Positions 1-64,000 of a stretch of DNA of 64,000 bases are shown here, piece after piece (the stretch's first letter is position 1; every line of letters starts with the position of its first letter). The DNA is from Bacteroidota bacterium (GTDB taxonomy: Bacteria > Bacteroidota > Ignavibacteria > Ignavibacteriales > Melioribacteraceae), in assembly GCA_018829205.1 (NCBI GenBank), contig JAHJUE010000012.1:62001-126000 (forward strand), in the 5' to 3' direction. Made by a program: the position numbers and the translations under genes. Under the pieces are notes generated by a model. The model was not told the origin of the DNA. It did not search any database and was given only the letters and a program-made list of their open reading frames with translations.

Positions 1-1466
1 TCAGGCACGCCTCCGCAAATATCATATACTTCTTTCTGAATTTCAGTAATTGTTTTATACGGTAGTTTTGAATTTTTTACCGCTTTTAATAAATCCTTTC
101 TTTTAGGATTAATTGCAATTCCTCTTTCAGTTATTATTACATCTATAAGTTCTCCGGGTCCGCATAAAGTTGTAACTTCGTCCATTATTACCGGAATTCT
201 ATCTCTAAAAGACGGGATGGCAAGTATTGTGCATTTTGAGAATAAACAATTCTGCCAGCCGCCTATTCCATGAAGTAGATACCCGTCGGAATGACTTACA
301 ACATTGGCATTAAAATTAACATCAACTTCGGTAGCGCCCAAAACAACAGCATCAATTATTGAAGCGAAATTACCTTTGCCGTGATAATTGTAGCTGGTAA
401 AGGGACTGGTATTAACATGATTGGCGTTTTCACGCATTGACCGCACACCTTCAAGATCGAATGTTTGTCCGTCAAGAATATAATCCGTTAAACCTTCTTC
501 AAGCATCTCAACTAAATACTTAGTGCTGCCGCCTCTAATAAATCTGGCTTTTATTCCTTTTTCTTTCATTCGCTCTTTTAAATAAACCGCAAAAGCTAAA
601 TTGGTTCCGCCGGCACCTGCCTGAAAAGAAAAACCGTTTTTCATTATTCCGGCATCTTCCATAAATTGAGCTACATATTCGGCAATCAACAATCTGTCGG
701 GACTCTTAGTAATTTCTGTTGTTCCGGATACTATTTTTGACGGATCTCCCAACGAATCAACCTGAACTACAGTATCTACATTATTGCCCTGTATCTGCCA
801 TGGATAACATGGGAAAGGTACAAGGTTATCGGTTACAACAATAACATTATCGGCATATTCGGAATCCGCTAAAGCGAATCCTAATAATCCGCATGCTGAA
901 GGACCGCGGTCGCCTGTCGCATTACCGAAAGGATCGGCAGTAGGAGCTGCAATTACCGCAATGTCGACATGAACTTCGCCGTCCTGAATTGACTGGTATC
1001 TTCCGCCGTGAGAACGGAGAACTCCGATACCTTTCATTTTTCCTTCGGTAGTAAATTTACCCAAAGGACCGTTCATACTTCCTTCAATATGATGAATTGT
1101 TCCGTCTTCAAGATATTTAATCAAATGCTGGTGACATGGAAACGATGCGCTGGGGAACCATCTAATATTTTTAATTCCCATAGATTTAATAGTATCAAAC
1201 AGCAGGTTTGTTACAACATCGCCGTTACGCAAATGATGGTGCGTTGAGATTGTCATTCCGTTTTTTAATCCGGCTTTCTTTAAAGCTTCCTTTAAATTCT
1301 TTACAATTTTATTCCCGTCTGACGGATAATCGGCGCAGCTTCTAATTGGGGGAGCGGCAATCCTTCCGCTTGGTTTATGTTTTCCAATTCCTTTAAAAGG
1401 AATTTGTTTTTCTCCGTTAACTGTTGTTGGCACAAATCTTCCGGCAGAGTTTTTTTCTAATTTCAT
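1..1466 (-). CDS. citF: Citrate lyase alpha subunit (CitF), 3' end outside window
   Basis: The reading frame runs from an ATG at 1466 to the window edge (about 488 codons) without a stop, so the C-terminus is missing; the family is about 500-520 residues and probably only a few tens of residues are lost. The start has an AAGGAT Shine-Dalgarno 4-5 bases upstream. The protein reads MKLEKNSAGRFVPTT, then the family-typical ISTHHHLRNGD, GSMNGPLG and GGSTKYLVEML segments. CitF is the citrate:acetyl-ACP transferase of the bacterial citrate lyase complex, acting in the cytoplasm with CitE and the acyl carrier CitD. It lies 102 bases downstream of a CitD-CitE fusion on the same strand. The ligase and prosthetic-group genes (citC, citX, citG) would have to be outside the window. 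Confidence 0.92.
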   Translation of the reverse strand, partial: MKLEKNSAGRFVPTTVNGEKQIPFKGIGKHKPSGRIAAPPIRSCADYPSDGNKIVKNLKEALKKAGLKNGMTISTHHHLRNGDVVTNLLFDTIKSMGIKNIRWFPSASFPCHQHLIKYLEDGTIHHIEGSMNGPLGKFTTEGKMKGIGVLRSHGGRYQSIQDGEVHVDIAVIAAPTADPFGNATGDRGPSACGLLGFALADSEYADNVIVVTDNLVPFPCYPWQIQGNNVDTVVQVDSLGDPSKIVSGTTEITKSPDRLLIAEYVAQFMEDAGIMKNGFSFQAGAGGTNLAFAVYLKERMKEKGIKARFIRGGSTKYLVEMLEEGLTDYILDGQTFDLEGVRSMRENANHVNTSPFTSYNYHGKGNFASIIDAVVLGATEVDVNFNANVVSHSDGYLLHGIGGWQNCLFSKCTILAIPSFRDRIPVIMDEVTTLCGPGELIDVIITERGIAINPKRKDLLKAVKNSKLPYKTITEIQKEVYDICGGVP

Positions 1467-1486
1467 TTTTATCCTTTAGTAGCATT

Positions 1487-1562
1487 GTCATTCCGGCAAT
1501 CTTTTATGCCGGAATCGCAGCTTAAGCTTAGCAGATTCCCGTAAAAAGCATACGGTAATGAC
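1487..1562. repeat. Double-hairpin palindromic intergenic repeat (GTCATTCC type)
   Basis: The gap between the CitD-CitE gene and citF is filled by a nested palindrome. The outer ends GTCATT (1487) and AATGAC (1557-1562) are complementary. Inside are two hairpins: ATTCCGGCA paired with TGCCGGAAT (1489-1515) and a second built on GATTCCCGTA with TACGGTAAT (about 1534-1560). It resembles the short GTCATTCC...GGAATC palindromes scattered through many bacterial genomes. It may modulate expression between the two cistrons or be a passive REP-like element; no function can be read from it. Confidence 0.7.
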
Positions 1563-1568
1563 AAAACG

Positions 1569-2783
1569 TTACTCTCTCCAATTTTTAGAAATAATATTAT
1601 TCAATAAAGCTGACTCAATAACTTTCTGCGCGCGTTTTACAACGGGAGCGTCAATCATTTTGCTCCCTAAAGCTACAACTCCCATTCCTTTAGACTGCGC
1701 ATCTTCAAAAGCGAGAACAATATTTTTTGCTTTATCTATTTCATCATTTGTAGGCGCGAATGTTTCATTTATAACCTTTATCTGACGCGGATGAATACAG
1801 CCTTTCCCCTCAAACCCCAAATTCTTTGCTTCTATTACAGAGGCTTTTAATCCGGCCATGTCCGAAATATCAGAAAAAACGGTATCAATAGCCTGAATTC
1901 CCGCGGCTTTTGCTGCGTTTACAACCATGCTGCGCGCGTAAAAACTTTCTTTGCCTTCATTGGTTCTCTGTGTTCCTATATCCGCGGTATAATCTTCCAA
2001 GCCAACCGCCAAAGCGCAATTATAGTCCGATGCAGCGGCTATTTCAAAAGCGTTTATTACGCCCCTCGCGCTTTCAATAATTGGCATATAATAAATATCG
2101 TTTTTGATATTATATAATTCCTTAAGCACCTCAACTTCGCGTTCAACATTCTTTACATGAACGGCAGATTCACATTTAGGGATTAGAATAACATGAACAT
2201 TATGAGGCACAATAAATTTTAAATCTTCAATTCCTCTCGGCAGCTGATTAATTCTTACCATTCTTTCTGATTTGTAAAAATCAACAGAGCGCAGCGCGTT
2301 TCTAACCATTAATTGAGCGGCGTCTTTTTCCGGGGGAGAAACACTGTCTTCCAAATCAAGAATAATCGCGTCGGGATTATGAAGTCCGGCATTCGTATAA
2401 AACTTAGGTTCATTGCCGGGCAGATAAAGCCTGCTTCTTCTAAGTTTGTCCTTTGAAGATTTATATTTATTATTCGTATTTAAAGGGAGAAGATATTCTT
2501 TAGTGATATCGGGGAATAATCTTTTTACCGCGTTTTCAAAACGGGCGCATAATGTAAACGGAAGCGCTCCGAAGTCATTTATGTAAATATCCGCATTATT
2601 AAGTTCGAAAAACTTTATCATATCTTTAACAAGTTTTCTGATGCTGTTTCCATACATCACTTCAACCTTGCTTTCAATATTTATCTTTATGCCTTTCGAA
2701 TCATTTTTGCAAATTTCTATAAAACAATCTGAACTGATTTTTTCCCCTTTTTTTCCCGATGAAGCTAATTGAATTTGTTTCAT
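1569..2783 (-). CDS. citE: Citrate lyase acyl carrier protein-beta subunit fusion (CitD-CitE)
   Basis: Residues 1-95 match the CitD acyl carrier protein: after SSGKKGEKISSD come NIESKVEVMYGNSIRK and INDFGALPFTLCARFENA, the conserved CitD pattern. Ser17 (or Ser18) aligns with the serine that carries the phosphoribosyl-dephospho-CoA group. A Lys/Asn-rich linker (about 100-113) leads to a full CitE citryl-ACP lyase TIM barrel, with RRSRLYLPGNEPKF (115-128) and DLEDSVSPPEKD (143-154); IGTQRTNEGKE and GCIHPRQI follow. CitE cleaves citryl-S-ACP to oxaloacetate and acetyl-S-ACP. CitD and CitE are normally separate proteins of about 95 and 290 residues, so this 404-residue chain is a genuine domain fusion that tethers the swinging arm to one catalytic subunit. 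It sits directly upstream of citF in the same operon. Confidence 0.9.
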   Translation of the reverse strand: MKQIQLASSGKKGEKISSDCFIEICKNDSKGIKINIESKVEVMYGNSIRKLVKDMIKFFELNNADIYINDFGALPFTLCARFENAVKRLFPDITKEYLLPLNTNNKYKSSKDKLRRSRLYLPGNEPKFYTNAGLHNPDAIILDLEDSVSPPEKDAAQLMVRNALRSVDFYKSERMVRINQLPRGIEDLKFIVPHNVHVILIPKCESAVHVKNVEREVEVLKELYNIKNDIYYMPIIESARGVINAFEIAAASDYNCALAVGLEDYTADIGTQRTNEGKESFYARSMVVNAAKAAGIQAIDTVFSDISDMAGLKASVIEAKNLGFEGKGCIHPRQIKVINETFAPTNDEIDKAKNIVLAFEDAQSKGMGVVALGSKMIDAPVVKRAQKVIESALLNNIISKNWRE

Positions 2784-2799
2784 TTTTATTTACCCGGCT

Positions 2800-4233
2800 T
2801 TAAACAACCAGCTTTTGCATAAACTGATTAATTGTTAAATCTTCACAGTTAAAAATCATTTCTTTAATTTCTTTTTGTCTTTCGGCAGTTAGTAATTCGT
2901 GCGAAAGAGCGTTGAATTTGTTCTCAAGATCTTCAATAGTCATAGGTTCGCGCGGATCTCCTTTCGGGAATTCCAAATACTCGGAAAATTCTCTTCCGTC
3001 CTTGGTTTTAATTACAACTTTCGAAGGCTGTTTAGCTGGGAACATTTTTTCAAACTCAATTGAAGGTTCGCCTTTAATTTTATCAATTACTTCAAACACT
3101 CTCTTATCGTTAAGCTTCTCATCAGAAAATGATTCTGTTGTGACTTTTTTATCTACAATTGCTACAGCCAAACAATAGGGGAGCGAATGGTCGGCTGTTT
3201 CTCTTGATTCAGGTCTGTATTTATGCGGATCGAACAATATATCGTATGCTTGAGCCAATGTGGTTACTCTAACTTCTTCCACTTGAGAATAATCCAGATT
3301 ATTATTAACCATTACTTTAATCGCGCAGGTTAAATGTGTATGCGAAAGCGCTTCGGTAGGGAATGCTTTCATTCCGCATTCAAGAATTTTATAATTTTGA
3401 CCTAAATCTTTAACAAGCGCGTCAACGTCCCAGCTCCATTTTGAAACACCGTCTCTGCCCTGCATATCAACCGGCGAAAGTTTTTCATTTTTTGCGTCCC
3501 ATCCAAGGAAGCAGTCCATAAATCCTTCCTTTCCTTCAAATACTTTTTCAGTTCCTGAATAACCTTTTTTTGCCATCAGGGCGGCAAACACACCGCTTTG
3601 AACCGCCATAGGGTCAACAGTATTTTTCATCATCGTTAATTTACCGGCAGTCGGGCATCCTATTGTATGGTTATGACATCCGCTTATACCTATTGCGTTT
3701 ACCATTTCATCAACTGTTAAACCTAATAACTTTCCCGCAACAATCGGGGATACAAATTGGGTTAAAGTTGCGTGATGCCATTTACGTTCACGAATTCCAG
3801 GTTTCGCAAACAAACATAAACGCTGTTCAAATTCATATGCCAATACAATAGCTACAATAATATCCTTCATTGAAGCGTTGACAATTTCACCAGCCGAAAA
3901 AGCAGCAGGCATAATATCGGACGGATGAGAAGGATCTTCTTTCCAGTAAATATCATTAAAATCCAAAGCGCGGATCATTAATGAATTAACGAGCGCTGCA
4001 TTAACGGCAGGAATCTTTTCACCGAAACCGATAATTGTAGCTTCCTCTTTGCCGGCCATATCCTTGTAAATATCTCTTATTATATTTACATCCTTTGTAT
4101 GGTAGCCGCCGTAGGCGCATCCAATTGAATCATATAAATATCTTTTTACTTCGTGCACGACATTATCAGGCAAATTCTCGAATTTCAGATTAACAGCAAA
4201 TTCGGAAATTTGCCTGGAGATAGATTTTTCCAT
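2800..4233 (-). CDS. MmgE/PrpD family dehydratase
   Basis: This 477-residue protein has the typical length and motifs of the MmgE/PrpD family: YLYDSIGCAYGG near the N-terminus, RALDFNDIYW, HPSDIMPAAFSAGE and the late FPTEALSHTH segment. Family members include 2-methylcitrate dehydratase (PrpD) and cis-aconitate decarboxylase, which act on tricarboxylates in the cytoplasm. It is 16 bases upstream of the CitD-CitE gene and downstream of an aconitase, so a citrate, 2-methylcitrate or aconitate-like substrate is a reasonable inference. No 2-methylcitrate synthase or lyase (PrpC, PrpB) is visible, so a methylcitrate cycle is not demonstrated. The exact substrate is unknown. Confidence 0.85.
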   Translation of the reverse strand: MEKSISRQISEFAVNLKFENLPDNVVHEVKRYLYDSIGCAYGGYHTKDVNIIRDIYKDMAGKEEATIIGFGEKIPAVNAALVNSLMIRALDFNDIYWKEDPSHPSDIMPAAFSAGEIVNASMKDIIVAIVLAYEFEQRLCLFAKPGIRERKWHHATLTQFVSPIVAGKLLGLTVDEMVNAIGISGCHNHTIGCPTAGKLTMMKNTVDPMAVQSGVFAALMAKKGYSGTEKVFEGKEGFMDCFLGWDAKNEKLSPVDMQGRDGVSKWSWDVDALVKDLGQNYKILECGMKAFPTEALSHTHLTCAIKVMVNNNLDYSQVEEVRVTTLAQAYDILFDPHKYRPESRETADHSLPYCLAVAIVDKKVTTESFSDEKLNDKRVFEVIDKIKGEPSIEFEKMFPAKQPSKVVIKTKDGREFSEYLEFPKGDPREPMTIEDLENKFNALSHELLTAERQKEIKEMIFNCEDLTINQFMQKLVV

Positions 4234-4266
4234 AAAGAGTATATTCCTATTTGTTTCTTATAATCA

Positions 4267-4716
4267 TTATTTAACTTGAAAATATGTTGAATAAAGCTGT
4301 AGTATCTCTTCCTTAAATTGAAACGGATCAATTTCTTCATCGCCTACTTTAAAGACGAAATTCTTATCACCTTTTTCGTAAGAGAATTTATCAAATGTTG
4401 AAGGGAATTTGGTAAAGTCGATTTCGTGTCCTTCGGGCAAACTCGGGTCATCAATTATTACTTGATAATTCTTCTTAGCAGTAACAATATCCTTACACAG
4501 TTTAATATATTTATGACTTGCAGTTTTGCGCAAAAGTCTTTTAACCGGTTCGGATGTTTTAAGAGGGGAATTTTTAATCCATTCCTGAAAATGGTAAGCC
4601 GTTGATACAAAATTAAACATTGCATCTCCGCTTACAAGCCGGTCAAGATGTTCGTAATCGCGAATTAGTTTTTCAAAAATATTTCGCGGAGTCTGAAAAT
4701 CATGTGTTGCTTTCAT
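4267..4716 (-). CDS. Unknown 149-residue protein in citrate operon
   Basis: I do not recognise this protein. The open frame extends to an ATG at 4803, but the ATG at 4716 is preceded by GGAGG with five bases of spacing, so 4716 is the better start. The protein begins MKATHDFQTPRN, is charged, has no signal peptide or membrane segment, and ends in an acidic/aromatic tail (EEILQLYSTYF). It carries one cysteine (LCKD) and no obvious enzymatic motif. It lies between the aconitase and PrpD-like genes with 98 and 33 base gaps, so it is probably cotranscribed with them. A structural or regulatory partner of one of these enzymes is only a guess. Confidence 0.7.
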   Translation of the reverse strand: MKATHDFQTPRNIFEKLIRDYEHLDRLVSGDAMFNFVSTAYHFQEWIKNSPLKTSEPVKRLLRKTASHKYIKLCKDIVTAKKNYQVIIDDPSLPEGHEIDFTKFPSTFDKFSYEKGDKNFVFKVGDEEIDPFQFKEEILQLYSTYFQVK

Positions 4717-4814
4717 TGCTGCCTCCAGTTTGTTTCTTAAACCAGGGTCGCGCACTAATTGCGCCGACTTTGAATAAATCAGGACGAAATCCTTCCCGCA
4801 CATTATTCAGAAAT

Positions 4815-6788
4815 TTATATATTCTTTTTAACCCAGTTTTCAAGTCCGCCGTCAATAATTAATTCCTGTGCGGCAGTTCCTACCGGGCTAATTGAGTATT
4901 CTTTTCCGTCAGCATAAATTACAGAATTTTTAAAATCGATTTTTGCTTCTATCTTTGTAAGAACTGTAAGTTTATCTTTCCCGAATTTATTTTTTAGATC
5001 ATCAACTAATTCAGGTGCTTCAATACCCAGATAGCCGTTATTCAGACTATTTCTCATATAGGTTTGACTGAAAGATCCGGCTATAACGCATTGAATACCT
5101 TTATATTTTAATGCGGTAGCTGCCTGCTCGCGAGAACTGCCCGTCCCGAAATTAAAGCCTCCTACAAGTATATCTCCCGCGTTAACATTGTCTTTAAATT
5201 CAGGATCATAATTTTCCATCACAACCTGAGCTTGTTCTTCAGGAGTGATGTCATCTTTATAAGTATATTTACCGGGATAGATACCGTCTGTATTCATATT
5301 ATCCTGATTGCAGAATACAAGCTGACCTGAAATAATTTCAGGGAATCCTTCAAGAATTTTTACATTTACTTTAGATTTATGAGTTCTGGATTTAGATTCA
5401 ATTGCGGCAGAAATATTTGAAACAGCTTCATCCCAAGGAAAATCAATAAAACCGGAAACGGCAGACGCAGCTACAACAGCGGGAGAAGCTAGATAAGCCT
5501 TTGCATTAGGTGAACCCATTCTTCCTTTAAAATTTCTATTTGTCGCCGATATTCCCACTTCACCGTCTTCCAGCAATCCGGTTCCCAAACCTATACACGG
5601 TCCGCATCCGGGCGGAAGCGTAATTGCTCCGGAATCAACCAAGGTCTGCCATGTACCGTTTTTCTCGCATTCATATTGAACTTCGTTAGATGCCGCCGCG
5701 ATGTAGAACTTCACGCCTTCTTTAATTTTTTTACCTTTTATTGCAGCCGCGGCTTCCGCGATATCATCAATTCTGCTGTTTACACACGAAACCAAATATG
5801 CTTTATCTACCTTAATTTTTTCTTTTTTTATTTCCGGAAGGGAGGTCATAACTTTTACAGAATTTGGACCGGAAACATGAGGGGCAATTGAATTAAGATC
5901 TATAGTAATTTCTTTAGAGTAGTAAGAATCCGGGTCAGGTTGTAAATGTTTTAAATCTTTTTCCAGCTCATTAATTCTTTCAATATTAATTCTTGGGTGC
6001 CGACCGTTTCCGTCAGCGTCCGAAGGCACTCCCTGAAGTCCGCGTTTGTTAATATACTCCGCTCTTTTATAAAGCCAGTTAATTGTTATCTCATCAATCG
6101 GGAAAACTCCCGCAAGCGCACCCCATTCAGTTGTCATATTAGCGATGGTCAAACGTTGATCAATACTTAACTCTTTCAGTCCTTCGCCTACAAATTCAAT
6201 AACATAATTTAATACTTCGTCTTTGTTGAAGAACCCGCATAGTGCAATAATTACATCTTTTCCTACAACGCCTTTTTTTAATTTTCCTTTTAATTCAACC
6301 TTAGCGACGGGGGGAATCTGCCACCAAGTTCTTCCCGTAGCCCAAATTGAAGCTGCGTCGGTTCGCACAATTGGAGTACCGAGACAACCGATTCCGCCGT
6401 ACATATTCGAATGACTGTCGGATGCGACCGCGACCGTTCCAGGCCATGCATAACCTTCTTCAATCATTATCTGATGGCCAATTCCGCGGCCGGCGGGATA
6501 AAAATCCGCGCCCATTGATTTCGAAAATTCTTCGATCTTTTTATATTTCGCTAAGTTTTGTTCGCTGGTATCCTGAATATTATGATCCAAAGTATGAACA
6601 ACCTGACGGGGATTAGCAAGCTTTGTTGCGCCGATACTTTTGAATTTTGGAATTACAGCTCCTGTATTGTCGTGTGTCATTACATAAGCCGGTTTTATTG
6701 AAACATAATCACCGCTTTGGACAATCTGCCCTTCATCCAGTCCGAAGGCATATTTCTGAACAATTTTTTCTATTAAATTCTGAGGCAT
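4815..6788 (-). CDS. Aconitase family hydratase, Lys4 (homoaconitase)-like
   Basis: 657 residues with the aconitase fold: N-terminal MTHDNTG (37-43), YPAGRGIGHQ, VASDSHSNMYGGIG (121-134), and 4Fe-4S cysteines at about Cys335 (VSCVNSR) and Cys395/Cys398 (GCGPCIG). The swivel domain has FNFGTGSSREQAATAL (545-560). The start has GGAG about six bases upstream. The stretches ATGRTWWQIPPVAKVELKG and CGFFNKDEVLN resemble fungal homoaconitase (Lys4) more than AcnA or AcnB. Family chemistry is reversible dehydration/hydration of citrate, homocitrate or related tricarboxylates. Next to citrate lyase and an isocitrate dehydrogenase-family gene, citrate/isocitrate is the likeliest substrate, but specificity for homocitrate or methylcitrate analogues cannot be excluded. 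Confidence 0.9.
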   Translation of the reverse strand: MPQNLIEKIVQKYAFGLDEGQIVQSGDYVSIKPAYVMTHDNTGAVIPKFKSIGATKLANPRQVVHTLDHNIQDTSEQNLAKYKKIEEFSKSMGADFYPAGRGIGHQIMIEEGYAWPGTVAVASDSHSNMYGGIGCLGTPIVRTDAASIWATGRTWWQIPPVAKVELKGKLKKGVVGKDVIIALCGFFNKDEVLNYVIEFVGEGLKELSIDQRLTIANMTTEWGALAGVFPIDEITINWLYKRAEYINKRGLQGVPSDADGNGRHPRINIERINELEKDLKHLQPDPDSYYSKEITIDLNSIAPHVSGPNSVKVMTSLPEIKKEKIKVDKAYLVSCVNSRIDDIAEAAAAIKGKKIKEGVKFYIAAASNEVQYECEKNGTWQTLVDSGAITLPPGCGPCIGLGTGLLEDGEVGISATNRNFKGRMGSPNAKAYLASPAVVAASAVSGFIDFPWDEAVSNISAAIESKSRTHKSKVNVKILEGFPEIISGQLVFCNQDNMNTDGIYPGKYTYKDDITPEEQAQVVMENYDPEFKDNVNAGDILVGGFNFGTGSSREQAATALKYKGIQCVIAGSFSQTYMRNSLNNGYLGIEAPELVDDLKNKFGKDKLTVLTKIEAKIDFKNSVIYADGKEYSISPVGTAAQELIIDGGLENWVKKNI

Positions 6789-6805
6789 TAAAGCTCCAAT
6801 AATAT

Positions 6806-7453
6806 TTATAATTGATAACCTAAAAAGAGTCTGTAATGATTTTCTTTAATTTTAGGATCATCGGAATTAAATAAATCATCGTTTTTGAAATCATTTAACC
6901 CGACCCAATATTCCATTGTTATATAAAAATTTGAAAACGAAGTGCCGACACCGGCGCCAATATTAAAAGAATATTTATCGAAAAAAAATGACGCATCCTG
7001 CTCAATCCAATTTCTTTCGGTACCCGGTTCATCAAAAATTCCGCCGTATGCTTTGCTAACTGCATTTGTATATTTTTTAACTTTTAATCCCAGACTGAAA
7101 TTTAGAGGCAGGGATTCTTCCTCAAGAACCGCAAGACCACCGAATTCAAATGCGTCGAAATAGAACTCATCTTTATAACCGTTGTCCTGTTCTTCACTAA
7201 CACCGCCGAACCGTATATAACCAAAAAACGGTTTCAGTTTTATTGATTGCGAAAGATTAATTTTGTAATAAATTCTGGATGAAAGCGAAAGTTGAAAGAC
7301 TGATCTGTCGCCTTCGCTGTCTCTAAGTCCCCATAATAATTCATTACTTCCGAAACCGATTTCAAGTCCCAATCCGGAAGGGAAGCTGGATACGGTTTGT
7401 CCCGCTGCGGGTAAAGAAAATAAAAATAATAATATTATTAGGTACTTTTTCAT
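6806..7453 (-). CDS. Predicted outer-membrane beta-barrel protein
   Basis: The frame is open from 7495, but the ATG at 7453 gives a clean signal peptide (MKKYLIILLFLFSLPAAG) and avoids overlap with the preceding HD gene, which stops at 7461. After the signal peptide the roughly 215-residue protein alternates polar and aromatic residues in short strands (for example SLSSRIYYKINL, FSNFYITMEYWVGL) and ends in YRLFLGYQL, an aromatic-rich C-terminal strand typical of outer-membrane barrels. No named family was recognised. It lies between the HD-like gene and the aconitase, an odd place for an envelope protein, and may simply share the transcript. Confidence 0.7.
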   Translation of the reverse strand: MKKYLIILLFLFSLPAAGQTVSSFPSGLGLEIGFGSNELLWGLRDSEGDRSVFQLSLSSRIYYKINLSQSIKLKPFFGYIRFGGVSEEQDNGYKDEFYFDAFEFGGLAVLEEESLPLNFSLGLKVKKYTNAVSKAYGGIFDEPGTERNWIEQDASFFFDKYSFNIGAGVGTSFSNFYITMEYWVGLNDFKNDDLFNSDDPKIKENHYRLFLGYQL

Positions 7454-7460
7454 AAATTGA

Positions 7461-8009
7461 TTATAGCTTAAGAACATCCGCTTTAAATGGTTCAAAACTT
7501 ACAAAATCCGCATGGTGCACAATTATTGATTCTATTGTTCTTTTTCCTAAATCGCCTTCAACAGAATGAGAAAGAATTATATGCTGCACATCCGCGGGAA
7601 TACCAAATCTGTCAGCAATCGCGACCCCGCTGAAAGGATGTCTAATTAATTTACCTTCGCGGCTTGTACTTAATTTTCCGTCAACAATTTCATATTCCAA
7701 AAGTTTTCCGACATCTATTAATATAGCACCTGAAATGAGAATGTCCATATCAATCGTAATTTCTTCACCGAAATTATTTTTCATGATTTTTGCTATTTCC
7801 ACAGAAAGCTGCACAGCAGTTCTTTTATGGTTCATAAAACTTATATTGCAGTCTTTGATAAGAAGCGAAAACGGAATTTTTTCCAGGTCTTCAGCTGAAA
7901 GTACGCTGTTTTCAATTGCGTATTCCCAGCATTTAAATGTTTTTTCTTTTAGATCCGGATTTTTAATCCATTCAATTTCCGGCCAGATTTTTTTTAATTG
8001 TTCCCGCAT
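7461..8009 (-). CDS. HD-domain-like protein with altered HD dyad
   Basis: 182 residues with GGAG upstream of the ATG. The layout is that of HD-superfamily phosphohydrolases: His61 (NHKRTAVQLS), the GAILxDVGK segment (94-102), RHP at 123-125 and SHS at 147-149. The expected His-Asp dyad is Ile98-Asp99 here (LIDVGK instead of LHDVGK), which removes one metal ligand. Canonical members hydrolyse phosphate esters with bound metal. With the dyad broken the protein may be a non-catalytic binder or use a different metal site. It is cotranscribed with the citrate-operon genes, which hints at a regulatory job but does not prove one. Confidence 0.75.
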   Translation of the reverse strand: MREQLKKIWPEIEWIKNPDLKEKTFKCWEYAIENSVLSAEDLEKIPFSLLIKDCNISFMNHKRTAVQLSVEIAKIMKNNFGEEITIDMDILISGAILIDVGKLLEYEIVDGKLSTSREGKLIRHPFSGVAIADRFGIPADVQHIILSHSVEGDLGKRTIESIIVHHADFVSFEPFKADVLKL

Positions 8010-8026
8010 TGGTTCTCCAATTTTTG

Positions 8027-8066
8027 AGTAAGAAATTAGAAGTAAGAAGTTAGAAGTACTTCTTAT
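8027..8066. repeat. Left AGTTAGAAGT-type flank of the S23-like gene
   Basis: Two near-copies of AGAAGTTAGAAGT-like sequence sit just past the stop of the S23-like gene. They are inverted relative to the flank at 8425-8457, and a further copy occurs at 61738-61777. The small gene is therefore bracketed by imperfect inverted repeats. Confidence 0.6.
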
Positions 8067-8426
8067 TTATTTCGAATATTTTTTTATTAAACTTGTCAGC
8101 ATCGCAAAAATTTCATTGGAAAGTTTTGCAAGTTTTTTGATATCATTATCATTCAAATAATCTAATTTTAATGCTACTTCTATTTGAGTATCAATTTCTA
8201 CTAATGACGACCTTGATATTTCAAAAAATCTTTTCTTTTCCAAACTTGATTTTCTCGAAGCCCCTTCAGATAAATTAGATATTATAGAAATAGAAGCTCT
8301 TCGAATCTGATTCGTTAATGAAAACAATTCTTCTTTAGGAAATTTATTAGTAATCGAATAAACTTCTAAAATCAATTCCAAACTTTTCTTCCATACTTCA
8401 AGCTTCTTGTGACTTAATTGAATCAA
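8067..8426 (-). CDS. S23-type four-helix bundle protein
   Basis: This 119-residue, almost wholly helical protein carries the hallmark pattern of the four helix bundle/S23 family: HKKLEVWKKS near the N-terminus, QIRRASISIISNLSEGA in the middle and the LEIDTQIEVA-like helix. Family members are encoded in 23S rRNA intervening sequences or as free genes; their function is not established. The start codon appears to be TTG at 8426 (frame MIQLSHKK), which is uncertain. It is inserted in the citrate operon and bracketed by inverted AGTTAGAAGT-type repeats, so it looks like a later arrival instead of a functional part of that pathway. Confidence 0.85.
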   Translation of the reverse strand: MIQLSHKKLEVWKKSLELILEVYSITNKFPKEELFSLTNQIRRASISIISNLSEGASRKSSLEKKRFFEISRSSLVEIDTQIEVALKLDYLNDNDIKKLAKLSNEIFAMLTSLIKKYSK

Positions 8427-8457
8427 TTCTAACCTCTAACTTTTTACTTCTTTCTCC
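8425..8457. repeat. Right AGTTAGAAGT-type flank of the S23-like gene
   Basis: On the minus strand this reads GAGAAAGAAGTAAAAAGTTAG then AGGTTAGAA, matching in inverted orientation the flank at 8027-8066. It lies in the gap between the isocitrate dehydrogenase-family gene and the S23-like gene and overlaps the latter's presumed start region. Confidence 0.55.
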
Positions 8458-8468
8458 ATATCCCAATA

Positions 8469-9647
8469 TTATAAAAAAGAAATTATCGCATCTGTCATCT
8501 GTTGTGTCGTTGCCGCGCCGTATTTAATTGAATCAGCGCCGCCTCTAATTTTCATCATATCGTAAGTTTTAACCTTGCCTTCTTCAATTACTTTTGCAAT
8601 CGCGGTTCTTATTTTATCTGCTTTTTCTTTTTCACCGATATGATCTAACATCATTACGGCGCTTAAAATCATAGCTATCGGATTTACAATAGAAGGATTT
8701 AGTTCTTCATATTTAGGGGCAGAGCCATGAGTAGGTTCAAAGACCGCGACTTCATCTCCAATATTTGCTGAACATGCAAATCCTAATCCGCCAACTAATC
8801 CGGCGAAGCCGTCGCTTATAATATCACCGAACATATTTTCTGAAACTAATACTCCGTAAGTTTCTGGATTTTTTGTAAGCCACATCATCTGTGCATCGAT
8901 ATTTGTATCCCACAAATCAATGCCCGGGTATTCTTTAGCGATTTGTTTGGCGATTTTAAGATACATTCCTGATGTTTCACGAAGTACATTAGGTTTTTCG
9001 CAAACTGTAACGCTTTTATAACCGAATTTATTTGCGTATTCAAATGCTGCTCTAATAATTCTTTCTGTAGCATTTTTAGTAACAATTCTTGTCGAAATTG
9101 CCATTTCTTCGCTTGGAACGTTAGCAAAACTTTTCATTTTAGGATGAGTTTCAAAAGCGTCTCTTACTTGTTTTGGAGGATTAGTCCATTCAATTCCGCC
9201 GTACATTCCTTCAGTATTTTGTCTGAATATTACAGCGTCAACTTTTGGTTCCTCAAATCCTCCTTTTCCGTCCTTGCGAATAAAGTTAAGCGGGTTTCCT
9301 GTAAAAGCTTGACAGGGGCGAATACAGATATCCAGATTAAAATGCTGACGCAGACCAACAATGGGGGAGAAATAAACAAAACCTTTATCCTGTAATTCAG
9401 GAGCAAGTTCTTTTACGGCATCGTCTTTTGGTTTACTTGTTATTGCACCGAAAAGACCTATTTTATGTTTTTCCAACAATTCAATTGTACGCTGAGGAAG
9501 CGCATTTCCTTCTTTCTGCCAGAATTCCCAGCCAATATCTCCGTGAACATATTCGGCGTTAAAACCTGCCGCTTCCAAAACTCTTATTGCTTCGGGTAAA
9601 ACTGTTTTTCCTATTCCATCACCGGGTAAAGAAACAATTGTTCTCAT
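8469..9647 (-). CDS. Isocitrate/isopropylmalate dehydrogenase family protein
   Basis: About 392 residues, beginning MRTIVSLPGDGIG. The ATG at 9647 is chosen over the one at 9656 because AAAGGA lies about eight bases upstream of 9647 but abuts 9656. Family motifs include FRQNTEGMYGGIEW, KPNVLRETSG, ENMFGDIISDGFAGLVGGLG and HGSAPKYEELNP. The enzymes oxidatively decarboxylate beta-hydroxy acids such as isocitrate with NAD or NADP. Substrate and cofactor cannot be fixed: the Lys-Tyr after HGSAP resembles NADP-type enzymes but the loop is longer. As first gene of the unit that leads into aconitase and citrate lyase, isocitrate is the likely substrate. A second, classical NADP-type enzyme is encoded at 40235. 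Confidence 0.88.
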   Translation of the reverse strand: MRTIVSLPGDGIGKTVLPEAIRVLEAAGFNAEYVHGDIGWEFWQKEGNALPQRTIELLEKHKIGLFGAITSKPKDDAVKELAPELQDKGFVYFSPIVGLRQHFNLDICIRPCQAFTGNPLNFIRKDGKGGFEEPKVDAVIFRQNTEGMYGGIEWTNPPKQVRDAFETHPKMKSFANVPSEEMAISTRIVTKNATERIIRAAFEYANKFGYKSVTVCEKPNVLRETSGMYLKIAKQIAKEYPGIDLWDTNIDAQMMWLTKNPETYGVLVSENMFGDIISDGFAGLVGGLGFACSANIGDEVAVFEPTHGSAPKYEELNPSIVNPIAMILSAVMMLDHIGEKEKADKIRTAIAKVIEEGKVKTYDMMKIRGGADSIKYGAATTQQMTDAIISFL

Positions 9648-9725
9648 ATTGAGCATCCTTTTTAGATTTATTATGTAATTTTTTCATATTTCTTTAATGT
9701 TATACTCACTGTAACAATTTACCGC

Positions 9726-9750
9726 AAAAAAAACGCATTAAAGGCGTTTT
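9726..9750 (-). terminator. Intrinsic terminator after the HHH/barrel gene
   Basis: On the minus strand a 7-bp stem AAAACGC/GCGTTTT with a 7-base loop is followed by a run of T. It lies 90 bases downstream of the gene ending at 9841 and upstream of the isocitrate dehydrogenase-family gene, separating the two transcripts. Confidence 0.7.
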
Positions 9751-9840
9751 CGTAAATAAATAAAGAAGATAAAATTCTCCTCAAAATTAGATAGTTGTTT
9801 TGTAATTAGCAAGGAAAAGCGGATTTAGGTATAAAATAAT

Positions 9841-11817
9841 TTAAAATTTCAAATCGACTTGAATACTAATTCTGCTGCTCAAATTTCCGTTGATTTCATT
9901 TAACCCTGAACTTAATGTTCTTAATTCAGGTTGATAAAGTTCCGAATACTTTGCCGAAATTATTATGTTGTTTAATAAATCATAGTTTATTATAAAATAC
10001 CATTTGCTACCTTTACCAAATAAGGCGGTATTGTTCATTATTCCTATTAGATCATTTTCAAATTGATATATTCTCGAATCATACGAATCGGTGTCAAAAA
10101 ATATAAGTCGGGCATAAAAACTTAACGCAGGTGAAGGAGAGTATCTTAAATCCTGAAATAAAAGATATCCTCTGCTTTTATAATTGCTTTCCTTTAATGT
10201 AAAACAGGAATATTCCGCTCTGGTTTTTAATCTAAAATTTTTAGATAAATTAAAAATCCCTTCAATTCTTATTTTCTGTTTTCTCTGAATGTCTATTAAA
10301 TTGATATTATTCGATTCGGTGCTTATCTCTTTTTCTTCTTTTGTGTAGCGGATCCGGAATTTTAATTTGGATGAAAATGAATGAAATAGATCAATTAACA
10401 ATTCATTCCCATAAGTTGAAACCGGATTTGAAAATGTAGCGAACGGAAACTTAAATTGATCGTAATAAACATTAATAGATGTTGAATTTATTTTTGTTTT
10501 TAAGCCGAAATAAAAACCTTTTTCATTTATTGTATTAGAACTTTCGCCGAAGCCGCGTGAAAAAATATTGTAATAATTTCTAGGATAGTTTCTGAATGAA
10601 GCCGCGAGCGAAAATGATTTATTAATCCTAAATTCAACATTGTTTATACTGGCCGCGGAAATTCCGTTAAAAGAAAACTCTCCGTTTATATAAAGTTTAT
10701 TATAAACGCCCGAATAGGAAAGTGAATAGAAATTAAAATCGCTTCCTTTTAAATCATAAATTTTTTCTTTAATAAATTGATTGGAAAATTTTGTATGAAA
10801 ATAAAGAAAGTTTATACTTGTCGATTCGTTTGCAAAATAATTAACAATACCGCCAGTCATAACTAAATTTGTCTTATCTTTTTTTGTTAGTTCGTTTTCG
10901 CTTCTGTGATAACCGTCCAACGGAGTTGAAGTGATAGAGCCGTCAAACGAAATATTAGCGTCAATTTTATTTGATGAAAAAAAAATTGACAAATCAAACT
11001 TACGGGAATTTATTCTTGCTGCCGCTCCTCTAAAAAATTGATTTTCGTCGGTTCCGGAATACGGTACAATGCCTCTTCCGCTTCTGCCGATTGACGAAAC
11101 TGCTTCGCCGCTTTTTGAAAAAGCATAAGGACCCCAAAGAGCAAGACCCTGACCGAATTCAATCAGGTAATCACCTAATATTATTTTATCAAATAAATAA
11201 AAATTATCGGCATTTAAATTAACGGAATAAAAATCGGAGAATGATTTTTCGCCTGCGTCTTTTTCTGTTAGAATATTAATCTTGTAATCTTTCAATTCTC
11301 CTTTTAATCTATTGTAAAACTTATACTTGTTCCCTTGATAAATTTTTTCGGAAAAACCTTTTCTGTTTTGAATGTCTTCAATTACTCTTGACCTAATTTT
11401 CATTTTTATATTTTGGTAAGATGTTGCATTTAATATGGCTGATTCATCGGCAAATTCATTTTTGACAGTTACAAATGAAATTATATTATCGAGCGAAACT
11501 TTATTTAAATCTTTAATTGAATAAAGATCAGTTTCTGATTTAAAATATCCAAAGTCATTTCTGTAGCTTATGATTGTTTGAGCAGTATAAAAATCAATAA
11601 ACGGTATTTTTAATAAATCATTTACGGAAGCTGAATTTAAATCAACCGGATTATTCTTAAAATCTTCAATAAGATTAAAAAGCTGTGAATCTTCATCATC
11701 CTCGGTTGATTCTTCGAGTATAATGTTAAGGCCTTCATTGGATTGAAATGTAGTATCGTTTTGTGAAAGCAGGATTATAAAAGGAAGAAAAAATAAAAAT
11801 GTAAATAAAAATTTCAT
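9841..11817 (-). CDS. Secreted helix-hairpin-helix plus beta-barrel protein
   Basis: 658 residues. A signal peptide (FLFTFLFFLPFIILLSQ) is followed by an acidic stretch and then a ComEA-like double helix-hairpin-helix segment at about residues 55-115 (PVDLNSASVNDLLKIPFID, then YSIKDLNKVSLDNI). The rest, about 450 residues, is rich in alternating aromatic/polar strands such as FRIRYTKEEKEIS and LSFYARLIFFD and ends in SSRISIQVDLKF, as expected for an outer-membrane barrel. Proteins of this architecture occur in Bacteroidota and Ignavibacteria; their role is not known to me, and DNA uptake or binding is only suggested by the HhH domain. It follows the PorV/Q-like gene by five bases, so the two are cotranscribed. 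Confidence 0.75.
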   Translation of the reverse strand: MKFLFTFLFFLPFIILLSQNDTTFQSNEGLNIILEESTEDDEDSQLFNLIEDFKNNPVDLNSASVNDLLKIPFIDFYTAQTIISYRNDFGYFKSETDLYSIKDLNKVSLDNIISFVTVKNEFADESAILNATSYQNIKMKIRSRVIEDIQNRKGFSEKIYQGNKYKFYNRLKGELKDYKINILTEKDAGEKSFSDFYSVNLNADNFYLFDKIILGDYLIEFGQGLALWGPYAFSKSGEAVSSIGRSGRGIVPYSGTDENQFFRGAAARINSRKFDLSIFFSSNKIDANISFDGSITSTPLDGYHRSENELTKKDKTNLVMTGGIVNYFANESTSINFLYFHTKFSNQFIKEKIYDLKGSDFNFYSLSYSGVYNKLYINGEFSFNGISAASINNVEFRINKSFSLAASFRNYPRNYYNIFSRGFGESSNTINEKGFYFGLKTKINSTSINVYYDQFKFPFATFSNPVSTYGNELLIDLFHSFSSKLKFRIRYTKEEKEISTESNNINLIDIQRKQKIRIEGIFNLSKNFRLKTRAEYSCFTLKESNYKSRGYLLFQDLRYSPSPALSFYARLIFFDTDSYDSRIYQFENDLIGIMNNTALFGKGSKWYFIINYDLLNNIIISAKYSELYQPELRTLSSGLNEINGNLSSRISIQVDLKF

Positions 11818-11822
11818 TGTTT

Positions 11823-12635
11823 CTAAAAGTTTATTATTAATCCTGCCTGATGGGTCAATCCCAAGTCATGATGAGTGAAAAATGCATAATCAATTCTGAA
11901 ATATGAATATAATATTCCCAGTCCGCCCGAAAAAGTATCCGGTTCGTTCATCACCCCTAAACGTAGATTGATAAATTCAATGGGCTCAAATTCCAAACCG
12001 AACTTAACGGATAAAGGATTTTGAATTTCTTTTTCTAAAGCTAAATGGACAATAAATTCGCTTGCAATATTATAACTTACACCTGATCTGAAATATGATG
12101 GAATCTGCCCGCCGTCATTTCCATAAGTAGAGCGGGTGAGATTTTCGGCCGTAAATCCAATAGTAATATTATCAGCTAATTTTGCCGAGGTCCCAATTGT
12201 AATCAAAAAAGTATTATCATTACCGTATTTATGGATTGATAATGAATTATAAAAGATTGAGATTCCGGCGTAAAAATCAGTTTGAATTTCTTTGGCAAAA
12301 GAAAGTGAAATTTTGTTTTCTTTATAAAGATCAAATCCGTATGTTGAAAAACAGGCCGCTAAAGTTCCAAAATTAAAATTATTGGAAGCGCCGCCGAATC
12401 CGTTTGAAAGCTGCTTTAAACCGAAAGGAGAAGGAGAGTAGTATACGCCCATTTCAAAAGAATTTATTTTAGCAAGTCCGGCAGGATTTGTAAAGGCTGA
12501 AAATACATCTGAAACATTAGCAATATCGGAGTGAGCCAGAGCAATTTGTTTGGCTCCCGGTAAAAATTGTGCGGAACATGTTTGATAAACATAAACTATA
12601 ACAATTGTTAATAATATGAATCGATGCAGGTTCAT
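11823..12635 (-). CDS. PorV/PorQ-like outer-membrane protein
   Basis: 270 residues starting with a signal peptide ending CSAQF. The mature start FLPGAKQIALAHSDIANV then FSAFTNPAGLAKI is the signature of the PorV/PorQ group of FadL-like barrels (residues of the form GARxxxMGxAxxA...NPAGL). Strand-like segments follow to the terminal QAGLIINF. PorV and PorQ help type IX secretion cargo processing at the cell surface; whether this paralogue does so is inferred only from family. It is transcribed with the downstream HhH/barrel gene and divergent from a PorD-like gene at 12717. Confidence 0.78.
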   Translation of the reverse strand: MNLHRFILLTIVIVYVYQTCSAQFLPGAKQIALAHSDIANVSDVFSAFTNPAGLAKINSFEMGVYYSPSPFGLKQLSNGFGGASNNFNFGTLAACFSTYGFDLYKENKISLSFAKEIQTDFYAGISIFYNSLSIHKYGNDNTFLITIGTSAKLADNITIGFTAENLTRSTYGNDGGQIPSYFRSGVSYNIASEFIVHLALEKEIQNPLSVKFGLEFEPIEFINLRLGVMNEPDTFSGGLGILYSYFRIDYAFFTHHDLGLTHQAGLIINF

Positions 12636-12716
12636 ACATTTAAATATTAAAGAATTGTTTTAAAAGAATCAATTATTTATTTTAAAATTAAATTTCTCCA
12701 TTATATGTAGGCAATC

Positions 12717-13598
12717 ATGAAAAAAATCATCTTTTTATTCTTACTTCTGCCGGCTGTTATATTTTCTCAAGAACTTGCCGCAACCGTTGTTGTAAGTTTT
12801 GAACAATTGGATAATGCATCTAAAGAGAGACTGGCAAATTTTCAGCAGGATGTTGAGAATTATTTAAATTCTGCTCGTTATACCGACAAAGTATGGGAAG
12901 GTGAAAGAATTCCATGCCAGTTTAATATTTTTTTTACAGGTTCTTCTAAAGAAATAAATTACAGCGCGCAAATGGTTGTCTCCAGTCAAAGACCGATATA
13001 CAAATCAAAATCCAGTTCGCTTATGATGAGGGTACAGGATAAAAACTGGCAGTTCATTTATGAACGGAACCAGGCATTATATTTTAATCAAAGTTCATTC
13101 GATCCGCTTACGAGTTTACTGGATTTTTATGCTTATTTAATTTTAGGTTTCGACGCTGATTCATTCGAAAAATACGGAGGGTCACCCTATTTCGCCAAAG
13201 CGTATGAAATTGCCGTATTGGGCGCAAGCAGCCGCTTCTCCGACGGCTGGTCGGCTATAGGAGCTTCCTTCAGTAAACGTGGATTGGTTGAAGACATAGC
13301 TAATGCGAAATATGAAAAATTCAGAAAAAATTATTTTGATTATCACTACAACGGATTAGATATAATTAAAGAAAACAATGAGCTTGCAGTAAGCAATCTT
13401 GTTAAATTAGTTGATGATATTTATGAGAATTATGAAAAGATGACAAGAAGCGTATTATTAAGAGTATTTTTTGAAGCTAAAGCAGGCGAGATTATTGACA
13501 ATTTCGGGAAGCTTGCTGAAAAAGATGTATTCGAAAAACTAAAAATAATTGATCCCGCTCATATAACTAAATACAATGAAGTTTTAGACGCTAAATGA
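12717..13598 (+). CDS. DUF4835 / PorD-like protein
   Basis: 293 residues with signal peptide MKKIIFLFLLLPAVIFSQ. The family pattern is clear: LAATVVVSFEQLD, an early FQQDVENYLNSARYTDKVW, CQFNIFFTG, then SLLDFYAYLILGFDADSF with YGGSPYFAKA. DUF4835 proteins are reported as the type IX secretion component PorD, a periplasmic or outer-membrane associated protein. It is divergently transcribed from the PorV/Q-like gene, consistent with an envelope theme in this stretch. It ends at a bidirectional hairpin terminator shared with the next gene. Confidence 0.85.
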   Translation: MKKIIFLFLLLPAVIFSQELAATVVVSFEQLDNASKERLANFQQDVENYLNSARYTDKVWEGERIPCQFNIFFTGSSKEINYSAQMVVSSQRPIYKSKSSSLMMRVQDKNWQFIYERNQALYFNQSSFDPLTSLLDFYAYLILGFDADSFEKYGGSPYFAKAYEIAVLGASSRFSDGWSAIGASFSKRGLVEDIANAKYEKFRKNYFDYHYNGLDIIKENNELAVSNLVKLVDDIYENYEKMTRSVLLRVFFEAKAGEIIDNFGKLAEKDVFEKLKIIDPAHITKYNEVLDAK

Positions 13599-13603
13599 TA
13601 ATT

Positions 13604-13626
13604 AAAGCATCCATACCGGATGCTTT
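13604..13626. terminator. Bidirectional hairpin terminator between convergent genes
   Basis: A perfect 9-bp stem AAAGCATCC/GGATGCTTT with loop ATACC is followed by ATTTTA on the plus strand and by TAATTA on the minus strand. It lies between the convergent PorD-like and HEAT-cyclophilin genes and overlaps the latter's stop codon. Confidence 0.75.
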
Positions 13627-15601
13627 ATTTTAATAATTCTATATTAATTATTCTGTCTTTCTGATCTATTTTATTCACTATATCCATTCCCGAAATAACT
13701 TTCCCAAAATTTGTGTAGCGCCAATCTAAATGTGGAAAATTACTATGCATTACAAACCATTGTGAACCTTCAGTATCCTTTCCTGAACTTGCCATACCTA
13801 CATAAGCCTCATCAAATGGCTGAAGAGAATATTCTGATGTTATTTCATATCCGGGTCCGCTCCAGCCGGTTCCCGAGGGATCGCCTGTCTGAATAACAAA
13901 GTTGGGTACAACTCTATGAAACAAACACCCGTTAAAATATTTTTCTGACGCCAAATAACAGAAATTGCCCACTGAAACAGGGGCAAAAGAGGGAGTGAAT
14001 TCAATTACAAAACTTCCCTTATCTGTATTAATTTTTGCTCTACTGTACTTAAATGAATATTCCCATATAATATTAAAATCAATATCTTTGTCTGCACCCG
14101 CGTATATTTTCTCATTTAATATATTTTTAGCGAATGCGCTTAATAAATTTACCTGCGATGTTTTAAATATTTGGAGTAATTCAAGAGCGAAATCACCGGA
14201 GATATTTTTTGAAAGTCTGTATAAAGATTTTAGACTTTCGCTGTAATTCTTATTGTTTATATATGTAAAAACCTGTTCGAGAATTATCTGCTGAAGCGCG
14301 CTTATATTATTTTCTACAATAACAGAATCAAGATTTTCCGCTATTAATAATATTCCGATTGGAGAGGAAGAATTTAGAATCGACAGAATGAATTTGTTGA
14401 ATTCCGCATTTCCGGAAAGAGATTCCTGCAATGGAATTACGGCCTGAGCAATATTTAAGAAATCAGTTTCAGTCGTATCTTTTATATTTCCTTTTATATA
14501 ATCAAAATTATTCTGGGGAAGAAGAAGATAATTTGAGAGAATTCTATATATAAAGTCGGGACTAATTATGCTGTCATAATTTTCAATTAATTCAAGATAT
14601 TTATCATTTTTATAATTGCAGTAATTTACGAATAATTCCCCGCGCGCATTATCGGTTATATTTGAGTTGTTTATTAACTCCAAAATATTCTCATATAAAT
14701 TTTCTTTCAGTCCTTTTTCAATTTTTATATTTGAAATAGAAATAGCCGCCTGTCTGGATACATTAGCGTTTACGTCAAAAAGCAGACTCAAATATTTTTC
14801 GATCATTTCATAATCTTTAAAATCATAAAAACATAAAGTGCGTGCGGCTTCTGTTCTAATCCTTGGATCATTATCCTTCAGCAATTCATTAAAAAGAAGA
14901 TCATCATTAGGGAAAAAGGACTCCTTTCTTAAAGAGCCTAAGGCGTAATATTTGAGTGCATTAATATCATTACTTTTTGATTTAAGAATATTTATTAAAA
15001 CTTGTCTTGCATCCTCGCTTCCTACAAGTCTGTATAACGCAAATAAAACGTCAAAATTTCTTTCCAAATTATCCGTCTCATCAATTTTCGAAATTAAAAA
15101 TTTTATAAAATTTTCCTTTTGCGGGAGGGGGAAGCGTGAGTTGAAATTATTTAAAGCGTAAGGCAGTCCAATGAAATTCCGATCTTTATTTACGTTGATT
15201 ATTTCAAGCAGCTTTACAATATCCGAAGAATCGGCTGTATTACCCAAAGCTTCAAAACATTCTTTAATATATTTGTTTTGATTTGGATTTAGAATTTTAT
15301 CGAATAAAAATTTCGTTGATAAACCGGAAGGGCCAAGCTGACCCAAAGCGAGAGAGATATAATTCCCGTAAAGATCAAAATTTAATTTTATAATTTCCGG
15401 GATCCAAGTTTGGTCATTACAATGACCTAAGCTAAGCAAAGCGGCTCTAACCGAATCACCGTTTGATGAAGCAAGGTAATCTCTAATTAGTTCTTTATCA
15501 AAACTTCTGTTAAAAGTGGATTTAATTAATTCATAATCGTTATTAGTATATTGAGCGGAGACCGATGTGTAAAATAATAAAACGAAAAGTATTTTTTTCA
15601 T
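13625..15601 (-). CDS. Secreted HEAT-repeat/cyclophilin fusion
   Basis: 658 residues with signal peptide MKKILFVLLFYTSVSA. Residues about 30-480 are tandem helical hairpins of HEAT type (for example DPRIRTEAARTLCFYDFKD, NANVSRQAAISISNI). From about 515 to the end is a cyclophilin peptidyl-prolyl isomerase with catalytic FHRVVPNFVIQTGDPSG (Arg563, Phe568, Gln571), GMASSGKDTEGSQWFV and FGKVISGMDIVNKI. The enzyme should catalyse prolyl isomerisation in the periplasm, with the HEAT solenoid as a substrate or partner platform. Most bacterial cyclophilins are about 160-200 residues, so the long N-terminal solenoid is notable. It is 12 bases downstream of the GNAT gene. Confidence 0.85.
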   Translation of the reverse strand: MKKILFVLLFYTSVSAQYTNNDYELIKSTFNRSFDKELIRDYLASSNGDSVRAALLSLGHCNDQTWIPEIIKLNFDLYGNYISLALGQLGPSGLSTKFLFDKILNPNQNKYIKECFEALGNTADSSDIVKLLEIINVNKDRNFIGLPYALNNFNSRFPLPQKENFIKFLISKIDETDNLERNFDVLFALYRLVGSEDARQVLINILKSKSNDINALKYYALGSLRKESFFPNDDLLFNELLKDNDPRIRTEAARTLCFYDFKDYEMIEKYLSLLFDVNANVSRQAAISISNIKIEKGLKENLYENILELINNSNITDNARGELFVNYCNYKNDKYLELIENYDSIISPDFIYRILSNYLLLPQNNFDYIKGNIKDTTETDFLNIAQAVIPLQESLSGNAEFNKFILSILNSSSPIGILLIAENLDSVIVENNISALQQIILEQVFTYINNKNYSESLKSLYRLSKNISGDFALELLQIFKTSQVNLLSAFAKNILNEKIYAGADKDIDFNIIWEYSFKYSRAKINTDKGSFVIEFTPSFAPVSVGNFCYLASEKYFNGCLFHRVVPNFVIQTGDPSGTGWSGPGYEITSEYSLQPFDEAYVGMASSGKDTEGSQWFVMHSNFPHLDWRYTNFGKVISGMDIVNKIDQKDRIINIELLK

Positions 15602-15613
15602 AAGAATCCATCT

Positions 15614-16735
15614 TTAAATATTTATTTCAAAAACTCTGTACTTTTTATATAGTTCTCCGTTCATTACTTCCGCTCCTCGTTTCATCATTTCATTGTCTTC
15701 GAGAACCCAGCTTGCTTCACCGAAATAGATGCCTCTTTGAGCAGCACGGTTTACAATTTCATAATATAAAACCGCATCAAGTCCTTTCTTTTGAAACTCA
15801 GGTATTAAACCTAATGTAATCACACGAGCCCAAGAGATTTTTTTATTTTGAGTTAATAATTTCAGAAAACCGAAAGGGAAAAGTTTGCCGTTAAGTTTTT
15901 TTATAATAAAATTATAATCAGGCATAACAAGCGCTGCTCCGACTGTCTCGCCGTTTTTCTCAACGTACAATACTAGGTTCGGATCAATAAGAGGTTTTAA
16001 ATCCTTTGCCATATGATCGATTTCTGCGTCCGTTAACGGGACAAATCCCCAATTGGGCGCCCAGGCTTTATTATAAACATATTTGAACTTCTCAAGTTCA
16101 TTGTTAAAGTCCTTTTTGTTCATCGCTCTGACGGTTACGCCGGCTCTTTGTTTTGCAATATCCGCAACTCTTTTTAACTTTTCGGATGAAAGAACTTTTT
16201 TGTTTTCAAGTTTATAAGCGTATAAATCTTTAACTTTTTTAAGACCGTAACTTTCAAGCAGCGTGATATAATACTTGGGATTATACGGCATTAGAATACG
16301 TGGCGAATCATCAAATCCTTCAAGAAGCAGACCCCATTCATCGTTGCTGGAGGGATTGGCTGGTCCGCGCATTTCGCTGAATCCTTTCTCTTTTAACCAT
16401 GTTTTAGCTTTATCTAATAGCGCTACGGAAACATCAGTATCATTTATGCATTCATAAAATCCGAAAAAACCTACATTGTCGTTATGAATTTTATTATGCA
16501 GGTCATTTTTTATCGCAGCTATTCTTCCTACAGCTTCACCGTTTCTGTATGCAATATATAATTCAATTTCCGCGTGTTTAAAGAACGGATTTTTTTCTTT
16601 GTCTAATAAATTCAATTTGTCCATTACTAAGGGAGGCACCCAGAACGGTTCGTTTTTATAAATCTTCCATGCAAATTTTATAAACTCTTTAAGATCACTT
16701 TTGGATTTTACAATTTTGAAATTTATGTCGTTCAT
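15614..16735 (-). CDS. GNAT-fold acyltransferase, candidate ceramide synthase
   Basis: 373 residues, soluble, containing two GNAT-like halves: ELYIAYRNGEAVGRIAAI near residue 60-77 and WARVITLGLIPEFQKKGLD (about 310-328), a beta4-alpha3 acyl-CoA binding pattern. The FWVPPLVMDK N-terminus and GPANPSSNDEWGLL are typical of a family often annotated only as GNAT acetyltransferase. The gene follows serine palmitoyltransferase on the same strand, though a strong terminator lies between. As I recall, the bacterial ceramide synthase of Caulobacter is a GNAT-type acyltransferase, so N-acylation of a sphingoid base is a plausible inference from neighbourhood. No direct orthology to that enzyme can be shown here. 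Confidence 0.72.
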   Translation of the reverse strand: MNDINFKIVKSKSDLKEFIKFAWKIYKNEPFWVPPLVMDKLNLLDKEKNPFFKHAEIELYIAYRNGEAVGRIAAIKNDLHNKIHNDNVGFFGFYECINDTDVSVALLDKAKTWLKEKGFSEMRGPANPSSNDEWGLLLEGFDDSPRILMPYNPKYYITLLESYGLKKVKDLYAYKLENKKVLSSEKLKRVADIAKQRAGVTVRAMNKKDFNNELEKFKYVYNKAWAPNWGFVPLTDAEIDHMAKDLKPLIDPNLVLYVEKNGETVGAALVMPDYNFIIKKLNGKLFPFGFLKLLTQNKKISWARVITLGLIPEFQKKGLDAVLYYEIVNRAAQRGIYFGEASWVLEDNEMMKRGAEVMNGELYKKYRVFEINI

Positions 16736-16757
16736 TAATGCTCCGTTCGGTTATTTA

Positions 16758-16790
16758 CAAAAAAAAAGCATACCGGTGAAATGGTATGCT
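16758..16790 (-). terminator. Intrinsic terminator after serine palmitoyltransferase gene
   Basis: Reading the minus strand, AGCATACC, an 8-base loop and GGTATGCT form an 8-bp stem followed by nine T residues. It lies 25 bases past the SPT stop and would limit readthrough into the GNAT gene. Confidence 0.85.
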
Positions 16791-16814
16791 TAATTTAATA
16801 AAATTATTGATTAC

Positions 16815-18005
16815 TTAAATCAATCCTATTTCTTTTCCAACTGATTTAAATGTATCAATTATCGCGTCAAGATGTACCTTCTCATGAGTTGACATATAAC
16901 TTGTGCGCATCATCTGTCTTCCTTGCGGAACACCCGGGGAAATAAATACGTTTACGAACACTCCTGCATCGTATAATTTTCTCCACATCTGAAATGCTAA
17001 TCCGTCGTCCCCAACAATTACGGGAACAATTCCTGTTCTTCCTTCAAGAACATTAAACCCGGCGCTGCGTAAATTATTTCTAACGTAATTAGCGTTGTCA
17101 ACAAGCTGTTTAACTCTTTGAGGTTCCGCTTCAAGAATATCTAAAGCCGCGAGAGCAGCGGCCACAGAAGCAGGAGTAGGGGATGCGCTGAATATTAGAG
17201 CTGGTGAATGGTGCTTCAAATAATCTATCACTTTTGCTTTGCCTGCAACAAATCCGCCCAATGAAGCAAAAGTTTTGCTGAATGTACCCATTGTTAAATC
17301 TACTTCTTCTTCAAGATTAAATTCACTTGCCGTACCTCTTCCGCCTTTGCCTATTACGCCAACCGAATGCGCGTCGTCAATTAATATTTTGGCATTATAT
17401 TCTTTTGCAAGTTCAACTAATCTAGGCAGATCAACAATTTCACCGCCGGTACTGAAGACACCGTCGCTTACAAGAAGTTTAGCGGTTTCTTTAGGAACCT
17501 TATTTAATACTCTTTCTAAATCCGCCATATCATTATGTTTGTAGCGTAACAGATCCGCGGTGGCGCCTTTGGCCATCAAATTACCTGCTACAATACACGC
17601 GTGATTATCTTTATCGGAAATAACAAATTCACCGCGCTGTACAAGTGTTGGAATTATACCCTGCGCGCTTTGATAACCTGTACTGAATAGTAATACGGCT
17701 TCTGTGTTGAAAAATTTTGCGAGTCTCTCTTCCAGTTCGATATGCAAGTCAAGAGTACCGGTAAGGTATCTGGATCCGGAACAACCGGTTCCGTATTTCT
17801 CAATCGCTTTAATAGCGGCTTCTTTAACTTTTGGATGGGCGGTAAGTCCAAGGTAATTATTTGAACCCGCCATAATAATTTTTCTTCCCTCAATAGCAAC
17901 AACAGGCCCCTCATTTTCCTCAATTGCTCTAAAGTAAGGATACATTCCCAAAGCCTTGATTTCATCGGCACGGGTAAAATCGTAGCACTTTTTAAATAAA
18001 TCCAA
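16815..18005 (-). CDS. Serine palmitoyltransferase-type alpha-oxoamine synthase
   Basis: 396 residues of the PLP-dependent alpha-oxoamine synthase family. The start is TTG at 18005 with GGAGG five bases upstream. Features: MYPYFRAIE (21-29), [28 protein letters not shown] (71-84), DNHA with His135, [10 protein letters not shown] with Asp210 and His213, and PLP lysine Lys244 in [11 protein letters not shown]. The [11 protein letters not shown] opening and the [18 protein letters not shown] segment match bacterial serine palmitoyltransferases better than BioF or Kbl. It would condense serine with an acyl-CoA to 3-ketosphinganine in the cytoplasm. The nearby divergent reductase and GNAT gene support a sphingolipid role; 2-amino-3-ketobutyrate ligase or BioF activity remain alternatives. 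Confidence 0.85.
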
Positions 18006-18132
18006 TAAAGCCTCCAGTAGATTATAAAATTCTTTCTTTTTTCCGTATTTTCAGATTAGTATTTTTATTTAACCCGAAAATTTATAATTAAATGGGTTCA
18101 AAATCAAATTTAACATAAACTTAACAAAGGTT

Positions 18133-19125
18133 ATGCAAGTGAAGAATATTTCTGTAGTTACCGGAGGAAACGGCTTTGTAGGAAGTCACCTCGTTGATCT
18201 GCTGCTGGAAAAGGGTCATCATGTAAAATGTATAGTAAGAAAATCAAGTAATCTGCAGTGGCTGAAAAATAAAAATGTTGAAATAATTAATTGCGGATTA
18301 AACGGCGGACCTGAATTAAACGATGTTTTAAAAGACGCTGATTATTTATTTCATGTTGCCGGAGTGGTAAAAGCTAAAAAGCCTGAAGGTTATTATAAGG
18401 GGAACGTTGAGCCTACAAAGGTTCTGCTAGACACTTTACTTGAAGTAAATAAAAGCATTAAAAGAGTATTGATCGTAAGCAGTTTAACCGCCTGCGGACC
18501 GGCAAAATTAAATATGCCGTGTACCGAAGAAACAATTCCTCATCCGCTTACAAACTACGGTAAAAGCAAGCTTGCTCAGGAGGAACTTTCGAAAGAATAT
18601 ATGGAAAAACTTCCGATTACGATTGTGCGTCCGCCTGCTGTTTATGGTGAAAGAGATACTGAAATTTATTTATACTTTAAAACTTACAAAGCCGGACTAA
18701 TGACATTAATCGGATTCAATGATAAACAGGTAAGCCTGATTCATGTGATTGATCTGGTTGAAGGAATTTATTTAGCGGCAATTAATGAAAATTCAAAAGG
18801 AGAGACTTATTTCATTTCTTCCGAAAAATTTTATACATGGCCTGAACTTTCCGGGTATACGGAAAAGGCAGTCGGTAAAAAAGCATTTAAAATTCGCATC
18901 CCACATTTTCTGGTTCTGATAATTGGCGCCGTTGCTCAATTCTTTGCGATGTTCAGTTCAAAACCGGCCACATTTAATTTTGAAAAGGCAAAAGATTTTA
19001 TTCAGGAAGCTCAAACATGCGATACGTCGAAAGCCGTAAACCAATTGGCATACAGGCAGAAAATTTCAATTGAAGAAGGAATGAAACGAACCGTAAACTG
19101 GTACCGTGAAATGAAATGGCTTTAA
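18133..19125 (+). CDS. Extended SDR reductase (NAD-dependent epimerase/dehydratase family)
   Basis: 330 residues with an N-terminal Rossmann motif TGGNGFVGSHL (10-20) and catalytic Tyr142-xxx-Lys146 (NYGKSK), plus VRPPAVYGERD, typical of extended short-chain dehydrogenases. A hydrophobic segment (FLVLIIGAVAQFFAMFS, about 256-272) could anchor it to the membrane. The ATG at 18133 is very close to its AAAGG; a GTG six bases further on is better spaced and would drop two residues. It is divergent from the serine palmitoyltransferase gene. In Caulobacter an extended SDR (CerR) reduces the keto group in ceramide synthesis, which makes a sphingolipid ketoreductase role plausible; a 3-beta-HSD or dihydroflavonol reductase-like role is an alternative. 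Confidence 0.78.
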   Translation: MQVKNISVVTGGNGFVGSHLVDLLLEKGHHVKCIVRKSSNLQWLKNKNVEIINCGLNGGPELNDVLKDADYLFHVAGVVKAKKPEGYYKGNVEPTKVLLDTLLEVNKSIKRVLIVSSLTACGPAKLNMPCTEETIPHPLTNYGKSKLAQEELSKEYMEKLPITIVRPPAVYGERDTEIYLYFKTYKAGLMTLIGFNDKQVSLIHVIDLVEGIYLAAINENSKGETYFISSEKFYTWPELSGYTEKAVGKKAFKIRIPHFLVLIIGAVAQFFAMFSSKPATFNFEKAKDFIQEAQTCDTSKAVNQLAYRQKISIEEGMKRTVNWYREMKWL

Positions 19126-19141
19126 TTTTTGCATAAATTCG

Positions 19142-19168
19142 GGAAGCCGGCATGCCGGTTTCCTTTTT
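19142..19168. terminator. Terminator between SDR and cytochrome genes
   Basis: GGAAGCCGG, loop CATG and CCGGTTTCC form a 9-bp stem with one G-T pair, followed by TTTTT on the plus strand. It ends the SDR transcript and overlaps the stop region of the convergent gene. Confidence 0.75.
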
Positions 19169-19586
19169 AATTACATTTTGCGCCTTCTTCAATCCATGTC
19201 CTTATTGCTCTTCTCTGGTTTTCCGTTAAAGGCTGGTATCCCAACGGAGGCATCTGGCTTGCGCCAGATTGATTCTCAATCGACCATATAAGACTGCTGT
19301 TATCCGGTTCGTGCGGAAAGACAACTAAGGGACTTTCGGTAGCCTCAGCGCAGCTTGCCAAGGATACTCCGCCGGCGCGGAATTGACTGTTGTGACATCC
19401 GGCATTATTGCATTTTAGTTCAAATACACGGAGTAGATGATCGTTAAAACTTATGTCCTGTTCGGGAATAAATGAATTATCAATTTGGTTTAATGTGTCA
19501 TCGCATGCCTGCGAAAAAAGTATTATTATAAATAAAGATAGTATCAAAGAGTTATAGAATATTTTTTTCAACATTTTCCCCAACAT
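19167..19586 (-). CDS. c-type cytochrome-like lipoprotein (CX4CH)
   Basis: 139 residues. An N-terminal hydrophobic stretch ends in the lipobox FSQAC (Cys28), so it is probably a lipoprotein. The mature part has Cys59-NNAG-Cys64-His65, a CX4CH motif in place of the standard CXXCH, followed by FRAGGVSLAS and QMPPLG with Met112 as a likely distal ligand; this is the layout of the planctomycete-type cytochrome domain. It ends RRAIRTWIEEGAKCN, the usual C-terminal helix. An internal ATG four codons in is an alternative start. A periplasmic electron-transfer role is likely if heme is attached; the variant motif leaves that open. The CcmF maturation gene lies 1.7 kb away. Confidence 0.75.
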   Translation of the reverse strand: MLGKMLKKIFYNSLILSLFIIILFSQACDDTLNQIDNSFIPEQDISFNDHLLRVFELKCNNAGCHNSQFRAGGVSLASCAEATESPLVVFPHEPDNSSLIWSIENQSGASQMPPLGYQPLTENQRRAIRTWIEEGAKCN

Positions 19587-19677
19587 TAATATTTATTGTT
19601 TATATATAACATTAAAATAATTTTTGAAAATTATAAATAAGAATTATTTTTATCATTACAAAATTATAGGTGAAAAA

Positions 19678-21021
19678 ATGAAAACCATTAATTCGACCTG
19701 TCTTGGTGTAAATCATGTCATTTTATTTATTTTAATTTATTTTGTACAACTGAACGCTCAAAAAAGTTTGCTTCAGTCCGGACCAATGAACGGTTATTCC
19801 GCAATGCGCGAAGTTCAAGTTTGGGTTCAGACTACAGAAGAAGCCGACGTGCAGTTAAAATATTGGGAAAAAGGGAAACAGAATAAATTTGAATCCGATT
19901 TTGCGGCTACATTTAAAGAAGATGCATTTACGGCTCATATTACAATAGAAAATCTTAAACCGGGTACCGTTTATAATTATGAACTTTTTATTAATGAAGA
20001 AAAAATAATTCTCCCTTATGAACTTAAATTTCAAACACAGAAATTGTGGCAATGGAGAGAGGACGCTCCAGATTTTTCATTTACCGCAGGAAGCTGTTTT
20101 TATGTGAATGAAGATCCTTATGACAGACCTGGAAAACCATATGGTGACGGTTTTCAAATATTTAATTCCATTACACAGCGGCAGCCTGATTTTATGCTTT
20201 GGCTGGGAGATAATATTTATTTAAGAGAAGTCGATTGGGATTCGCGAAGCGGCATACTTGCTAGATATACTCATACTCGATCATTTGATAATATACAGCA
20301 GCTTCTCGGTAATACGCATAATTACGCTACTTGGGATGATCATGATTACGGTCCGGACAACAGCGACAGAGGTTTCTGGAATAAGGATTTAACCTTGGAA
20401 GCATTTAAATTGTTCTGGGCTAACCCGACGTACGGAATTGGCGGCAGTGAGGGTGTTAATACATTTTTTAAATGGTCGGATTGTGATTTCTTTTTAACAG
20501 ACGGAAGATATTATCGGGCGCCGGAATTTAGGAAAAATATCGACAGGGAACTCCTTGGAGAAAAACAAATCGAATGGCTGATTGACGCGCTTGTTAAAAG
20601 CGAAGCGCCTTTTAAATTTATTGTGTTGGGTACCGCCGCATTAACTTCCGTTGCTAATAAAGAATCTTATGAAACTTATAAAATTGAAAAGGATAAATTA
20701 TTAAAAGCAATTAAAGAGGAAAAAATAACCGGTGTTATCTTTATAACAGGCGACAGGCATTATACGGAACTTACAAAAATGCCGAGAGAAAATGATTATC
20801 CGCTATATGATTTTACAATATCGCCGTTAACATCGGGCGTGAATACAAAAGGGAACGGGGGAAATGAATTTATGGTTGAAGGAACACATGTTCAGGAAAG
20901 AAATTATGCTTTATTTGAAATTACAGGTAAAAATAAAAATAGAATTCTTAAATGTACAATTATAGATAAAGACGGCAAAGAAATTTGGAACTATTCAATA
21001 AATGAAAACGAATTAAAATGA
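19678..21021 (+). CDS. PhoD-like alkaline phosphatase/phosphodiesterase
   Basis: 447 residues from ATG 19678, which has AGGTGA about five bases upstream; the frame also extends upstream to a TTG at 19624, but the downstream start places a signal sequence (HVILFILIYFVQLNAQ) correctly. An N-terminal Fn3-like domain (GPMNGYSAMREVQVWVQT ... LKPGTVYNYEL) precedes the metallophosphoesterase domain with GSCFY, LWLGDNIY, TWDDHDYGPDNSD and ITGDRHYTEL. PhoD-type enzymes are calcium/iron-dependent exported phosphodiesterases. It stands alone upstream of a tRNA gene. Confidence in family is high, in substrate low. Confidence 0.88.
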   Translation: MKTINSTCLGVNHVILFILIYFVQLNAQKSLLQSGPMNGYSAMREVQVWVQTTEEADVQLKYWEKGKQNKFESDFAATFKEDAFTAHITIENLKPGTVYNYELFINEEKIILPYELKFQTQKLWQWREDAPDFSFTAGSCFYVNEDPYDRPGKPYGDGFQIFNSITQRQPDFMLWLGDNIYLREVDWDSRSGILARYTHTRSFDNIQQLLGNTHNYATWDDHDYGPDNSDRGFWNKDLTLEAFKLFWANPTYGIGGSEGVNTFFKWSDCDFFLTDGRYYRAPEFRKNIDRELLGEKQIEWLIDALVKSEAPFKFIVLGTAALTSVANKESYETYKIEKDKLLKAIKEEKITGVIFITGDRHYTELTKMPRENDYPLYDFTISPLTSGVNTKGNGGNEFMVEGTHVQERNYALFEITGKNKNRILKCTIIDKDGKEIWNYSINENELK

Positions 21022-21114
21022 ATTGTTTGACAAATGAGAAAAAGATACTTACTTTTGTCATGCCAAATTTATCCGGTTCTGTTTATTTTTTAGCTGTATA
21101 AATTTGTGATAATT

Positions 21115-21187
21115 GGGGTAATAGCTCAGCTGGGAGAGCGCGACGCTGGCAGTGTCGAGGTCAGGGGTTCGATCCCCCTTTACTCCA
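21115..21187 (+). tRNA. tRNA-Ala (GGC anticodon)
   Basis: A complete cloverleaf: acceptor GGGGTAA/TTACTCC with the G3-U70 pair that defines tRNA-Ala identity, D arm GCTC/GAGC, anticodon stem CGACG/TGTCG around loop CTGGCAG (anticodon GGC), T arm AGGGG/CCCCT with loop TTCGATC, discriminator A. The 3' CCA is not encoded (the sequence continues CAA). Confidence 0.96.
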
Positions 21188-21194
21188 CAAAAAA

Positions 21195-21226
21195 AACTCG
21201 GTTGGAATTTCCAGCCGAGTTTTTTT
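21195..21226. terminator. Strong bidirectional hairpin terminator after tRNA-Ala
   Basis: AACTCGGTTGGAA pairs with TTCCAGCCGAGTT (13 bp with one G-U) and is followed by a run of T on the plus strand and preceded by a run of A, so it can terminate both the tRNA and the opposing ccmF transcript. Confidence 0.88.
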
Positions 21227-21244
21227 ATTAGTTTTATGTTTTAT

Positions 21245-23608
21245 CTATTCTTTTCTTCTTGCATAAACAATAGTTAATCCTATTGCCATAACAATTACGC
21301 CTGCCCATACTAGATTTATAAATGGTTTCTCGCTTATTTCAATTGCTAAGGTTTCATTGTGATTATGCCCGGTGTGATCTTCTGTTTCATTTATTGAAGT
21401 AATTTGAATTACACCGCTTACATCGAAACTGTTGATAACATATTTTTTTCCGGAATCATCAAATTCAATAATGTTATTTTCAGGATCGTTTATCACGATG
21501 TTTTTCGTAATTATATCACTCCCGGATTTAATCTCAAAGACACCTGTTAAATCAAATTTCTCATTATTCATCATTTTCGCCATCGCGTCTTCCGGCATAT
21601 CGAATTTAACAAACATAATTTCTTTGTCTGCTACCTTAACCGGATATCCTTTTCGGAATGAATAACTTGTTTCGGTATTCTGATGAGTGCCTTCATTATA
21701 AGAAACCGGTGAAATATAAAGGTCATATAGGGCTCCGACCATAATATGCGGTTCGCGCATTATACTGTTATTGTAGCTCGAGACAAACATGACGGGATTT
21801 GCAATCTTTGAACTTCCGCCGTCCTTAACCTCAACATTAAATTGATATTTGCTGCCGCTGTCAAACGCCGTAAAACCTGTAAATTTTATTTCCTTGCCGT
21901 TAAATTCGTATGTCTGGTTTTTAATTAATTCAAATTGGGCGCTGCTGTTTAATATCGCGCTTAATAATACGCCGATAAGAAAAATACCGAAACCAATATG
22001 CGCAACATGTCCGCCTAAAAGCATTACGTTTTTATTCGACCTGATAATTAATTCAACGTTTGTAACCATGGTAAATAATGAAGAAAAAATAAGAAGAATA
22101 TATAATACATTAGAAACCGCTGCTGATAAGCTTACAATTACGGTAAGCAGAATAGATAAGGCAAGAGAAACAGACAATTTTTTTACGAATATTTTCTGAT
22201 CGGTATTTTTCCAATTCAGGTATAATGTAAATGCAATAAGTAATAGCATTATTACCGCGAGAGGAAGATTCATCTGATTATAAAATTCGATTTCAACCGA
22301 TTGGCCGAATATCGGTGCAGATGTACCGAGAAGAACGGATAAAGCTGAACCAATTAATACAACAGCTCCGTAAAATAATCCTGATTCTCTTGATAATAAT
22401 GAATATGAATAAGCCGAATTAACTGATAAACTTTTTCTTCTAATAAACATTGCGGAAATTAATAAAAACAGAAATGTTAATAAGGAAATCAAAAGAACAT
22501 TATAAACCAATGAGCCGGGATCGGTAAACGAATGAACCGAAGCGTCCGCGAGTATTCCGCTTCTTGTTAAAAATGTACTGTATATAACAAGTATAAAAGT
22601 AAAACCGGCAAGGAATAAATTTGTCTTTATAAATTTCCCGTTTTTATTTTCAATTTGCGATTGTTTCTGCAAAAGTAAAGTATGCAGCAAAGCAATGCAG
22701 ATTATCCACGGAACCAGACTGGCGTTTTCCACCGGATCCCAAGCCCAATATCCGCCCCAGCCTAAAACTCCGTATGCCCAATAACCGCCTAGCATTATTC
22801 CTAATCCAAGTACCAAGGCTACAGCTATTACCCAGGGGAGTGATTTGTCTACCCAGGATTTATATTCATTTCTAACTAATGAAGAAAATGCAAACGCGAA
22901 AGGAACTCCCGCAAGAGCAAACCCTAAAAATAAAATCGGAGGATGAATCTGCATCCAGAAATTCTGAAGCAGTGGATTTAATCCCTTGCCTTGAATTAAA
23001 ATTTGATCTGAAGAGACTCCGTTTGCTTTTAATATTTGTATTAAATCATCTCCAAATTTAAGAAATGTAGTTTGACTTTCGCCGTCATTAAAAAGAAAGT
23101 TTTTAACAGCGGACATTCCCAAGACAGTCTGATTAATAAATCTTGTTTCAATATAATTTGTATCGGACCATAAATAATTAAAAGGACTTTTCATAAATGG
23201 AGTAATTAAAACCAGCAGGAAAATTATCGTAGGCAAATAACCAAGCATTAAAGCAGCTTCCGATTCGTTTTTTTTCTGATACTGAATAAGCAGAATTACT
23301 CCCAAAATTACCGAGAATAATACCCAAAGCAGAAAACTACCTTCCTGTCCGGCAAAAAAAGTCGACAATAATAATCCGAATGTTAAATTACTATCGCTGT
23401 AATCAAATACATATTTTATATGATATTGGTGCGTAACAATAAAATAAAGAAGTAGTGCGGATGCGAATATTATTAGTACTGTTGTTAAATGAAATCCAAT
23501 GCGTGCTTTATTTAAAGCTTCTTTATCTCCTTTATAACTTCTAAAGTACATCCACAATGAAAATAAGGATGATAAAAGTGCTAAAACTACAATTGCGTTT
23601 CCCAACAT
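21245..23608 (-). CDS. ccmF: Cytochrome c biogenesis protein CcmF
   Basis: 787 residues with about 14-15 hydrophobic segments. The tryptophan-rich heme-handling WWD motif is present (VLGWGGYWAWDPVENASL), as are QIHPPILFLGFA and FSVILGV-type helices and conserved histidines. A large periplasmic domain lies near the C-terminus, with a histidine-rich patch (DHTGHNHN) before the final membrane helix. CcmF is the heme lyase core of system I cytochrome c maturation, attaching heme to apocytochromes in the periplasm. Other ccm genes are not in the window. It matters for the CX4CH protein at 19167 and other cytochromes. Confidence 0.92.
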   Translation of the reverse strand: MLGNAIVVLALLSSLFSLWMYFRSYKGDKEALNKARIGFHLTTVLIIFASALLLYFIVTHQYHIKYVFDYSDSNLTFGLLLSTFFAGQEGSFLLWVLFSVILGVILLIQYQKKNESEAALMLGYLPTIIFLLVLITPFMKSPFNYLWSDTNYIETRFINQTVLGMSAVKNFLFNDGESQTTFLKFGDDLIQILKANGVSSDQILIQGKGLNPLLQNFWMQIHPPILFLGFALAGVPFAFAFSSLVRNEYKSWVDKSLPWVIAVALVLGLGIMLGGYWAYGVLGWGGYWAWDPVENASLVPWIICIALLHTLLLQKQSQIENKNGKFIKTNLFLAGFTFILVIYSTFLTRSGILADASVHSFTDPGSLVYNVLLISLLTFLFLLISAMFIRRKSLSVNSAYSYSLLSRESGLFYGAVVLIGSALSVLLGTSAPIFGQSVEIEFYNQMNLPLAVIMLLLIAFTLYLNWKNTDQKIFVKKLSVSLALSILLTVIVSLSAAVSNVLYILLIFSSLFTMVTNVELIIRSNKNVMLLGGHVAHIGFGIFLIGVLLSAILNSSAQFELIKNQTYEFNGKEIKFTGFTAFDSGSKYQFNVEVKDGGSSKIANPVMFVSSYNNSIMREPHIMVGALYDLYISPVSYNEGTHQNTETSYSFRKGYPVKVADKEIMFVKFDMPEDAMAKMMNNEKFDLTGVFEIKSGSDIITKNIVINDPENNIIEFDDSGKKYVINSFDVSGVIQITSINETEDHTGHNHNETLAIEISEKPFINLVWAGVIVMAIGLTIVYARRKE

Positions 23609-23741
23609 AAATTTACCTCTGTAAAAGTATTATTAAATCTCTGTATCCTTTTTTTCAAAAAATACTATGCAAAATTAAGTATTATTGTTGAAAAGCCAAG
23701 GAAACAATTATATAAAATTGATTTTTGTTATTCTTAAAGGA

Positions 23742-24167
23742 CTAATCCTTTGTTTTGAATCCGTTTTCGACAAGTTTCTTTTTTGCATGATCCAAGCTGA
23801 CTTCTTTTAACTTCATATTGCAAAGTGGGCAGCGTCCGGATTCGTCTGAAATAACATTCCAGCACATCTGGTCCTGATATACTTTCCCGTCTTTATTCAT
23901 ATCAATTTCTGATAAATCAATTTTTCCTTCTCTAACTATTGAATCTTTTTCATGTTTCATATCGTGCATTTTTTCGTGTTTCATTTCTTTTTTTGTTGAA
24001 TCGTGCATGCTCGTATGATTATGCATCATTCCGTGCGAAGATGTACTGTCTTTAACATCTTTCATATTAGAATGGTTCATTTTAGTATTTGTCTTTTCCT
24101 GTGCGTTTAAACCAATAAACATGACAGTTATTAATAAGAATGTAAGTAAGATGTTTATATTTTTCAT
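23742..24167 (-). CDS. Periplasmic heavy-metal-binding protein (HMBD)
   Basis: 141 residues: signal peptide (LLTFLLITVMFIGLNAQ), then a Met/His-rich region (HSNM, HGMMHNHTSMH, HEKMHDMKHEK), then a C-terminal heavy-metal-binding domain QMCWNVISDESGRCPLCNMK. The last 65 residues are clearly homologous to the C-terminus of the adaptor at 27476 (IVREGKID..., DGKV..., WNVISDESG, CPLC.MKL). It is the last gene of the copper/silver efflux locus, so periplasmic Cu(I)/Ag(I) buffering or hand-off to the pump is likely. Confidence 0.8.
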   Translation of the reverse strand: MKNINILLTFLLITVMFIGLNAQEKTNTKMNHSNMKDVKDSTSSHGMMHNHTSMHDSTKKEMKHEKMHDMKHEKDSIVREGKIDLSEIDMNKDGKVYQDQMCWNVISDESGRCPLCNMKLKEVSLDHAKKKLVENGFKTKD

Positions 24168-24203
24168 TTTGTTTCTCCTTGTGATAATTATTAGTAATTA
24201 ATT

Positions 24204-27200
24204 TTAATTAAGAAGCCCGGTCTCTTCGTTTGTTTTTAACATTTTATTCATTTCTCTTTTTTTAATTATATAAAATATTGCCGGGTACACAGTCAGTTCC
24301 ATAAGAAAACTTGTGATAATTCCGCCGACCATAGGAGCGGCAATCCTTTTCATAACATCGGATCCTATTCCGGTACCTATAAGAATAGGCAGAAGTCCAA
24401 GCATAGTCGTTAAAACTGTCATCATTTTAGGGCGTATTCTTTTTACCGCGCCTTCAAAAATAGCCTCGCGCAGAGACGAAAGGGAATTCATTAAACCTTG
24501 CTTTTTGAATTTTTCATAAGCGATATCAAGATATAAAAGCATGATTACGCCTGTTTCAGCGTCAATTCCTACCAATGCAATTATGCCTACCCATACCGCA
24601 ACACTTATATTAAATCCTGCTAAATATAAAAACCAAATTGCGCCTACAAGTGAAAAGGGGAGAGCGAGCAGAACAATACCGGTTTTAGTCCAGGATTTTG
24701 TATTAATATATAAAAGAAGAATTACTATTAACAATGTTATCGGAATTACCATTAACAAACGTTTGCTGGAGCGTTCCATATATTCATACTGACCGCTCCA
24801 GATTAAAGAATAACCGGCCGGCAGTTTTATTTCTCTTGCGATAACTTCTTTCGCGTTTTTAACATATGTGCCAACGTCAATATCTTTTATGTCGACATAC
24901 ACCCATGCGTTTGGTCTCGCGTTTTCCGATTTAATGCCCGGCGGACCTTTTCTAATTTGAATATCCGCTAGTTCGGATAAAGGAACTCTTACTCCTGCAG
25001 AAGTCTGAACCAGCACTCTTTTAAGAGATTCAATATTATCTCTAAAATCTCTTTGATATCTTAAATTAACAGGATATCGTTCAAGTCCTTCCACCGTTTT
25101 AGTAACATTCATACCGCCTACGGCAGACATAAAAACATCCTGCACATCGGCAACCGACAATCCATACCGGGCAATCGCGTTTCTATCAATTTCGAAATCA
25201 ATATAATTGCCACCTACTGATCTTTCAGCAAAAGCAGATCTTGTTCCGGGTATTTTTTTTACCGATTCTTCAATTTCTTTCCCTAGTTTTTGAAGTACAT
25301 TTAAATCAGGTCCGCCGATTTTAATACCCACCGGCGTTTTTATTCCAGTAGAAAGCATATCTATTCTTGTTTTAATCGGCATAGTCCAAGCATTTGTTAG
25401 TCCCGGAATTTGAATAGCGTTGTTAAGTTCTTCGATTAAATCATCAACTGTTATTCTGTCACGCCATTCTTCTCTCGGTTTTAATTGAATTGTTGTTTCA
25501 ATCATTGAAATGGGCGCCGGGTCGGTCGCAGTTTCCGCTCTTCCGATTTTTCCGAATACCGTTTCAACTTCTGGGAAGGTTTTTATTATTCTGTCGGTCT
25601 GCTGTAATAATTCTTTCGCCTTTGTTATGGATATCCCGGGCAAGGTTGTCGGCATATATAAAAGATCTCCTTCATACAGAGGAGGCATAAATTCAGATCC
25701 TAATTTAGAATAAGGATATATTGTTATAAGCATAATTATAACGGCAGTTATAATTACAAGCCAATGTTTTTTCATTACAAAATCAACTACCGGATGATAT
25801 ATTTTTCCCAAAAATTTTGTAATAGGATTTTCATTCTCCGAACGCATTTTACCTCTTACAAAAAAACCGATAAGTATTGGTACTATTGTAACAGCCAAAA
25901 TTGCAGCGGCTCCCATTGAATATGTTTTTGTGAACGCCAGGGGTTTAAACATTCTGCCTTCCTGCTGTTCCAATGCGAAGACAGGCAGAAATGAGACCGT
26001 AATTACAAGAAGCGAATAAAATATTGACGGGCCGACTTCTTTAGCGGATTCTAATATCACAGTCCAATGATCGCGTCTTTTATCTTTTGATTTTTCCTGT
26101 TCCGCCGCCATATGTGTATGAGCATTTTCAACCATTACAATTGCCGCGTCCACCATAGCGCCTATTGCGATTGCAATTCCTCCCAACGACATAATATTCG
26201 CGTTTATACCCTGATATTTCATAACAACATAAGCAGCGAGTACAGCGGTAGGTAGTGTAAAAATAGCGACTAATGAACTCCGGACGTGCATTAGAAATAA
26301 AATAATTATAATTGCAACGATTATACTTTCTTCAATTAATGTTGTCTTTAAATTATCTATCGCTCCTTTTATCAACTCAGATCTATCATAAGAGGTTATA
26401 ATTTTTACATCTTTTGGCAGAGATGTTTTTAATTCCTCAAGTCTCTGCTTTACGCGGTTAATTACTTCTAGAGCGTTTTCGCCGTACCGCATGACTATTA
26501 TTCCGCCAACGGTTTCCCCTTCGCCGTTCCAATCGGCTACACCTCTTCTTAGTTCAGGGCCAATATCAATTGATGCTACGTTTTCAAGGTATACCGGGGT
26601 TCCTGTACCGGGGGAATACCCGATAGTGATTTTCTTTAAGTCATCAACATTCTTGATATAACCTAAACCTCTGACCATAAATTCCATTTCGCTTATTTCG
26701 AGCAGTCGCCCGCCCACATCGTTATTACTTTCTTTTATGGCAGATTTAATTTTCTTAAGCGGGATGTTATATGAAGCAAGTTTGTTCGGATCAACATTAA
26801 CCTGATACTGTTTTACAAATCCGCCTATGCTTGCAACTTCCGAAACCCCCTGAAGGGCGGAGAGTTCATACTTTAAAAACCAATCCTGAATTGATCTTAA
26901 TTCCTGCAAATTTTTTTTATCGGATTGAAGTATATATTGATATACCCATCCTAGTCCCGTAGCGTCGGGCCCAAGCTGCGGAACGGCTACAGAGGGAAGT
27001 TCTTTCTGCATTGAGCTTAGATATTCAAGCACCCTGCTTCGGGCCCAATAAATATCGGTTCCATCTTCAAAAATTATATATACCATTGAGTAACCGAAAA
27101 ACGAATAACCTCTTACAACTTGAGCGTGAGGTACCGAAAGCATTTTAGTGGTAAGCGGATATGTTACCTGATCTTCAACTATTCTAGGTCCTTGTCCGGC

Positions 27201-27389
27201 GTATTCTGTATAAATAATTACCTGGACATCGCTTAAGTCCGGTATTGCGTCCACCGCTGTGTTTTGCACGGACCAAATCCCGCCACCGATTAACGCAGCA
27301 GTGAGAATAATCACCATAAATTTATTATTAATAGACCATTCGATTATTTTCGAAATGAAACTATCTTTTTGACTATCGTTTGAAATCAT
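24204..27389 (-). CDS. cusA: CusA-type Cu(I)/Ag(I) RND efflux pump
   Basis: 1061 residues with the full RND heavy-metal pump layout: twelve membrane segments and two large periplasmic loops. The three methionines that bind Cu(I)/Ag(I) in E. coli CusA (573, 623, 672) are all present at a constant offset: Met579 (LLYMPTTLPG), Met629 (PAPISMIETT) and Met678 (RIDMLSTG). GGIAIAIGAMVDAAIV carries the proton-relay aspartate region. It therefore should export monovalent copper or silver using the proton motive force, in complex with the adaptor and outer-membrane genes upstream. Confidence in metal choice is good because of the Met triad. Confidence 0.94.
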   Translation of the reverse strand: MISNDSQKDSFISKIIEWSINNKFMVIILTAALIGGGIWSVQNTAVDAIPDLSDVQVIIYTEYAGQGPRIVEDQVTYPLTTKMLSVPHAQVVRGYSFFGYSMVYIIFEDGTDIYWARSRVLEYLSSMQKELPSVAVPQLGPDATGLGWVYQYILQSDKKNLQELRSIQDWFLKYELSALQGVSEVASIGGFVKQYQVNVDPNKLASYNIPLKKIKSAIKESNNDVGGRLLEISEMEFMVRGLGYIKNVDDLKKITIGYSPGTGTPVYLENVASIDIGPELRRGVADWNGEGETVGGIIVMRYGENALEVINRVKQRLEELKTSLPKDVKIITSYDRSELIKGAIDNLKTTLIEESIIVAIIIILFLMHVRSSLVAIFTLPTAVLAAYVVMKYQGINANIMSLGGIAIAIGAMVDAAIVMVENAHTHMAAEQEKSKDKRRDHWTVILESAKEVGPSIFYSLLVITVSFLPVFALEQQEGRMFKPLAFTKTYSMGAAAILAVTIVPILIGFFVRGKMRSENENPITKFLGKIYHPVVDFVMKKHWLVIITAVIIMLITIYPYSKLGSEFMPPLYEGDLLYMPTTLPGISITKAKELLQQTDRIIKTFPEVETVFGKIGRAETATDPAPISMIETTIQLKPREEWRDRITVDDLIEELNNAIQIPGLTNAWTMPIKTRIDMLSTGIKTPVGIKIGGPDLNVLQKLGKEIEESVKKIPGTRSAFAERSVGGNYIDFEIDRNAIARYGLSVADVQDVFMSAVGGMNVTKTVEGLERYPVNLRYQRDFRDNIESLKRVLVQTSAGVRVPLSELADIQIRKGPPGIKSENARPNAWVYVDIKDIDVGTYVKNAKEVIAREIKLPAGYSLIWSGQYEYMERSSKRLLMVIPITLLIVILLLYINTKSWTKTGIVLLALPFSLVGAIWFLYLAGFNISVAVWVGIIALVGIDAETGVIMLLYLDIAYEKFKKQGLMNSLSSLREAIFEGAVKRIRPKMMTVLTTMLGLLPILIGTGIGSDVMKRIAAPMVGGIITSFLMELTVYPAIFYIIKKREMNKMLKTNEETGLLN

Positions 27390-27475
27390 TTCTAATCTCC
27401 CAGATTCAATAAAAAGTATTTGACAGCATGAGTGTATTATCTCTTTTGTCTGAATACTTTATAATCTTAATTCTG

Positions 27476-29131
27476 CTATTTATGCTTAAACCCGTTATTT
27501 GTTAAATTTTCCTTTGTCTCTTCAACCGAATATTCCAATAGTTTCATTTCGCATAAAGGGCAATTGCCTGATTCGTCCGAAATCACATTCCAATCCATAG
27601 GGCATTCAAATACTTTGCCGTCATTATTAATATCTATAGATTCAACATCAATTATACCTTCTCTAACAATAACGCTTCCGATTTCGGTTTGTGCATGTTT
27701 ATGTTCAGATTCTTTCGTATTGCTTATCTTTTCATTTTTATTTTCTTCTGAAATCGAATTCTTATTTTCCGGGTTTTCGTAATTTACACTATTGTACATA
27801 TTTATTGCCGATCTTAAACTGCTTTCTGAATCAATTAAAAACTGTGCGGAAGAAACGATTTTATCACCTGTCTTTAATCCGGATAAGATCTGATAATATC
27901 CGTCGCTATAACCACCTAGTTTTATTTCGACAGGTTTAAACTTCCCCTGACCGAGCGAAAGAATACTAATGTTCTTTTGTCCGCTCCTAATTACCGATGT
28001 TTCGGAAATCACAGGCATTAGGCCTAGGTCATTGCCTATTATTTCAACTTTTGCAAACATATCCGGTTTTAATTCATTGCTATTGTTAGAAATATTAATC
28101 CTAACCTGTATTATTCTTGTCTTAGGATTTATGGTCGGGTAAATAAAAGATACCTTACCTTCATATGTTTTTGCGGGGAAGTACGTGAAATTAATTTTAG
28201 CTTTAGAACCTATCGAGACTTTGTTCAGCTCGTTTTCATAAATATCCGCTTTAAGCCAAAGATTTGATAAATCGGCAATATGCAGCAGCTGTTTACCCGC
28301 CGCTATCTTTTCGCCTTCAATTACGTATTTCATTAATACTGTTCCGTTTGCGGGGGCGTAAAGAGTTACATATTTTCTCAGTTTTTTTGTTTCGATAATG
28401 TTTTTAATATCCGCGTCGGAAATATCAAGCAGTTCCAGCTTCTTAATAGTATTGTTTATTAGTTCATCTCCGCTGTTTAAAATATTATTTCCTTCTTTTC
28501 CGGTTGTGGCATTTTTATATTCAACTGCGGTTAATAATTCCTGCTGAGCGGCAACAAGTTCAGGAGAATAAATATCTGCAAGTTTTTCTCCTTTTTTTAT
28601 TTTTTGTCCCGTATAATTAACATAAAGTTTTTCGATCCATCCGTTAACCTTTGTTGTTACTATAAATTCATTTCTTTCATCCGTTGTTAATACACCGTTG
28701 GTATTAATTACATTCGATAACTTTTTTTCTTCAACTGTGGTTAATTTTAAATTCATATTCTGCTGTATGGATGCGTCAATTGTAACTACACCGCTTGAAC
28801 TGCCTTCATCGTCATAAACCGGGACAAGTTCCATTCCCATCTTGGATTTGCCAGGCTTATCATAAATTTCATTAGGATCCATGGGCGCGCGCCAGTATAA
28901 AATCTTTTTTTCGCCCGATGATTTATTATTAATTTTTATAGGTGTTAATTTCATTTCGCATATTGGGCAATTACCTGGTTCATCCGAAATAATTTCAGGA
29001 TGCATGCCGCATGTATACAATTGTTTTTCATCAAAATTATTATTTGAACTTCCGTTGTTAAAAAACAATAAATAACTTGCCGCTGATACGGTAACAATAG
29101 CTGCTATTATTATTAAAATTCTTTTATTCAT
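27476..29131 (-). CDS. cusB: CusB-type periplasmic adaptor with N- and C-terminal metal-binding domains
   Basis: The frame is open from 29188 but ATG 29131 has GGAG about nine bases upstream and opens a signal/anchor sequence (NKRILIIIAAIVTVSAASY). The 551-residue protein has an N-terminal heavy-metal-binding domain (YTCGMHPEIISDEPGNCP), the adaptor core (lipoyl/hairpin and beta-barrel segments, MGMELVPVY, LYAPANGTV), and, unusually, a second metal-binding domain at the C-terminus (FECPMDWNVISDESGNCP) homologous to the stand-alone protein at 23742. It links the CusA pump to the outer-membrane channel and likely delivers metal through Met/Cys sites. Confidence 0.9.
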   Translation of the reverse strand: MNKRILIIIAAIVTVSAASYLLFFNNGSSNNNFDEKQLYTCGMHPEIISDEPGNCPICEMKLTPIKINNKSSGEKKILYWRAPMDPNEIYDKPGKSKMGMELVPVYDDEGSSSGVVTIDASIQQNMNLKLTTVEEKKLSNVINTNGVLTTDERNEFIVTTKVNGWIEKLYVNYTGQKIKKGEKLADIYSPELVAAQQELLTAVEYKNATTGKEGNNILNSGDELINNTIKKLELLDISDADIKNIIETKKLRKYVTLYAPANGTVLMKYVIEGEKIAAGKQLLHIADLSNLWLKADIYENELNKVSIGSKAKINFTYFPAKTYEGKVSFIYPTINPKTRIIQVRINISNNSNELKPDMFAKVEIIGNDLGLMPVISETSVIRSGQKNISILSLGQGKFKPVEIKLGGYSDGYYQILSGLKTGDKIVSSAQFLIDSESSLRSAINMYNSVNYENPENKNSISEENKNEKISNTKESEHKHAQTEIGSVIVREGIIDVESIDINNDGKVFECPMDWNVISDESGNCPLCEMKLLEYSVEETKENLTNNGFKHK

Positions 29132-29268
29132 TACGGTAACTCCGTTATAATTCATTTTACTTTTTCTTCTGCATTTGCAGATATTCAATTTCGGCAGCGG
29201 TGAAGTCTGCTGATTATCGTTTATCTAAATCCATATTTTATGCACCGCTTAACAAATCCATAAAAATA

Positions 29269-30543
29269 TTATTTAAATAATTTTTTACCCGTCAAAAATT
29301 CCAACTGCGACAGTTCCTTAAAGTACATAGTTCTTAAGCTGTATAAATTTGTCTGTATATCATTTAGTTTGTTCTGCGCGTCAATTACATTTATAAAGTC
29401 AATTTCTCCAACTTGGTAATTCGCTAACGCGGATTTTAAAAGCTGTTCTGTTTGTGGCAGAAGTCCTTCACGAATTAATTTTTCCCTTTCTTTAAGTTCA
29501 TTTAGTTTCGAAGTTGACTGGCCGAAACTTTTATTAAGCATTTGAAGAGAAGCTTTATATTGATCAGAATACATCTTCTCCATTAATTCGGATTCTTCAA
29601 TTTTTGCAGAAGACTTGCCCCCGTAATTCAAAGGCAGATTGAACCCGACAAAAATTGAAAGGAAATCATTTAACGGAGTACTTGTTTTTGAAATTTCATC
29701 ACGCTGCGAATATTGCACGGTGAAATTAAAGTTCGGGTAAAAATCATAATTAACAAGTTTTTTCATATATAATGCTTTCTCTTTCGCGATAGAAATTCCC
29801 TTTAAATAGGGTCTGTTTTCTTTCGCGTATTCTTCAAGCATATTGATAGATAAATCAGCAGCAAGAATTTCAGGTATTTTTCCGGTTTGAACCGGCGAGT
29901 CAAATTCAAGAAGTAGAAATGAATTAATTGAGGCTAGATAAGAAGATTCCTTGCCTTTTAGCTCAAGTATTTTTTCATTTACCTTGGTTATCTCAACATC
30001 AATTTGAATTATGTTCTGCTGACTCGCTTTTGAAACTGTGTATTTTGTATTTACGACTTGAGCAATTTGCCTAAGGTTATTTTTAGTTTGTTCCGCGATA
30101 CGAATAGCTTCACGTGTAAATCTTAAATCGTAATATATTTTTTTAATTTCGTTTATTATCTCATTTTTAGCGTCATCAATTTCCTGCTGATTGATTTCAG
30201 CGTCCCTGCTTAAAACGTTTTCCGCAGCATTTAATTTGCCTGGAAAGGGCACAGCTTGACTTAAACCGATAATTTTACCTGTCATAGGTTCCTGTGTAAA
30301 GGAGAAACTGTTTGTCGGCAAGTTGGCAAGACCTAATGTCAGCATCGGATCGGGCAGGTTAACTGACTGCGGTATTTTGGATATTGAAATTTCTTTTTTG
30401 TTCTGCAAAACATTTAAACGGGGACTAACTTCAACAGCCCGGTTTATTATCGCGTCCAGAATTTTGTCCGGCCCTTGAGCAATTATAAAATTATTAGCCG
30501 CTAAAAGAACTAAAGCAAACGAAACCGCTTTAATAAAATTCAT
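29269..30543 (-). CDS. CusC/TolC-type outer-membrane efflux protein
   Basis: 424 residues with signal peptide (VSFALVLLAANNFIIAQ) and long amphipathic helices of the outer-membrane efflux family. Recognisable features are the LPDPMLTLGLANLP entry segment, IIGLSQAVPFPGKL and VGEIDFINVIDAQNKL near the C-terminus. It forms the exit duct for the Cus pump. It is the gene upstream of the adaptor and pump on the same strand and follows the small Cys-rich protein. No lipobox is visible, unlike E. coli CusC. Confidence 0.88.
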   Translation of the reverse strand: MNFIKAVSFALVLLAANNFIIAQGPDKILDAIINRAVEVSPRLNVLQNKKEISISKIPQSVNLPDPMLTLGLANLPTNSFSFTQEPMTGKIIGLSQAVPFPGKLNAAENVLSRDAEINQQEIDDAKNEIINEIKKIYYDLRFTREAIRIAEQTKNNLRQIAQVVNTKYTVSKASQQNIIQIDVEITKVNEKILELKGKESSYLASINSFLLLEFDSPVQTGKIPEILAADLSINMLEEYAKENRPYLKGISIAKEKALYMKKLVNYDFYPNFNFTVQYSQRDEISKTSTPLNDFLSIFVGFNLPLNYGGKSSAKIEESELMEKMYSDQYKASLQMLNKSFGQSTSKLNELKEREKLIREGLLPQTEQLLKSALANYQVGEIDFINVIDAQNKLNDIQTNLYSLRTMYFKELSQLEFLTGKKLFK

Positions 30544-30643
30544 TTTATCTTCCTTAAAAATTCAAATAGAATATTTCTGTTATTCATAAAGCAAGGCGGA
30601 TATACCTTACCCATGAATTAAAAATTGAAATGAAGAATGAATA

Positions 30644-31078
30644 TCAAATTAAAAAAGAGGAGACGGTCAGATAAATGGGGGGAGATTCAGTGTTTAATAC
30701 AATAGAATTGTCTGCAAAATAAGATGTAACTTGCTGGTAATTCCATTCATCTGAAATATCCGCATAAACCTTTACTTTAGTAAGTTCTTGAGTTTTTACG
30801 ATTTGAATGTTTTGTCTGGTTGGATTAAAATTATGAATGCATCCGCAGCCGGTAAAGTTTTTTTCAAAAGATATAACAGGTGAAACGCATTTTTCATCTG
30901 CTGATTCATTTTCCATTGCCTGACAGCATGATATTTTTTTTACTTCTTCTTTTTTTTTGTGGCAGCATTTATCCTTATTCATTTGATGTACAAAAAAAGA
31001 AGGCGCGGAAAAATTCAATACGAGCAGAAATAGTATGAAATTTCTAAAAATTTTTATTTTATGGTTTTTAATCAGCAC
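30644..31078 (-). CDS. Small Cys-rich HYC_CC_PP-like protein
   Basis: 144 residues, N-terminal membrane/signal segment (RNFILFLLVLNFSAP), then cysteine pairs KCCHKKK and SCCQAM, CxC in GCGCIHNF, and a late PPIYL. This resembles the HYC_CC_PP proteins that precede CusC genes in Bacteroidota. It is the first gene of the Cus unit, so a metal-sensing or binding role is probable but unproven. Divergent from the leucine-rich-repeat lipoprotein gene. No enzymatic motif is visible. Confidence 0.65.
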   Translation of the reverse strand: MLIKNHKIKIFRNFILFLLVLNFSAPSFFVHQMNKDKCCHKKKEEVKKISCCQAMENESADEKCVSPVISFEKNFTGCGCIHNFNPTRQNIQIVKTQELTKVKVYADISDEWNYQQVTSYFADNSIVLNTESPPIYLTVSSFLI

Positions 31079-31282
31079 AAAAAACTTTTATATCTTGTTA
31101 TAATAATACAATTATAAAGAACGAGGGTTTAACAAGCAAATAAAAAAATAGTTTCGTTTAATTTTCAACCGATATCAAGATAAAGTAGGGTATAAAAATA
31201 TGACCGGTAAATTTATTGTTAATAGTATATTGATGTATTATTTTATTATCACTTCTAATATTAACTTGGATTTTTAATTAAA

Positions 31283-32779
31283 ATGAAACGAGGAATATTT
31301 AATAAGTCGGCGGTTTATTTATTTCTTTTATTTACTCTGTTATTAACAAATTTAACATGTGAGTTTAACGATCCTGACCTTTCTCTTCAAGATGATGAAA
31401 TTGCCGAATTCGATCCTGCTTTTGTTTTAAGAATGTTTCATGATAATAATTTGCGAAAGGAAATTTATAAAGAAATAATTTCTAACCGCCCCGACAGTAC
31501 CTTACACATGCCGGCATTAGAATATATTTCCATAAGAGATATTGAAAAAATTACGTCTTTATATTTAGTAAACAAACAAATTTACAGTCTATTTGGTATT
31601 GAAAATTGCACAAATTTAACGACGCTTGATATATCATCTACTCCTATTAATTCTATTGCGCCGCTTTCCGGACTACCTAAACTTAAAAAGCTTTACATGG
31701 TTTCATGCGGATTGAAAAATTTAATTCCGTTATCTGATGTTTATTCTCTTGAATATATTGATGCGGATCAGAATATGATTTCGGATATTTCCGCACTTGC
31801 CGACTTAACAAACTTAAGAACAATTAAACTGTCACATAATAATGTTAACGATATTTCCGCGTTGGAAAAATTAAATATCCTGGAACATTTCAGCGTAAGG
31901 AATAATAGTATTGCGGACATTTCAGTTTTAGAGAACTGCAAAAAACTAAAAATAATTGATATCGCTGATAATAAAATAAAGTCGCTTCCGGATTTTAAAG
32001 GATTCAGTGATTTAATTAGAGTGGAGGCAAGGAGTAATCAAATTACAACAGTAAGCGGAATTAATAATCTCCAAAATCTAAATAGTCTTTACCTAGAATC
32101 TAATAATATAACATCGGTTTCCGATTTAACAGATCTGCCTGCCCTGCGTAATTTGTCACTGGCGTATAATTATATTTCTTCCATAAGCGCTATATCTAAT
32201 TTAAATAATCTTGAGCAGCTTAATTTATTTGAGAACAGAATTAGCGATTTGTCATTTTTATCTGCTATGCCGAATATAAAATATCTTTGGCTTGGAAATA
32301 ACCATGTAAGCGATTTTTCACCAATCCTAAATTTGACAAATCCCGATTACCTGGATTTCCGAGGTAATTATCTATACGATATAGATTTTCTTGCATCGTT
32401 TACCGGTTTAAAGAAATTAGATATCAGTTATACAAACGTAGCAAGTATAAAGGCTCTGGCTCCTTTAATTAACCTTGAGACACTTGCTTTTTACCGGACT
32501 GCCATAAGAGATATTTCTGTTGTCGCAAATTTCAAAAAATTATATTATCTGGATATGGGAGAAAATAGATTGGAAAATATTGATCCGGTTAAAGAACTAA
32601 ATTATTTGAACTATTTGAATCTGGTTTCTAATATGATAAAGGATCTTACGCCGGTTATTGAATGTAAAGGGATGAGAAATCCCTCAACGCTGAATATTAA
32701 TAATAATCCGCTGAGTGAAATAGCTATTTCCGAACAAATACCATTATTGCGGGCGAGAGGAGTTTATGTGTTTGACTAA
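31283..32779 (+). CDS. Leucine-rich-repeat lipoprotein
   Basis: 498 residues. A lipobox-like LTNLTC places Cys26 at the mature N-terminus. From about residue 95 onward there are roughly sixteen 22-residue repeats of the internalin type (LxxLxxLxLxxNxIxDIxxL), for example TNLTTLDISSTPINSIAPL. Such surface solenoids mediate protein or ligand binding. No sortase or C-terminal sorting domain is present. It is preceded by 200 bases of AT-rich DNA without other genes and has no partner in the neighbourhood, so the ligand is unknown. Confidence 0.85.
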   Translation: MKRGIFNKSAVYLFLLFTLLLTNLTCEFNDPDLSLQDDEIAEFDPAFVLRMFHDNNLRKEIYKEIISNRPDSTLHMPALEYISIRDIEKITSLYLVNKQIYSLFGIENCTNLTTLDISSTPINSIAPLSGLPKLKKLYMVSCGLKNLIPLSDVYSLEYIDADQNMISDISALADLTNLRTIKLSHNNVNDISALEKLNILEHFSVRNNSIADISVLENCKKLKIIDIADNKIKSLPDFKGFSDLIRVEARSNQITTVSGINNLQNLNSLYLESNNITSVSDLTDLPALRNLSLAYNYISSISAISNLNNLEQLNLFENRISDLSFLSAMPNIKYLWLGNNHVSDFSPILNLTNPDYLDFRGNYLYDIDFLASFTGLKKLDISYTNVASIKALAPLINLETLAFYRTAIRDISVVANFKKLYYLDMGENRLENIDPVKELNYLNYLNLVSNMIKDLTPVIECKGMRNPSTLNINNNPLSEIAISEQIPLLRARGVYVFD

Positions 32780-32906
32780 TAAAAAATTCATTTAACTTTT
32801 TTTTGAGAAGCAAAAGCAAAAAAATGTTTTTTATGCTTATCAAAAGGTTGAGTTATAAAAATTCTTTCCAAAAATTATTAAGCAGTTGTTTGAATAAGAA
32901 AAATAT

Positions 32907-33596
32907 TCAAATAAAAATAATACAGCCCCCGTCATATAATTTGTGATTTCCCAAACAAATAATTTCCATCCCATAATTCTGTATATAATTTCTTAATCCC
33001 GCTCCGTCTTTGTGCAAATCTATATTACCGTTAAAAAATATTTTATTGTTGGTAATACCTGAACACCCTCCAATAAATCCATTCCTGTGGCCGGGTATAT
33101 TTATTTCTGAAGGGTCGAAAAAGAAACACTTAAAATTATTTTTGATTAATTCCTTTTCTATCCCTTTATCAGAAGTCATAAAAGCATCATGTCCGAGATA
33201 AATTAGTCCGCACCTTGTATAAGCCTGCGGAAGATTAATAAACTTTTTATCCACTGTGACTTCCAAAACCGTTTCTTCAGTATAACCTTTTTTGTGAAAG
33301 AAATACTTGGGTGTGCCTAAACAATTATAAGCAACACTTTCCTTGAACTTCTCTCCGACATGCTTTTTACCTATCCGGTATTTTACTTTATATTTGTCTA
33401 AAAGAATAAATAGGGAAGAAGGGGAATTAGGAGCGGCAATTAAATTATTATTATCATGATAAATAAAAATATCCGGGTGGCCTGAGATTGAATTATATGT
33501 TATTCCTTCTGTCCGGAATAAATATATGTCCTCAACATATAAGTTAAGATTTGTTAATGATTCTTTACTGCTTCTGTAATCAATTACGGCTAACAT
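32907..33596 (-). CDS. GME-fold (DUF6873-like) protein
   Basis: 229 residues. Motifs SGHPDIFIY, AYTRCGLIYLG, and late GHRNGFIGGCSGI and HKLYDGGCIIFI resemble the guanidino-modifying-enzyme fold family annotated as DUF6873, in which a Gly-Gly-Cys is near the active site. The reaction is unknown. It overlaps the upstream radical-SAM gene by 17 bases, so the two are translationally coupled. The name is from memory of family patterns and should be checked by profile search. Confidence 0.6.
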   Translation of the reverse strand: MLAVIDYRSSKESLTNLNLYVEDIYLFRTEGITYNSISGHPDIFIYHDNNNLIAAPNSPSSLFILLDKYKVKYRIGKKHVGEKFKESVAYNCLGTPKYFFHKKGYTEETVLEVTVDKKFINLPQAYTRCGLIYLGHDAFMTSDKGIEKELIKNNFKCFFFDPSEINIPGHRNGFIGGCSGITNNKIFFNGNIDLHKDGAGLRNYIQNYGMEIICLGNHKLYDGGCIIFI

Positions 33597-34590
33597 TTAT
33601 TTCGTAGTCATTTAATTGGTTATCTATTATAAATTTATGCGGGATACCTTTCTTCTCCAACTCCAATTTATTTAGCTTTTTATAACCGACAGCATAATTT
33701 ATAAACCTGCTGTTCGCTGATATTAAATAATCACCGTTTTTATTATCATTAATCGATTTTGTTATTATTTCATTAAATAAATTTGTGACAACTAGTTCTT
33801 TGAACGAGCTGTGAGCCGGACCCGCAATAAGTGAGCAGCCTTCTTTTAATTCTTCGGAAGGATGAAGTCCAATTCTTAGAATTGTTATCTTGTTTTTTAT
33901 AAATATCTTTACAATCTCTTTTGTCCAGTTTACCGCTTCTTGAATTGTTAACGGTTGATAAAGTTTTTTATTAAAGAGTTTTTCGAGAGCCGTATCTTTT
34001 ACAACAAGAGTCGGATAAATGCGCGTGCTCGTAGCTCCTAATTTCACAATATCTTCGGCAGTATGAATTGATTTCTCAATAGTATCGCCCGGCAATCCGA
34101 TCATCATCTGCAGGCCTAATGAAATATCATATCGGCGGATTAATTCGCATGCTTGAATAATATCTTTATAATTATGACCTCTGCCGGATTTCAAAAGCAC
34201 TTCGTCGTTTGTTGATTGAGCGCCGAGTTCAATTGCCGTAACATTATAATTTTTTAGCAGCTCTAGTACTTCGATATTTATATAATCCGGTCTTGTCGAA
34301 ATTCTTATTCCGCCGGCTTTTTTATTTTCTATAAAAATATACGCAGCTTTTAAATATGCTTCCTGCAGTTTCAGAGGCAGGCCGGTAAAACTTCCTCCGA
34401 AAAATGCTATCTCAATTTCTCTGCCGTTGTTCATTGTTGATAAATGTCTCTCAATTATTTTGCTTATCTCTTCTGGATTAGGAATACTTAATGTACCGCT
34501 GATTTTCCTTTGATCACAGAATACGCATTGATGCGGACATGATAGTTCGGGCAGAAATATCGGGATGTTCGAATGTTTCCTATTTTTCAT
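33580..34590 (-). CDS. Radical SAM protein, Elp3-like clade
   Basis: 336 residues. The 4Fe-4S motif CPHQCVFC gives Cys18, Cys22, Cys25 (CX3CX2C). AFFGGSFTGLP, RISTRPDYI, ELGAQSTNDEVL and MMIGLPGDT are the usual motifs of the oxygen-independent coproporphyrinogen/Elp3-like radical SAM group. The acetyltransferase half of Elp3 is absent. The substrate is unknown; overlap with the GME-fold gene suggests the two act together or on the same molecule. Similar proteins are commonly annotated only as radical SAM. Confidence 0.82.
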   Translation of the reverse strand: MKNRKHSNIPIFLPELSCPHQCVFCDQRKISGTLSIPNPEEISKIIERHLSTMNNGREIEIAFFGGSFTGLPLKLQEAYLKAAYIFIENKKAGGIRISTRPDYINIEVLELLKNYNVTAIELGAQSTNDEVLLKSGRGHNYKDIIQACELIRRYDISLGLQMMIGLPGDTIEKSIHTAEDIVKLGATSTRIYPTLVVKDTALEKLFNKKLYQPLTIQEAVNWTKEIVKIFIKNKITILRIGLHPSEELKEGCSLIAGPAHSSFKELVVTNLFNEIITKSINDNKNGDYLISANSRFINYAVGYKKLNKLELEKKGIPHKFIIDNQLNDYEINVSRN

Positions 34591-34761
34591 AATGAAATAT
34601 AAAGAATAGAATAAGATTTATGAATACAAAGTTCAAAAGCACTGTTAGTATTTTTAAGTGTATTTTTTGAATTTATAATTTTATTCTTCCGTGAAACTTT
34701 CGTGACATTTAGATTCTATTTTGCCATCGACAAATTTTTCAACTATTAAATGGAGTAAAAA

Positions 34762-35271
34762 ATGAAGTACATGAAATCAATATACAACGCTGCCGTATTA
34801 TTGTTGATCGTTTCATCCTTTTCATTCGCACAAGAAAAAGAAATGATGAAAGAGAAAAATATGAAACAGGAAGAAATGAATATAAAAATAAATCAAAACA
34901 TGGACGGAGTTGCGATAAAAGGTTACGATCCGGTAGCCTACTTTGCTGAGGGAAAACCTGTAATGGGTGAAAAAATGTACAGCTGCAAATGGAACGGCGC
35001 GTTATGGCAATTTTCAAGCAAGAAACATTTAAATATGTTCAAAGAAACTCCAGACAAATATGCTCCTCAATACGGCGGATTTTGTGCTTATGGTGTCAGT
35101 AAAAATGCATTGTTCGAGACTGATCCATTGGTATGGAAAATAGTCGACGGCAAACTTTACCTAAATAAAAATGAAGAAGTTGCAAAACTTTTTAAAGGAA
35201 ATTTAAAAGAGTCAATAATGAACGCGGAAATGAATTGGCCCAAATTAAATACAATCGAAAAAAGCAACTAA
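34762..35271 (+). CDS. Secreted YHS-domain protein
   Basis: 169 residues; ATG preceded by GGAG. Signal peptide (YNAAVLLLIVSSFSFAQ), a Met/Lys/Glu-rich spacer, then the YHS domain with AIKGYDPVAYFAEGKP, YSCKWNGALWQFSSKKHL and YAPQYGGFCAYG. YHS domains are predicted metal or redox-linked modules, often found with copper-handling proteins; the Met-rich spacer is consistent with that. It is monocistronic and 4 kb from the Cus locus. Confidence 0.85.
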   Translation: MKYMKSIYNAAVLLLIVSSFSFAQEKEMMKEKNMKQEEMNIKINQNMDGVAIKGYDPVAYFAEGKPVMGEKMYSCKWNGALWQFSSKKHLNMFKETPDKYAPQYGGFCAYGVSKNALFETDPLVWKIVDGKLYLNKNEEVAKLFKGNLKESIMNAEMNWPKLNTIEKSN

Positions 35272-35300
35272 AATAAGAGAATGTTTCAAAGGAAATTTTA

Positions 35301-35388
35301 CTTTGTGTCTTGGTGCCTTAGTGGCAGAAAAATGATTTGACCAGCAAACAAAGTCAAATAGTAGCCACAAGGACACTAAGACACAAAG
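35301..35388. repeat. Inverted repeat of the CTTTGTG..GTGGC type, copy 1
   Basis: A 25-base arm at 35301-35325 (starting CTTTGTGTCTTGGTG, ending GTGGC) is inverted at 35364-35388 (starting GCCACAAGGACAC) with four mismatches, separated by 38 bases. A second copy is at 55281-55344. Similar palindromes ending in GTGGC are found between genes in many Bacteroidota-related genomes. Confidence 0.75.
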
Positions 35389-35753
35389 ATTTACAAATTA
35401 ATTCTAAAAATACCCCTTCTAATTGTTAATAGTTATATAAACCTATTCCGAAGAGTATTCCTTTAACATTTGAATCAGTTTATATTAGTTTTAAAATTTT
35501 ATGTGAATAATACTTATTAAAATTTATATGGGTTCTCAATAATTGACCGGATTATTAAGTATTGAATCTCAATTTTATGCAATTAAAAGGCACTAAATAA
35601 CAATAAAACTAATATCAGAAGTATTTCAATAATTATAATAAGAATAAGCCTTTTTATAACGCGCCGACATGTTATATTAAGAATGATATTTAGATTTAAT
35701 ATCAATTTATAAACAAACTTAATAATTATAATATTATCCGCTAAATAGAAAAA
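35389..35753. other. Gene-free AT-rich stretch
   Basis: After the inverted repeat, about 365 bases before the SGNH esterase hold no open frame or RNA-like structure I can support. The sequence is AT-rich and presumably carries the promoter of the next gene. Confidence 0.5.
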
Positions 35754-35795
35754 ATGTTTTTGCGGTTGTTCATTCTCTTAATAATTTGTTGGAAT

Positions 35796-36872
35796 ATGTT
35801 TAAACGTATCTATTTACTCCCCTTGATTGCAATGTTATTAAATTCATGTTCTTTATTCGAATTTGATGTAGAAATAGATGCGAATAATCCGTTTATAAAA
35901 TATACCGGAAGAATTGAATTTCTAGATTCTGCTAACGTAAAATTAAGCTGGTCTGGTGTTTCAATTGAAACGCTTTTTGAAGGCACAACTATTTCAATAA
36001 AACTTGTTGACGGAAATAACGATTATAATGTTTTTATTGACGATAAACTTGATACTGTTTTAGTTACGAAAAAAGATACGGTTTATACTTTAGCTAAAAA
36101 TTTAACCGACACACTGCATCATATTCTAATTACAAAAAGAACAGAAGCTTCTTTAGGTGAAGTAATTTTCAGCGGATTTATTATCAACCATGATAAAAAC
36201 TTCTACTATCCGGATAAAATAAAAAAAAGAAATATAGAATTTATTGGTGATTCCTTTGTCGCAGGTTTTGGCGTAGAAGGATTATCGCCCGAATGCCTTT
36301 TTGAGAGGGAAACAGAAAATAATTATTTGGCCTTTGGACCAATATTGGCAAGGCGGTTTAATGCCGAATATTTTGTGGAAGCAATTTCGGGGAGTGGTAT
36401 TATAAGAAATTTCGGAGACAGTTTATCAGCTTCATTATATCCGTTTCCTTATTATTATGACCGCATAAATATTTTTGATACAACAAAATGGGATTTTTCA
36501 AACTGGATACCTGATGCCGTTATTATTAGAATAGGGAATAACGACTTCTGGAGCAAACCTTATCCAACACGATCTCAATTTGAAAAAGCATATAAAGAGT
36601 TTATTCTTATGTTAAGAATGAAATATGCGAACACAAATTTATTTTGCTTAAGCGGCGCTGAAGAACAAGATCCGGATTCAGAGTATATTAATAATGTGGT
36701 TGATGATCTGCGGATTAATAACCGCGATAAAAATATTCATTTTGTGAAATTAGATGTGAAATTAAATCGTCCCGACGATTTTGGATGTCAGTATCATCCA
36801 AATATAAATGGACAGAAAAAAATAGCTGATTTCCTCGAACCAATTATTAGGGAAAAGATGAATTGGAAATAA
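35796..36872 (+). CDS. CE2-like SGNH esterase lipoprotein
   Basis: The frame starts at 35754, but the ATG at 35796 opens a proper lipoprotein signal (FKRIYLLPLIAMLLNSCS) with lipobox LNSC. The protein of about 358 residues has an N-terminal jelly-roll (residues ~25-140, with IKYTGRIEF and SWSGVSIE) and a C-terminal SGNH hydrolase with GDSFVAGFGVEG (nucleophile Ser), RIGNNDFWS and YHPNINGQKKIA. That domain order matches carbohydrate esterase family 2, which deacetylates polysaccharides. The residue three positions before the catalytic His is Gln, as in dyad-type members. Start choice is uncertain since ribosome sites are weak. Confidence 0.78.
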   Translation: MFKRIYLLPLIAMLLNSCSLFEFDVEIDANNPFIKYTGRIEFLDSANVKLSWSGVSIETLFEGTTISIKLVDGNNDYNVFIDDKLDTVLVTKKDTVYTLAKNLTDTLHHILITKRTEASLGEVIFSGFIINHDKNFYYPDKIKKRNIEFIGDSFVAGFGVEGLSPECLFERETENNYLAFGPILARRFNAEYFVEAISGSGIIRNFGDSLSASLYPFPYYYDRINIFDTTKWDFSNWIPDAVIIRIGNNDFWSKPYPTRSQFEKAYKEFILMLRMKYANTNLFCLSGAEEQDPDSEYINNVVDDLRINNRDKNIHFVKLDVKLNRPDDFGCQYHPNINGQKKIADFLEPIIREKMNWK

Positions 36873-36880
36873 ACTAAAAT

Positions 36881-37435
36881 TTAATCATGTTTTGAAGGAT
36901 GCTCAATTCTTTTAACGATAGTTTCAATTTCAGAATAACCTTCGTGCATTTTACGCAGTTCACTTTCTAACTTATATATTTTGTAGGATTCGGGAGTTTC
37001 CGAACCGCCGAGCAGCCAATTAATATCACAGCCCAGCCGCAATAGTTTTAATAATATTTTTGATCCGGGTTCTCGTTTGCCGCTTATATACTGTTGAAGC
37101 TGCTGCGGTGATATATCCATTGATTCGGCTAGCCGTTTTAATGTACCGTATTTTCTTTTGGCGAATGCCCGTACCCGGTGACCAATTCCTATTCTTAAAT
37201 CTTCATCTGAAAATAAATCTAAATCAATTGGTTTGTCATCGGTATAAAGATTTAAATCGTATTGATAATCTTCAATTGCCTGTTTAATCTGCTCATAAAG
37301 ATCTTCGTCAAATTTATCGCTTTCATATAGAAGATATTTAAAAGTGGAAAGTTTTAATCCCAGTCTTTCTGATAACCAGGATTCTTTTATTCCGTGCGAT
37401 TTTATTAACTGCTGCAGTTCCTGTTGTTTACCCAA
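36881..37435 (-). CDS. XRE-family helix-turn-helix regulator
   Basis: 184 residues. A Cro/C1-type HTH sits at about 88-130 (TLKRLAESMDISPQQLQQYI, then SGKREPGSKILLKLLRLG). The N-terminal ESWLSERLGLKLSTFKYLLY segment (18-37) looks like a second HTH. The C-terminus is a charged coiled-coil helix. It is convergent with the esterase gene (8-base gap) and divergent from the MATE transporter gene across 239 bases, which makes control of that pump or of itself possible. Confidence 0.8.
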   Translation of the reverse strand: MGKQQELQQLIKSHGIKESWLSERLGLKLSTFKYLLYESDKFDEDLYEQIKQAIEDYQYDLNLYTDDKPIDLDLFSDEDLRIGIGHRVRAFAKRKYGTLKRLAESMDISPQQLQQYISGKREPGSKILLKLLRLGCDINWLLGGSETPESYKIYKLESELRKMHEGYSEIETIVKRIEHPSKHD

Positions 37436-37674
37436 ATTTCACCCTCGAGTTATTGAGTAATAATTCAAAAATAATAAAAATAAATGAATTATTAACTAAT
37501 ATCTTTATAAATTCTCCGGGAAAATAGACTTATAAATTTATAATAATTTCATATTTCTTGATTTCATAATCAGAATAATTTATATATTTTTAACTTCTTT
37601 GAAATGAGCAAGCAATTATTTTGACTTAATGTGTTTTCTGACTTTTTGATATCGGCAATAAAAAAATAAAATAA

Positions 37675-39027
37675 ATGAAATTATTCTCCGAATTTTCCGA
37701 CTACAAATACATTCTGAAAATTGCACTTCCCGCAATTGCCGGACTCTCAACTCAAATGGTTGTCTCGCTTGTTGATACGGCAATGGTTGGCAGACTTGAT
37801 AATGCCGAATCGTATCTTGCCGCGATGGGATTAGGAGTATTAGCTACATGGGCAATTATAAGTTTCTTTTCTAGTTTTGCGACGGGAACCCATGTGCTTG
37901 TTGCACGCCGATTCGGTGAGAAAAATTACGGCAAATGCGGCGATGTCCTAAATACCTCTCTTATAAATTCTTTTTTAATCGGTTCGGTAGTTTCCGCATT
38001 TGTTGTTTTTTTTGCTTTCGATATCGCTGACTTTTTCGCAGTCGATGATCAAGTTGGTATATATGCAGGAGAATACCTCTACTATCGTTTTATGGGAATC
38101 CCGTTTTTTCTATTAACGGTTTCATACCGCGGTTTCTTTTTCGGAATAGGCAAGACTAAAATATTTATGTATTCGGGAATCCTAGTGAATTTTCTGAATA
38201 TTGTTTTTAACTATATTTTTATATTTGGTATGTTCGGAATTGAGGGAATGGGACTGGCGGGAGCTGGTTTAGGTTCAACTCTTGCGACCGTTTGCGATTT
38301 TATCTTTTATTTCAGCGTTTCGGTTCTGCCCGGTTATAAAAACAAATACAATTATTTCAAACATTTCAGTTATATATCCGAAATCGCGAAATCAATTACC
38401 AAAATTTCACTCCCGGTTTCATTTCAGAATATATTTATGCTTATAGGATTTTTAAGTTTTATTGCGATAACCGGATATATTAGCACACTTGCGCAGGCCG
38501 CAAGCAATGTTGTTTTTTCATCTTTAACAATTTCGTTAATGCCCTGTTTCGGGTTCGGAATTGCAGTGCATACCTTGGTGGGAAATAATCTGGGAAGCGG
38601 AAATATTAAAAAAGCAAAATATTTCGGTTTCGCTACAGCAAAAGTCGCGACAATTTATACTGTATTTGTTGGACTTGTTTTTACATTTTTTCCGCGGGCG
38701 GTTCTAATTTTAATTACTAACGATTCTTCTGTAATTGAATCGGCTGTTCCAGCGATAAGAATTGCCGGTTTCGGTCAGATTTTTTATGCGATGGGTGTTG
38801 TGCTTGCAAATGGTCTGCAGGCTTCGGGTCAGACAATGTTTGTTATGATGGCTGAGGTGGTTGTAAACTGGTTTGTATTTGTACCATTGGCTTATTTACT
38901 TGGCGTTGTATTTGAACTAGGACTTAAAGGGGCATGGGCCGCATTGCCATTTTATGTTATTCTTTATTCAGCTGTTATTTTTGTTAAATTTAAGTACGGG
39001 AATTGGGAAAAGCTGAAAAAGGTTTAA
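37675..39027 (+). CDS. MATE family efflux transporter
   Basis: 450 residues with twelve predicted membrane helices. The N-terminal ALPAIAGLSTQMVVSLVDTAMVGRL and the mid-protein GGSGNIKKAKYFG-like cytosolic loop (NNLGSGNIKKAKYFG) are typical of MATE proteins of the DinF/NorM kind. Such transporters export drugs or metabolites with sodium or proton coupling. The HTH gene at 36881 is divergently arranged. Substrate unknown. Confidence 0.9.
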   Translation: MKLFSEFSDYKYILKIALPAIAGLSTQMVVSLVDTAMVGRLDNAESYLAAMGLGVLATWAIISFFSSFATGTHVLVARRFGEKNYGKCGDVLNTSLINSFLIGSVVSAFVVFFAFDIADFFAVDDQVGIYAGEYLYYRFMGIPFFLLTVSYRGFFFGIGKTKIFMYSGILVNFLNIVFNYIFIFGMFGIEGMGLAGAGLGSTLATVCDFIFYFSVSVLPGYKNKYNYFKHFSYISEIAKSITKISLPVSFQNIFMLIGFLSFIAITGYISTLAQAASNVVFSSLTISLMPCFGFGIAVHTLVGNNLGSGNIKKAKYFGFATAKVATIYTVFVGLVFTFFPRAVLILITNDSSVIESAVPAIRIAGFGQIFYAMGVVLANGLQASGQTMFVMMAEVVVNWFVFVPLAYLLGVVFELGLKGAWAALPFYVILYSAVIFVKFKYGNWEKLKKV

Positions 39028-39102
39028 TAAGGCCATTAATTTGGAATAATTTTTTAAAGGACATCACTTGACTATTTTAATAAATAAAGATATATTTTCT
39101 GC

Positions 39103-39510
39103 ATGAAAAACCGTCTTATTCAAATAACAATTGTTATTGTATTCTTTTCACTTACGGCCATGCTTAGCGCGGGCGCTTTTCTAAATTATTTTAATACAAG
39201 AAGCGACAACGGGAATGTTGTTATCAGCTGGCAGACAGGCGCAGAAGACAACGTTGTATATTTTATTGTTCAAAGAAAGCCTGCTAGCGGAAGTTTTATT
39301 GATTTAGCGAAAATAGCAGCAAAAGGTAATAATTCAACATATGAATATGTTGATGAAAGCGCTTATAAAGCTAATGATCAAGTTTATGTTTATCAGTTAA
39401 AAATTGTAGATGATGACAACACTTTTTCTTTTTCAGGCGTTTCTCACGTCGCGCACAGCGTTTCAGGTATTAAACAGACATGGGGCAGCATTAAAGCCTT
39501 ATTCAGATAA
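39103..39510 (+). CDS. Small secreted Fn3-like protein
   Basis: 135 residues with signal peptide (QITIVIVFFSLTAMLSAGA). The mature part looks like a single fibronectin-III-type domain: NVVISWQTGAEDNVVYFIVQ, then an IDLAKIAAKG and the YVYQLKIVDDDNTFSFSG strands, as often found in type IX secretion cargo. No sorting domain is present. It is 15 bases upstream of maf and may share its transcript. Function unknown. Confidence 0.65.
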   Translation: MKNRLIQITIVIVFFSLTAMLSAGAFLNYFNTRSDNGNVVISWQTGAEDNVVYFIVQRKPASGSFIDLAKIAAKGNNSTYEYVDESAYKANDQVYVYQLKIVDDDNTFSFSGVSHVAHSVSGIKQTWGSIKALFR

Positions 39511-39525
39511 GCGTAATTTATTCTA

Positions 39526-40104
39526 ATGATTCATTTACCCGCACCTTTTTATCTTGCATCTAAATCTCCGCGCAGAAAAAAACTTTTAAAACAAATCAAT
39601 ATTAATTTCAAGTCGTTAAACGTCGATTTAATTGAAGAAGTTTTGGACGGTGAACATCCGATTAAAACCGTAAAAAGATTATCCGCGCATAAAATGCTGA
39701 TCGCTGAAAAGAAAATTAAAAACGGCATAATTTTAACAGCTGATACTATTGTAGTTCTAAAGGGACAAATTATCGGCAAACCAAAAGATAAAAAAGACGC
39801 CGAAAAAATATTAAAATTCTTAAGCGGAAATACACATTACGTTTATACTGGTTTCGCTATTACAAACCTTTTGAATAATAAAAGAATTGTCGATTATGAA
39901 AAAACAGCTGTTACTTTTCATAAATTGTCAGTTGAAATGATAAAAGATTATATTGAAACCGGAAGTCCAATGGATAAAGCAGGCGCTTACGGAATACAGG
40001 ATGATTTCGGCGCGGTATTCGTTAAAAAAATAAACGGTTCATATTATAATGTAGTCGGATTACCCCTTTCCAAAGTTTACAATTCCATTTTATCAATCCT
40101 CTAA
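39526..40104 (+). CDS. Maf-like nucleotide pyrophosphatase
   Basis: 192 residues with the Maf motif LASKSPRRKKLLKQ (11-24), LTADTIVVLKGQIIGKP (70-86) and GAYGIQDDFGAVFV. Maf proteins hydrolyse non-canonical or canonical NTPs (dTTP, UTP, modified) to monophosphates, preventing misincorporation, and some affect septation. Size is usual for the family. Good family confidence; which subgroup (YhdE or YceF) was not resolved. Confidence 0.9.
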   Translation: MIHLPAPFYLASKSPRRKKLLKQININFKSLNVDLIEEVLDGEHPIKTVKRLSAHKMLIAEKKIKNGIILTADTIVVLKGQIIGKPKDKKDAEKILKFLSGNTHYVYTGFAITNLLNNKRIVDYEKTAVTFHKLSVEMIKDYIETGSPMDKAGAYGIQDDFGAVFVKKINGSYYNVVGLPLSKVYNSILSIL

Positions 40105-40234
40105 TTTTTATACTTCATTCTTATTAAATTCATTTTTTGTATTTTTACTACTATTAATTATTAATTATAATTTATTGCCCCAAGCTGTAATTGTGGCAAA
40201 TCATTATTAAGTGTAAAATATAATACGGTCCATT

Positions 40235-41572
40235 ATGGTAAAAGATAGCAAAATTTCATTCCCTTCAGCCGATAAAAAAATCGTTTTCGAAAACGGAAAA
40301 TTACTTGTGCCTGATTTTCCAATTATTACCTTTATCGAAGGGGACGGAATAGGAGCGGATATTTGGCCTGCGGCTAAAAAAGTTTTGGACGTTGCCGTTA
40401 AAATAGCTTACGCCGGTAAAAAGAAAATTGAATGGCTGGAGGTTTATGCCGGAGAAAAATCGTTAAAGTTTTACGGAGGAGATAATTTGCTGCCCGATGA
40501 AACAATAGATGTTATTGATGAATTTAAAATGTCAATAAAAGGTCCGCTTACTACTCCGATAAGCGGAGGCGTACGTTCGCTAAATGTGGCATTAAGACAA
40601 AAACTTGACCTTTACGCGTGTGTGAGGCCGGTAAAATGGTATAGAAACGTTCCTAATCCAATGAAAAGACCGCAGGATTTGGATATAGTGATTTTTCGGG
40701 AAAACCTGGAAGATAATTATACAGGTATTGAGTGGAAGCGGGGAGATGATTCAATAAATAAACTTGAAGAATTATTAAAATCGGAAAATACCTATAAGAA
40801 AATAAGATTCCCGGAATCCTCAAACTACAGCTTAAAATCGGTTTCAAAAGAAGGTTCAATTAGAATTGTTAGAGCTGCAATTAATTTCGCCGTCAGGAAT
40901 AATCGAAAAAGCGTAACTATTGTTCATAAAGGAAATATTATGAAATTTACCGAAGGTAAATTTAAAGATTGGGCTTATGAAACCGCCTTAAACGAATTCA
41001 GAGATTTTATTATCACCGAAGATGAACTTTGGGATCAGGTTAAAAGTCCGGACGGAATTACTCCTATTAAAAAAGAAGGAGCTTTTGCATTTTTGAGAAA
41101 CGGTAATTCAGCGGGAAACCCAGGCGATAAAATTGTTGTAAAAGACAGAATTGCTGACGCGGTATTTTTGCAGTTATTATTAAGACCAACTGAATTTGAC
41201 GTTTTGGTAATGCTGAATTTAAACGGTGATTTATTATCGGATGCGGCAGCCGCTCAGGTTGGGGGACTTGGATTAGCGCCCGGGGCAAATATTAATTATG
41301 AAACTGGAGTCGCTGTTTTTGAAGCATCGCACGGAAGCGCGCCCAAATATGCCGGCTTGGATAAGGTTAATCCTTCTTCTCTAATACTTTCGGGAGTTAT
41401 GATGCTTAACCATTTGGAATGGAATCAGGCTGCTCAAATAATTGTTGATGCTTTGGAAAAAACAATTACCGCAAAAACCGTAACCTACGATTTAGCGCGC
41501 CAAATGGAAAATTCAAATGAAATCACATGCTCAAAATTTGCGGATGAAATAATTAAAAATATGGCGGTATGA
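40235..41572 (+). CDS. icd: NADP-dependent isocitrate dehydrogenase
   Basis: 445 residues, E. coli Icd type. Motifs: EGDGIGADIWPA (35-46), GGVRSLNVALRQKLD (111-125) with Ser115 at the substrate/phosphorylation position, FRENLEDNYTGIEW and HGSAPKYAGLDKVNP. The NADP-selecting residues of E. coli (Lys344, Tyr345, Val351, Tyr391, Arg395) are all matched (PKYAG, DKVNP, VTYDLARQM). It converts isocitrate to 2-oxoglutarate or the reverse. A second, divergent family member is in the citrate operon at 8469. It is flanked by unrelated genes and probably monocistronic. Confidence 0.93.
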   Translation: MVKDSKISFPSADKKIVFENGKLLVPDFPIITFIEGDGIGADIWPAAKKVLDVAVKIAYAGKKKIEWLEVYAGEKSLKFYGGDNLLPDETIDVIDEFKMSIKGPLTTPISGGVRSLNVALRQKLDLYACVRPVKWYRNVPNPMKRPQDLDIVIFRENLEDNYTGIEWKRGDDSINKLEELLKSENTYKKIRFPESSNYSLKSVSKEGSIRIVRAAINFAVRNNRKSVTIVHKGNIMKFTEGKFKDWAYETALNEFRDFIITEDELWDQVKSPDGITPIKKEGAFAFLRNGNSAGNPGDKIVVKDRIADAVFLQLLLRPTEFDVLVMLNLNGDLLSDAAAAQVGGLGLAPGANINYETGVAVFEASHGSAPKYAGLDKVNPSSLILSGVMMLNHLEWNQAAQIIVDALEKTITAKTVTYDLARQMENSNEITCSKFADEIIKNMAV

Positions 41573-41741
41573 GCAGCTAAATAACAGTTTGTCAAAGGTT
41601 TGTTTTTTAATTCTATTTTACAAATCTATTATAATTTGTTTTATATATTGTCAAAATACAATCTGTAGACATATATATCTTGATTTTATTGCGTATCGTT
41701 ATTATTTTACAATCAATTATATTTAATATATGGAGGTTAAA

Positions 41742-42158
41742 ATGGCTGATGAAAACGGATTGGGTAAAGGATTAATAGTAGGATTTCTTGCTGGCGGTAT
41801 TGTGGGATCCATAATTGCGTTATTGTATGCGCCTAAAACAGGTAAAGAATTAAGAGGCGATATCAGAGAAAGAACTGATGAATTTATTGAAGATGCGGAA
41901 ACCTACATAAATAGCGCGAAAACAAAAGCAAATGAAATGATTAATGACGGCAAAAAAAAATCGGAAAAATTAATTTCCGAAGCTAAAGTAAAAGTAGATG
42001 CCCTGCTAAAAGAAGCCGAAGATATACTTGACGAAGCAAAAGGAAAAGCCACTGTTGCCGTTGAATCCGGAAAGGATAAAATAACAAAAGAAGGCGATAA
42101 GCTTAAATCCGCCATAAAAGCAGGCGTTGATACATATAAATCAGAAAAAGAAGCATAG
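41742..42158 (+). CDS. YtxH-domain protein
   Basis: 138 residues from ATG 41742, which is preceded by GGAGG; the upstream ATG at 41730 would put that site inside the gene. An N-terminal hydrophobic helix (LIVGFLAGGIVGSIIALLYAP, broken by PKTGKELR) is followed by a long Lys/Glu/Ala amphipathic helix (KTKANEMINDGKKKSE...). YtxH proteins are general-stress-linked membrane proteins of unknown mechanism. Followed after 4 bases by a second small membrane protein. Confidence 0.82.
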   Translation: MADENGLGKGLIVGFLAGGIVGSIIALLYAPKTGKELRGDIRERTDEFIEDAETYINSAKTKANEMINDGKKKSEKLISEAKVKVDALLKEAEDILDEAKGKATVAVESGKDKITKEGDKLKSAIKAGVDTYKSEKEA

Positions 42159-42162
42159 ATTT

Positions 42163-42540
42163 ATGACACTAATTGACGTATTAATTATCATTTTAATTGT
42201 TGCTGCTGTTGTATTATGTGTTTATTTAGTTTTTACCTTAAATAAATTAAGAAAATCATTTGAGTCAATTGAAAATGATATTCATATAATTTCCGAGAAA
42301 ACTGTTCCTGTTCTTGATAACTTGGAAGAAATTACAAGAAAAGCTGCGCAAATTACTGGTGATGCCGAAGAACAGATTTCGGAATTAAAATCATTTATTC
42401 ATTCTATTAAAAGGAAGGTGAACAGGGTAGTTGATTTACCCGGTAAGATAAATCCCGAACATAGAGTAAGTGAACTTTTGAAAAACCTTAACGCTGTTGC
42501 GAAAGGTTTTTCTGTTTTTTGGTCAAAACTGTTTAGTTAA
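42163..42540 (+). CDS. DUF948-like small membrane protein
   Basis: The frame extends to 42127, overlapping the YtxH gene, but the ATG at 42163 follows its stop by 4 bases and is preferred. The 125-residue protein has one N-terminal membrane helix (DVLIIILIVAAVVLCVYLVF) and a coiled-coil like tail (TVPVLDNLEEITRKAAQ). This pattern is common to DUF948 proteins, often found beside YtxH genes. Function unknown; a joint envelope-stress role with its neighbour is a guess. Confidence 0.7.
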   Translation: MTLIDVLIIILIVAAVVLCVYLVFTLNKLRKSFESIENDIHIISEKTVPVLDNLEEITRKAAQITGDAEEQISELKSFIHSIKRKVNRVVDLPGKINPEHRVSELLKNLNAVAKGFSVFWSKLFS

Positions 42541-42572
42541 ACTATCGTATAGGTTAATTATAGGAGAGCACA

Positions 42573-44663
42573 TTGAAAGAATTTAATGCTGAAAGTATCC
42601 GCAATCTGGCTTTTGTGGGCCATGGCGGAAGTGGTAAAACTACCATTACAGAGTTTTTATTGTATACCGCCGGTGAAATTAACAGAATCGGCACAACTGA
42701 AGAAGGCAACACGGTTTCAGATTATAACACTAACGAAATTGAAAGAAAAATTTCAATATCTTCAACTCCTCTTCACCTCGAAAGAAATAACGTAAAAATA
42801 AATTTTATTGATACTCCCGGTTACTCCGATTTTGTCGGACAGGTAATCAGCAGTCTTCATGTTGTTGATACCGCTGTAGTTGTTATTAAAGGAGCCGAAG
42901 GCGTTGAGGTCGGTACAGAAATAAACTGGGAAACAATTAAAAATCAGGATATGCCTGCGGCTATTATTGTTAATAAGTTGGACAATGAGCATTCTAAGTT
43001 TGACGAAACAATCAAAATGGCTAAAGAAAGATTAACCTCGGACGTTACCGTAATTTCTTTTCCGGTTGATGAAGGTATTAATTTTACCACTGTTGTTGAT
43101 ATTCTTAAAATGAAAGCATTAACTTTTAACGACCCTACATCAAGAAAGGTAGTTGAAAGCGATATTCCCGAAAAATATAAAGACCTTGCTCAGACATTAA
43201 GAGAAGAATTAATTGAAAAAGTCGCAGAATCTACCGAAGAATTAATGAATAAGTTTTTTGAGGAAGGTACGCTTAGCGATGAAAACTTAAAAAAAGGACT
43301 TAAAGCGGCCATGCTTAACAGAGCCTTAGTCCCTGCGTTTGCAGCTTCAGCAAGAAAAGGGGTTGGGTTAAACGACTTTTTGGATTTTGTTGTGGATTAT
43401 TTCCCATCGCCGAAAGACGGCGCCCCGGGTGAAGGACAATTAGTCGACAGCAAAACAAAAATTGAAATTAAATGCGATGAAAAAGCCGAACCTGCATGCC
43501 TTATCTTTAAATCACTTTCGGAACAGCATTTAGGCGAGTTGTCAATATTTAAAGTCTATTCAGGCTCTCTTACCGCAGGTATGGATATGGTAAATACCTC
43601 AAGAGGTAAAAATGAAAGACTTGGACAATTGTTCGTTATAAACGGAAAACAAAGAACAGAGGTCGCAAAATTAAACGCCGGCGATATTGGCGCGGTTGTA
43701 AAATTGAAAGATACTCATACTGGAAATACATTGTCATCAAAAAACCTTTCTGTTGTTATAAAAGAAATTGAATTGCCCGAATCTGTTATCCGCGGTGCTG
43801 TAATGGCTAAAGCAAAAGGTGATGAAGATAAAATTTCATCGGGACTTCATACCGCGCACGAAGAAGATCCGACCTTCAGCGTTCAATATGATCCGGAACT
43901 GGCGCAGACTATTGTTTCAGGTCAGGGTGAACTTCAATTGTCGCTGGCAGTTAAAATGCTTAAAGACAGATACGGGGTTGAGGTTGATTTGGTTGAGCCT
44001 AGAATTCCGTATAGAGAAACAATTAAAGGCAGATGCGACGACGCTGAATTCAAACATAAAAAACAATCCGGCGGAAGAGGCCAGTACGGCCATGTTCACC
44101 TTAAATTAGAGCCTCAGCCAAGAGGTGCGGGATTTGAATTTGTTAACGCCATTGTGGGCGGAGTTGTGCCGGGCAGATTTATTCCCGCGGTTGAAAAAGG
44201 TCTTAACGAAATTATGGCCAAAGGTGTTTTAACTGGCAGCAAGGTTATTGACGTTAAAGTTACGTTATTCGACGGAACCTATCATAACGTCGATTCCGAT
44301 GAAGTCTCCTTTAGATTAGCCGCTTCGCAAGCTTTCAAAAAAGGTTTTATGGAAGCCAAACCGGTTATCCTTGAACCGGTTTATGATGTTACCGTAAAAG
44401 TCCCAGAAGAGTTTATGGGGGATGTTATGGGGGATATTTCAAGCCGCAGAGGCAAAATTTCGGGAATGGATGCCGACGGTTCTTTCCAGGTTATTAAAGC
44501 TAAGGTTCCTTTGGCCGAACTTTATAAATATTCTACCCATCTTAGAAGTTTAACTTCGGGAAGAGGAATTCATCATAGAGAATTCTCTCATTACGAAGAA
44601 GTGCCTAAAGAAGTAGAGGCAAAAATTATTGATGATTATAAGAAGTCTAAAGAAGAAGATTAA
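42573..44663 (+). CDS. EF-G2-type translation GTPase
   Basis: 696 residues from a TTG start with GGAG upstream. P-loop GHGGSGKT (16-23), DTPGYSDF (80-87), NKLD, and domains II-V including a domain IV GGRGQYGHVHLK and FQVIKAKVPLAELYKY. Where canonical EF-G has DTPGH, this has Tyr84 in place of the catalytic histidine, as in the EF-G-2/EF-G-like paralogue group. It is likely an alternative elongation or recycling factor, perhaps with low intrinsic GTPase; canonical fusA is probably elsewhere. It ends at a hairpin terminator. Confidence 0.9.
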   Translation: MKEFNAESIRNLAFVGHGGSGKTTITEFLLYTAGEINRIGTTEEGNTVSDYNTNEIERKISISSTPLHLERNNVKINFIDTPGYSDFVGQVISSLHVVDTAVVVIKGAEGVEVGTEINWETIKNQDMPAAIIVNKLDNEHSKFDETIKMAKERLTSDVTVISFPVDEGINFTTVVDILKMKALTFNDPTSRKVVESDIPEKYKDLAQTLREELIEKVAESTEELMNKFFEEGTLSDENLKKGLKAAMLNRALVPAFAASARKGVGLNDFLDFVVDYFPSPKDGAPGEGQLVDSKTKIEIKCDEKAEPACLIFKSLSEQHLGELSIFKVYSGSLTAGMDMVNTSRGKNERLGQLFVINGKQRTEVAKLNAGDIGAVVKLKDTHTGNTLSSKNLSVVIKEIELPESVIRGAVMAKAKGDEDKISSGLHTAHEEDPTFSVQYDPELAQTIVSGQGELQLSLAVKMLKDRYGVEVDLVEPRIPYRETIKGRCDDAEFKHKKQSGGRGQYGHVHLKLEPQPRGAGFEFVNAIVGGVVPGRFIPAVEKGLNEIMAKGVLTGSKVIDVKVTLFDGTYHNVDSDEVSFRLAASQAFKKGFMEAKPVILEPVYDVTVKVPEEFMGDVMGDISSRRGKISGMDADGSFQVIKAKVPLAELYKYSTHLRSLTSGRGIHHREFSHYEEVPKEVEAKIIDDYKKSKEED

Positions 44664-44683
44664 TAAGCCGTTTCAGTTAATTT

Positions 44684-44722
44684 AAGCAGTCGGCGATAAT
44701 TTATTGCCGACTGCTTGTTTTT
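44684..44722 (+). terminator. Intrinsic terminator after EF-G2 gene
   Basis: AAGCAGTCGGC and GCCGACTGCTT form an 11-bp stem with an 11-base loop, followed by GTTTTTTG. It lies just past the stop of the EF-G2-like gene. Confidence 0.9.
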
Positions 44723-44748
44723 TGTTTGCGGTATGATTAGAGGTTTTT

Positions 44749-45252
44749 GTGGAAAAACTTTGGTCCCCCTGGCGTTCAAATTATATTAAATCATTTAAAG
44801 ATAAGGACGAATCGGAAAAATGCGTATTCTGCTTCGCTGAATCGCTTAATATTGAAAATGATGATAACCTTGTAGTCAGAAAAAGCAAACTAACTTTTAC
44901 AATGCTTAATTTATACCCTTACAACAGCGGTCATTTAATGATTATACCTTACCGCCATGTCTCCGATATTTTGGAAATTACCCCCGATGAAAATCTTGAG
45001 ATCTTAAGCGAAGTTCAAAAAGCGGTTAAAGCGTTAAATTATATATCCAAACCGCACGGATTTAATATCGGCGCAAATATTGGTAAAGCAGCCGGAGCCG
45101 GAATAGATCAGCATATTCATTTCCATGTACTGCCCAGATGGACAGGGGACACTAATTTTATGCCCGCTATAGGTAATGTTAAGGTAATTTCGCAGGACCT
45201 TCTGGAAAGTAAAAAATCCATTATTAAATCCTATGATGATCTTGGATTATAA
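44749..45252 (+). CDS. HIT-domain nucleotide hydrolase
   Basis: 167 residues from a GTG start. Histidine triad HIHFH (His122, His124, His126), preceded by GANIGKAAGAGI and with PYNSGHLMIIPYRH. A CVFC motif at 25-28 may bind zinc. The opening EKLWSPWRSNYI is shared with the Ap4A phosphorylase/HIT subgroup of many bacteria. It acts on dinucleoside polyphosphates or nucleotide conjugates. Not obviously linked to its neighbours. Confidence 0.85.
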   Translation: MEKLWSPWRSNYIKSFKDKDESEKCVFCFAESLNIENDDNLVVRKSKLTFTMLNLYPYNSGHLMIIPYRHVSDILEITPDENLEILSEVQKAVKALNYISKPHGFNIGANIGKAAGAGIDQHIHFHVLPRWTGDTNFMPAIGNVKVISQDLLESKKSIIKSYDDLGL

Positions 45253-45407
45253 TCTGTCTAATCTTCTTATTAAATATTTCACAATTTATTTCTAATAATA
45301 GAAAAGTAATTTTCTTATAAATTTGAAAACTTCCTCAAAGAAACTTAAATTGCATCCAACCGATCAAAAGTTAATTCCATTTTAATAAAGAATGTAACGG
45401 GAGTTTA

Positions 45408-46295
45408 ATGAAAGAATATCTTGATTTAGTAAAACTTGTTCTGGATAACGGCATACGTAAACACACTCGTACTGGCGTTGATACAATTTCTTACTTTTCA
45501 GCCAATTACAGGGTAAATCTTCAAAATGGTTTCCCTTTATTAACTACAAAAAAAATGTATTGGAAATCCCTTCTTCACGAAATGTTATGGTATTTATCAG
45601 GTGATGAACATATAAAAACTCTGAGAAAACAAACAAAAATATGGGACGCATGGGCAGATGAGCAGGGCAGACTTCAAACCGCATACGGAAGATTCTGGAG
45701 AAGATATCCTGTACCATCGGGCGGGGCAATTCTTGACGGAGAAGTTTATGTTGATAAACATCATCCCTTTGTAAGTGAAGAAGAAAACGGAGCCCTTACT
45801 TTCGATCAAATCGGCTGGGTTATAAATGAAATTAAAACAAATCCGAATTCCCGGCGTTTGGTGATTCTGGCATGGCATCCTGCAAATGCCGTTGTAAGTA
45901 AACTTCCTCCGTGCCATTATACATTTGCTTTTAATGTACTCGACGGAAAACTTAACTGTCATTTAAGCCAGCGTTCCGGTGATATTGCACTGGGTATTCC
46001 TTTTAATCTCGCGGCATACTCATTGCTTACCCAGATTATTGCCCAGGAAACCGGATTGGAACTTGGGGAATTTTCACATTCCATTATTGACGCACATATT
46101 TATGCCGCCGATAAAGGATCAGCAATGGAAAAATATGATCATGTTGAGGGTTTATTGGAACAATTAAAAAGAAATCCTCTTCCTCTTCCAAAATTAAAAA
46201 TTAATAAAAAACCGATTGATGAACTTACATTCGACGACTTTGAACTTGAAGGTTATCAGTCTCATGATAGAATTTATTTTGAAGTTGCAGTTTAA
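45408..46295 (+). CDS. thyA: Thymidylate synthase
   Basis: 295 residues. Catalytic Cys169 lies in LPPCHYTFAFNV, with LSQRSGDIALGIPFNL and RRLVILAWHPANA as folate/dUMP-binding segments and WRRYP at about 97-101. It converts dUMP to dTMP with methylenetetrahydrofolate, producing dihydrofolate. The dihydrofolate reductase gene lies 419 bases on, separated only by a small lipoprotein, so a thyA-folA unit is likely. Slightly longer than E. coli ThyA, with an insert after residue 105. Confidence 0.95.
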   Translation: MKEYLDLVKLVLDNGIRKHTRTGVDTISYFSANYRVNLQNGFPLLTTKKMYWKSLLHEMLWYLSGDEHIKTLRKQTKIWDAWADEQGRLQTAYGRFWRRYPVPSGGAILDGEVYVDKHHPFVSEEENGALTFDQIGWVINEIKTNPNSRRLVILAWHPANAVVSKLPPCHYTFAFNVLDGKLNCHLSQRSGDIALGIPFNLAAYSLLTQIIAQETGLELGEFSHSIIDAHIYAADKGSAMEKYDHVEGLLEQLKRNPLPLPKLKINKKPIDELTFDDFELEGYQSHDRIYFEVAV

Positions 46296-46384
46296 TTTGT
46301 TTATTAAAATTGTGTCTAAATATTCCCCTTGCGTTTTTAATTATATTACGGTTAAATTAAACGGAAAATTTTTTTGGGGGACAT

Positions 46385-46705
46385 GTGAAAAAAGTATTTC
46401 TAACGGCAGTATTCGTAATATCTTTTTTCCTGATTTCATGCCGGGAAGATATCGTTGAATTTGCGGAAATTCAAAAGGACAGCGGTTCGCTGTTCTTAAG
46501 CAGTTACCCGCAAGGCGCTGTTATATTTCTTAAGGATACTCAGACAAATTTTAAAACTCCCGAAGAATTTGACGAATTGGAACCGGGTGAATATATTATT
46601 ACTCTTAAATTGGACGGATACAGCGATACTACAATTGTTGTAAATGTGGAAAGCGGGAAAAGAAATTTCCTTAGCATATTCTTAAATAAAAAAATAAAAT
46701 TCTGA
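46385..46705 (+). CDS. Small PEGA-domain lipoprotein
   Basis: 106 residues from GTG with GGGGGA upstream. Signal peptide ends ISFFLISC (lipobox). The mature part reads GSLFLSSYPQGAVIFLKD and LEPGEYIITLKLDGYSD, the PEGA pattern of short surface domains. The function is unknown. It sits between thyA and folA on the same strand, 8 bases from folA, which is an unusual insertion of an envelope protein in a nucleotide-metabolism unit. Confidence 0.8.
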   Translation: MKKVFLTAVFVISFFLISCREDIVEFAEIQKDSGSLFLSSYPQGAVIFLKDTQTNFKTPEEFDELEPGEYIITLKLDGYSDTTIVVNVESGKRNFLSIFLNKKIKF

Positions 46706-46713
46706 TAAATATT

Positions 46714-47193
46714 TTGAAAAAAATAATAATCGCTGCAATAGCTCAAAATTATGTCATTGGTTCCCAAGGTACAATTCCATGGCACTCTAAAGAAGAATTT
46801 AAACATTTCAGGTTAACTACAACCGGATACCCCGTTATTATGGGGCGAAATACGTTTGAATCTTTCGGTAAACCGTTAAAAAACAGGCTTAATATTATTA
46901 TTACGCGCAGACCCGAAAACAAATATAAATTTGATGAATTAATGTATTTTACCGATATTAAAAGCGCTTATAATTATTGCGAATCCGCGAATTATGAAAA
47001 AATATTTATTATTGGCGGCGGTGAAATTTATAAGTCGGAAATTAATAATTGCGATGAGCTTATAATCTCCGTAATGAAATTTGAAGCCGAAGGGGATACG
47101 CGTTTCCCGGAAATTTCAAAAGATGTTTGGGAAATCGCCGCAATCAAAGAAACAGCTGAATTTGAAGTCTATTATTATTCGAGAAAGAATTAA
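46714..47193 (+). CDS. folA: Dihydrofolate reductase
   Basis: 159 residues from a TTG start. Family motifs: IAQNYVIGSQGTIPWHSKEE (active-site loop with Trp-acid pattern), PVIMGRNTFESFGKPL and FIIGGGEIYKSEI. Reduces dihydrofolate produced by thymidylate synthase, encoded just upstream. Start codon choice rests on family alignment; the ribosome site is weak. Confidence 0.93.
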   Translation: MKKIIIAAIAQNYVIGSQGTIPWHSKEEFKHFRLTTTGYPVIMGRNTFESFGKPLKNRLNIIITRRPENKYKFDELMYFTDIKSAYNYCESANYEKIFIIGGGEIYKSEINNCDELIISVMKFEAEGDTRFPEISKDVWEIAAIKETAEFEVYYYSRKN

Positions 47194-47253
47194 TAATTTT
47201 CTTATCTTTCATACCTAAATTTCCTCATAATAATTCTATTGAAAATTATATAT

Positions 47254-49092
47254 ATGTCTGCGAAAATTAAAATATTGCCCGAAAATATTACTAATAAAAT
47301 TGCCGCCGGTGAAGTTGTGCAAAGACCCGAATCCGTAGTAAAAGAATTAATGGAAAATTCCGTTGATGCCGAAGCGAGGAATATTGAACTTATTGTTAGA
47401 AGAGCCGGCAAATCTCTTATTCAAGTTGTTGATGACGGTATCGGTATGAGCGAGCAGGATGCGCTATTGTCATTTCATAAACACGCGACTTCAAAAATCA
47501 CTTCTTATGAAGATATAGAAAGTTTACGCACATTCGGATTCCGCGGTGAAGCACTAAGCTCAATTGCTTCGGTTTGCCAGTTCGAAATAAAAACCGAAAC
47601 CGGCGATGAGGAAATTGGCACCTTAATTAAATTCGACGAAGAAAATAATATCCAGAAAGAAAAAGGATCTTTTTCAAAAGGCACTTCTGTATCTGTAAAA
47701 AATTTATTTTATAATACTCCGGCCAGAAGGAACTTCTTAAAAACCAACGCTACTGAACTTAAACATATTATAGAAACATTTAAAAAAATATCTTTAAGTA
47801 ATCCCGAGGTCGCGTTTAAATTGTGGAATGACGACGACCTTTTATTCGATTTTAAATCCGGCACTCTTGAAAACAGAGTAAAAGAAGTTTTCGCCGATAA
47901 TATTCTCGACGCCGTTGTTGAGGTTAAAGAAATTACCGATTATTTGTCAATACGCGGTTATATCGCCAAACCTGCCTTTCTTAAAAGAAGCAAGGGCGAA
48001 CAGTATCTCTTTATTAATAACAGATATGTTATTAGCAAAACAATAAACCACGCGGTGTTTTCGGCGTATGAAAATATTCTTGAAAAAGGAGATTATCCTT
48101 TCTTTGTATTGTTTATTGATCTCGATCCTTCAAAAGTGGATATAAATGTTCATCCCCAGAAACTTGAAGTTAAGTTTGACGATGATAATGATATATACAG
48201 ATTTGTTAACGCGGTTATTAAAAAAAGTCTCGGAAGCCACGATCTAGTCCCGGCTATGACATTCGGAAACGATTCGGCGAATAATGAAAAATTGCGTTAC
48301 GATAATTACAGACAATCTGACAAAGATGATTTCTCCGACAGACCTTCGTTTGTTTCGAAACCAAATTCTAATAAGCAGGCTTACTCCGATAATGAAATCG
48401 ATCTGTTATTCAGCTCGTTAAATAAAGAAATTAAACAGGCCGCGCCGGGGGAACAGACTGATCATCCGTTTGATTCCAAATCTCAAAAAGAAGTTTATCA
48501 TTCGCTCAGTTTAAGAGATGAAAACCCTACCTTTATCGTAGCTCTTCATAATAAATATATTCTTGCTCAGATTAAAAGCGGCTTGATGATTATCGATCAG
48601 CATGTGGCGCATGAAAGAATATTATACGAAAAAATATTAAACTCGTTTGAGGCTAATCTTCCTTTTTCACAGCAGCTTTTATTTGCGCAGACTTTTCAAG
48701 CCGATCCTGGCGATTATGCGTTGCTTAAAGAACTTGAACCTTATCTTGTGAAAATGGGATTTGAATTAAAGTTCTTCAGTAAAAATACAATTGTAATTGA
48801 CGGTGTGCCGGGGGACTTAAAAGTTGGATCCGAAATCGACGCGTTAAATGAAATCCTGGATGAATACAAAACCAACCAGCGCGAAAAAAATCTTGAAGTG
48901 CGCGATAATCTCGCTAAATCTTTTTCTTGCAAAGCCGCTATTAAAGCCGGTGATAAATTGAACGAAAAAGAGATGCGCCTTCTTGTAGATCAGTTATTCG
49001 CCACTTCTATGCCTTATGTATGCCCGCACGGCAGACCAATTGTTATTAAAATTCCGTTGGATGAGCTTGATAAACGATTCGGACGCACATAA
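47254..49092 (+). CDS. mutL: DNA mismatch repair protein MutL
   Basis: 612 residues from ATG 47254; a TTG five codons upstream is also in frame. GHKL ATPase motifs ELMENSVDAEARNIEL, DDGIGMSEQD and FRGEALSSIA are in the first 105 residues. The C-terminal domain has DQHVAHERILYE, close to the DQHA(X)2E(X)4E endonuclease motif with Val in place of Ala, and CPHGRP, so an endonuclease-type MutL is likely. It nicks the strand during mismatch repair with MutS. Stands 60 bases past folA. Confidence 0.93.
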   Translation: MSAKIKILPENITNKIAAGEVVQRPESVVKELMENSVDAEARNIELIVRRAGKSLIQVVDDGIGMSEQDALLSFHKHATSKITSYEDIESLRTFGFRGEALSSIASVCQFEIKTETGDEEIGTLIKFDEENNIQKEKGSFSKGTSVSVKNLFYNTPARRNFLKTNATELKHIIETFKKISLSNPEVAFKLWNDDDLLFDFKSGTLENRVKEVFADNILDAVVEVKEITDYLSIRGYIAKPAFLKRSKGEQYLFINNRYVISKTINHAVFSAYENILEKGDYPFFVLFIDLDPSKVDINVHPQKLEVKFDDDNDIYRFVNAVIKKSLGSHDLVPAMTFGNDSANNEKLRYDNYRQSDKDDFSDRPSFVSKPNSNKQAYSDNEIDLLFSSLNKEIKQAAPGEQTDHPFDSKSQKEVYHSLSLRDENPTFIVALHNKYILAQIKSGLMIIDQHVAHERILYEKILNSFEANLPFSQQLLFAQTFQADPGDYALLKELEPYLVKMGFELKFFSKNTIVIDGVPGDLKVGSEIDALNEILDEYKTNQREKNLEVRDNLAKSFSCKAAIKAGDKLNEKEMRLLVDQLFATSMPYVCPHGRPIVIKIPLDELDKRFGRT

Positions 49093-49171
49093 AATGAATT
49101 TTTATAGGATCAAAAAATCAGTATATTTAACAAAATTGTTTGTTAAGAATAGATTTTTATAAGAGGGGAAA

Positions 49172-50827
49172 ATGAATTCTGAAAAATATAATGCTGCAAA
49201 AAATAAATATATAGATGATATAAAAAAATCAAAATCAAACGGTATTAAGTATACATCGGTTTCCGGTGAGGAAATTAATAATTTGTATTCTCCCGATGAT
49301 ATTAACAATATTGATTTTCTTAATGATATAAACTTTCCCGGTCAGTTCCCGTACACAAGGGGTATTCATCCTAACGGATACAGAGGAAAGGTTTGGACAA
49401 TGCGGCAGTTTGCGGGTTTCGGTTCGCCGCAGGATACCAACTCTAGGTTTAAATATCTTCTGAACCACGGTCAGACCGGGTTATCGGTCGCTTTCGATTT
49501 GCCCACCTTAATGGGTTATGATTCGGATGACGATAACAGTATCGGCGAAGTCGGAATTTGCGGTGTCTCAATCTCATCGCTTCAGGATATGGAAATTCTT
49601 TTCGGAGGAATTCCTCTTGATAAAGTTTCTACGTCTATGACAATTAATTCTCCGGCGGCAATGGTTTTTGCATTTTATCTTTCTGTCGCAAAAAAACAAG
49701 GCGTTTCATTTGACCAGCTGCGCGGTACGCTTCAGAACGATATTCTGAAAGAATATATCGCTCAGAAAGAATATATATTCCCGCCCAAACCTTCGATGAG
49801 AATTATTACTGATATGATCGAGTATTGTACAAACGAAGTCCCGCAATGGAACCCGGTTTCGGTAAGCGGTTATCATATTCGCGAAGCAGGCTCAACCGCC
49901 GTGCAGGAACTGGCATATACATTAGCGGACGGGTTCGCTTATATAGAGGCTTGCATCGAAAGAGGAATGGATGTCGACAGCTTCGCGCCGAGAATATCAT
50001 ATTTTTTTAACTCGCACCTCGATTTTTTCGAAGAGATAGCCAAATTTAGAGCGGCGCGCAGAATATTCGCCAGAAGAATGAAAGAAAAATACGGAGCTAA
50101 AAATCCGCGCTCATTGTGGCTTAGGTTTCACACCCAGACTGCAGGCTGCACATTAACAGCGCAGCAGCCGGAAAATAATATTATGCGTACCGCCTTTCAG
50201 GCTATGGCTGCCGTACTTGGCGGAACTCAATCCCTTCATACAAACTCAATGGACGAAACTCTCGCGCTTCCGAGCGAGAAAGCGGTTAAAATTGCTTTAA
50301 GAACCCAGCAGCTTCTCGCTTATGAAACGGGTGTTATTAATACAGTGGATCCTCTCGGCGGCAGTTATTATGTCGAATCTTTAACGAATAAAATGGAAGA
50401 AGGGGCTAATAAAATATTTGATGAAATTGAAGCACTGGGCGGTGTAATTCCGGCTATTGACGCAGGTTATTTCCAAAAAGAAATTTCCGATGCCGCTTAC
50501 CGTTATCAGCTTGAACTCGAAAAGAAAGAAAAAATTATGGTGGGAGTTAATGAATTTATTGAAGAAAAGGAAGATCACGGAATTCCGATTCTGCAGGTTT
50601 CTCCCGAAGTTGAAAAGAAACAGAGAGAACAATTAGCCGTTCTAAAACAAAGCCGAAACAACCAGACGGTTATTGATTGCTTAAATGAAATAGAAAATGC
50701 GGCTGTTGATGGTAAAAACCTTATGCCCGTTTTTATTAAAGCCTCGGATAATTATGTAACATTGGGTGAAATGGTTGGCAGCTTAAAAAAACATTTCGGT
50801 ATATATGAAGAATCAGCCGTTTTTTAA
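49172..50827 (+). CDS. Methylmalonyl-CoA mutase large-subunit catalytic domain
   Basis: 551 residues, the TIM-barrel catalytic part of the mutase: [49 protein letters not shown]-like and [34 protein letters not shown] and [18 protein letters not shown]. No C-terminal B12-binding domain (DxHxxG) is present, so a separate small subunit must be encoded elsewhere, as in archaeal-type two-subunit mutases. It interconverts methylmalonyl-CoA and succinyl-CoA, joining succinyl-CoA synthetase (sucD at 60690) metabolism to propionate. The TMY of MCM is GY here, so other acyl-CoA mutases are possible. Confidence 0.9.
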
Positions 50828-50837
50828 TTCTGGATTT

Positions 50838-51347
50838 ATGAAAAAGAAAATTATTGCTTTAATTTATTTACTTGCGCTGATTACCGCCTGCTCTGCCTCA
50901 AAGTTTGAGTATAAGGATAATAGTACAAGTCCAAGTGAAAATACAGGAACAGTCAGCGGCTCCGGTTCCTTTGATATTGTCAGCGTCGATAAATTTTACT
51001 GCTGGATTAATTTAATGCCCGGCCCGGAACAGGTACCCGGATTAAATATTTCCGGTTCTTTGTCAATGCCCCTTTCGGAAAAATACGATATTGAAGAAAT
51101 AAAATTAAACCTTATAAAAATATACCAGAATGGTCATCCTTACTTTATTTTAAAACCGCTGATTCGTGATAACAAAAGAATTAAATCGGAATATAATAAA
51201 GAGTTTATCTTCTCTACGGTTGCCGGATCAAAACTTGTACCCGGTTTCAACAGCGACGAGAGTATTACAGTCGAATTTATCTTTGATAACGACGGCGAAA
51301 CTATTACATATAAGATTTACGATCAATTAATAGAAAAGGCATATTAA
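50838..51347 (+). CDS. Unknown lipoprotein
   Basis: The frame starts at 50805 inside the mutase gene, but ATG 50838 gives a lipoprotein signal (KKKIIALIYLLALITAC) with lipobox LITAC. The mature protein of about 150 residues has GSGSFDIVSVDKFYCWINLM and a C-terminal strand-rich part (EFIFDNDGETITYKIYDQL). No family was recognised. It lies 10 bases after the mutase gene and 5 bases before the CNNM/CBS gene, so it is probably cotranscribed, without a clear functional link. Confidence 0.7.
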   Translation: MKKKIIALIYLLALITACSASKFEYKDNSTSPSENTGTVSGSGSFDIVSVDKFYCWINLMPGPEQVPGLNISGSLSMPLSEKYDIEEIKLNLIKIYQNGHPYFILKPLIRDNKRIKSEYNKEFIFSTVAGSKLVPGFNSDESITVEFIFDNDGETITYKIYDQLIEKAY

Positions 51348-51352
51348 CGGAA

Positions 51353-52591
51353 ATGGAATATCAGTTTTTACTTTTAGTCGGACTTTTAATTTTTAGCGGA
51401 TTCTTCTCCGGTTCCGAAATAGCGTTTATCGTTTCAAATAAAATTAAACTCGAAATTAAAGCCCGCAAAAATAAACTTACGGCTAAAGAAGCTATATATT
51501 TTGTAAATAATCCTCAAATACTATATTCTACTATTCTTATTTCTAATAATATTATAAATGTGGCTTTCGCTTCAATATTTACCGTAGTTGTCGGCACAGC
51601 TTTTCAATTATCCGATTTTTCAATTTTAATATATTCTACAATTCTTCTTCTAATATTCGGCGAACTTCTGCCTAAATATTTCGCTTTTGAAATGTCTGAT
51701 ACGGTTGTGCTTGCCAGTTCAATTCCTATCAGAATTGTATCTGTAATTATTTATCCGTTCGTAAAAATTACTTCTTCTTTATCCGCGTTGCTGATAAAAT
51801 CTGGTAATGTAAAGGAAGAAAAAATATCCCTACTTTTTCAAAGAGAGGATTTACAGGTTCTGCTGGACGAAAGTTCTCAGGCTTCTGGAAATCCCGACGA
51901 TACTTACGATATAGTTAATAAAATAATTGATCTTGGTGAACAGAAAATCTACGAGGTAATTACACCGAGAACTGAGATTGTTGCTATTGATATTGAAAGC
52001 AATATGGAAGAAGTGCTTAATATATTCATAGAATCGGGTTTTTCTAAAATTCCCGTATACGAGGATAATATTGATAATATTAAAGGTGTTATTTACGCGT
52101 ATGATATGTTTAAAAATCCAGGGGATTTAAACAGCATTATCAGAGAAGTATTATACGTGCCGGATACTAAAAAAACACTTGAAATGCTTAATGAACTTTT
52201 AGCCAAACGTGTATCTATTGCAGTTGTTATCGATGAGTTCGGCGGCACCGCGGGTATAATTACTACTGAAGATATTATTGAAGAGATGCTCGGCGAAATT
52301 ATGGATGAGCATGATATCGAAGAAGAAATTATGAGAAAAATCGACAACAATACATATATTTTAAGCGGTAAGGTTGAGGTTGATCTTATTAATGAAGAGT
52401 TTGAACTGAAAATTCCCGACGGTGATTATGAAACAATTGCTGGTTATATTACCTCAAATTTAGGCACAATCCCTACTAAAGGAGAAACATTTAATATTGA
52501 TCATTTCAAATTTTATATCATCCGCTCCGATAAAAACAAAATTGACCTTGTAAAACTTGTTGTCATTCAGGAATTATTTGAAGATTTGTAA
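51353..52591 (+). CDS. CNNM/CBS/CorC transporter-associated protein (hemolysin family)
   Basis: 412 residues. N-terminal CNNM domain with four membrane helices (LLLVGLLIFSGFFSGSEIAFI; GELLPKYFA), a CBS pair at about 195-310 (VITPRTEIVAIDI; GVIYAYDMF; VVIDEFGGTAGIITTEDI) and a C-terminal CorC/HlyC domain (ISG-like LIPDGDYETIAGYI). Proteins of this type (YhdP/YfjD, CorB/C) are implicated in magnesium or divalent-cation homeostasis. Arrangement and length are normal. Confidence 0.9.
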   Translation: MEYQFLLLVGLLIFSGFFSGSEIAFIVSNKIKLEIKARKNKLTAKEAIYFVNNPQILYSTILISNNIINVAFASIFTVVVGTAFQLSDFSILIYSTILLLIFGELLPKYFAFEMSDTVVLASSIPIRIVSVIIYPFVKITSSLSALLIKSGNVKEEKISLLFQREDLQVLLDESSQASGNPDDTYDIVNKIIDLGEQKIYEVITPRTEIVAIDIESNMEEVLNIFIESGFSKIPVYEDNIDNIKGVIYAYDMFKNPGDLNSIIREVLYVPDTKKTLEMLNELLAKRVSIAVVIDEFGGTAGIITTEDIIEEMLGEIMDEHDIEEEIMRKIDNNTYILSGKVEVDLINEEFELKIPDGDYETIAGYITSNLGTIPTKGETFNIDHFKFYIIRSDKNKIDLVKLVVIQELFEDL

Positions 52592-52663
52592 TCCTTTGCC
52601 TGCCTTGAATCTTTTCATTAAATAGTACATCTTATCCCATATAAAGTTTAACTATGAGAAATT

Positions 52664-53464
52664 ATGTTCGAAATATTAGGTTATGTAGGCGCGCTGTTTA
52701 TCGGTCTTACCTTGGGTTTAACTGGAGGAGGAGGGTCAATTCTAACCGTTCCGCTTCTTGTTTATCTTTTTAACGTAACGCCCGTTACAGCTACGGCTTA
52801 TTCATTGTTTATTGTGGGATTAACTAGTTTAATCGGAGCGGCGGCATATATGAACAAAAAAATGGTCAGCTTTTTAACCGCTTTGATATTCGCCACTCCC
52901 GCTTTTATTACAGTTTATTTAACCCGGAAATTTATTATTCCGGCAATTCCTCCGGAATTATTTTCAATAGGAAGTTTAACAGTTTCAAAAGATATGTTTA
53001 TAATGGTTTTATTCGCCCTGCTGATGCTGGCGGCTTCGGTTTCAATGATTAAACCGGGTAAGAATGACGAAGTAAAAGGTGAAATAATATTTAATTATCC
53101 AATGATCATTATCGAGGGAACAGTTGTCGGATTTTTAACCGGACTTGTAGGCGCAGGCGGAGGATTTCTAATTATTCCGGCCCTGGTTATTCTCGCTAAT
53201 CTGCCCATGAAAATGGCGGTTGGTACTTCATTGTTAATTATAGCGGTTAATTCATTAATAGGATTCGTAGGAGATGTAACTGGCGATATTATAATTAACT
53301 GGCAGCTTATTGCAGTAATATCGTTTCTGGCAATTGTAGGAATATTAATAGGCAGCTATCTCTCAAAGTTTATCCCCGGCAAAAAACTGAAACCCGCATT
53401 CGGCTGGCTCGTTTTTGTAATGGGTATATATATAATCGGCAAAGAAATTTTAATAAAAATATAA
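52664..53464 (+). CDS. TauE/SafE family membrane transporter
   Basis: 266 residues, about eight membrane segments. Glycine-rich FIGLTLGLTGGGGSILTVPLLVY and FLTGLVGAGGGFLIIPALV are the duplicated signature of the TauE/SafE (DUF81) family, linked to sulfite or sulfonate export. Seventeen bases before a rhodanese gene and part of a three-gene sulfur unit, so exporting sulfite or thiosulfate made by the persulfide dioxygenase is a reasonable inference. Confidence 0.88.
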   Translation: MFEILGYVGALFIGLTLGLTGGGGSILTVPLLVYLFNVTPVTATAYSLFIVGLTSLIGAAAYMNKKMVSFLTALIFATPAFITVYLTRKFIIPAIPPELFSIGSLTVSKDMFIMVLFALLMLAASVSMIKPGKNDEVKGEIIFNYPMIIIEGTVVGFLTGLVGAGGGFLIIPALVILANLPMKMAVGTSLLIIAVNSLIGFVGDVTGDIIINWQLIAVISFLAIVGILIGSYLSKFIPGKKLKPAFGWLVFVMGIYIIGKEILIKI

Positions 53465-53481
53465 TTAGGAGTAAAAATAAA

Positions 53482-53832
53482 ATGGCAATTTTCGGAACAT
53501 TCTTCCAATCCGGTAAAACAGTTGTTAACCTGGATTCGCTTACATTTGAGTCCCAAATGAAAAGTGAAAATGATTCTGTTCTTCTTGATGTTAGGACTGA
53601 AGATGAGTTTTATGAAGAAAGAATTCCCAATTCAAAACTAATAAATTTAATGGATCCCGAATTTCAGACAAAAATTTCGAATCTTGATAAATCCAAAAGT
53701 TATTATGTTTACTGCAGAAGCGGAAACAGAAGCTACCATGCGGGAAATATGATGATGAAAATGGGATTTGAAAAAGTTTATAATCTTGCTAGTGGAATTA
53801 TCGGCTGGCACGGCGAAACCGAAAGCGAGTAA
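53482..53832 (+). CDS. Single-domain rhodanese
   Basis: 116 residues, one rhodanese domain with LLDVRTEDEFYEERIPNSKLIN and catalytic Cys78 in YVYCRSGNRS. It moves sulfane sulfur between thiols such as thiosulfate, glutathione persulfide or proteins. Located between the TauE transporter and the CstB-like gene with gaps of 17 and 15 bases, so cotranscribed with both. No signal peptide, so cytoplasmic. Confidence 0.9.
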   Translation: MAIFGTFFQSGKTVVNLDSLTFESQMKSENDSVLLDVRTEDEFYEERIPNSKLINLMDPEFQTKISNLDKSKSYYVYCRSGNRSYHAGNMMMKMGFEKVYNLASGIIGWHGETESE

Positions 53833-53847
53833 AAAGGAGAATTAAAA

Positions 53848-55266
53848 ATGTTTTTTCAAAATATATATGAAAAAGGTCTTGCTCAGGCAAGCTATCTGGT
53901 TGGATGTCAAAAGACAAAGGAAGCTGTTGTTATTGATCCGCGCAGGGATATAAATGTTTATCTCGAAATCGCGGAAAGAGAAAATCTGAAAATTACTAAA
54001 GTTACCGAGACGCATATTCATGCCGATTTTCTAAGCGGTGCGCGTGAATTAGCCGCAGCTACAGGCGCCGAATTGTTGTTATCCGATGAAGGCGGAAAGG
54101 ACTGGAGTTATGAGTTTAATCATACGGGATTAAAAGATAACGACGTTTTTAAAGTAGGCAATCTTAAATTTGAGGTTATACACACTCCCGGTCATACTCC
54201 CGAACATATCAGTTTCCTGCTTACGGATACTGTCGTCAGCTCTAAACCTATAATGATATTTACAGGCGATTTTGTATTTGTGGGGGATATAGGAAGACCT
54301 GATCTTCTTGAAAAAGCGGCGGGAATTACGGGTACTCAGGAAATCGGCGCCCGTCAAATGTTTAATTCATTGAAAAAGTTTAATAATCTCCCCGATTTTG
54401 TACAGGTGTGGCCCGGACACGGAGCAGGTTCCGCATGCGGAAAAGCCCTAGGCGCGGTTCCTAGTTCTACCGTGGGATATGAGAAAATTGTTAATTGGGC
54501 TCTAAATATTTTTGACGAAGAAGAATTTGTAAATACTCTTCTTGATGGTCAGCCCGAACCGCCGAAATATTTCGCAATGATGAAAAAATTGAATAAAACC
54601 GGTCCGGCTGTTTTAGGCGGACTCCCGTTCCCGGCGAAATTAACAATGAGTCAATTTAAAAACCATATAGATAATAATACAACTATAATTGATACCAGGG
54701 ATAAATTTTCATTTGCAGGCGGACATATACCCGGCTCATTAAATATCCAGGATAATTCGGCTTTCAGTACATGGGCGGGATGGCTGCTGGACTATAAGGA
54801 AAATTTTATACTAATCGCGTCCGATCATAGAATTAATGAATTAAATAAAGCGTTGATTAGAATCGGTTTGGATAATATATCTGGTTATTACCACGACATG
54901 GACGCATGGGCAAATGCAGGTCACGAACTTGAAACCTTAAACCAAATAACTTGTCAGGAGCTGAACAATAAATTGGAAAATGATGAAGTTCAATTAATTG
55001 ATGTGCGCGGCGCTTCGGAATTTTCCGCAGGAAATATTTACGGAGCTGAAAATATTCATGCCGGTTATCTGTTAAATAACCTGAATAATATTTCCGCGGA
55101 TAAAGAAATTGTTGTACATTGCCATTCGGGCGACCGTTCAAGTATTGCCGGAAGCATACTGCTTAAAAACGGTTTTAAGAATGTTTCTAATTTAACAGGC
55201 GGTTACGCCGCATGGATGCAAGAATGCGGTAAAAATACCAATACTCTAAAAGAATTAGTACAATAA
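53848..55266 (+). CDS. CstB-like persulfide dioxygenase (MBL-rhodanese-rhodanese)
   Basis: 472 residues. Domain 1 (1-235) is a metallo-beta-lactamase fold with THIHADF (His56, His58, Asp60), His116, Asp141 and His191, matching persulfide dioxygenases. Domain 2 (about 265-362) is a rhodanese-like domain lacking a catalytic cysteine (ILIASDHRIN), and domain 3 (about 365-465) has a catalytic Cys425 in VVHCHSGDRS. That dioxygenase, pseudorhodanese, rhodanese order is the CstB architecture of sulfide-detoxifying bacteria, which converts low-molecular persulfides to thiosulfate. Neighbours TauE and rhodanese support that role. Sulfide:quinone oxidoreductase is not in the window. Confidence 0.88.
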   Translation: MFFQNIYEKGLAQASYLVGCQKTKEAVVIDPRRDINVYLEIAERENLKITKVTETHIHADFLSGARELAAATGAELLLSDEGGKDWSYEFNHTGLKDNDVFKVGNLKFEVIHTPGHTPEHISFLLTDTVVSSKPIMIFTGDFVFVGDIGRPDLLEKAAGITGTQEIGARQMFNSLKKFNNLPDFVQVWPGHGAGSACGKALGAVPSSTVGYEKIVNWALNIFDEEEFVNTLLDGQPEPPKYFAMMKKLNKTGPAVLGGLPFPAKLTMSQFKNHIDNNTTIIDTRDKFSFAGGHIPGSLNIQDNSAFSTWAGWLLDYKENFILIASDHRINELNKALIRIGLDNISGYYHDMDAWANAGHELETLNQITCQELNNKLENDEVQLIDVRGASEFSAGNIYGAENIHAGYLLNNLNNISADKEIVVHCHSGDRSSIAGSILLKNGFKNVSNLTGGYAAWMQECGKNTNTLKELVQ

Positions 55267-55280
55267 GTTGATATTATTTT

Positions 55281-55344
55281 GCCGCAAAGGCGCTAAGACA
55301 TTAAGAAATTAATAAATCACTTTGTGCCTTTGAGTCTTTGTGGC
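55281..55344. repeat. Inverted repeat of the CTTTGTG..GTGGC type, copy 2
   Basis: Left arm 55281-55305 (starting GCCGCAAAGGCGCTAAGAC) and right arm 55320-55344 (starting CTTTGTGCCTTTGAG, ending GTGGC) are imperfect inverted copies 14 bases apart. The right arm matches the 35301-35325 arm. It lies between the CstB-like gene and the DCC gene. Confidence 0.75.
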
Positions 55345-55384
55345 AGAAACAATTTCTCTAAAATTAGTATTCCTAAAAACTTAT

Positions 55385-55783
55385 ATGAAAAATCCAATTT
55401 TACTTTTCGACGGAGTCTGCAATCTCTGCAGCTCCGCTGTTAATTTTATAATCAAATATGATAAACACCAAATATTCAGATTTGCCCAACTTCAATCCGG
55501 CACGGGTAAGAATTTACAGCAAGAATTTAATCTGCCTGATAATATTATTAATTCCGTAATTCTTATTTATGATGGGAAAGTATTCACCAAATCAAATGCC
55601 GTTATAAAGATTGCAGGAATGCTTCCGTTTCCTTTTAATCTGATACCTGTATTCAGAATTGTACCTAAAACATTACTTGATAAAATTTATGATGTTGTTG
55701 CCGGAAATAGATATAAATGGTTCGGAAGAAAGGAAAGCTGTATGATCCCTTCTAAAGAAATTAAAAATCTTTTTATTGATTAA
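55385..55783 (+). CDS. DCC-family (DUF393) thiol-disulfide protein
   Basis: The frame is open from a GTG at 55340 within the palindromic repeat; ATG 55385 is the family-like start (KNPILLFDGVCNLC). The 132-residue protein has the DCC motif pair DGVCNLC with a CxxC, HQIFRFAQLQS and a GRKESCMIP tail. DCC proteins are putative thiol-disulfide oxidoreductases of unknown substrate. It follows the sulfur unit but is separated by the repeat, so cotranscription is uncertain. Confidence 0.85.
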   Translation: MKNPILLFDGVCNLCSSAVNFIIKYDKHQIFRFAQLQSGTGKNLQQEFNLPDNIINSVILIYDGKVFTKSNAVIKIAGMLPFPFNLIPVFRIVPKTLLDKIYDVVAGNRYKWFGRKESCMIPSKEIKNLFID

Positions 55784-55928
55784 ATAATTTTTGCCCTGTA
55801 GAAGAAAAATAAAATATTGCAATTATTTTATTGACTATATTTTGCTTCATAAAATAAAAACAGAAATATCTGTAAAATGACCGCTTTTTTTATATCTTTA
55901 CATCTTTGAAAATATTCATAAAATATTA

Positions 55929-57077
55929 TTGAACTTCACCGTAACACATAAATCCGCCGACTGCAAAGCAAGAGCAGGCAGCTTCAAAACTGACCATGGA
56001 ATTGTTGAAACTCCTATTTTTATGCCAGTTGGTACGCAAGGCAGCGTAAAAGCCGTACCGCAGAGAATAGTTGAAACAGAAATTAATGCGCCTATTATTC
56101 TGGGCAATACCTATCATCTTTATCTACGTCCGACTCCTCAAATACTTGAAGAGGCGGGGGGACTTCATAAATTTATGAACTGGAATCGTTCTATTCTTAC
56201 CGATAGCGGCGGATTTCAGGTTTATAGTCTTGCGGATATTAGAAAGCTAAAAAAAGACGGGGTTGAATTTCAATCGCATCTGGACGGATCAAAACATTTT
56301 TTTACGCCTGAAAAAGTTATCGGTATTCAGCGCAGCATTGGTTCGGATATAATGATGGTGCTCGATGAATGCACGCCGTATCCGTGCGACTATGATTACG
56401 CGAAAAAGTCTAAAGATCTTACTTCAGATTGGGCTGCGCTAAATAAGGAGGCTTTTGTTAATTCCAAACCTCTTTACGGTCATAAACAGTTCCTCTTCGG
56501 TATTATTCAGGGAAGCGTTTATAAAGACCTGCGTGAATCATCTGCAAAGGATTTGATTAAACTGGACTTTGACGGATATGCCATAGGCGGACTCGCAGTA
56601 GGCGAACCTGCCGGGGATATGTACGATATAACTGATTTTACAACCGACATTATGCCGGAAGATAAACCCAGGTACCTGATGGGCGTAGGAAGACCGGAGA
56701 ACATCCTTAATTCAATTGAAAGGGGAGTGGATATGTTCGACTGCGTTATGCCTACCCGCAACGCACGGAACGCATACCTGTTCACTTCGCGGGGTATTCT
56801 TACTATCAGAAACGCCGTTTATAAAAATGATTTTACCCCGGTTGATCAAAACTGCGGCTGTTATACATGCTCAAGTTTTACGCGCGCTTATTTAAGACAT
56901 CTATTTATCGCTAAAGAAATTCTTGCTTATGAACTTGCGACTATACATAACCTTACCTTTTATCTTAATCTCGTAAGAGAAGCAAGAAAAAGAATTATTG
57001 ATAATTCTTTCGTAAATTGGAAACAGGAAATAATTAAAAAAATATCTATTAATATTAATTCACATCAGGAGGAATAA
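55929..57077 (+). CDS. tgt: Queuine tRNA-ribosyltransferase
   Basis: 382 residues from a TTG start (MNFTVTHKSADCKARAG). Motifs: PIFMPVGTQGSVKAV, LTDSGGFQVYSL, FGIIQGSVYKDLR, GGLAVGEP, DCVMPTRNARN and zinc ligands CGCYTCSSFTRAYLRHL. Exchanges guanine-34 for preQ1 (bacteria) in tRNAs with GUN anticodons. It is followed directly by yajC, the usual partner order in many genomes. The start is supported by family alignment; no strong ribosome site is seen. Confidence 0.95.
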   Translation: MNFTVTHKSADCKARAGSFKTDHGIVETPIFMPVGTQGSVKAVPQRIVETEINAPIILGNTYHLYLRPTPQILEEAGGLHKFMNWNRSILTDSGGFQVYSLADIRKLKKDGVEFQSHLDGSKHFFTPEKVIGIQRSIGSDIMMVLDECTPYPCDYDYAKKSKDLTSDWAALNKEAFVNSKPLYGHKQFLFGIIQGSVYKDLRESSAKDLIKLDFDGYAIGGLAVGEPAGDMYDITDFTTDIMPEDKPRYLMGVGRPENILNSIERGVDMFDCVMPTRNARNAYLFTSRGILTIRNAVYKNDFTPVDQNCGCYTCSSFTRAYLRHLFIAKEILAYELATIHNLTFYLNLVREARKRIIDNSFVNWKQEIIKKISININSHQEE

Positions 57078-57404
57078 ATGTATAATCTTTTGGCTATGAC
57101 ACCCCCGCCCGGTGAAGGCGGCGGAGGAAGTATGGTAAGCACCTTAATTATGTTCGGAGCGATTTTCGCTATTTTCTATTTTATGATTATTAGACCTCAG
57201 CAGAAAAGAGCAAAAGAAAGAGAAAAACTCCTTTCTAATATTAAAAAAGGGGATAAGGTTATTTTAAGCAACGGCATGCACGGCTCAGTTGCAGGTCTGG
57301 ATGAAAAAACTTGTTTAATTGACGCCGGCAATAATGTTAAACTTAAATTCGAAAGAAGCGCTATCGCCTCGGTTGTACAGCCTTCTAAAGAAGAAAGCAA
57401 CTAA
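57078..57404 (+). CDS. yajC: Preprotein translocase subunit YajC
   Basis: 108 residues; the ATG follows the tgt stop directly, with AGGAGG just upstream inside tgt. After a glycine-rich start, a membrane helix (LIMFGAIFAIFYFMII) is followed by RPQQKRAKEREKLLSNIKKGDKVILSNGMHG, the YajC signature. Accessory subunit of the Sec translocon. It is terminated by a hairpin, and secD/secF are not next to it here. Confidence 0.93.
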   Translation: MYNLLAMTPPPGEGGGGSMVSTLIMFGAIFAIFYFMIIRPQQKRAKEREKLLSNIKKGDKVILSNGMHGSVAGLDEKTCLIDAGNNVKLKFERSAIASVVQPSKEESN

Positions 57405-57424
57405 TTTTCTTTATAGCTATTTTT

Positions 57425-57452
57425 AAAGAGACTATTATTAGTCTCTTTTTTA
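57425..57452 (+). terminator. Intrinsic terminator after yajC
   Basis: AAAGAGACTA, loop TTAT and TAGTCTCTTT form a 10-bp stem followed by TTTATTTT, 20 bases past the yajC stop. Confidence 0.9.
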
Positions 57453-57538
57453 TTTTAAAGAAAAGAATTTTAATAGTTTGGAACGCAGTTTATTTAATCT
57501 CTTTATTTTATTGAGATAATTTTTTCAAAGGTGTCAAA

Positions 57539-58858
57539 ATGAAAAAGATATTTTTTATAATTCTAACGTTAGTATTATTTACCCAGAATTTATCCGCGCA
57601 GCAGAGCATTATTTATAAAGGAATAATTGAGGGTGATATTGATCTAAGTTTGGCGCCTTATGTGAAACGAGTTATTAGCAAAGCTGAAAAGAATAATGCC
57701 GACGCGGTGGTATTTGTAATTAATACTTTCGGCGGCAGGGTCGACGCCGCAACGCAGATTAAAGACGCTATTCTAAACAGCAAAATTACTACCGTGGCAT
57801 TTATTAATAAACGCGCTATTTCAGCGGGAGCATTAATCTCTTTGTCATGCGTAAAAATTGTTATGGTACCGGGAGCATCAATAGGCGCATCGACCGTTGT
57901 TGATCAGACCGGACAGAAACAATCTGAAAAATATCAATCCTATATGCGCTCAGAAATGAGAGCTACGGCCGAGAAAAACGGGCGTCCAGCCGAAATTGCA
58001 GAAGCTATGGTGGATGAGTCTATTGAAATTGAAGGGCTGGTGGACAGCACTAAGTTAGTGACCCTAACTTCAAAAGAAGCAGTAAGTTACGGTATTGCCG
58101 ATACTGTTATTTATAGTCTCGATGAAGCGCTTGAAGCGCTTGGTTACGCAAATCCGGAAATAATTGATGTCGAATGGACCTGGGCCGAAAATGTTTTAAG
58201 ATTTATAAATAATCCTATTATCTCGTCGCTTCTGATTATGATTGGACTCGTTGGAATGTTTACGGAAATTAAAACCCCAGGCTGGGGATTACCTGGCACC
58301 GCGGCGATAATTGCGCTTACTGTCTTTTTCGGAGCAAATTATATTCTTGAACTTGCCTCATTTATTGAAATTATCCTTTTCGCAGTCGGAGTTGTTCTTC
58401 TAATCCTTGAAATATTTGTTATTCCGGGTTTCGGAATTCCTGGCGTTCTGGGAATTATATTTGTAATTGGAAGCCTCTTTTTAGGGCTAATTTCGGATTT
58501 CCCGATTATCAGCTGGAGTTTGGTCGAAGACGCTATTATTCAGCTTGCAAGCGTATTTCTAATTACTGGAGCAGTTATTTTTCTCCTTTCCCGTTTTCTG
58601 CCGCAGTCGTCATTCTTTAACCGGTTTATTCTTGTAGATGAAATTAAAGAGCAGTCGGGTTATTCCTCAAAAGAAACATTAAAACATTTAATTGGTATCG
58701 AAGGCAAAGCGCTTACAGATCTGCGTCCGGCCGGAACTGCAATGCTTAATAATGAAAGAACGGATGTTGTTACCGAAGGGGATTTTATTAGCCATGATAC
58801 GCAAATAAAGGTAATTAGAGTCGAAGGTTCAAAGGTAGTGGTAGCCAGAAAAGTTTAA
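57539..58858 (+). CDS. NfeD family membrane-bound ClpP-class protease
   Basis: 439 residues. Signal peptide (FIILTLVLFTQNLSAQ), a ClpP-class serine protease domain with INTFGGRVDAATQI, nucleophile Ser95 (RAISAGALISLSC), and a candidate lysine at 131 (QSEKYQSYM); then four or five membrane helices and a C-terminal OB-fold NfeD domain (GIEGKALTDLRPAGTAM). Full-length NfeD1b class proteases cleave membrane stomatin-like proteins. A stomatin partner is not seen in the window. Confidence 0.88.
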   Translation: MKKIFFIILTLVLFTQNLSAQQSIIYKGIIEGDIDLSLAPYVKRVISKAEKNNADAVVFVINTFGGRVDAATQIKDAILNSKITTVAFINKRAISAGALISLSCVKIVMVPGASIGASTVVDQTGQKQSEKYQSYMRSEMRATAEKNGRPAEIAEAMVDESIEIEGLVDSTKLVTLTSKEAVSYGIADTVIYSLDEALEALGYANPEIIDVEWTWAENVLRFINNPIISSLLIMIGLVGMFTEIKTPGWGLPGTAAIIALTVFFGANYILELASFIEIILFAVGVVLLILEIFVIPGFGIPGVLGIIFVIGSLFLGLISDFPIISWSLVEDAIIQLASVFLITGAVIFLLSRFLPQSSFFNRFILVDEIKEQSGYSSKETLKHLIGIEGKALTDLRPAGTAMLNNERTDVVTEGDFISHDTQIKVIRVEGSKVVVARKV

Positions 58859-58865
58859 ATTAACC

Positions 58866-60107
58866 TTAGTACAATAAATACTTATTTCTTAATGACTTAA
58901 ATTCATTTATCTCATTCTGCCACATTGAGATAATTGAGTTGAAACCTTGGTTTTCCGAAATCATTTCGCGTAAATATTTTTTACCGAAAAGTCTTTCAAT
59001 CGATCCTCTCCAGCTGAATTCCTGCGGGTAATTTTGAGCGATAATTGATATTAATTTTACTCCGAACTCTACCGGCTTAAATTCTTTTCTGTCTTCTATA
59101 GTAATTTTTATTCCGCTGCAATTAGTGTTTTCATATTTCGGCTTAACCGCTTTACCGGGAATTTCAACCGGGGTGAATTTTTGTTCCTTAAATGATGCTC
59201 CCCGTATATCTGATTTTATTAAATCCTGAATTATTTTTTCTGAATTTAAATAGGGAGCTCCGAATAAAAGAAAGGGAAATTCTGTTCCGCGTCCTTCCGA
59301 AATATTTGTCCCTTCCAAAAAACATGCTCCCGGATATACTATAGCTGTTTCTAAATCGGGAATATTAGGTGAAGTCGGAATCCAGTTTAACCCGGTTTCG
59401 TCATAATAATATTCTCTTTTCCAATTCTTCATTTTAATAATTCTTAATTCCGCTTTAATTCCGTCTTTAAGCATTTTTTCTTCGTTAAAAAGCAGCGCTA
59501 GTTCGCCCATCGTCATTCCGTGCATTACGGGGATTGGCGCTATTCCAACAAAGGATTGAAGTTCTTTATCCACAATAGGTCCGTCAACATTAATTCCGCC
59601 TATCGGATTTGGCCTGTCAAGCACAATAACCGGTATATTGTTTTCAGCCCCGGCTTCAAGCGTATAAAACATTGTTGAGATAAATGTGTAAAAACGGACT
59701 CCCACCGACTGCATATCAAAAATTAATAAATCTATATCTTTAAGCATTTGAGGTGTGGGTTTTCTTGTTTTGCCGTAAACAGAATAAATCTTAATCCCTG
59801 TCTCGTCAGTGGTATCATTAAGAATGCTCCCGTCTGCATTATCACCTTTAAAGCCGTGTTCCGGGCCGAATAGCGCTTTAATTCTTATTCCCGGAATGTT
59901 TAATAATGTATCGGCAATATGAGTCCCGTTTCTTAATAGCCCGGTCTGATTTGATACTATTCCTAATGATTTTCCTTTCAGCAGATCCAGGTTTTCAGAG
60001 ATTAAAACATCTGCGCCGGTAAGTACGTACGGTTTAGTATTTTGGCAATAAGCGAAGGAAGTAATTAGGATTAAAAAGAGTGCTGAAAATATTTTTCTTT
60101 TATTCAT
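58866..60107 (-). CDS. DUF1343 / NamZ-like exo-N-acetylmuramidase
   Basis: 413 residues. Signal peptide (RKIFSALFLILITSFAYCQ), then a DUF1343 domain with LKGKSLGIVSNQTGLLRNG, ALFGPEHGFKGDNADG, SVYGKTRKPTP, VLDRPNPIGG and FLEGTNISEGRGTEFPF. This family includes the exo-beta-N-acetylmuramidase NamZ, which cleaves MurNAc from peptidoglycan ends in cell-wall recycling. Length matches. Export is predicted. It is convergent with NfeD (8-base gap), and no peptidoglycan-recycling neighbours are visible. Confidence 0.85.
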   Translation of the reverse strand: MNKRKIFSALFLILITSFAYCQNTKPYVLTGADVLISENLDLLKGKSLGIVSNQTGLLRNGTHIADTLLNIPGIRIKALFGPEHGFKGDNADGSILNDTTDETGIKIYSVYGKTRKPTPQMLKDIDLLIFDMQSVGVRFYTFISTMFYTLEAGAENNIPVIVLDRPNPIGGINVDGPIVDKELQSFVGIAPIPVMHGMTMGELALLFNEEKMLKDGIKAELRIIKMKNWKREYYYDETGLNWIPTSPNIPDLETAIVYPGACFLEGTNISEGRGTEFPFLLFGAPYLNSEKIIQDLIKSDIRGASFKEQKFTPVEIPGKAVKPKYENTNCSGIKITIEDRKEFKPVEFGVKLISIIAQNYPQEFSWRGSIERLFGKKYLREMISENQGFNSIISMWQNEINEFKSLRNKYLLY

Positions 60108-60130
60108 TTAATATTACCGCTGATATTAAC

Positions 60131-60156
60131 GCGCGGCCGGCAGGAACTGACCGCGC
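60131..60156 (-). terminator. Hairpin downstream of ndk
   Basis: GCGCGG and CCGCGC pair across a 14-base loop that is itself GC-rich. It is 15 bases past the ndk stop (minus strand) and precedes the DUF1343 gene. There is only a weak T-run, so termination is possible, not certain. Confidence 0.5.
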
Positions 60157-60164
60157 TTATTAAT

Positions 60165-60596
60165 TTATAATCCGTTGTTTTCCAGAAGTTCTTTTCTTGA
60201 AAAAAAATGAGAAATTTCTTTTGCCGCGTTTTCATCCGAATCAGAACCGTGTACTATATTTTGTTCGATGCTCTCAGCGTAAATAGCTCTTATTGTGCCC
60301 GGTTCAGCGTTTTTAGGATCGGTTGCGCCGATAAGTTTTCTGAAATCTTCTACCGCGTTCTCTTTTTCCAATGCAATCGGCACGCACGCGCCTGAAGTCA
60401 TATACGCTACAAGATCATTGTAAAAAGGTCTTTCTTTATGAACTTCATAAAATCCGCCCGCCGAATCACCTGTTAATTTTACCATCTTTAATGCTAGCAC
60501 CTTGAATCCGGCTTCGTTTATTTTTGCAATTACCTGTCCAATTAAATTTTTTCTTACGCAATCAGGTTTTAAAATTGCTAATGTTCTGTTACTCAA
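60165..60596 (-). CDS. ndk: Nucleoside diphosphate kinase
   Basis: 143 residues from a TTG start with GGAGG six bases upstream. [18 protein letters not shown] and the catalytic His116 in [12 protein letters not shown] are the family signature. Transfers gamma-phosphate between NTPs via phosphohistidine. Lies downstream of sucD on the same strand, separated by a palindromic repeat; in some bacteria these two enzymes associate functionally, since succinyl-CoA synthetase yields NTPs. Confidence 0.95.
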
Positions 60597-60630
60597 GTAA
60601 ATCCTCCATATATAATTTATTAGAATGCAT

Positions 60631-60686
60631 GATTGTTTGATTGGCTGATTGAAAACTCAATCATTCATTCAGCCAAACATTCAATC
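60631..60686. repeat. Imperfect inverted repeat between sucD and ndk
   Basis: GATTGTTTGATTGGCTGA (60631-60648) is inverted as TTCAGCCAAACATTCAATC (60668-60686), with TTGAxxxxTCAA in the centre. It could fold as a long hairpin in the sucD-ndk intergenic region and may stabilise or partly terminate the upstream transcript. Confidence 0.6.
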
Positions 60687-60689
60687 TAT

Positions 60690-61664
60690 TTATTTCTTCT
60701 TTTTCTTCTTTTTATCGTCTTTCTTTTTGTCAGATTTCTTTTTTGAATCTACTTTTTTCTTTTTATCGCCCGCTTTTGAGTCTTTTGCTTTTGCCGCGTC
60801 GAGTGCCTTCGCCATGGTAATGCCTATTTCAGCGGGACTTTCAACAACATGAATCCCGGCTTTTTTCATTGCTTTCATTTTTTCTTCGGCAGTTCCTTTG
60901 CCTCCGGATATAATTGCTCCGGCGTGTCCCATTCTTCGTCCGGGAGGTGCGGTTCTTCCTGCAATAAATCCTACAACAGGTTTATTAACATATTTTTTAA
61001 TATATGCCGCCGCTTCTTCTTCGGCCGATCCGCCGATTTCACCGATCATAACAATCGCTTCGGTATCGGGATCCTCGTTAAACAATTTTACAATATGAAT
61101 AAACTGTGAACCGATTACAGGATCGCCGCCAATGCCTACGCAAGTCGATTGTCCTATCTTTAAATCGCTTAACTGTTTTACCGCTTCATAAGTTAAAGTG
61201 CCTGATCGGGAAACAACGCCTACTTTTCCTTTACGGTGAATAAATCCCGGCATAATGCCTATCTTTGCTTTACCGGGAGATATTAATCCCGGGCAGTTTG
61301 GACCGATTAATCTTATATCTTTGTCCCTAATAGTATCATATACGGCAACCATATCTTTGGACGGAATGCCTTCGGTAATACAGACAATTAATTTGATCCC
61401 TGCGTTTGCAGCTTCTAATATAGCATCAGCTGCGAACGGCGGGGGAACAAATATTGCCGATGCCGTAGCCTTTGTTGATTTTACTGCGTCGGCTACAGTG
61501 TTAAATACAGGCACACCGTTAAATTTTGTACCGCCTTTGCCGGGTGTTACGCCGCCGACAACATTTGTACCGTATTCAATCATTTGACTTGTATGGAAAG
61601 AACCTTCACCGCCGGTAATTCCTTGTACGATAACCTTCGTTCTTTTATCGAGCAGGATACTCAT
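60690..61664 (-). CDS. sucD: Succinyl-CoA synthetase alpha subunit with Lys-rich tail
   Basis: 324 residues. The first 290 match Suc[39 protein letters not shown] and phosphohistidine His247 in [10 protein letters not shown]. The family is about 290 residues; here the last 34 residues contain 20 lysines ([15 protein letters not shown]... ), a basic tail not expected from the enzyme core. SucD forms succinyl phosphate/CoA with SucC and NTP; sucC is not in the window. The tail could bind nucleic acid or membranes or be neutral; it lies in a low-complexity A-rich coding region and should be checked for slippage. Together with methylmalonyl-CoA mutase it ties succinyl-CoA to the TCA genes. Confidence 0.92.
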
Positions 61665-61737
61665 TGTTTATTCCTTGTTTTATTTTTACGGAAAATTTTA
61701 ACACATCAACTTAGTGAAATTAGATTTTAATTGCATC

Positions 61738-61777
61738 TAAAAGTTAGAAGTGAGAGGGGAGAAGTTAGAAGTTTTTT
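61738..61777. repeat. AGTTAGAAGT-type repeat, third locus
   Basis: Two copies of AAAGTTAGAAGT / AGAAGTTAGAAGT sit head to tail upstream of sucD. They match the elements flanking the S23-like gene at 8027 and 8425. Here there is no S23-like gene beside them. Confidence 0.6.
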
Positions 61778-61800
61778 GCATGAGCTTGAGCTTCCACCTT

Positions 61801-61890
61801 TCAAGGCATAACTAAAGCTCCGACTATTCCTGCAACAGCAAGAGGGTTTTTTACTTTATCAAAAACGTATTTTATTAACCCTTTTTTCAT
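61801..61890 (-). CDS. Possible 29-residue hydrophobic peptide
   Basis: A frame MKKGLIKYVFDKVKNPLAV ending in AGIVGALVMP stops at TGA (61801-61803). It is basic then hydrophobic, like a small membrane peptide or a leader/remnant. No ribosome site better than chance is seen. It lies between sucD and the toxin gene. It could be noise; listed because the composition is unlike random AT-rich DNA. Confidence 0.3.
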   Translation of the reverse strand: MKKGLIKYVFDKVKNPLAVAGIVGALVMP

Positions 61891-61935
61891 GTTACTACAA
61901 TAGGGTATTTCATTTAACTCTAGCTAAAAAATTAT

Positions 61936-62199
61936 TTATTTTCGTTTTTTATAAGCGTCTTTTCTATGGAAAACGTTTTGTAATAAAATAAAAATTTCAT
62001 TCTCAATTATAGTGTACTCAAATATTACCCTGTAATCTCCAATTCGAAGCCTATAATCGTTTCTCGTTTTTAATTTTTTTATTTTAAGATTTTCGGAATG
62101 TGTTGATAATTCATTCAGCTTCTTATAGATTTTTTTTGCTTCTATATCGGAAAGTTTATCAAGTTGTTTCTCAAAGTTTGGTGAAGTAATGATTTTCAT
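61936..62199 (-). CDS. RelE/ParE-family toxin
   Basis: 87 residues with ITSPNFEKQLDKL, IKKLKTRNDYRLRIGDYRVIFEY and LLQNVFHRKDAYKK, the RelE/ParE toxin pattern with C-terminal basic motif. Such toxins cleave mRNA at the ribosome or act on gyrase. Its ATG overlaps the antitoxin stop by four bases (ATGA), the usual coupling. Whether it is active cannot be told from sequence. Confidence 0.88.
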   Translation of the reverse strand: MKIITSPNFEKQLDKLSDIEAKKIYKKLNELSTHSENLKIKKLKTRNDYRLRIGDYRVIFEYTIIENEIFILLQNVFHRKDAYKKRK

Positions 62200-62471
62200 A
62201 ATAATTTGCGCTTCTTCATGTAATCATTCAGTTCAAGGAAATTTCCTTTCTTAAATTCTTTTTTAGCGGTTTTCATTCCTTCAATTTCACTTTTATCTAA
62301 GTCTTCATCTTCAGGCTGAGCATTTCTTAAAACTTCGAGAAAATTTAAGTCATTACTTCTATGCGCTAAATATTCCGCATAGTGCTTAAGACTGTTTAAT
62401 TCAACCGGTTCTAACTCTTCTACTATGGATAGTATTTTCTTTTTAGTTTCTTCTAATGTTTGAGTGTTCAT
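62196..62471 (-). CDS. Antitoxin of the RelE/ParE-type pair
   Basis: 91 residues, charged and helical (QTLEETKKKILSIVEELEPV; DYMKKRKLL). Upstream of and overlapping the toxin by four bases. The N-terminal part is ordered, the C-terminus basic; no classic HTH or ribbon-helix-helix is obvious. It probably neutralises the toxin and autoregulates the pair. Confidence 0.8.
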   Translation of the reverse strand: MNTQTLEETKKKILSIVEELEPVELNSLKHYAEYLAHRSNDLNFLEVLRNAQPEDEDLDKSEIEGMKTAKKEFKKGNFLELNDYMKKRKLL

Positions 62472-62593
62472 CTTAAACCTTTCTTTTCAGCATGAAAAGT
62501 ATTTGTCTTTTTAATTATTTTTATTGAAAAGTAATGTAATTATTTCCGATTTTCAACTGGTAAATTTTTTAGGGCAGAAGAAATCTGATGTCT

Positions 62594-62693
62594 AAAATTT
62601 GTAGTAGTGGACGCAACCCTCCCCGGCGGGCAAGACTTTGCGTCCATTACATTTAAATCTGTTTGCTTAACTGCAGCAGTTTCTCTTCTTCAA
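62594..62693. repeat. Displaced duplicate of the gatA 3' end
   Basis: This segment is an imperfect direct repeat of 63354-63455 at the end of gatA. On the minus strand 62694-62653 encodes [13 protein letters not shown] then TAA, matching [13 protein letters not shown] of gatA at 12 of 13 residues, with four silent codon changes. The shared region continues past the stop into GTAGTAG-type sequence. The fragment is too short to be a gene. Confidence 0.8.
62608..62646. terminator. Hairpin TGGACGCAA/TTGCGTCCA
   Basis: A perfect 9-bp stem TGGACGCAA with TTGCGTCCA across a 21-base GC-rich loop, within a GTAGTAGTGGACGCAA...TTGCGTCCATTAC context. This resembles widespread GTAGxGACGCA palindromic repeats. 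It may act as a terminator for the DUF2442 unit, but there is no T-run. Confidence 0.5.
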
Positions 62694-62719
62694 GTTTTGG
62701 GGATTTGAGGTAATAATTT

Positions 62720-62986
62720 TCACTTCTTTCTATTATAAAACGTAAGGTCTTTTTTGCCAATTAATAGTCCCGGCACACTTATATCTTCGTCAATTTCCTC
62801 CCAATGTATTCCGGTTCCGTTGCCGCTTAAAACGTATTTTTCTTTTTGTGCTGAACTCGCGTTAAGGAGTCTGGGGAAATATTCCAAAGGAACGGAAAGC
62901 TGCCGTCCGTCGGATAAATGAACCCACAAATTGTATTCATCAAACCATACTTTCGTAGCGGATGCTTCAATGGTTAAAGTGCTCAT
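62720..62986 (-). CDS. DUF2442 protein
   Basis: 88 residues. STLTIEASATKVWFDEYNLWVHLSDGRQLSVPLEYFPRLL and IHWEEIDEDISVPGLLIGKKD are the DUF2442 signature. The family is a small accessory protein usually paired with DUF4160; together they are suspected toxin-antitoxin-like elements, without confirmed function. Its start overlaps the end of a broken DUF4160 gene by 20 bases. GGAG lies upstream. Confidence 0.85.
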   Translation of the reverse strand: MSTLTIEASATKVWFDEYNLWVHLSDGRQLSVPLEYFPRLLNASSAQKEKYVLSGNGTGIHWEEIDEDISVPGLLIGKKDLTFYNRKK

Positions 62987-63212
62987 TCCATTTACTCCTT
63001 ATTAATTCCTTGTTTTCTTCTATTACTTTGCGAAAACTATTTAGTTCTTTACTTGTGCATCCATAATTGTATTCAAGAGAAATATCCGGGTCTAACCAAA
63101 ATTTAGCTCTATAAGTATTTTATTGAACATGTATATGGCAGGGTTCTAAAGGTTCGCCTTCATTTGAGAAGAAATGAAATCTGTAACCTCGCCAGGAAAA
63201 TACTTTCGGCAT
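62967..63212 (-). pseudogene. DUF4160 gene with in-frame nonsense codon
   Basis: The frame from ATG 63212 to TGA 62967 (82 codons) encodes PKVFSWRGYRFHFFSNE..., EPCHIHVQ, then a TAA at codon 31 (63120-63122), then NTYRAKFWLDPDISLEYNY and ELNSFRKVIEENKELIRSKWNE in the same frame. This is a full DUF4160 sequence apart from the stop. A single base change (for example AAA to TAA) would explain it. Sequencing error is the alternative. It is paired with the intact DUF2442 gene downstream. Confidence 0.85.
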
Positions 63213-63353
63213 TTATCCTTTCCCTAAAATGTAACAAAATAATACTTTTTCTTTAAAGGAATATCAATATTATTTTTAAAAATAAAAAAAAGTGTTATGG
63301 GAAGATCGATGATTTCTCCGCCTCAGACGAAGATGCAATGAAAACGGATTTAT

Positions 63354-63455
63354 AAAATTGTGTAGTAGAGACAGCCTGCCGTGACGTTAGGTATGATTTT
63401 TCGTCCAAAATCAGTTAAATTTGTTTACTCAATTGCAGCAGTTTCTCTTCTTCAA
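63354..63455. repeat. gatA-end copy of the direct repeat
   Basis: Matches 62594-62693 from the GTAGTAG sequence through the last coding bases of gatA. The pair brackets about 660 bases holding the DUF2442/DUF4160 cassette. Confidence 0.8.
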
Positions 63456-64000
63456 ATTGATTTGCCAAAAGCTGCATTCCAATAGGGAGGCCTTCAGAAT
63501 TTTTACCAACCGGAATACTTATTCCCGGTATTCCGGCAAGATTTGCGGATGTTGTGTAAATATCTTCAAGATACATAGAAAGCGGATCGTTCGTTTTCTC
63601 GCCTAGTTTGAATGCGCAGTCGGGAGTGGTGGGCGTTAATATTATATCAACCTTTTCAAACGCTTTATCAAAATCATTTTTAATTATGCGCCTTACTTTT
63701 TGAGCCTTCCTGTAATATGCGTCGTAATATCCGGCGGATAAAACATAGGTGCCCAGCATTATTCTTCGTTTAACTTCGTCGCCGAATGCTTCCGAGCGGG
63801 AATTGTTGTACATATTTATCAAACTGCCGCTTTCTTTCGACCTGTATCCGTATCGCGCGCCGTCGTAACGGGCTAGATTTGATGACGCTTCGGCCGTCGT
63901 TAAAACATAATATGTAGCAATGGTATATTCGTTATGAGGAAATTCTATTTCTACGATTTTATGTCCGGCGGATTTTAATTCTTCAATTTTAAGCTCAATT
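63415..64000 (-). CDS. gatA: Glutamyl-tRNA amidotransferase subunit A, 5' end outside window
   Basis: The frame stays open from the stop at 63415 to the window edge (195 codons) and continues beyond, so the N-terminal 60-70 percent is missing. The visible part reads [45 protein letters not shown] and [25 protein letters not shown], all conserved in GatA. It forms the amidase of the GatCAB complex that makes Gln-tRNA or Asn-tRNA. Its 3' end is duplicated at 62594-62693 beyond the DUF2442/DUF4160 cassette. Confidence 0.95.

What the first reader, a model, noticed from the sequence alone, without database searches (positions are those of the whole stretch)
1569..2783. CitD-CitE fusion in one chain
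Residues 1-95 carry a CitD acyl-carrier pattern with candidate Ser17 for the prosthetic group, joined through a linker to a complete CitE. In known systems the ACP and the lyase are separate subunits. The fusion changes the stoichiometry and geometry of the citrate lyase complex.
Basis: partly seen in the sequence, partly recalled or inferred. Interest (0 to 1): 0.6.

Follow-up and report, generated by a model that had tools for sequence, protein, structure and literature searches.

The report
Fused citrate lyase missing carrier serine
In a clade of Ignavibacteria-type bacteria the carrier and cleavage subunits of citrate lyase are one protein, but the carrier has lost the serine that should hold its coenzyme arm and these genomes lack the enzymes that make and attach it, so the enzyme probably works on free coenzyme A instead.

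Summary
Window 1569-2783 (-) encodes one 404-aa chain with a CitD-type domain (PF06857, residues 17-88, E 5e-18) joined to a complete CitE (PF03328, E 8e-51), next to citF. It is clade-wide: of 395 genomes sampled from the phylum, 37 carry PF06857 and all 37 are fused, with no stand-alone citD.

The serine that bears phosphoribosyl-dephospho-CoA in normal CitD (S14 of ES[SG]D, present in 12 of 12 comparators) is Arg in 40 and Lys in 1 of 42 fused proteins. The window's Ser17 is the lone exception. All 37 genomes lack CitX and CitG. The CitC-model hits all have short frames (163-185 aa), and the four read are CoaD. CitF has changed in parallel at residues otherwise invariant. Yet the ACP domain is never lost, and its tip (R-S-D-C) is strongly conserved.

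Best reading: a citrate-cleaving CitF/CitE pair that has abandoned the covalent cofactor and works on free CoA thioesters, the ACP domain being kept as a docking or CoA-binding part. Its operon holds isocitrate dehydrogenase and aconitase-family genes. New variant of a known kind; substrate and carrier are unproven.

The parts
1569..2783 (-). citDE: fused CitD-type ACP domain + linker + CitE lyase, 404 aa
2520..2738 (-). ACP (CitD/MdcC-type) domain, residues 16-88
   Evidence: PF06857 over cut-off in the window and in 39/39 relatives scanned; fold best matches MdcC 5vit_C
2724..2735 (-). tip of the ACP loop, residues S17-S18-D19-C20; relatives read R-S-D-C; canonical CitD reads E-S14-[SG]-D
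1608..2447 (-). CitE lyase domain, residues 113-392; the family's invariant acidic and Arg positions (D143, E145, D146, R177, E237, D264) are kept
1..1466 (-). citF, acyl/CoA transferase subunit; runs off the window, 518 aa in all (ends in L003 at 15910). Clade-specific change of the otherwise invariant GGH-x-D motif to GGW-Q-N
2800..4233 (-). MmgE/PrpD-family protein, 477 aa, same operon; nearest solved relatives are cis-aconitate decarboxylases (weak); missing from the core operon in the deepest lineages
4815..6788 (-). aconitase-family hydratase, 657 aa (homoaconitase-type; TIGR00139 892 bits), same operon
7461..8009 (-). HDIG-domain protein, 182 aa, conserved in the operon
8469..9656 (-). 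isocitrate/homoisocitrate-type dehydrogenase, 395 aa, first gene of the conserved set

Best explanation
citDE-citF encodes a two-polypeptide citrate lyase variant that has dropped the covalent cofactor. Shown here: the fusion has a single origin within the set compared; the prosthetic-group serine has become Arg/Lys; the known synthesis and attachment genes (CitG, CitX) are absent from all 37 genomes and no CitC was found; CitF has diverged in parallel at positions invariant in cofactor-dependent enzymes; the ACP domain and its tip are nevertheless kept under strong constraint. Inferred: CitF transfers free CoA from acetyl-CoA to citrate, giving citryl-CoA and acetate; the CitE domain cleaves citryl-CoA to oxaloacetate and acetyl-CoA, which re-primes CitF, so only catalytic acetyl-CoA is needed. 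The ACP domain survives as a docking or non-covalent CoA-binding module between the two active sites. In the cell this would be the citrate-cleaving step after isocitrate dehydrogenase and aconitase, with acetate recycled by the acetyl-CoA synthetase gene encoded beside it in many genomes.
For: Domain and fold. Clade-wide and always fused, 37/37. Serine replaced (12/12 canonical Ser against 40 Arg, 1 Lys, 1 Ser); a profile built only from canonical CitD aligns its 's' to the Arg. CitX 0/37, CitG 0/37, MdcG 0/37 (without a valid positive control). CitC-model hits have frames of 163-185 aa against 328-352 aa for real CitC, and the four read are CoaD by sequence. True CitF in exactly the 37 fused genomes plus one whose citDE is cut by a contig end. 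CitF changes such as GGHxD to GGWQN. L048 has neither Ser nor Cys at the tip. Operon IDH-HD-Acn-(PrpD)-CitDE-CitF. In G031, G116 and G132 the operon IDH is the only PF00180 protein. Acs within the fetched stretch in 14 of 42 loci. CitE-like enzymes outside citrate lyase use free CoA thioesters (PMC3832036).
Against: The tip (R17, S18, D19, C20 in 40-42 of 42) is far more conserved than the ACP domain's 60% mean column identity, which a mere relic would not need. An unknown enzyme could modify Ser18. The CitE part falls with ACP-dependent CitE, not with CoA-dependent lyases, in the tree. No assay, no mass spectrum, and no complex structure was available.
Confidence: 0.5

Rival explanations
1. 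The ACP still carries a covalent thiol arm, on the conserved Ser18, made and attached by enzymes unrelated to CitG/CitX (non-orthologous replacement).
For: Ser18 conserved in 41 of 42; the tip is the most conserved part of the domain; the ACP domain is never lost.
Against: Ser18 aligns with canonical position 15 (S or G), not 14. L048 has Ala there. No extra gene is conserved in the operon except an HDIG protein, MmgE/PrpD and TCA-type enzymes.
Confidence: 0.22
2. It is a citramalate lyase (acetate + pyruvate), or a lyase for another hydroxy acid, rather than a citrate lyase.
For: CitE groups with the Peptoclostridium acidaminophilum CitE encoded beside methylaspartate mutase (support 91/85; 45% identity; L086); RipC/citramalyl-CoA lyase is the second-best NCBIfam family; the MmgE/PrpD gene is nearest to cis-aconitate decarboxylases.
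Against: Operon partners are IDH and an aconitase-family enzyme, also in the deepest relatives L048 and L049. Clade-diagnostic residues are split: 4 citrate-like against 3 Peptoclostridium-like in CitE, 7 against 6 in CitF. The P. acidaminophilum branch is long.
Confidence: 0.2
3. One reading: a working CitD-CitE fusion with the usual prosthetic group on Ser17.
For: In the window itself the aligned residue is Ser (SSD), as in canonical CitD.
Against: Arg or Lys in 41 of 42 fused relatives; loop 3 residues longer; no CitG or CitX in the genome, no CitC found.
Confidence: 0.04
4. The conserved Cys20 is itself the acyl carrier (thioester on a protein cysteine).
For: Cys in 40 of 42 at the tip of the carrier loop; canonical CitD has V/I/M/L there.
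Against: Replaced by Leu in L048 and Val in L051, both with the rest of the system; a side-chain thiol without an arm is unlikely to reach two deep active sites.
Confidence: 0.04

Closest known systems
Bacterial citrate lyase CitDEF (E. coli, Klebsiella, Enterococcus; TIGR01608/TIGR01588/TIGR01584)
   Same: Same three domains, same gene order D-E-F, CitE and CitF about 35-44% identical, CitE active-site positions kept.
   Different: D and E fused; prosthetic Ser14 replaced; citC, citX and citG not found; CitF motif GGHxD changed to GGWQN; operon holds IDH and aconitase-family genes instead of citC/citX/citG.
Citramalate lyase of glutamate-fermenting clostridia (Peptoclostridium acidaminophilum locus L086; gene clusters described in PMC4682846)
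   Same: Closest CitE in the set (45%), same D-E-F order.
   Different: Separate citD with ESSD motif; citC and citX present; beside methylaspartate mutase genes.
Malonate decarboxylase MdcC/MdcA (PDB 5vit, PMC5534430)
   Same: ACP domain fold; class II acyl transferase logic.
   Different: MdcC carries the group on Ser25 and depends on MdcB/MdcG; the fused clade has no such serine, no MdcB (PF01874) hit and no MdcG hit.
CoA-dependent CitE-like lyases (malyl-CoA lyase 4l9y, CLYBL 5vxc, citramalyl-CoA lyase 8khl/RipC)
   Same: CitE domain fold, best PDB matches; proposed use of free CoA thioesters.
   Different: Fused lyase groups with ACP-dependent CitE, has an ACP domain and a CitF partner.

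Membership tests
CitD / citrate lyase ACP | PF06857 domain over gathering score | tested here: met
   65.6 vs 25.1 bits; 39/39 relatives match
CitD / citrate lyase ACP | equivalog score TIGR01608 | tested here: not met
   53.9 vs 63.5 bits
CitD / citrate lyase ACP | prosthetic-group serine in E-S-[SG]-D | tested here: not met
   Arg/Lys in 41 of 42 fused proteins; E lost too; the window alone has Ser
CitD / citrate lyase ACP | 2'-(5''-phosphoribosyl)-3'-dephospho-CoA bound | not testable with these tools
   needs mass spectrometry; CitG and CitX absent in 37/37
CitE | HpcH/HpaI fold with the family's invariant acidic and Arg residues | tested here: met
CitE | equivalog score TIGR01588 | tested here: not met
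   290.6 vs 443.4 bits, though it is the best family
CitF | PF04223 over gathering score | tested here: met
   425.9 vs 27 bits; aligns over nearly its whole length with 2hj0 and 1xr4
CitF | equivalog score TIGR01584 and invariant GGH-x-D motif | tested here: not met
   476.5 vs 501.45 bits with 488 of 518 aa scanned; motif is GGWQN
canonical citrate lyase system | citC, citX, citG in the genome | tested here: not met
   CitX and CitG 0/37; CitC-model hits all in 163-185 aa frames, CoaD in the four read; E. coli control positive
canonical citrate lyase system | cleaves citrate to acetate + oxaloacetate | not testable with these tools
   gene context only
citramalate lyase | linked to methylaspartate/mesaconate genes | tested here: not met
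   none among the neighbours identified; neighbours are IDH, aconitase-family, PrpD

The most novel reading that the evidence does not exclude
A whole clade runs a citrate lyase without the famous covalent coenzyme: the carrier protein was fused to the lyase, lost its attachment serine and its synthesis genes, and became a non-covalent CoA-handling domain kept by selection. It may supply the citrate-cleaving step of a reverse TCA branch in bacteria thought to lack one.
Probability: 0.4. Interest if true: 0.72.

Novelty: new variant of a known kind. Interest (0 to 1): 0.55.

Why it matters
Citrate lyase and malonate decarboxylase are textbook enzymes tied to one rare prosthetic group. A lineage that keeps the carrier fold but appears to have lost the serine and the makers of the group is a natural experiment on what the carrier domain does besides carrying, and a route by which a cofactor-dependent complex becomes CoA-dependent. 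[quoted passage not shown] An operon holding IDH, aconitase-family, CitDE and CitF is a candidate for such an enzyme. Annotation pipelines would name these proteins CitD/CitE and imply a cofactor that is probably not there.

Tried and rejected
1) Fusion as an assembly artefact: rejected, 37 independent open frames. 2) Hidden stand-alone citD: none in the own genome or the phylum sample. 3) CitC present: the PF08218 hits all lie in frames of 163-185 aa against 328-352 aa for real CitC, and the four read are CoaD. 4) The enzyme as the cell's citrate synthase in reverse: not needed, citrate synthase is present in 37/37. 5) The operon aconitase as the only aconitase: wrong, the window's genome has another aconitase-family hydratase (800-aa frame) and a LeuC-like protein. 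6) Substrate from diagnostic residues: undecided, 4 against 3 and 7 against 6. 7) Dispensable relic: unlikely, the ACP is never lost where CitF is. 8) Other phyla could not be sampled: 'of' needs a genome handle, and loci from plasmids are not accepted. 9) Earlier reports of a CitD-CitE fusion or a prosthetic-group-free citrate lyase: none found in the searchable library; most subscription journals, and the Ignavibacterium album genome paper, are not held.

Full report
WHAT IS THERE. The chain at 1569-2783 (-) is a real fusion. PF06857 covers residues 17-88 (E 4.9e-18) and PF03328 covers 116-332 (E 7.7e-51), both above Pfam's gathering scores. NCBIfam's citE and citD models hit the same two parts but below equivalog cut-off, as for a diverged branch. 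The AlphaFold2 model is confident across both domains. The ACP domain folded alone finds MdcC of malonate decarboxylase first in the PDB (weak E-value, top rank). The CitE part finds malyl-CoA and citramalyl-CoA lyases. The ORF starts 16 nt after the stop of the upstream gene, and citF follows.

HOW WIDE. The nearest named contigs are Melioribacter/Ignavibacteriales MAGs (61-71% identity), so the window is probably from that group. Of 395 whole genomes drawn from the window's phylum, 37 contain PF06857; in all 37 it lies in one open frame of 377-455 aa. The own genome (99.95% complete) has only this copy. Genuine CitF (over 300 bits) occurs in the same genomes: one of them (G135) only as a fragment at a contig end, and one further genome (G322) whose citDE runs off a contig end just before citF. 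In the CitE tree the fused proteins are one branch (100/99), beside the citramalate-type CitE of Peptoclostridium acidaminophilum (91/85, long branch). Within this set one fusion event suffices. In the annotated comparators citD and citE are adjacent separate genes, overlapping by 4 nt in several (e.g. L093), which is an easy route to fusion.

WHAT THE CARRIER DOMAIN LOST. Twelve canonical CitD sequences (Enterobacteriaceae, Acetobacteraceae, Azospirillum, Lactobacillales, Peptoclostridium, Fusobacterium) all read AG-[TS]-x-E-S-[SG]-D-hydrophobic. The first Ser of that motif is the known attachment site (Ser14 in Klebsiella, own knowledge; MdcC Ser25 is the counterpart, PMC5534430). The fused proteins typically read AG-KRGDKV-R-S-D-C, a loop three residues longer with Glu gone. 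At the attachment position 40 of 42 have Arg, one Lys, and only the window has Ser. A profile built from canonical CitD alone puts its Ser on the Arg. The next Ser is conserved in 41 of 42 but is Ala in L048; Cys20 is replaced in L048 and L051. So 'Ser17' is a private substitution in a position the family has given up.

WHAT THE GENOMES LACK. In the 37 genomes (95-100% complete) CitX gives 0 matches and CitG 0. The MdcG C-terminal family also gives 0, but that search had no valid positive control. The CitC model hits only proteins of 163-185 aa; the four read are plainly CoaD (phosphopantetheine adenylyltransferase), while real CitC is 328-352 aa. The E. coli control was found for CitX, CitG and CitC. 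No known route to make or attach the prosthetic group remains.

WHAT ELSE CHANGED. Comparing 39 CitF partners of fused proteins with eight citrate-type and one citramalate-type CitF shows many sites where all cofactor-dependent enzymes agree and the fused clade differs, e.g. GGH-x-D to GGW-Q-N at window CitF residues 402-406, F75 to T, and L311 to R. So both halves of the acyl-transfer machinery have been rebuilt. The CitE active-site positions are kept. The ACP domain is not a free-drifting relic: tip columns are 95-100% conserved against a 60% mean.

CONTEXT. A gene set IDH - HDIG - aconitase-family - (MmgE/PrpD) - CitDE - CitF recurs: of 42 distinct loci, some short, CitF is present in 41, PrpD in 36, Acn in 31, HD in 30, IDH in 29. 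The deepest relatives L048 and L049 have IDH, HD, Acn, CitDE and CitF without PrpD. In G031, G116 and G132 the operon IDH is the only PF00180 protein, so it is probably a true isocitrate dehydrogenase there; monomeric IDH was not checked. Acetyl-CoA synthetase lies in the fetched stretch in 14 of 42. This favours citrate as substrate and a role in cleaving citrate made by reductive carboxylation, with acetate re-activated. Citrate synthase is also present in all. Direction and substrate are inferences; citramalate is not excluded.

MECHANISM. Most likely CitF moves free CoA between acetyl-CoA and citrate and CitE cleaves citryl-CoA, so that acetyl-CoA is only catalytic, with the ACP domain as a tethered docking or CoA-binding piece. 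Isolated canonical subunits are known to accept CoA esters (own knowledge; for malonate decarboxylase MdcD-MdcE, which decarboxylates malonyl-CoA, see PMC5534430), so the step from covalent arm to free CoA is chemically small. The main rival is an unknown modification of Ser18.

NOVELTY. In the library searched I found no description of this fusion or of a citrate lyase without its prosthetic group. Many relevant papers are not held. I rate it a new variant of a known kind.

LIMITS. Only the window's own phylum could be sampled; homology-based absence cannot exclude unrelated replacements; no experiment.

Noticed in passing
window 8067-8426 (-) and loci L006, L008, L011, L054, L056, L058, L063, L067, L068, L070, L076, L080: Four-helix-bundle / 23S rRNA intervening-sequence-type ORFs (PF05635, bAvd-like) sit between genes of this operon at different places in different genomes (16 of 42 loci carry one nearby): a small element that seems to insert repeatedly in one operon.
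   Followed up: partly
window 4267-4803 (-): 178-aa protein without any Pfam or NCBIfam match between the aconitase-family and PrpD genes; relatives at 48-59% identity in the same place in L047, L056 and L058.
   Followed up: partly
window 7461-8009 (-): HDIG-domain protein conserved in the operon out to the deepest relatives (L048, L049) with no obvious role in citrate metabolism; a candidate for an unrecognised partner function.
   Followed up: no
window 2800-4233 (-): MmgE/PrpD protein, far below the 2-methylcitrate dehydratase cut-offs, with cis-aconitate decarboxylases as the nearest solved relatives; beside an aconitase-family gene it could make itaconate or interconvert aconitate and citrate.
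   Followed up: partly
window 40235-41572 (+): A second isocitrate-dehydrogenase-family gene (445 aa) in the same window; some relatives have only the operon copy.
   Followed up: partly
L053 5430-9842: Four tandem ADP-ribosylglycohydrolase genes directly upstream of citDE in genome G240.
   Followed up: no
L068 13164-16380 and L069 around 9150-9300: CitF in G290 is split into three pieces with a 346-aa ORF between the first two; in G188 the start of the ACP domain lies in another frame at an A-run. The systems may be decaying or mis-sequenced there.
   Followed up: partly
L068 10567-13149; L073 10919-13558: Large ORFs (860 and 879 aa) of unknown family inserted between citDE and citF in two genomes.
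   Followed up: no
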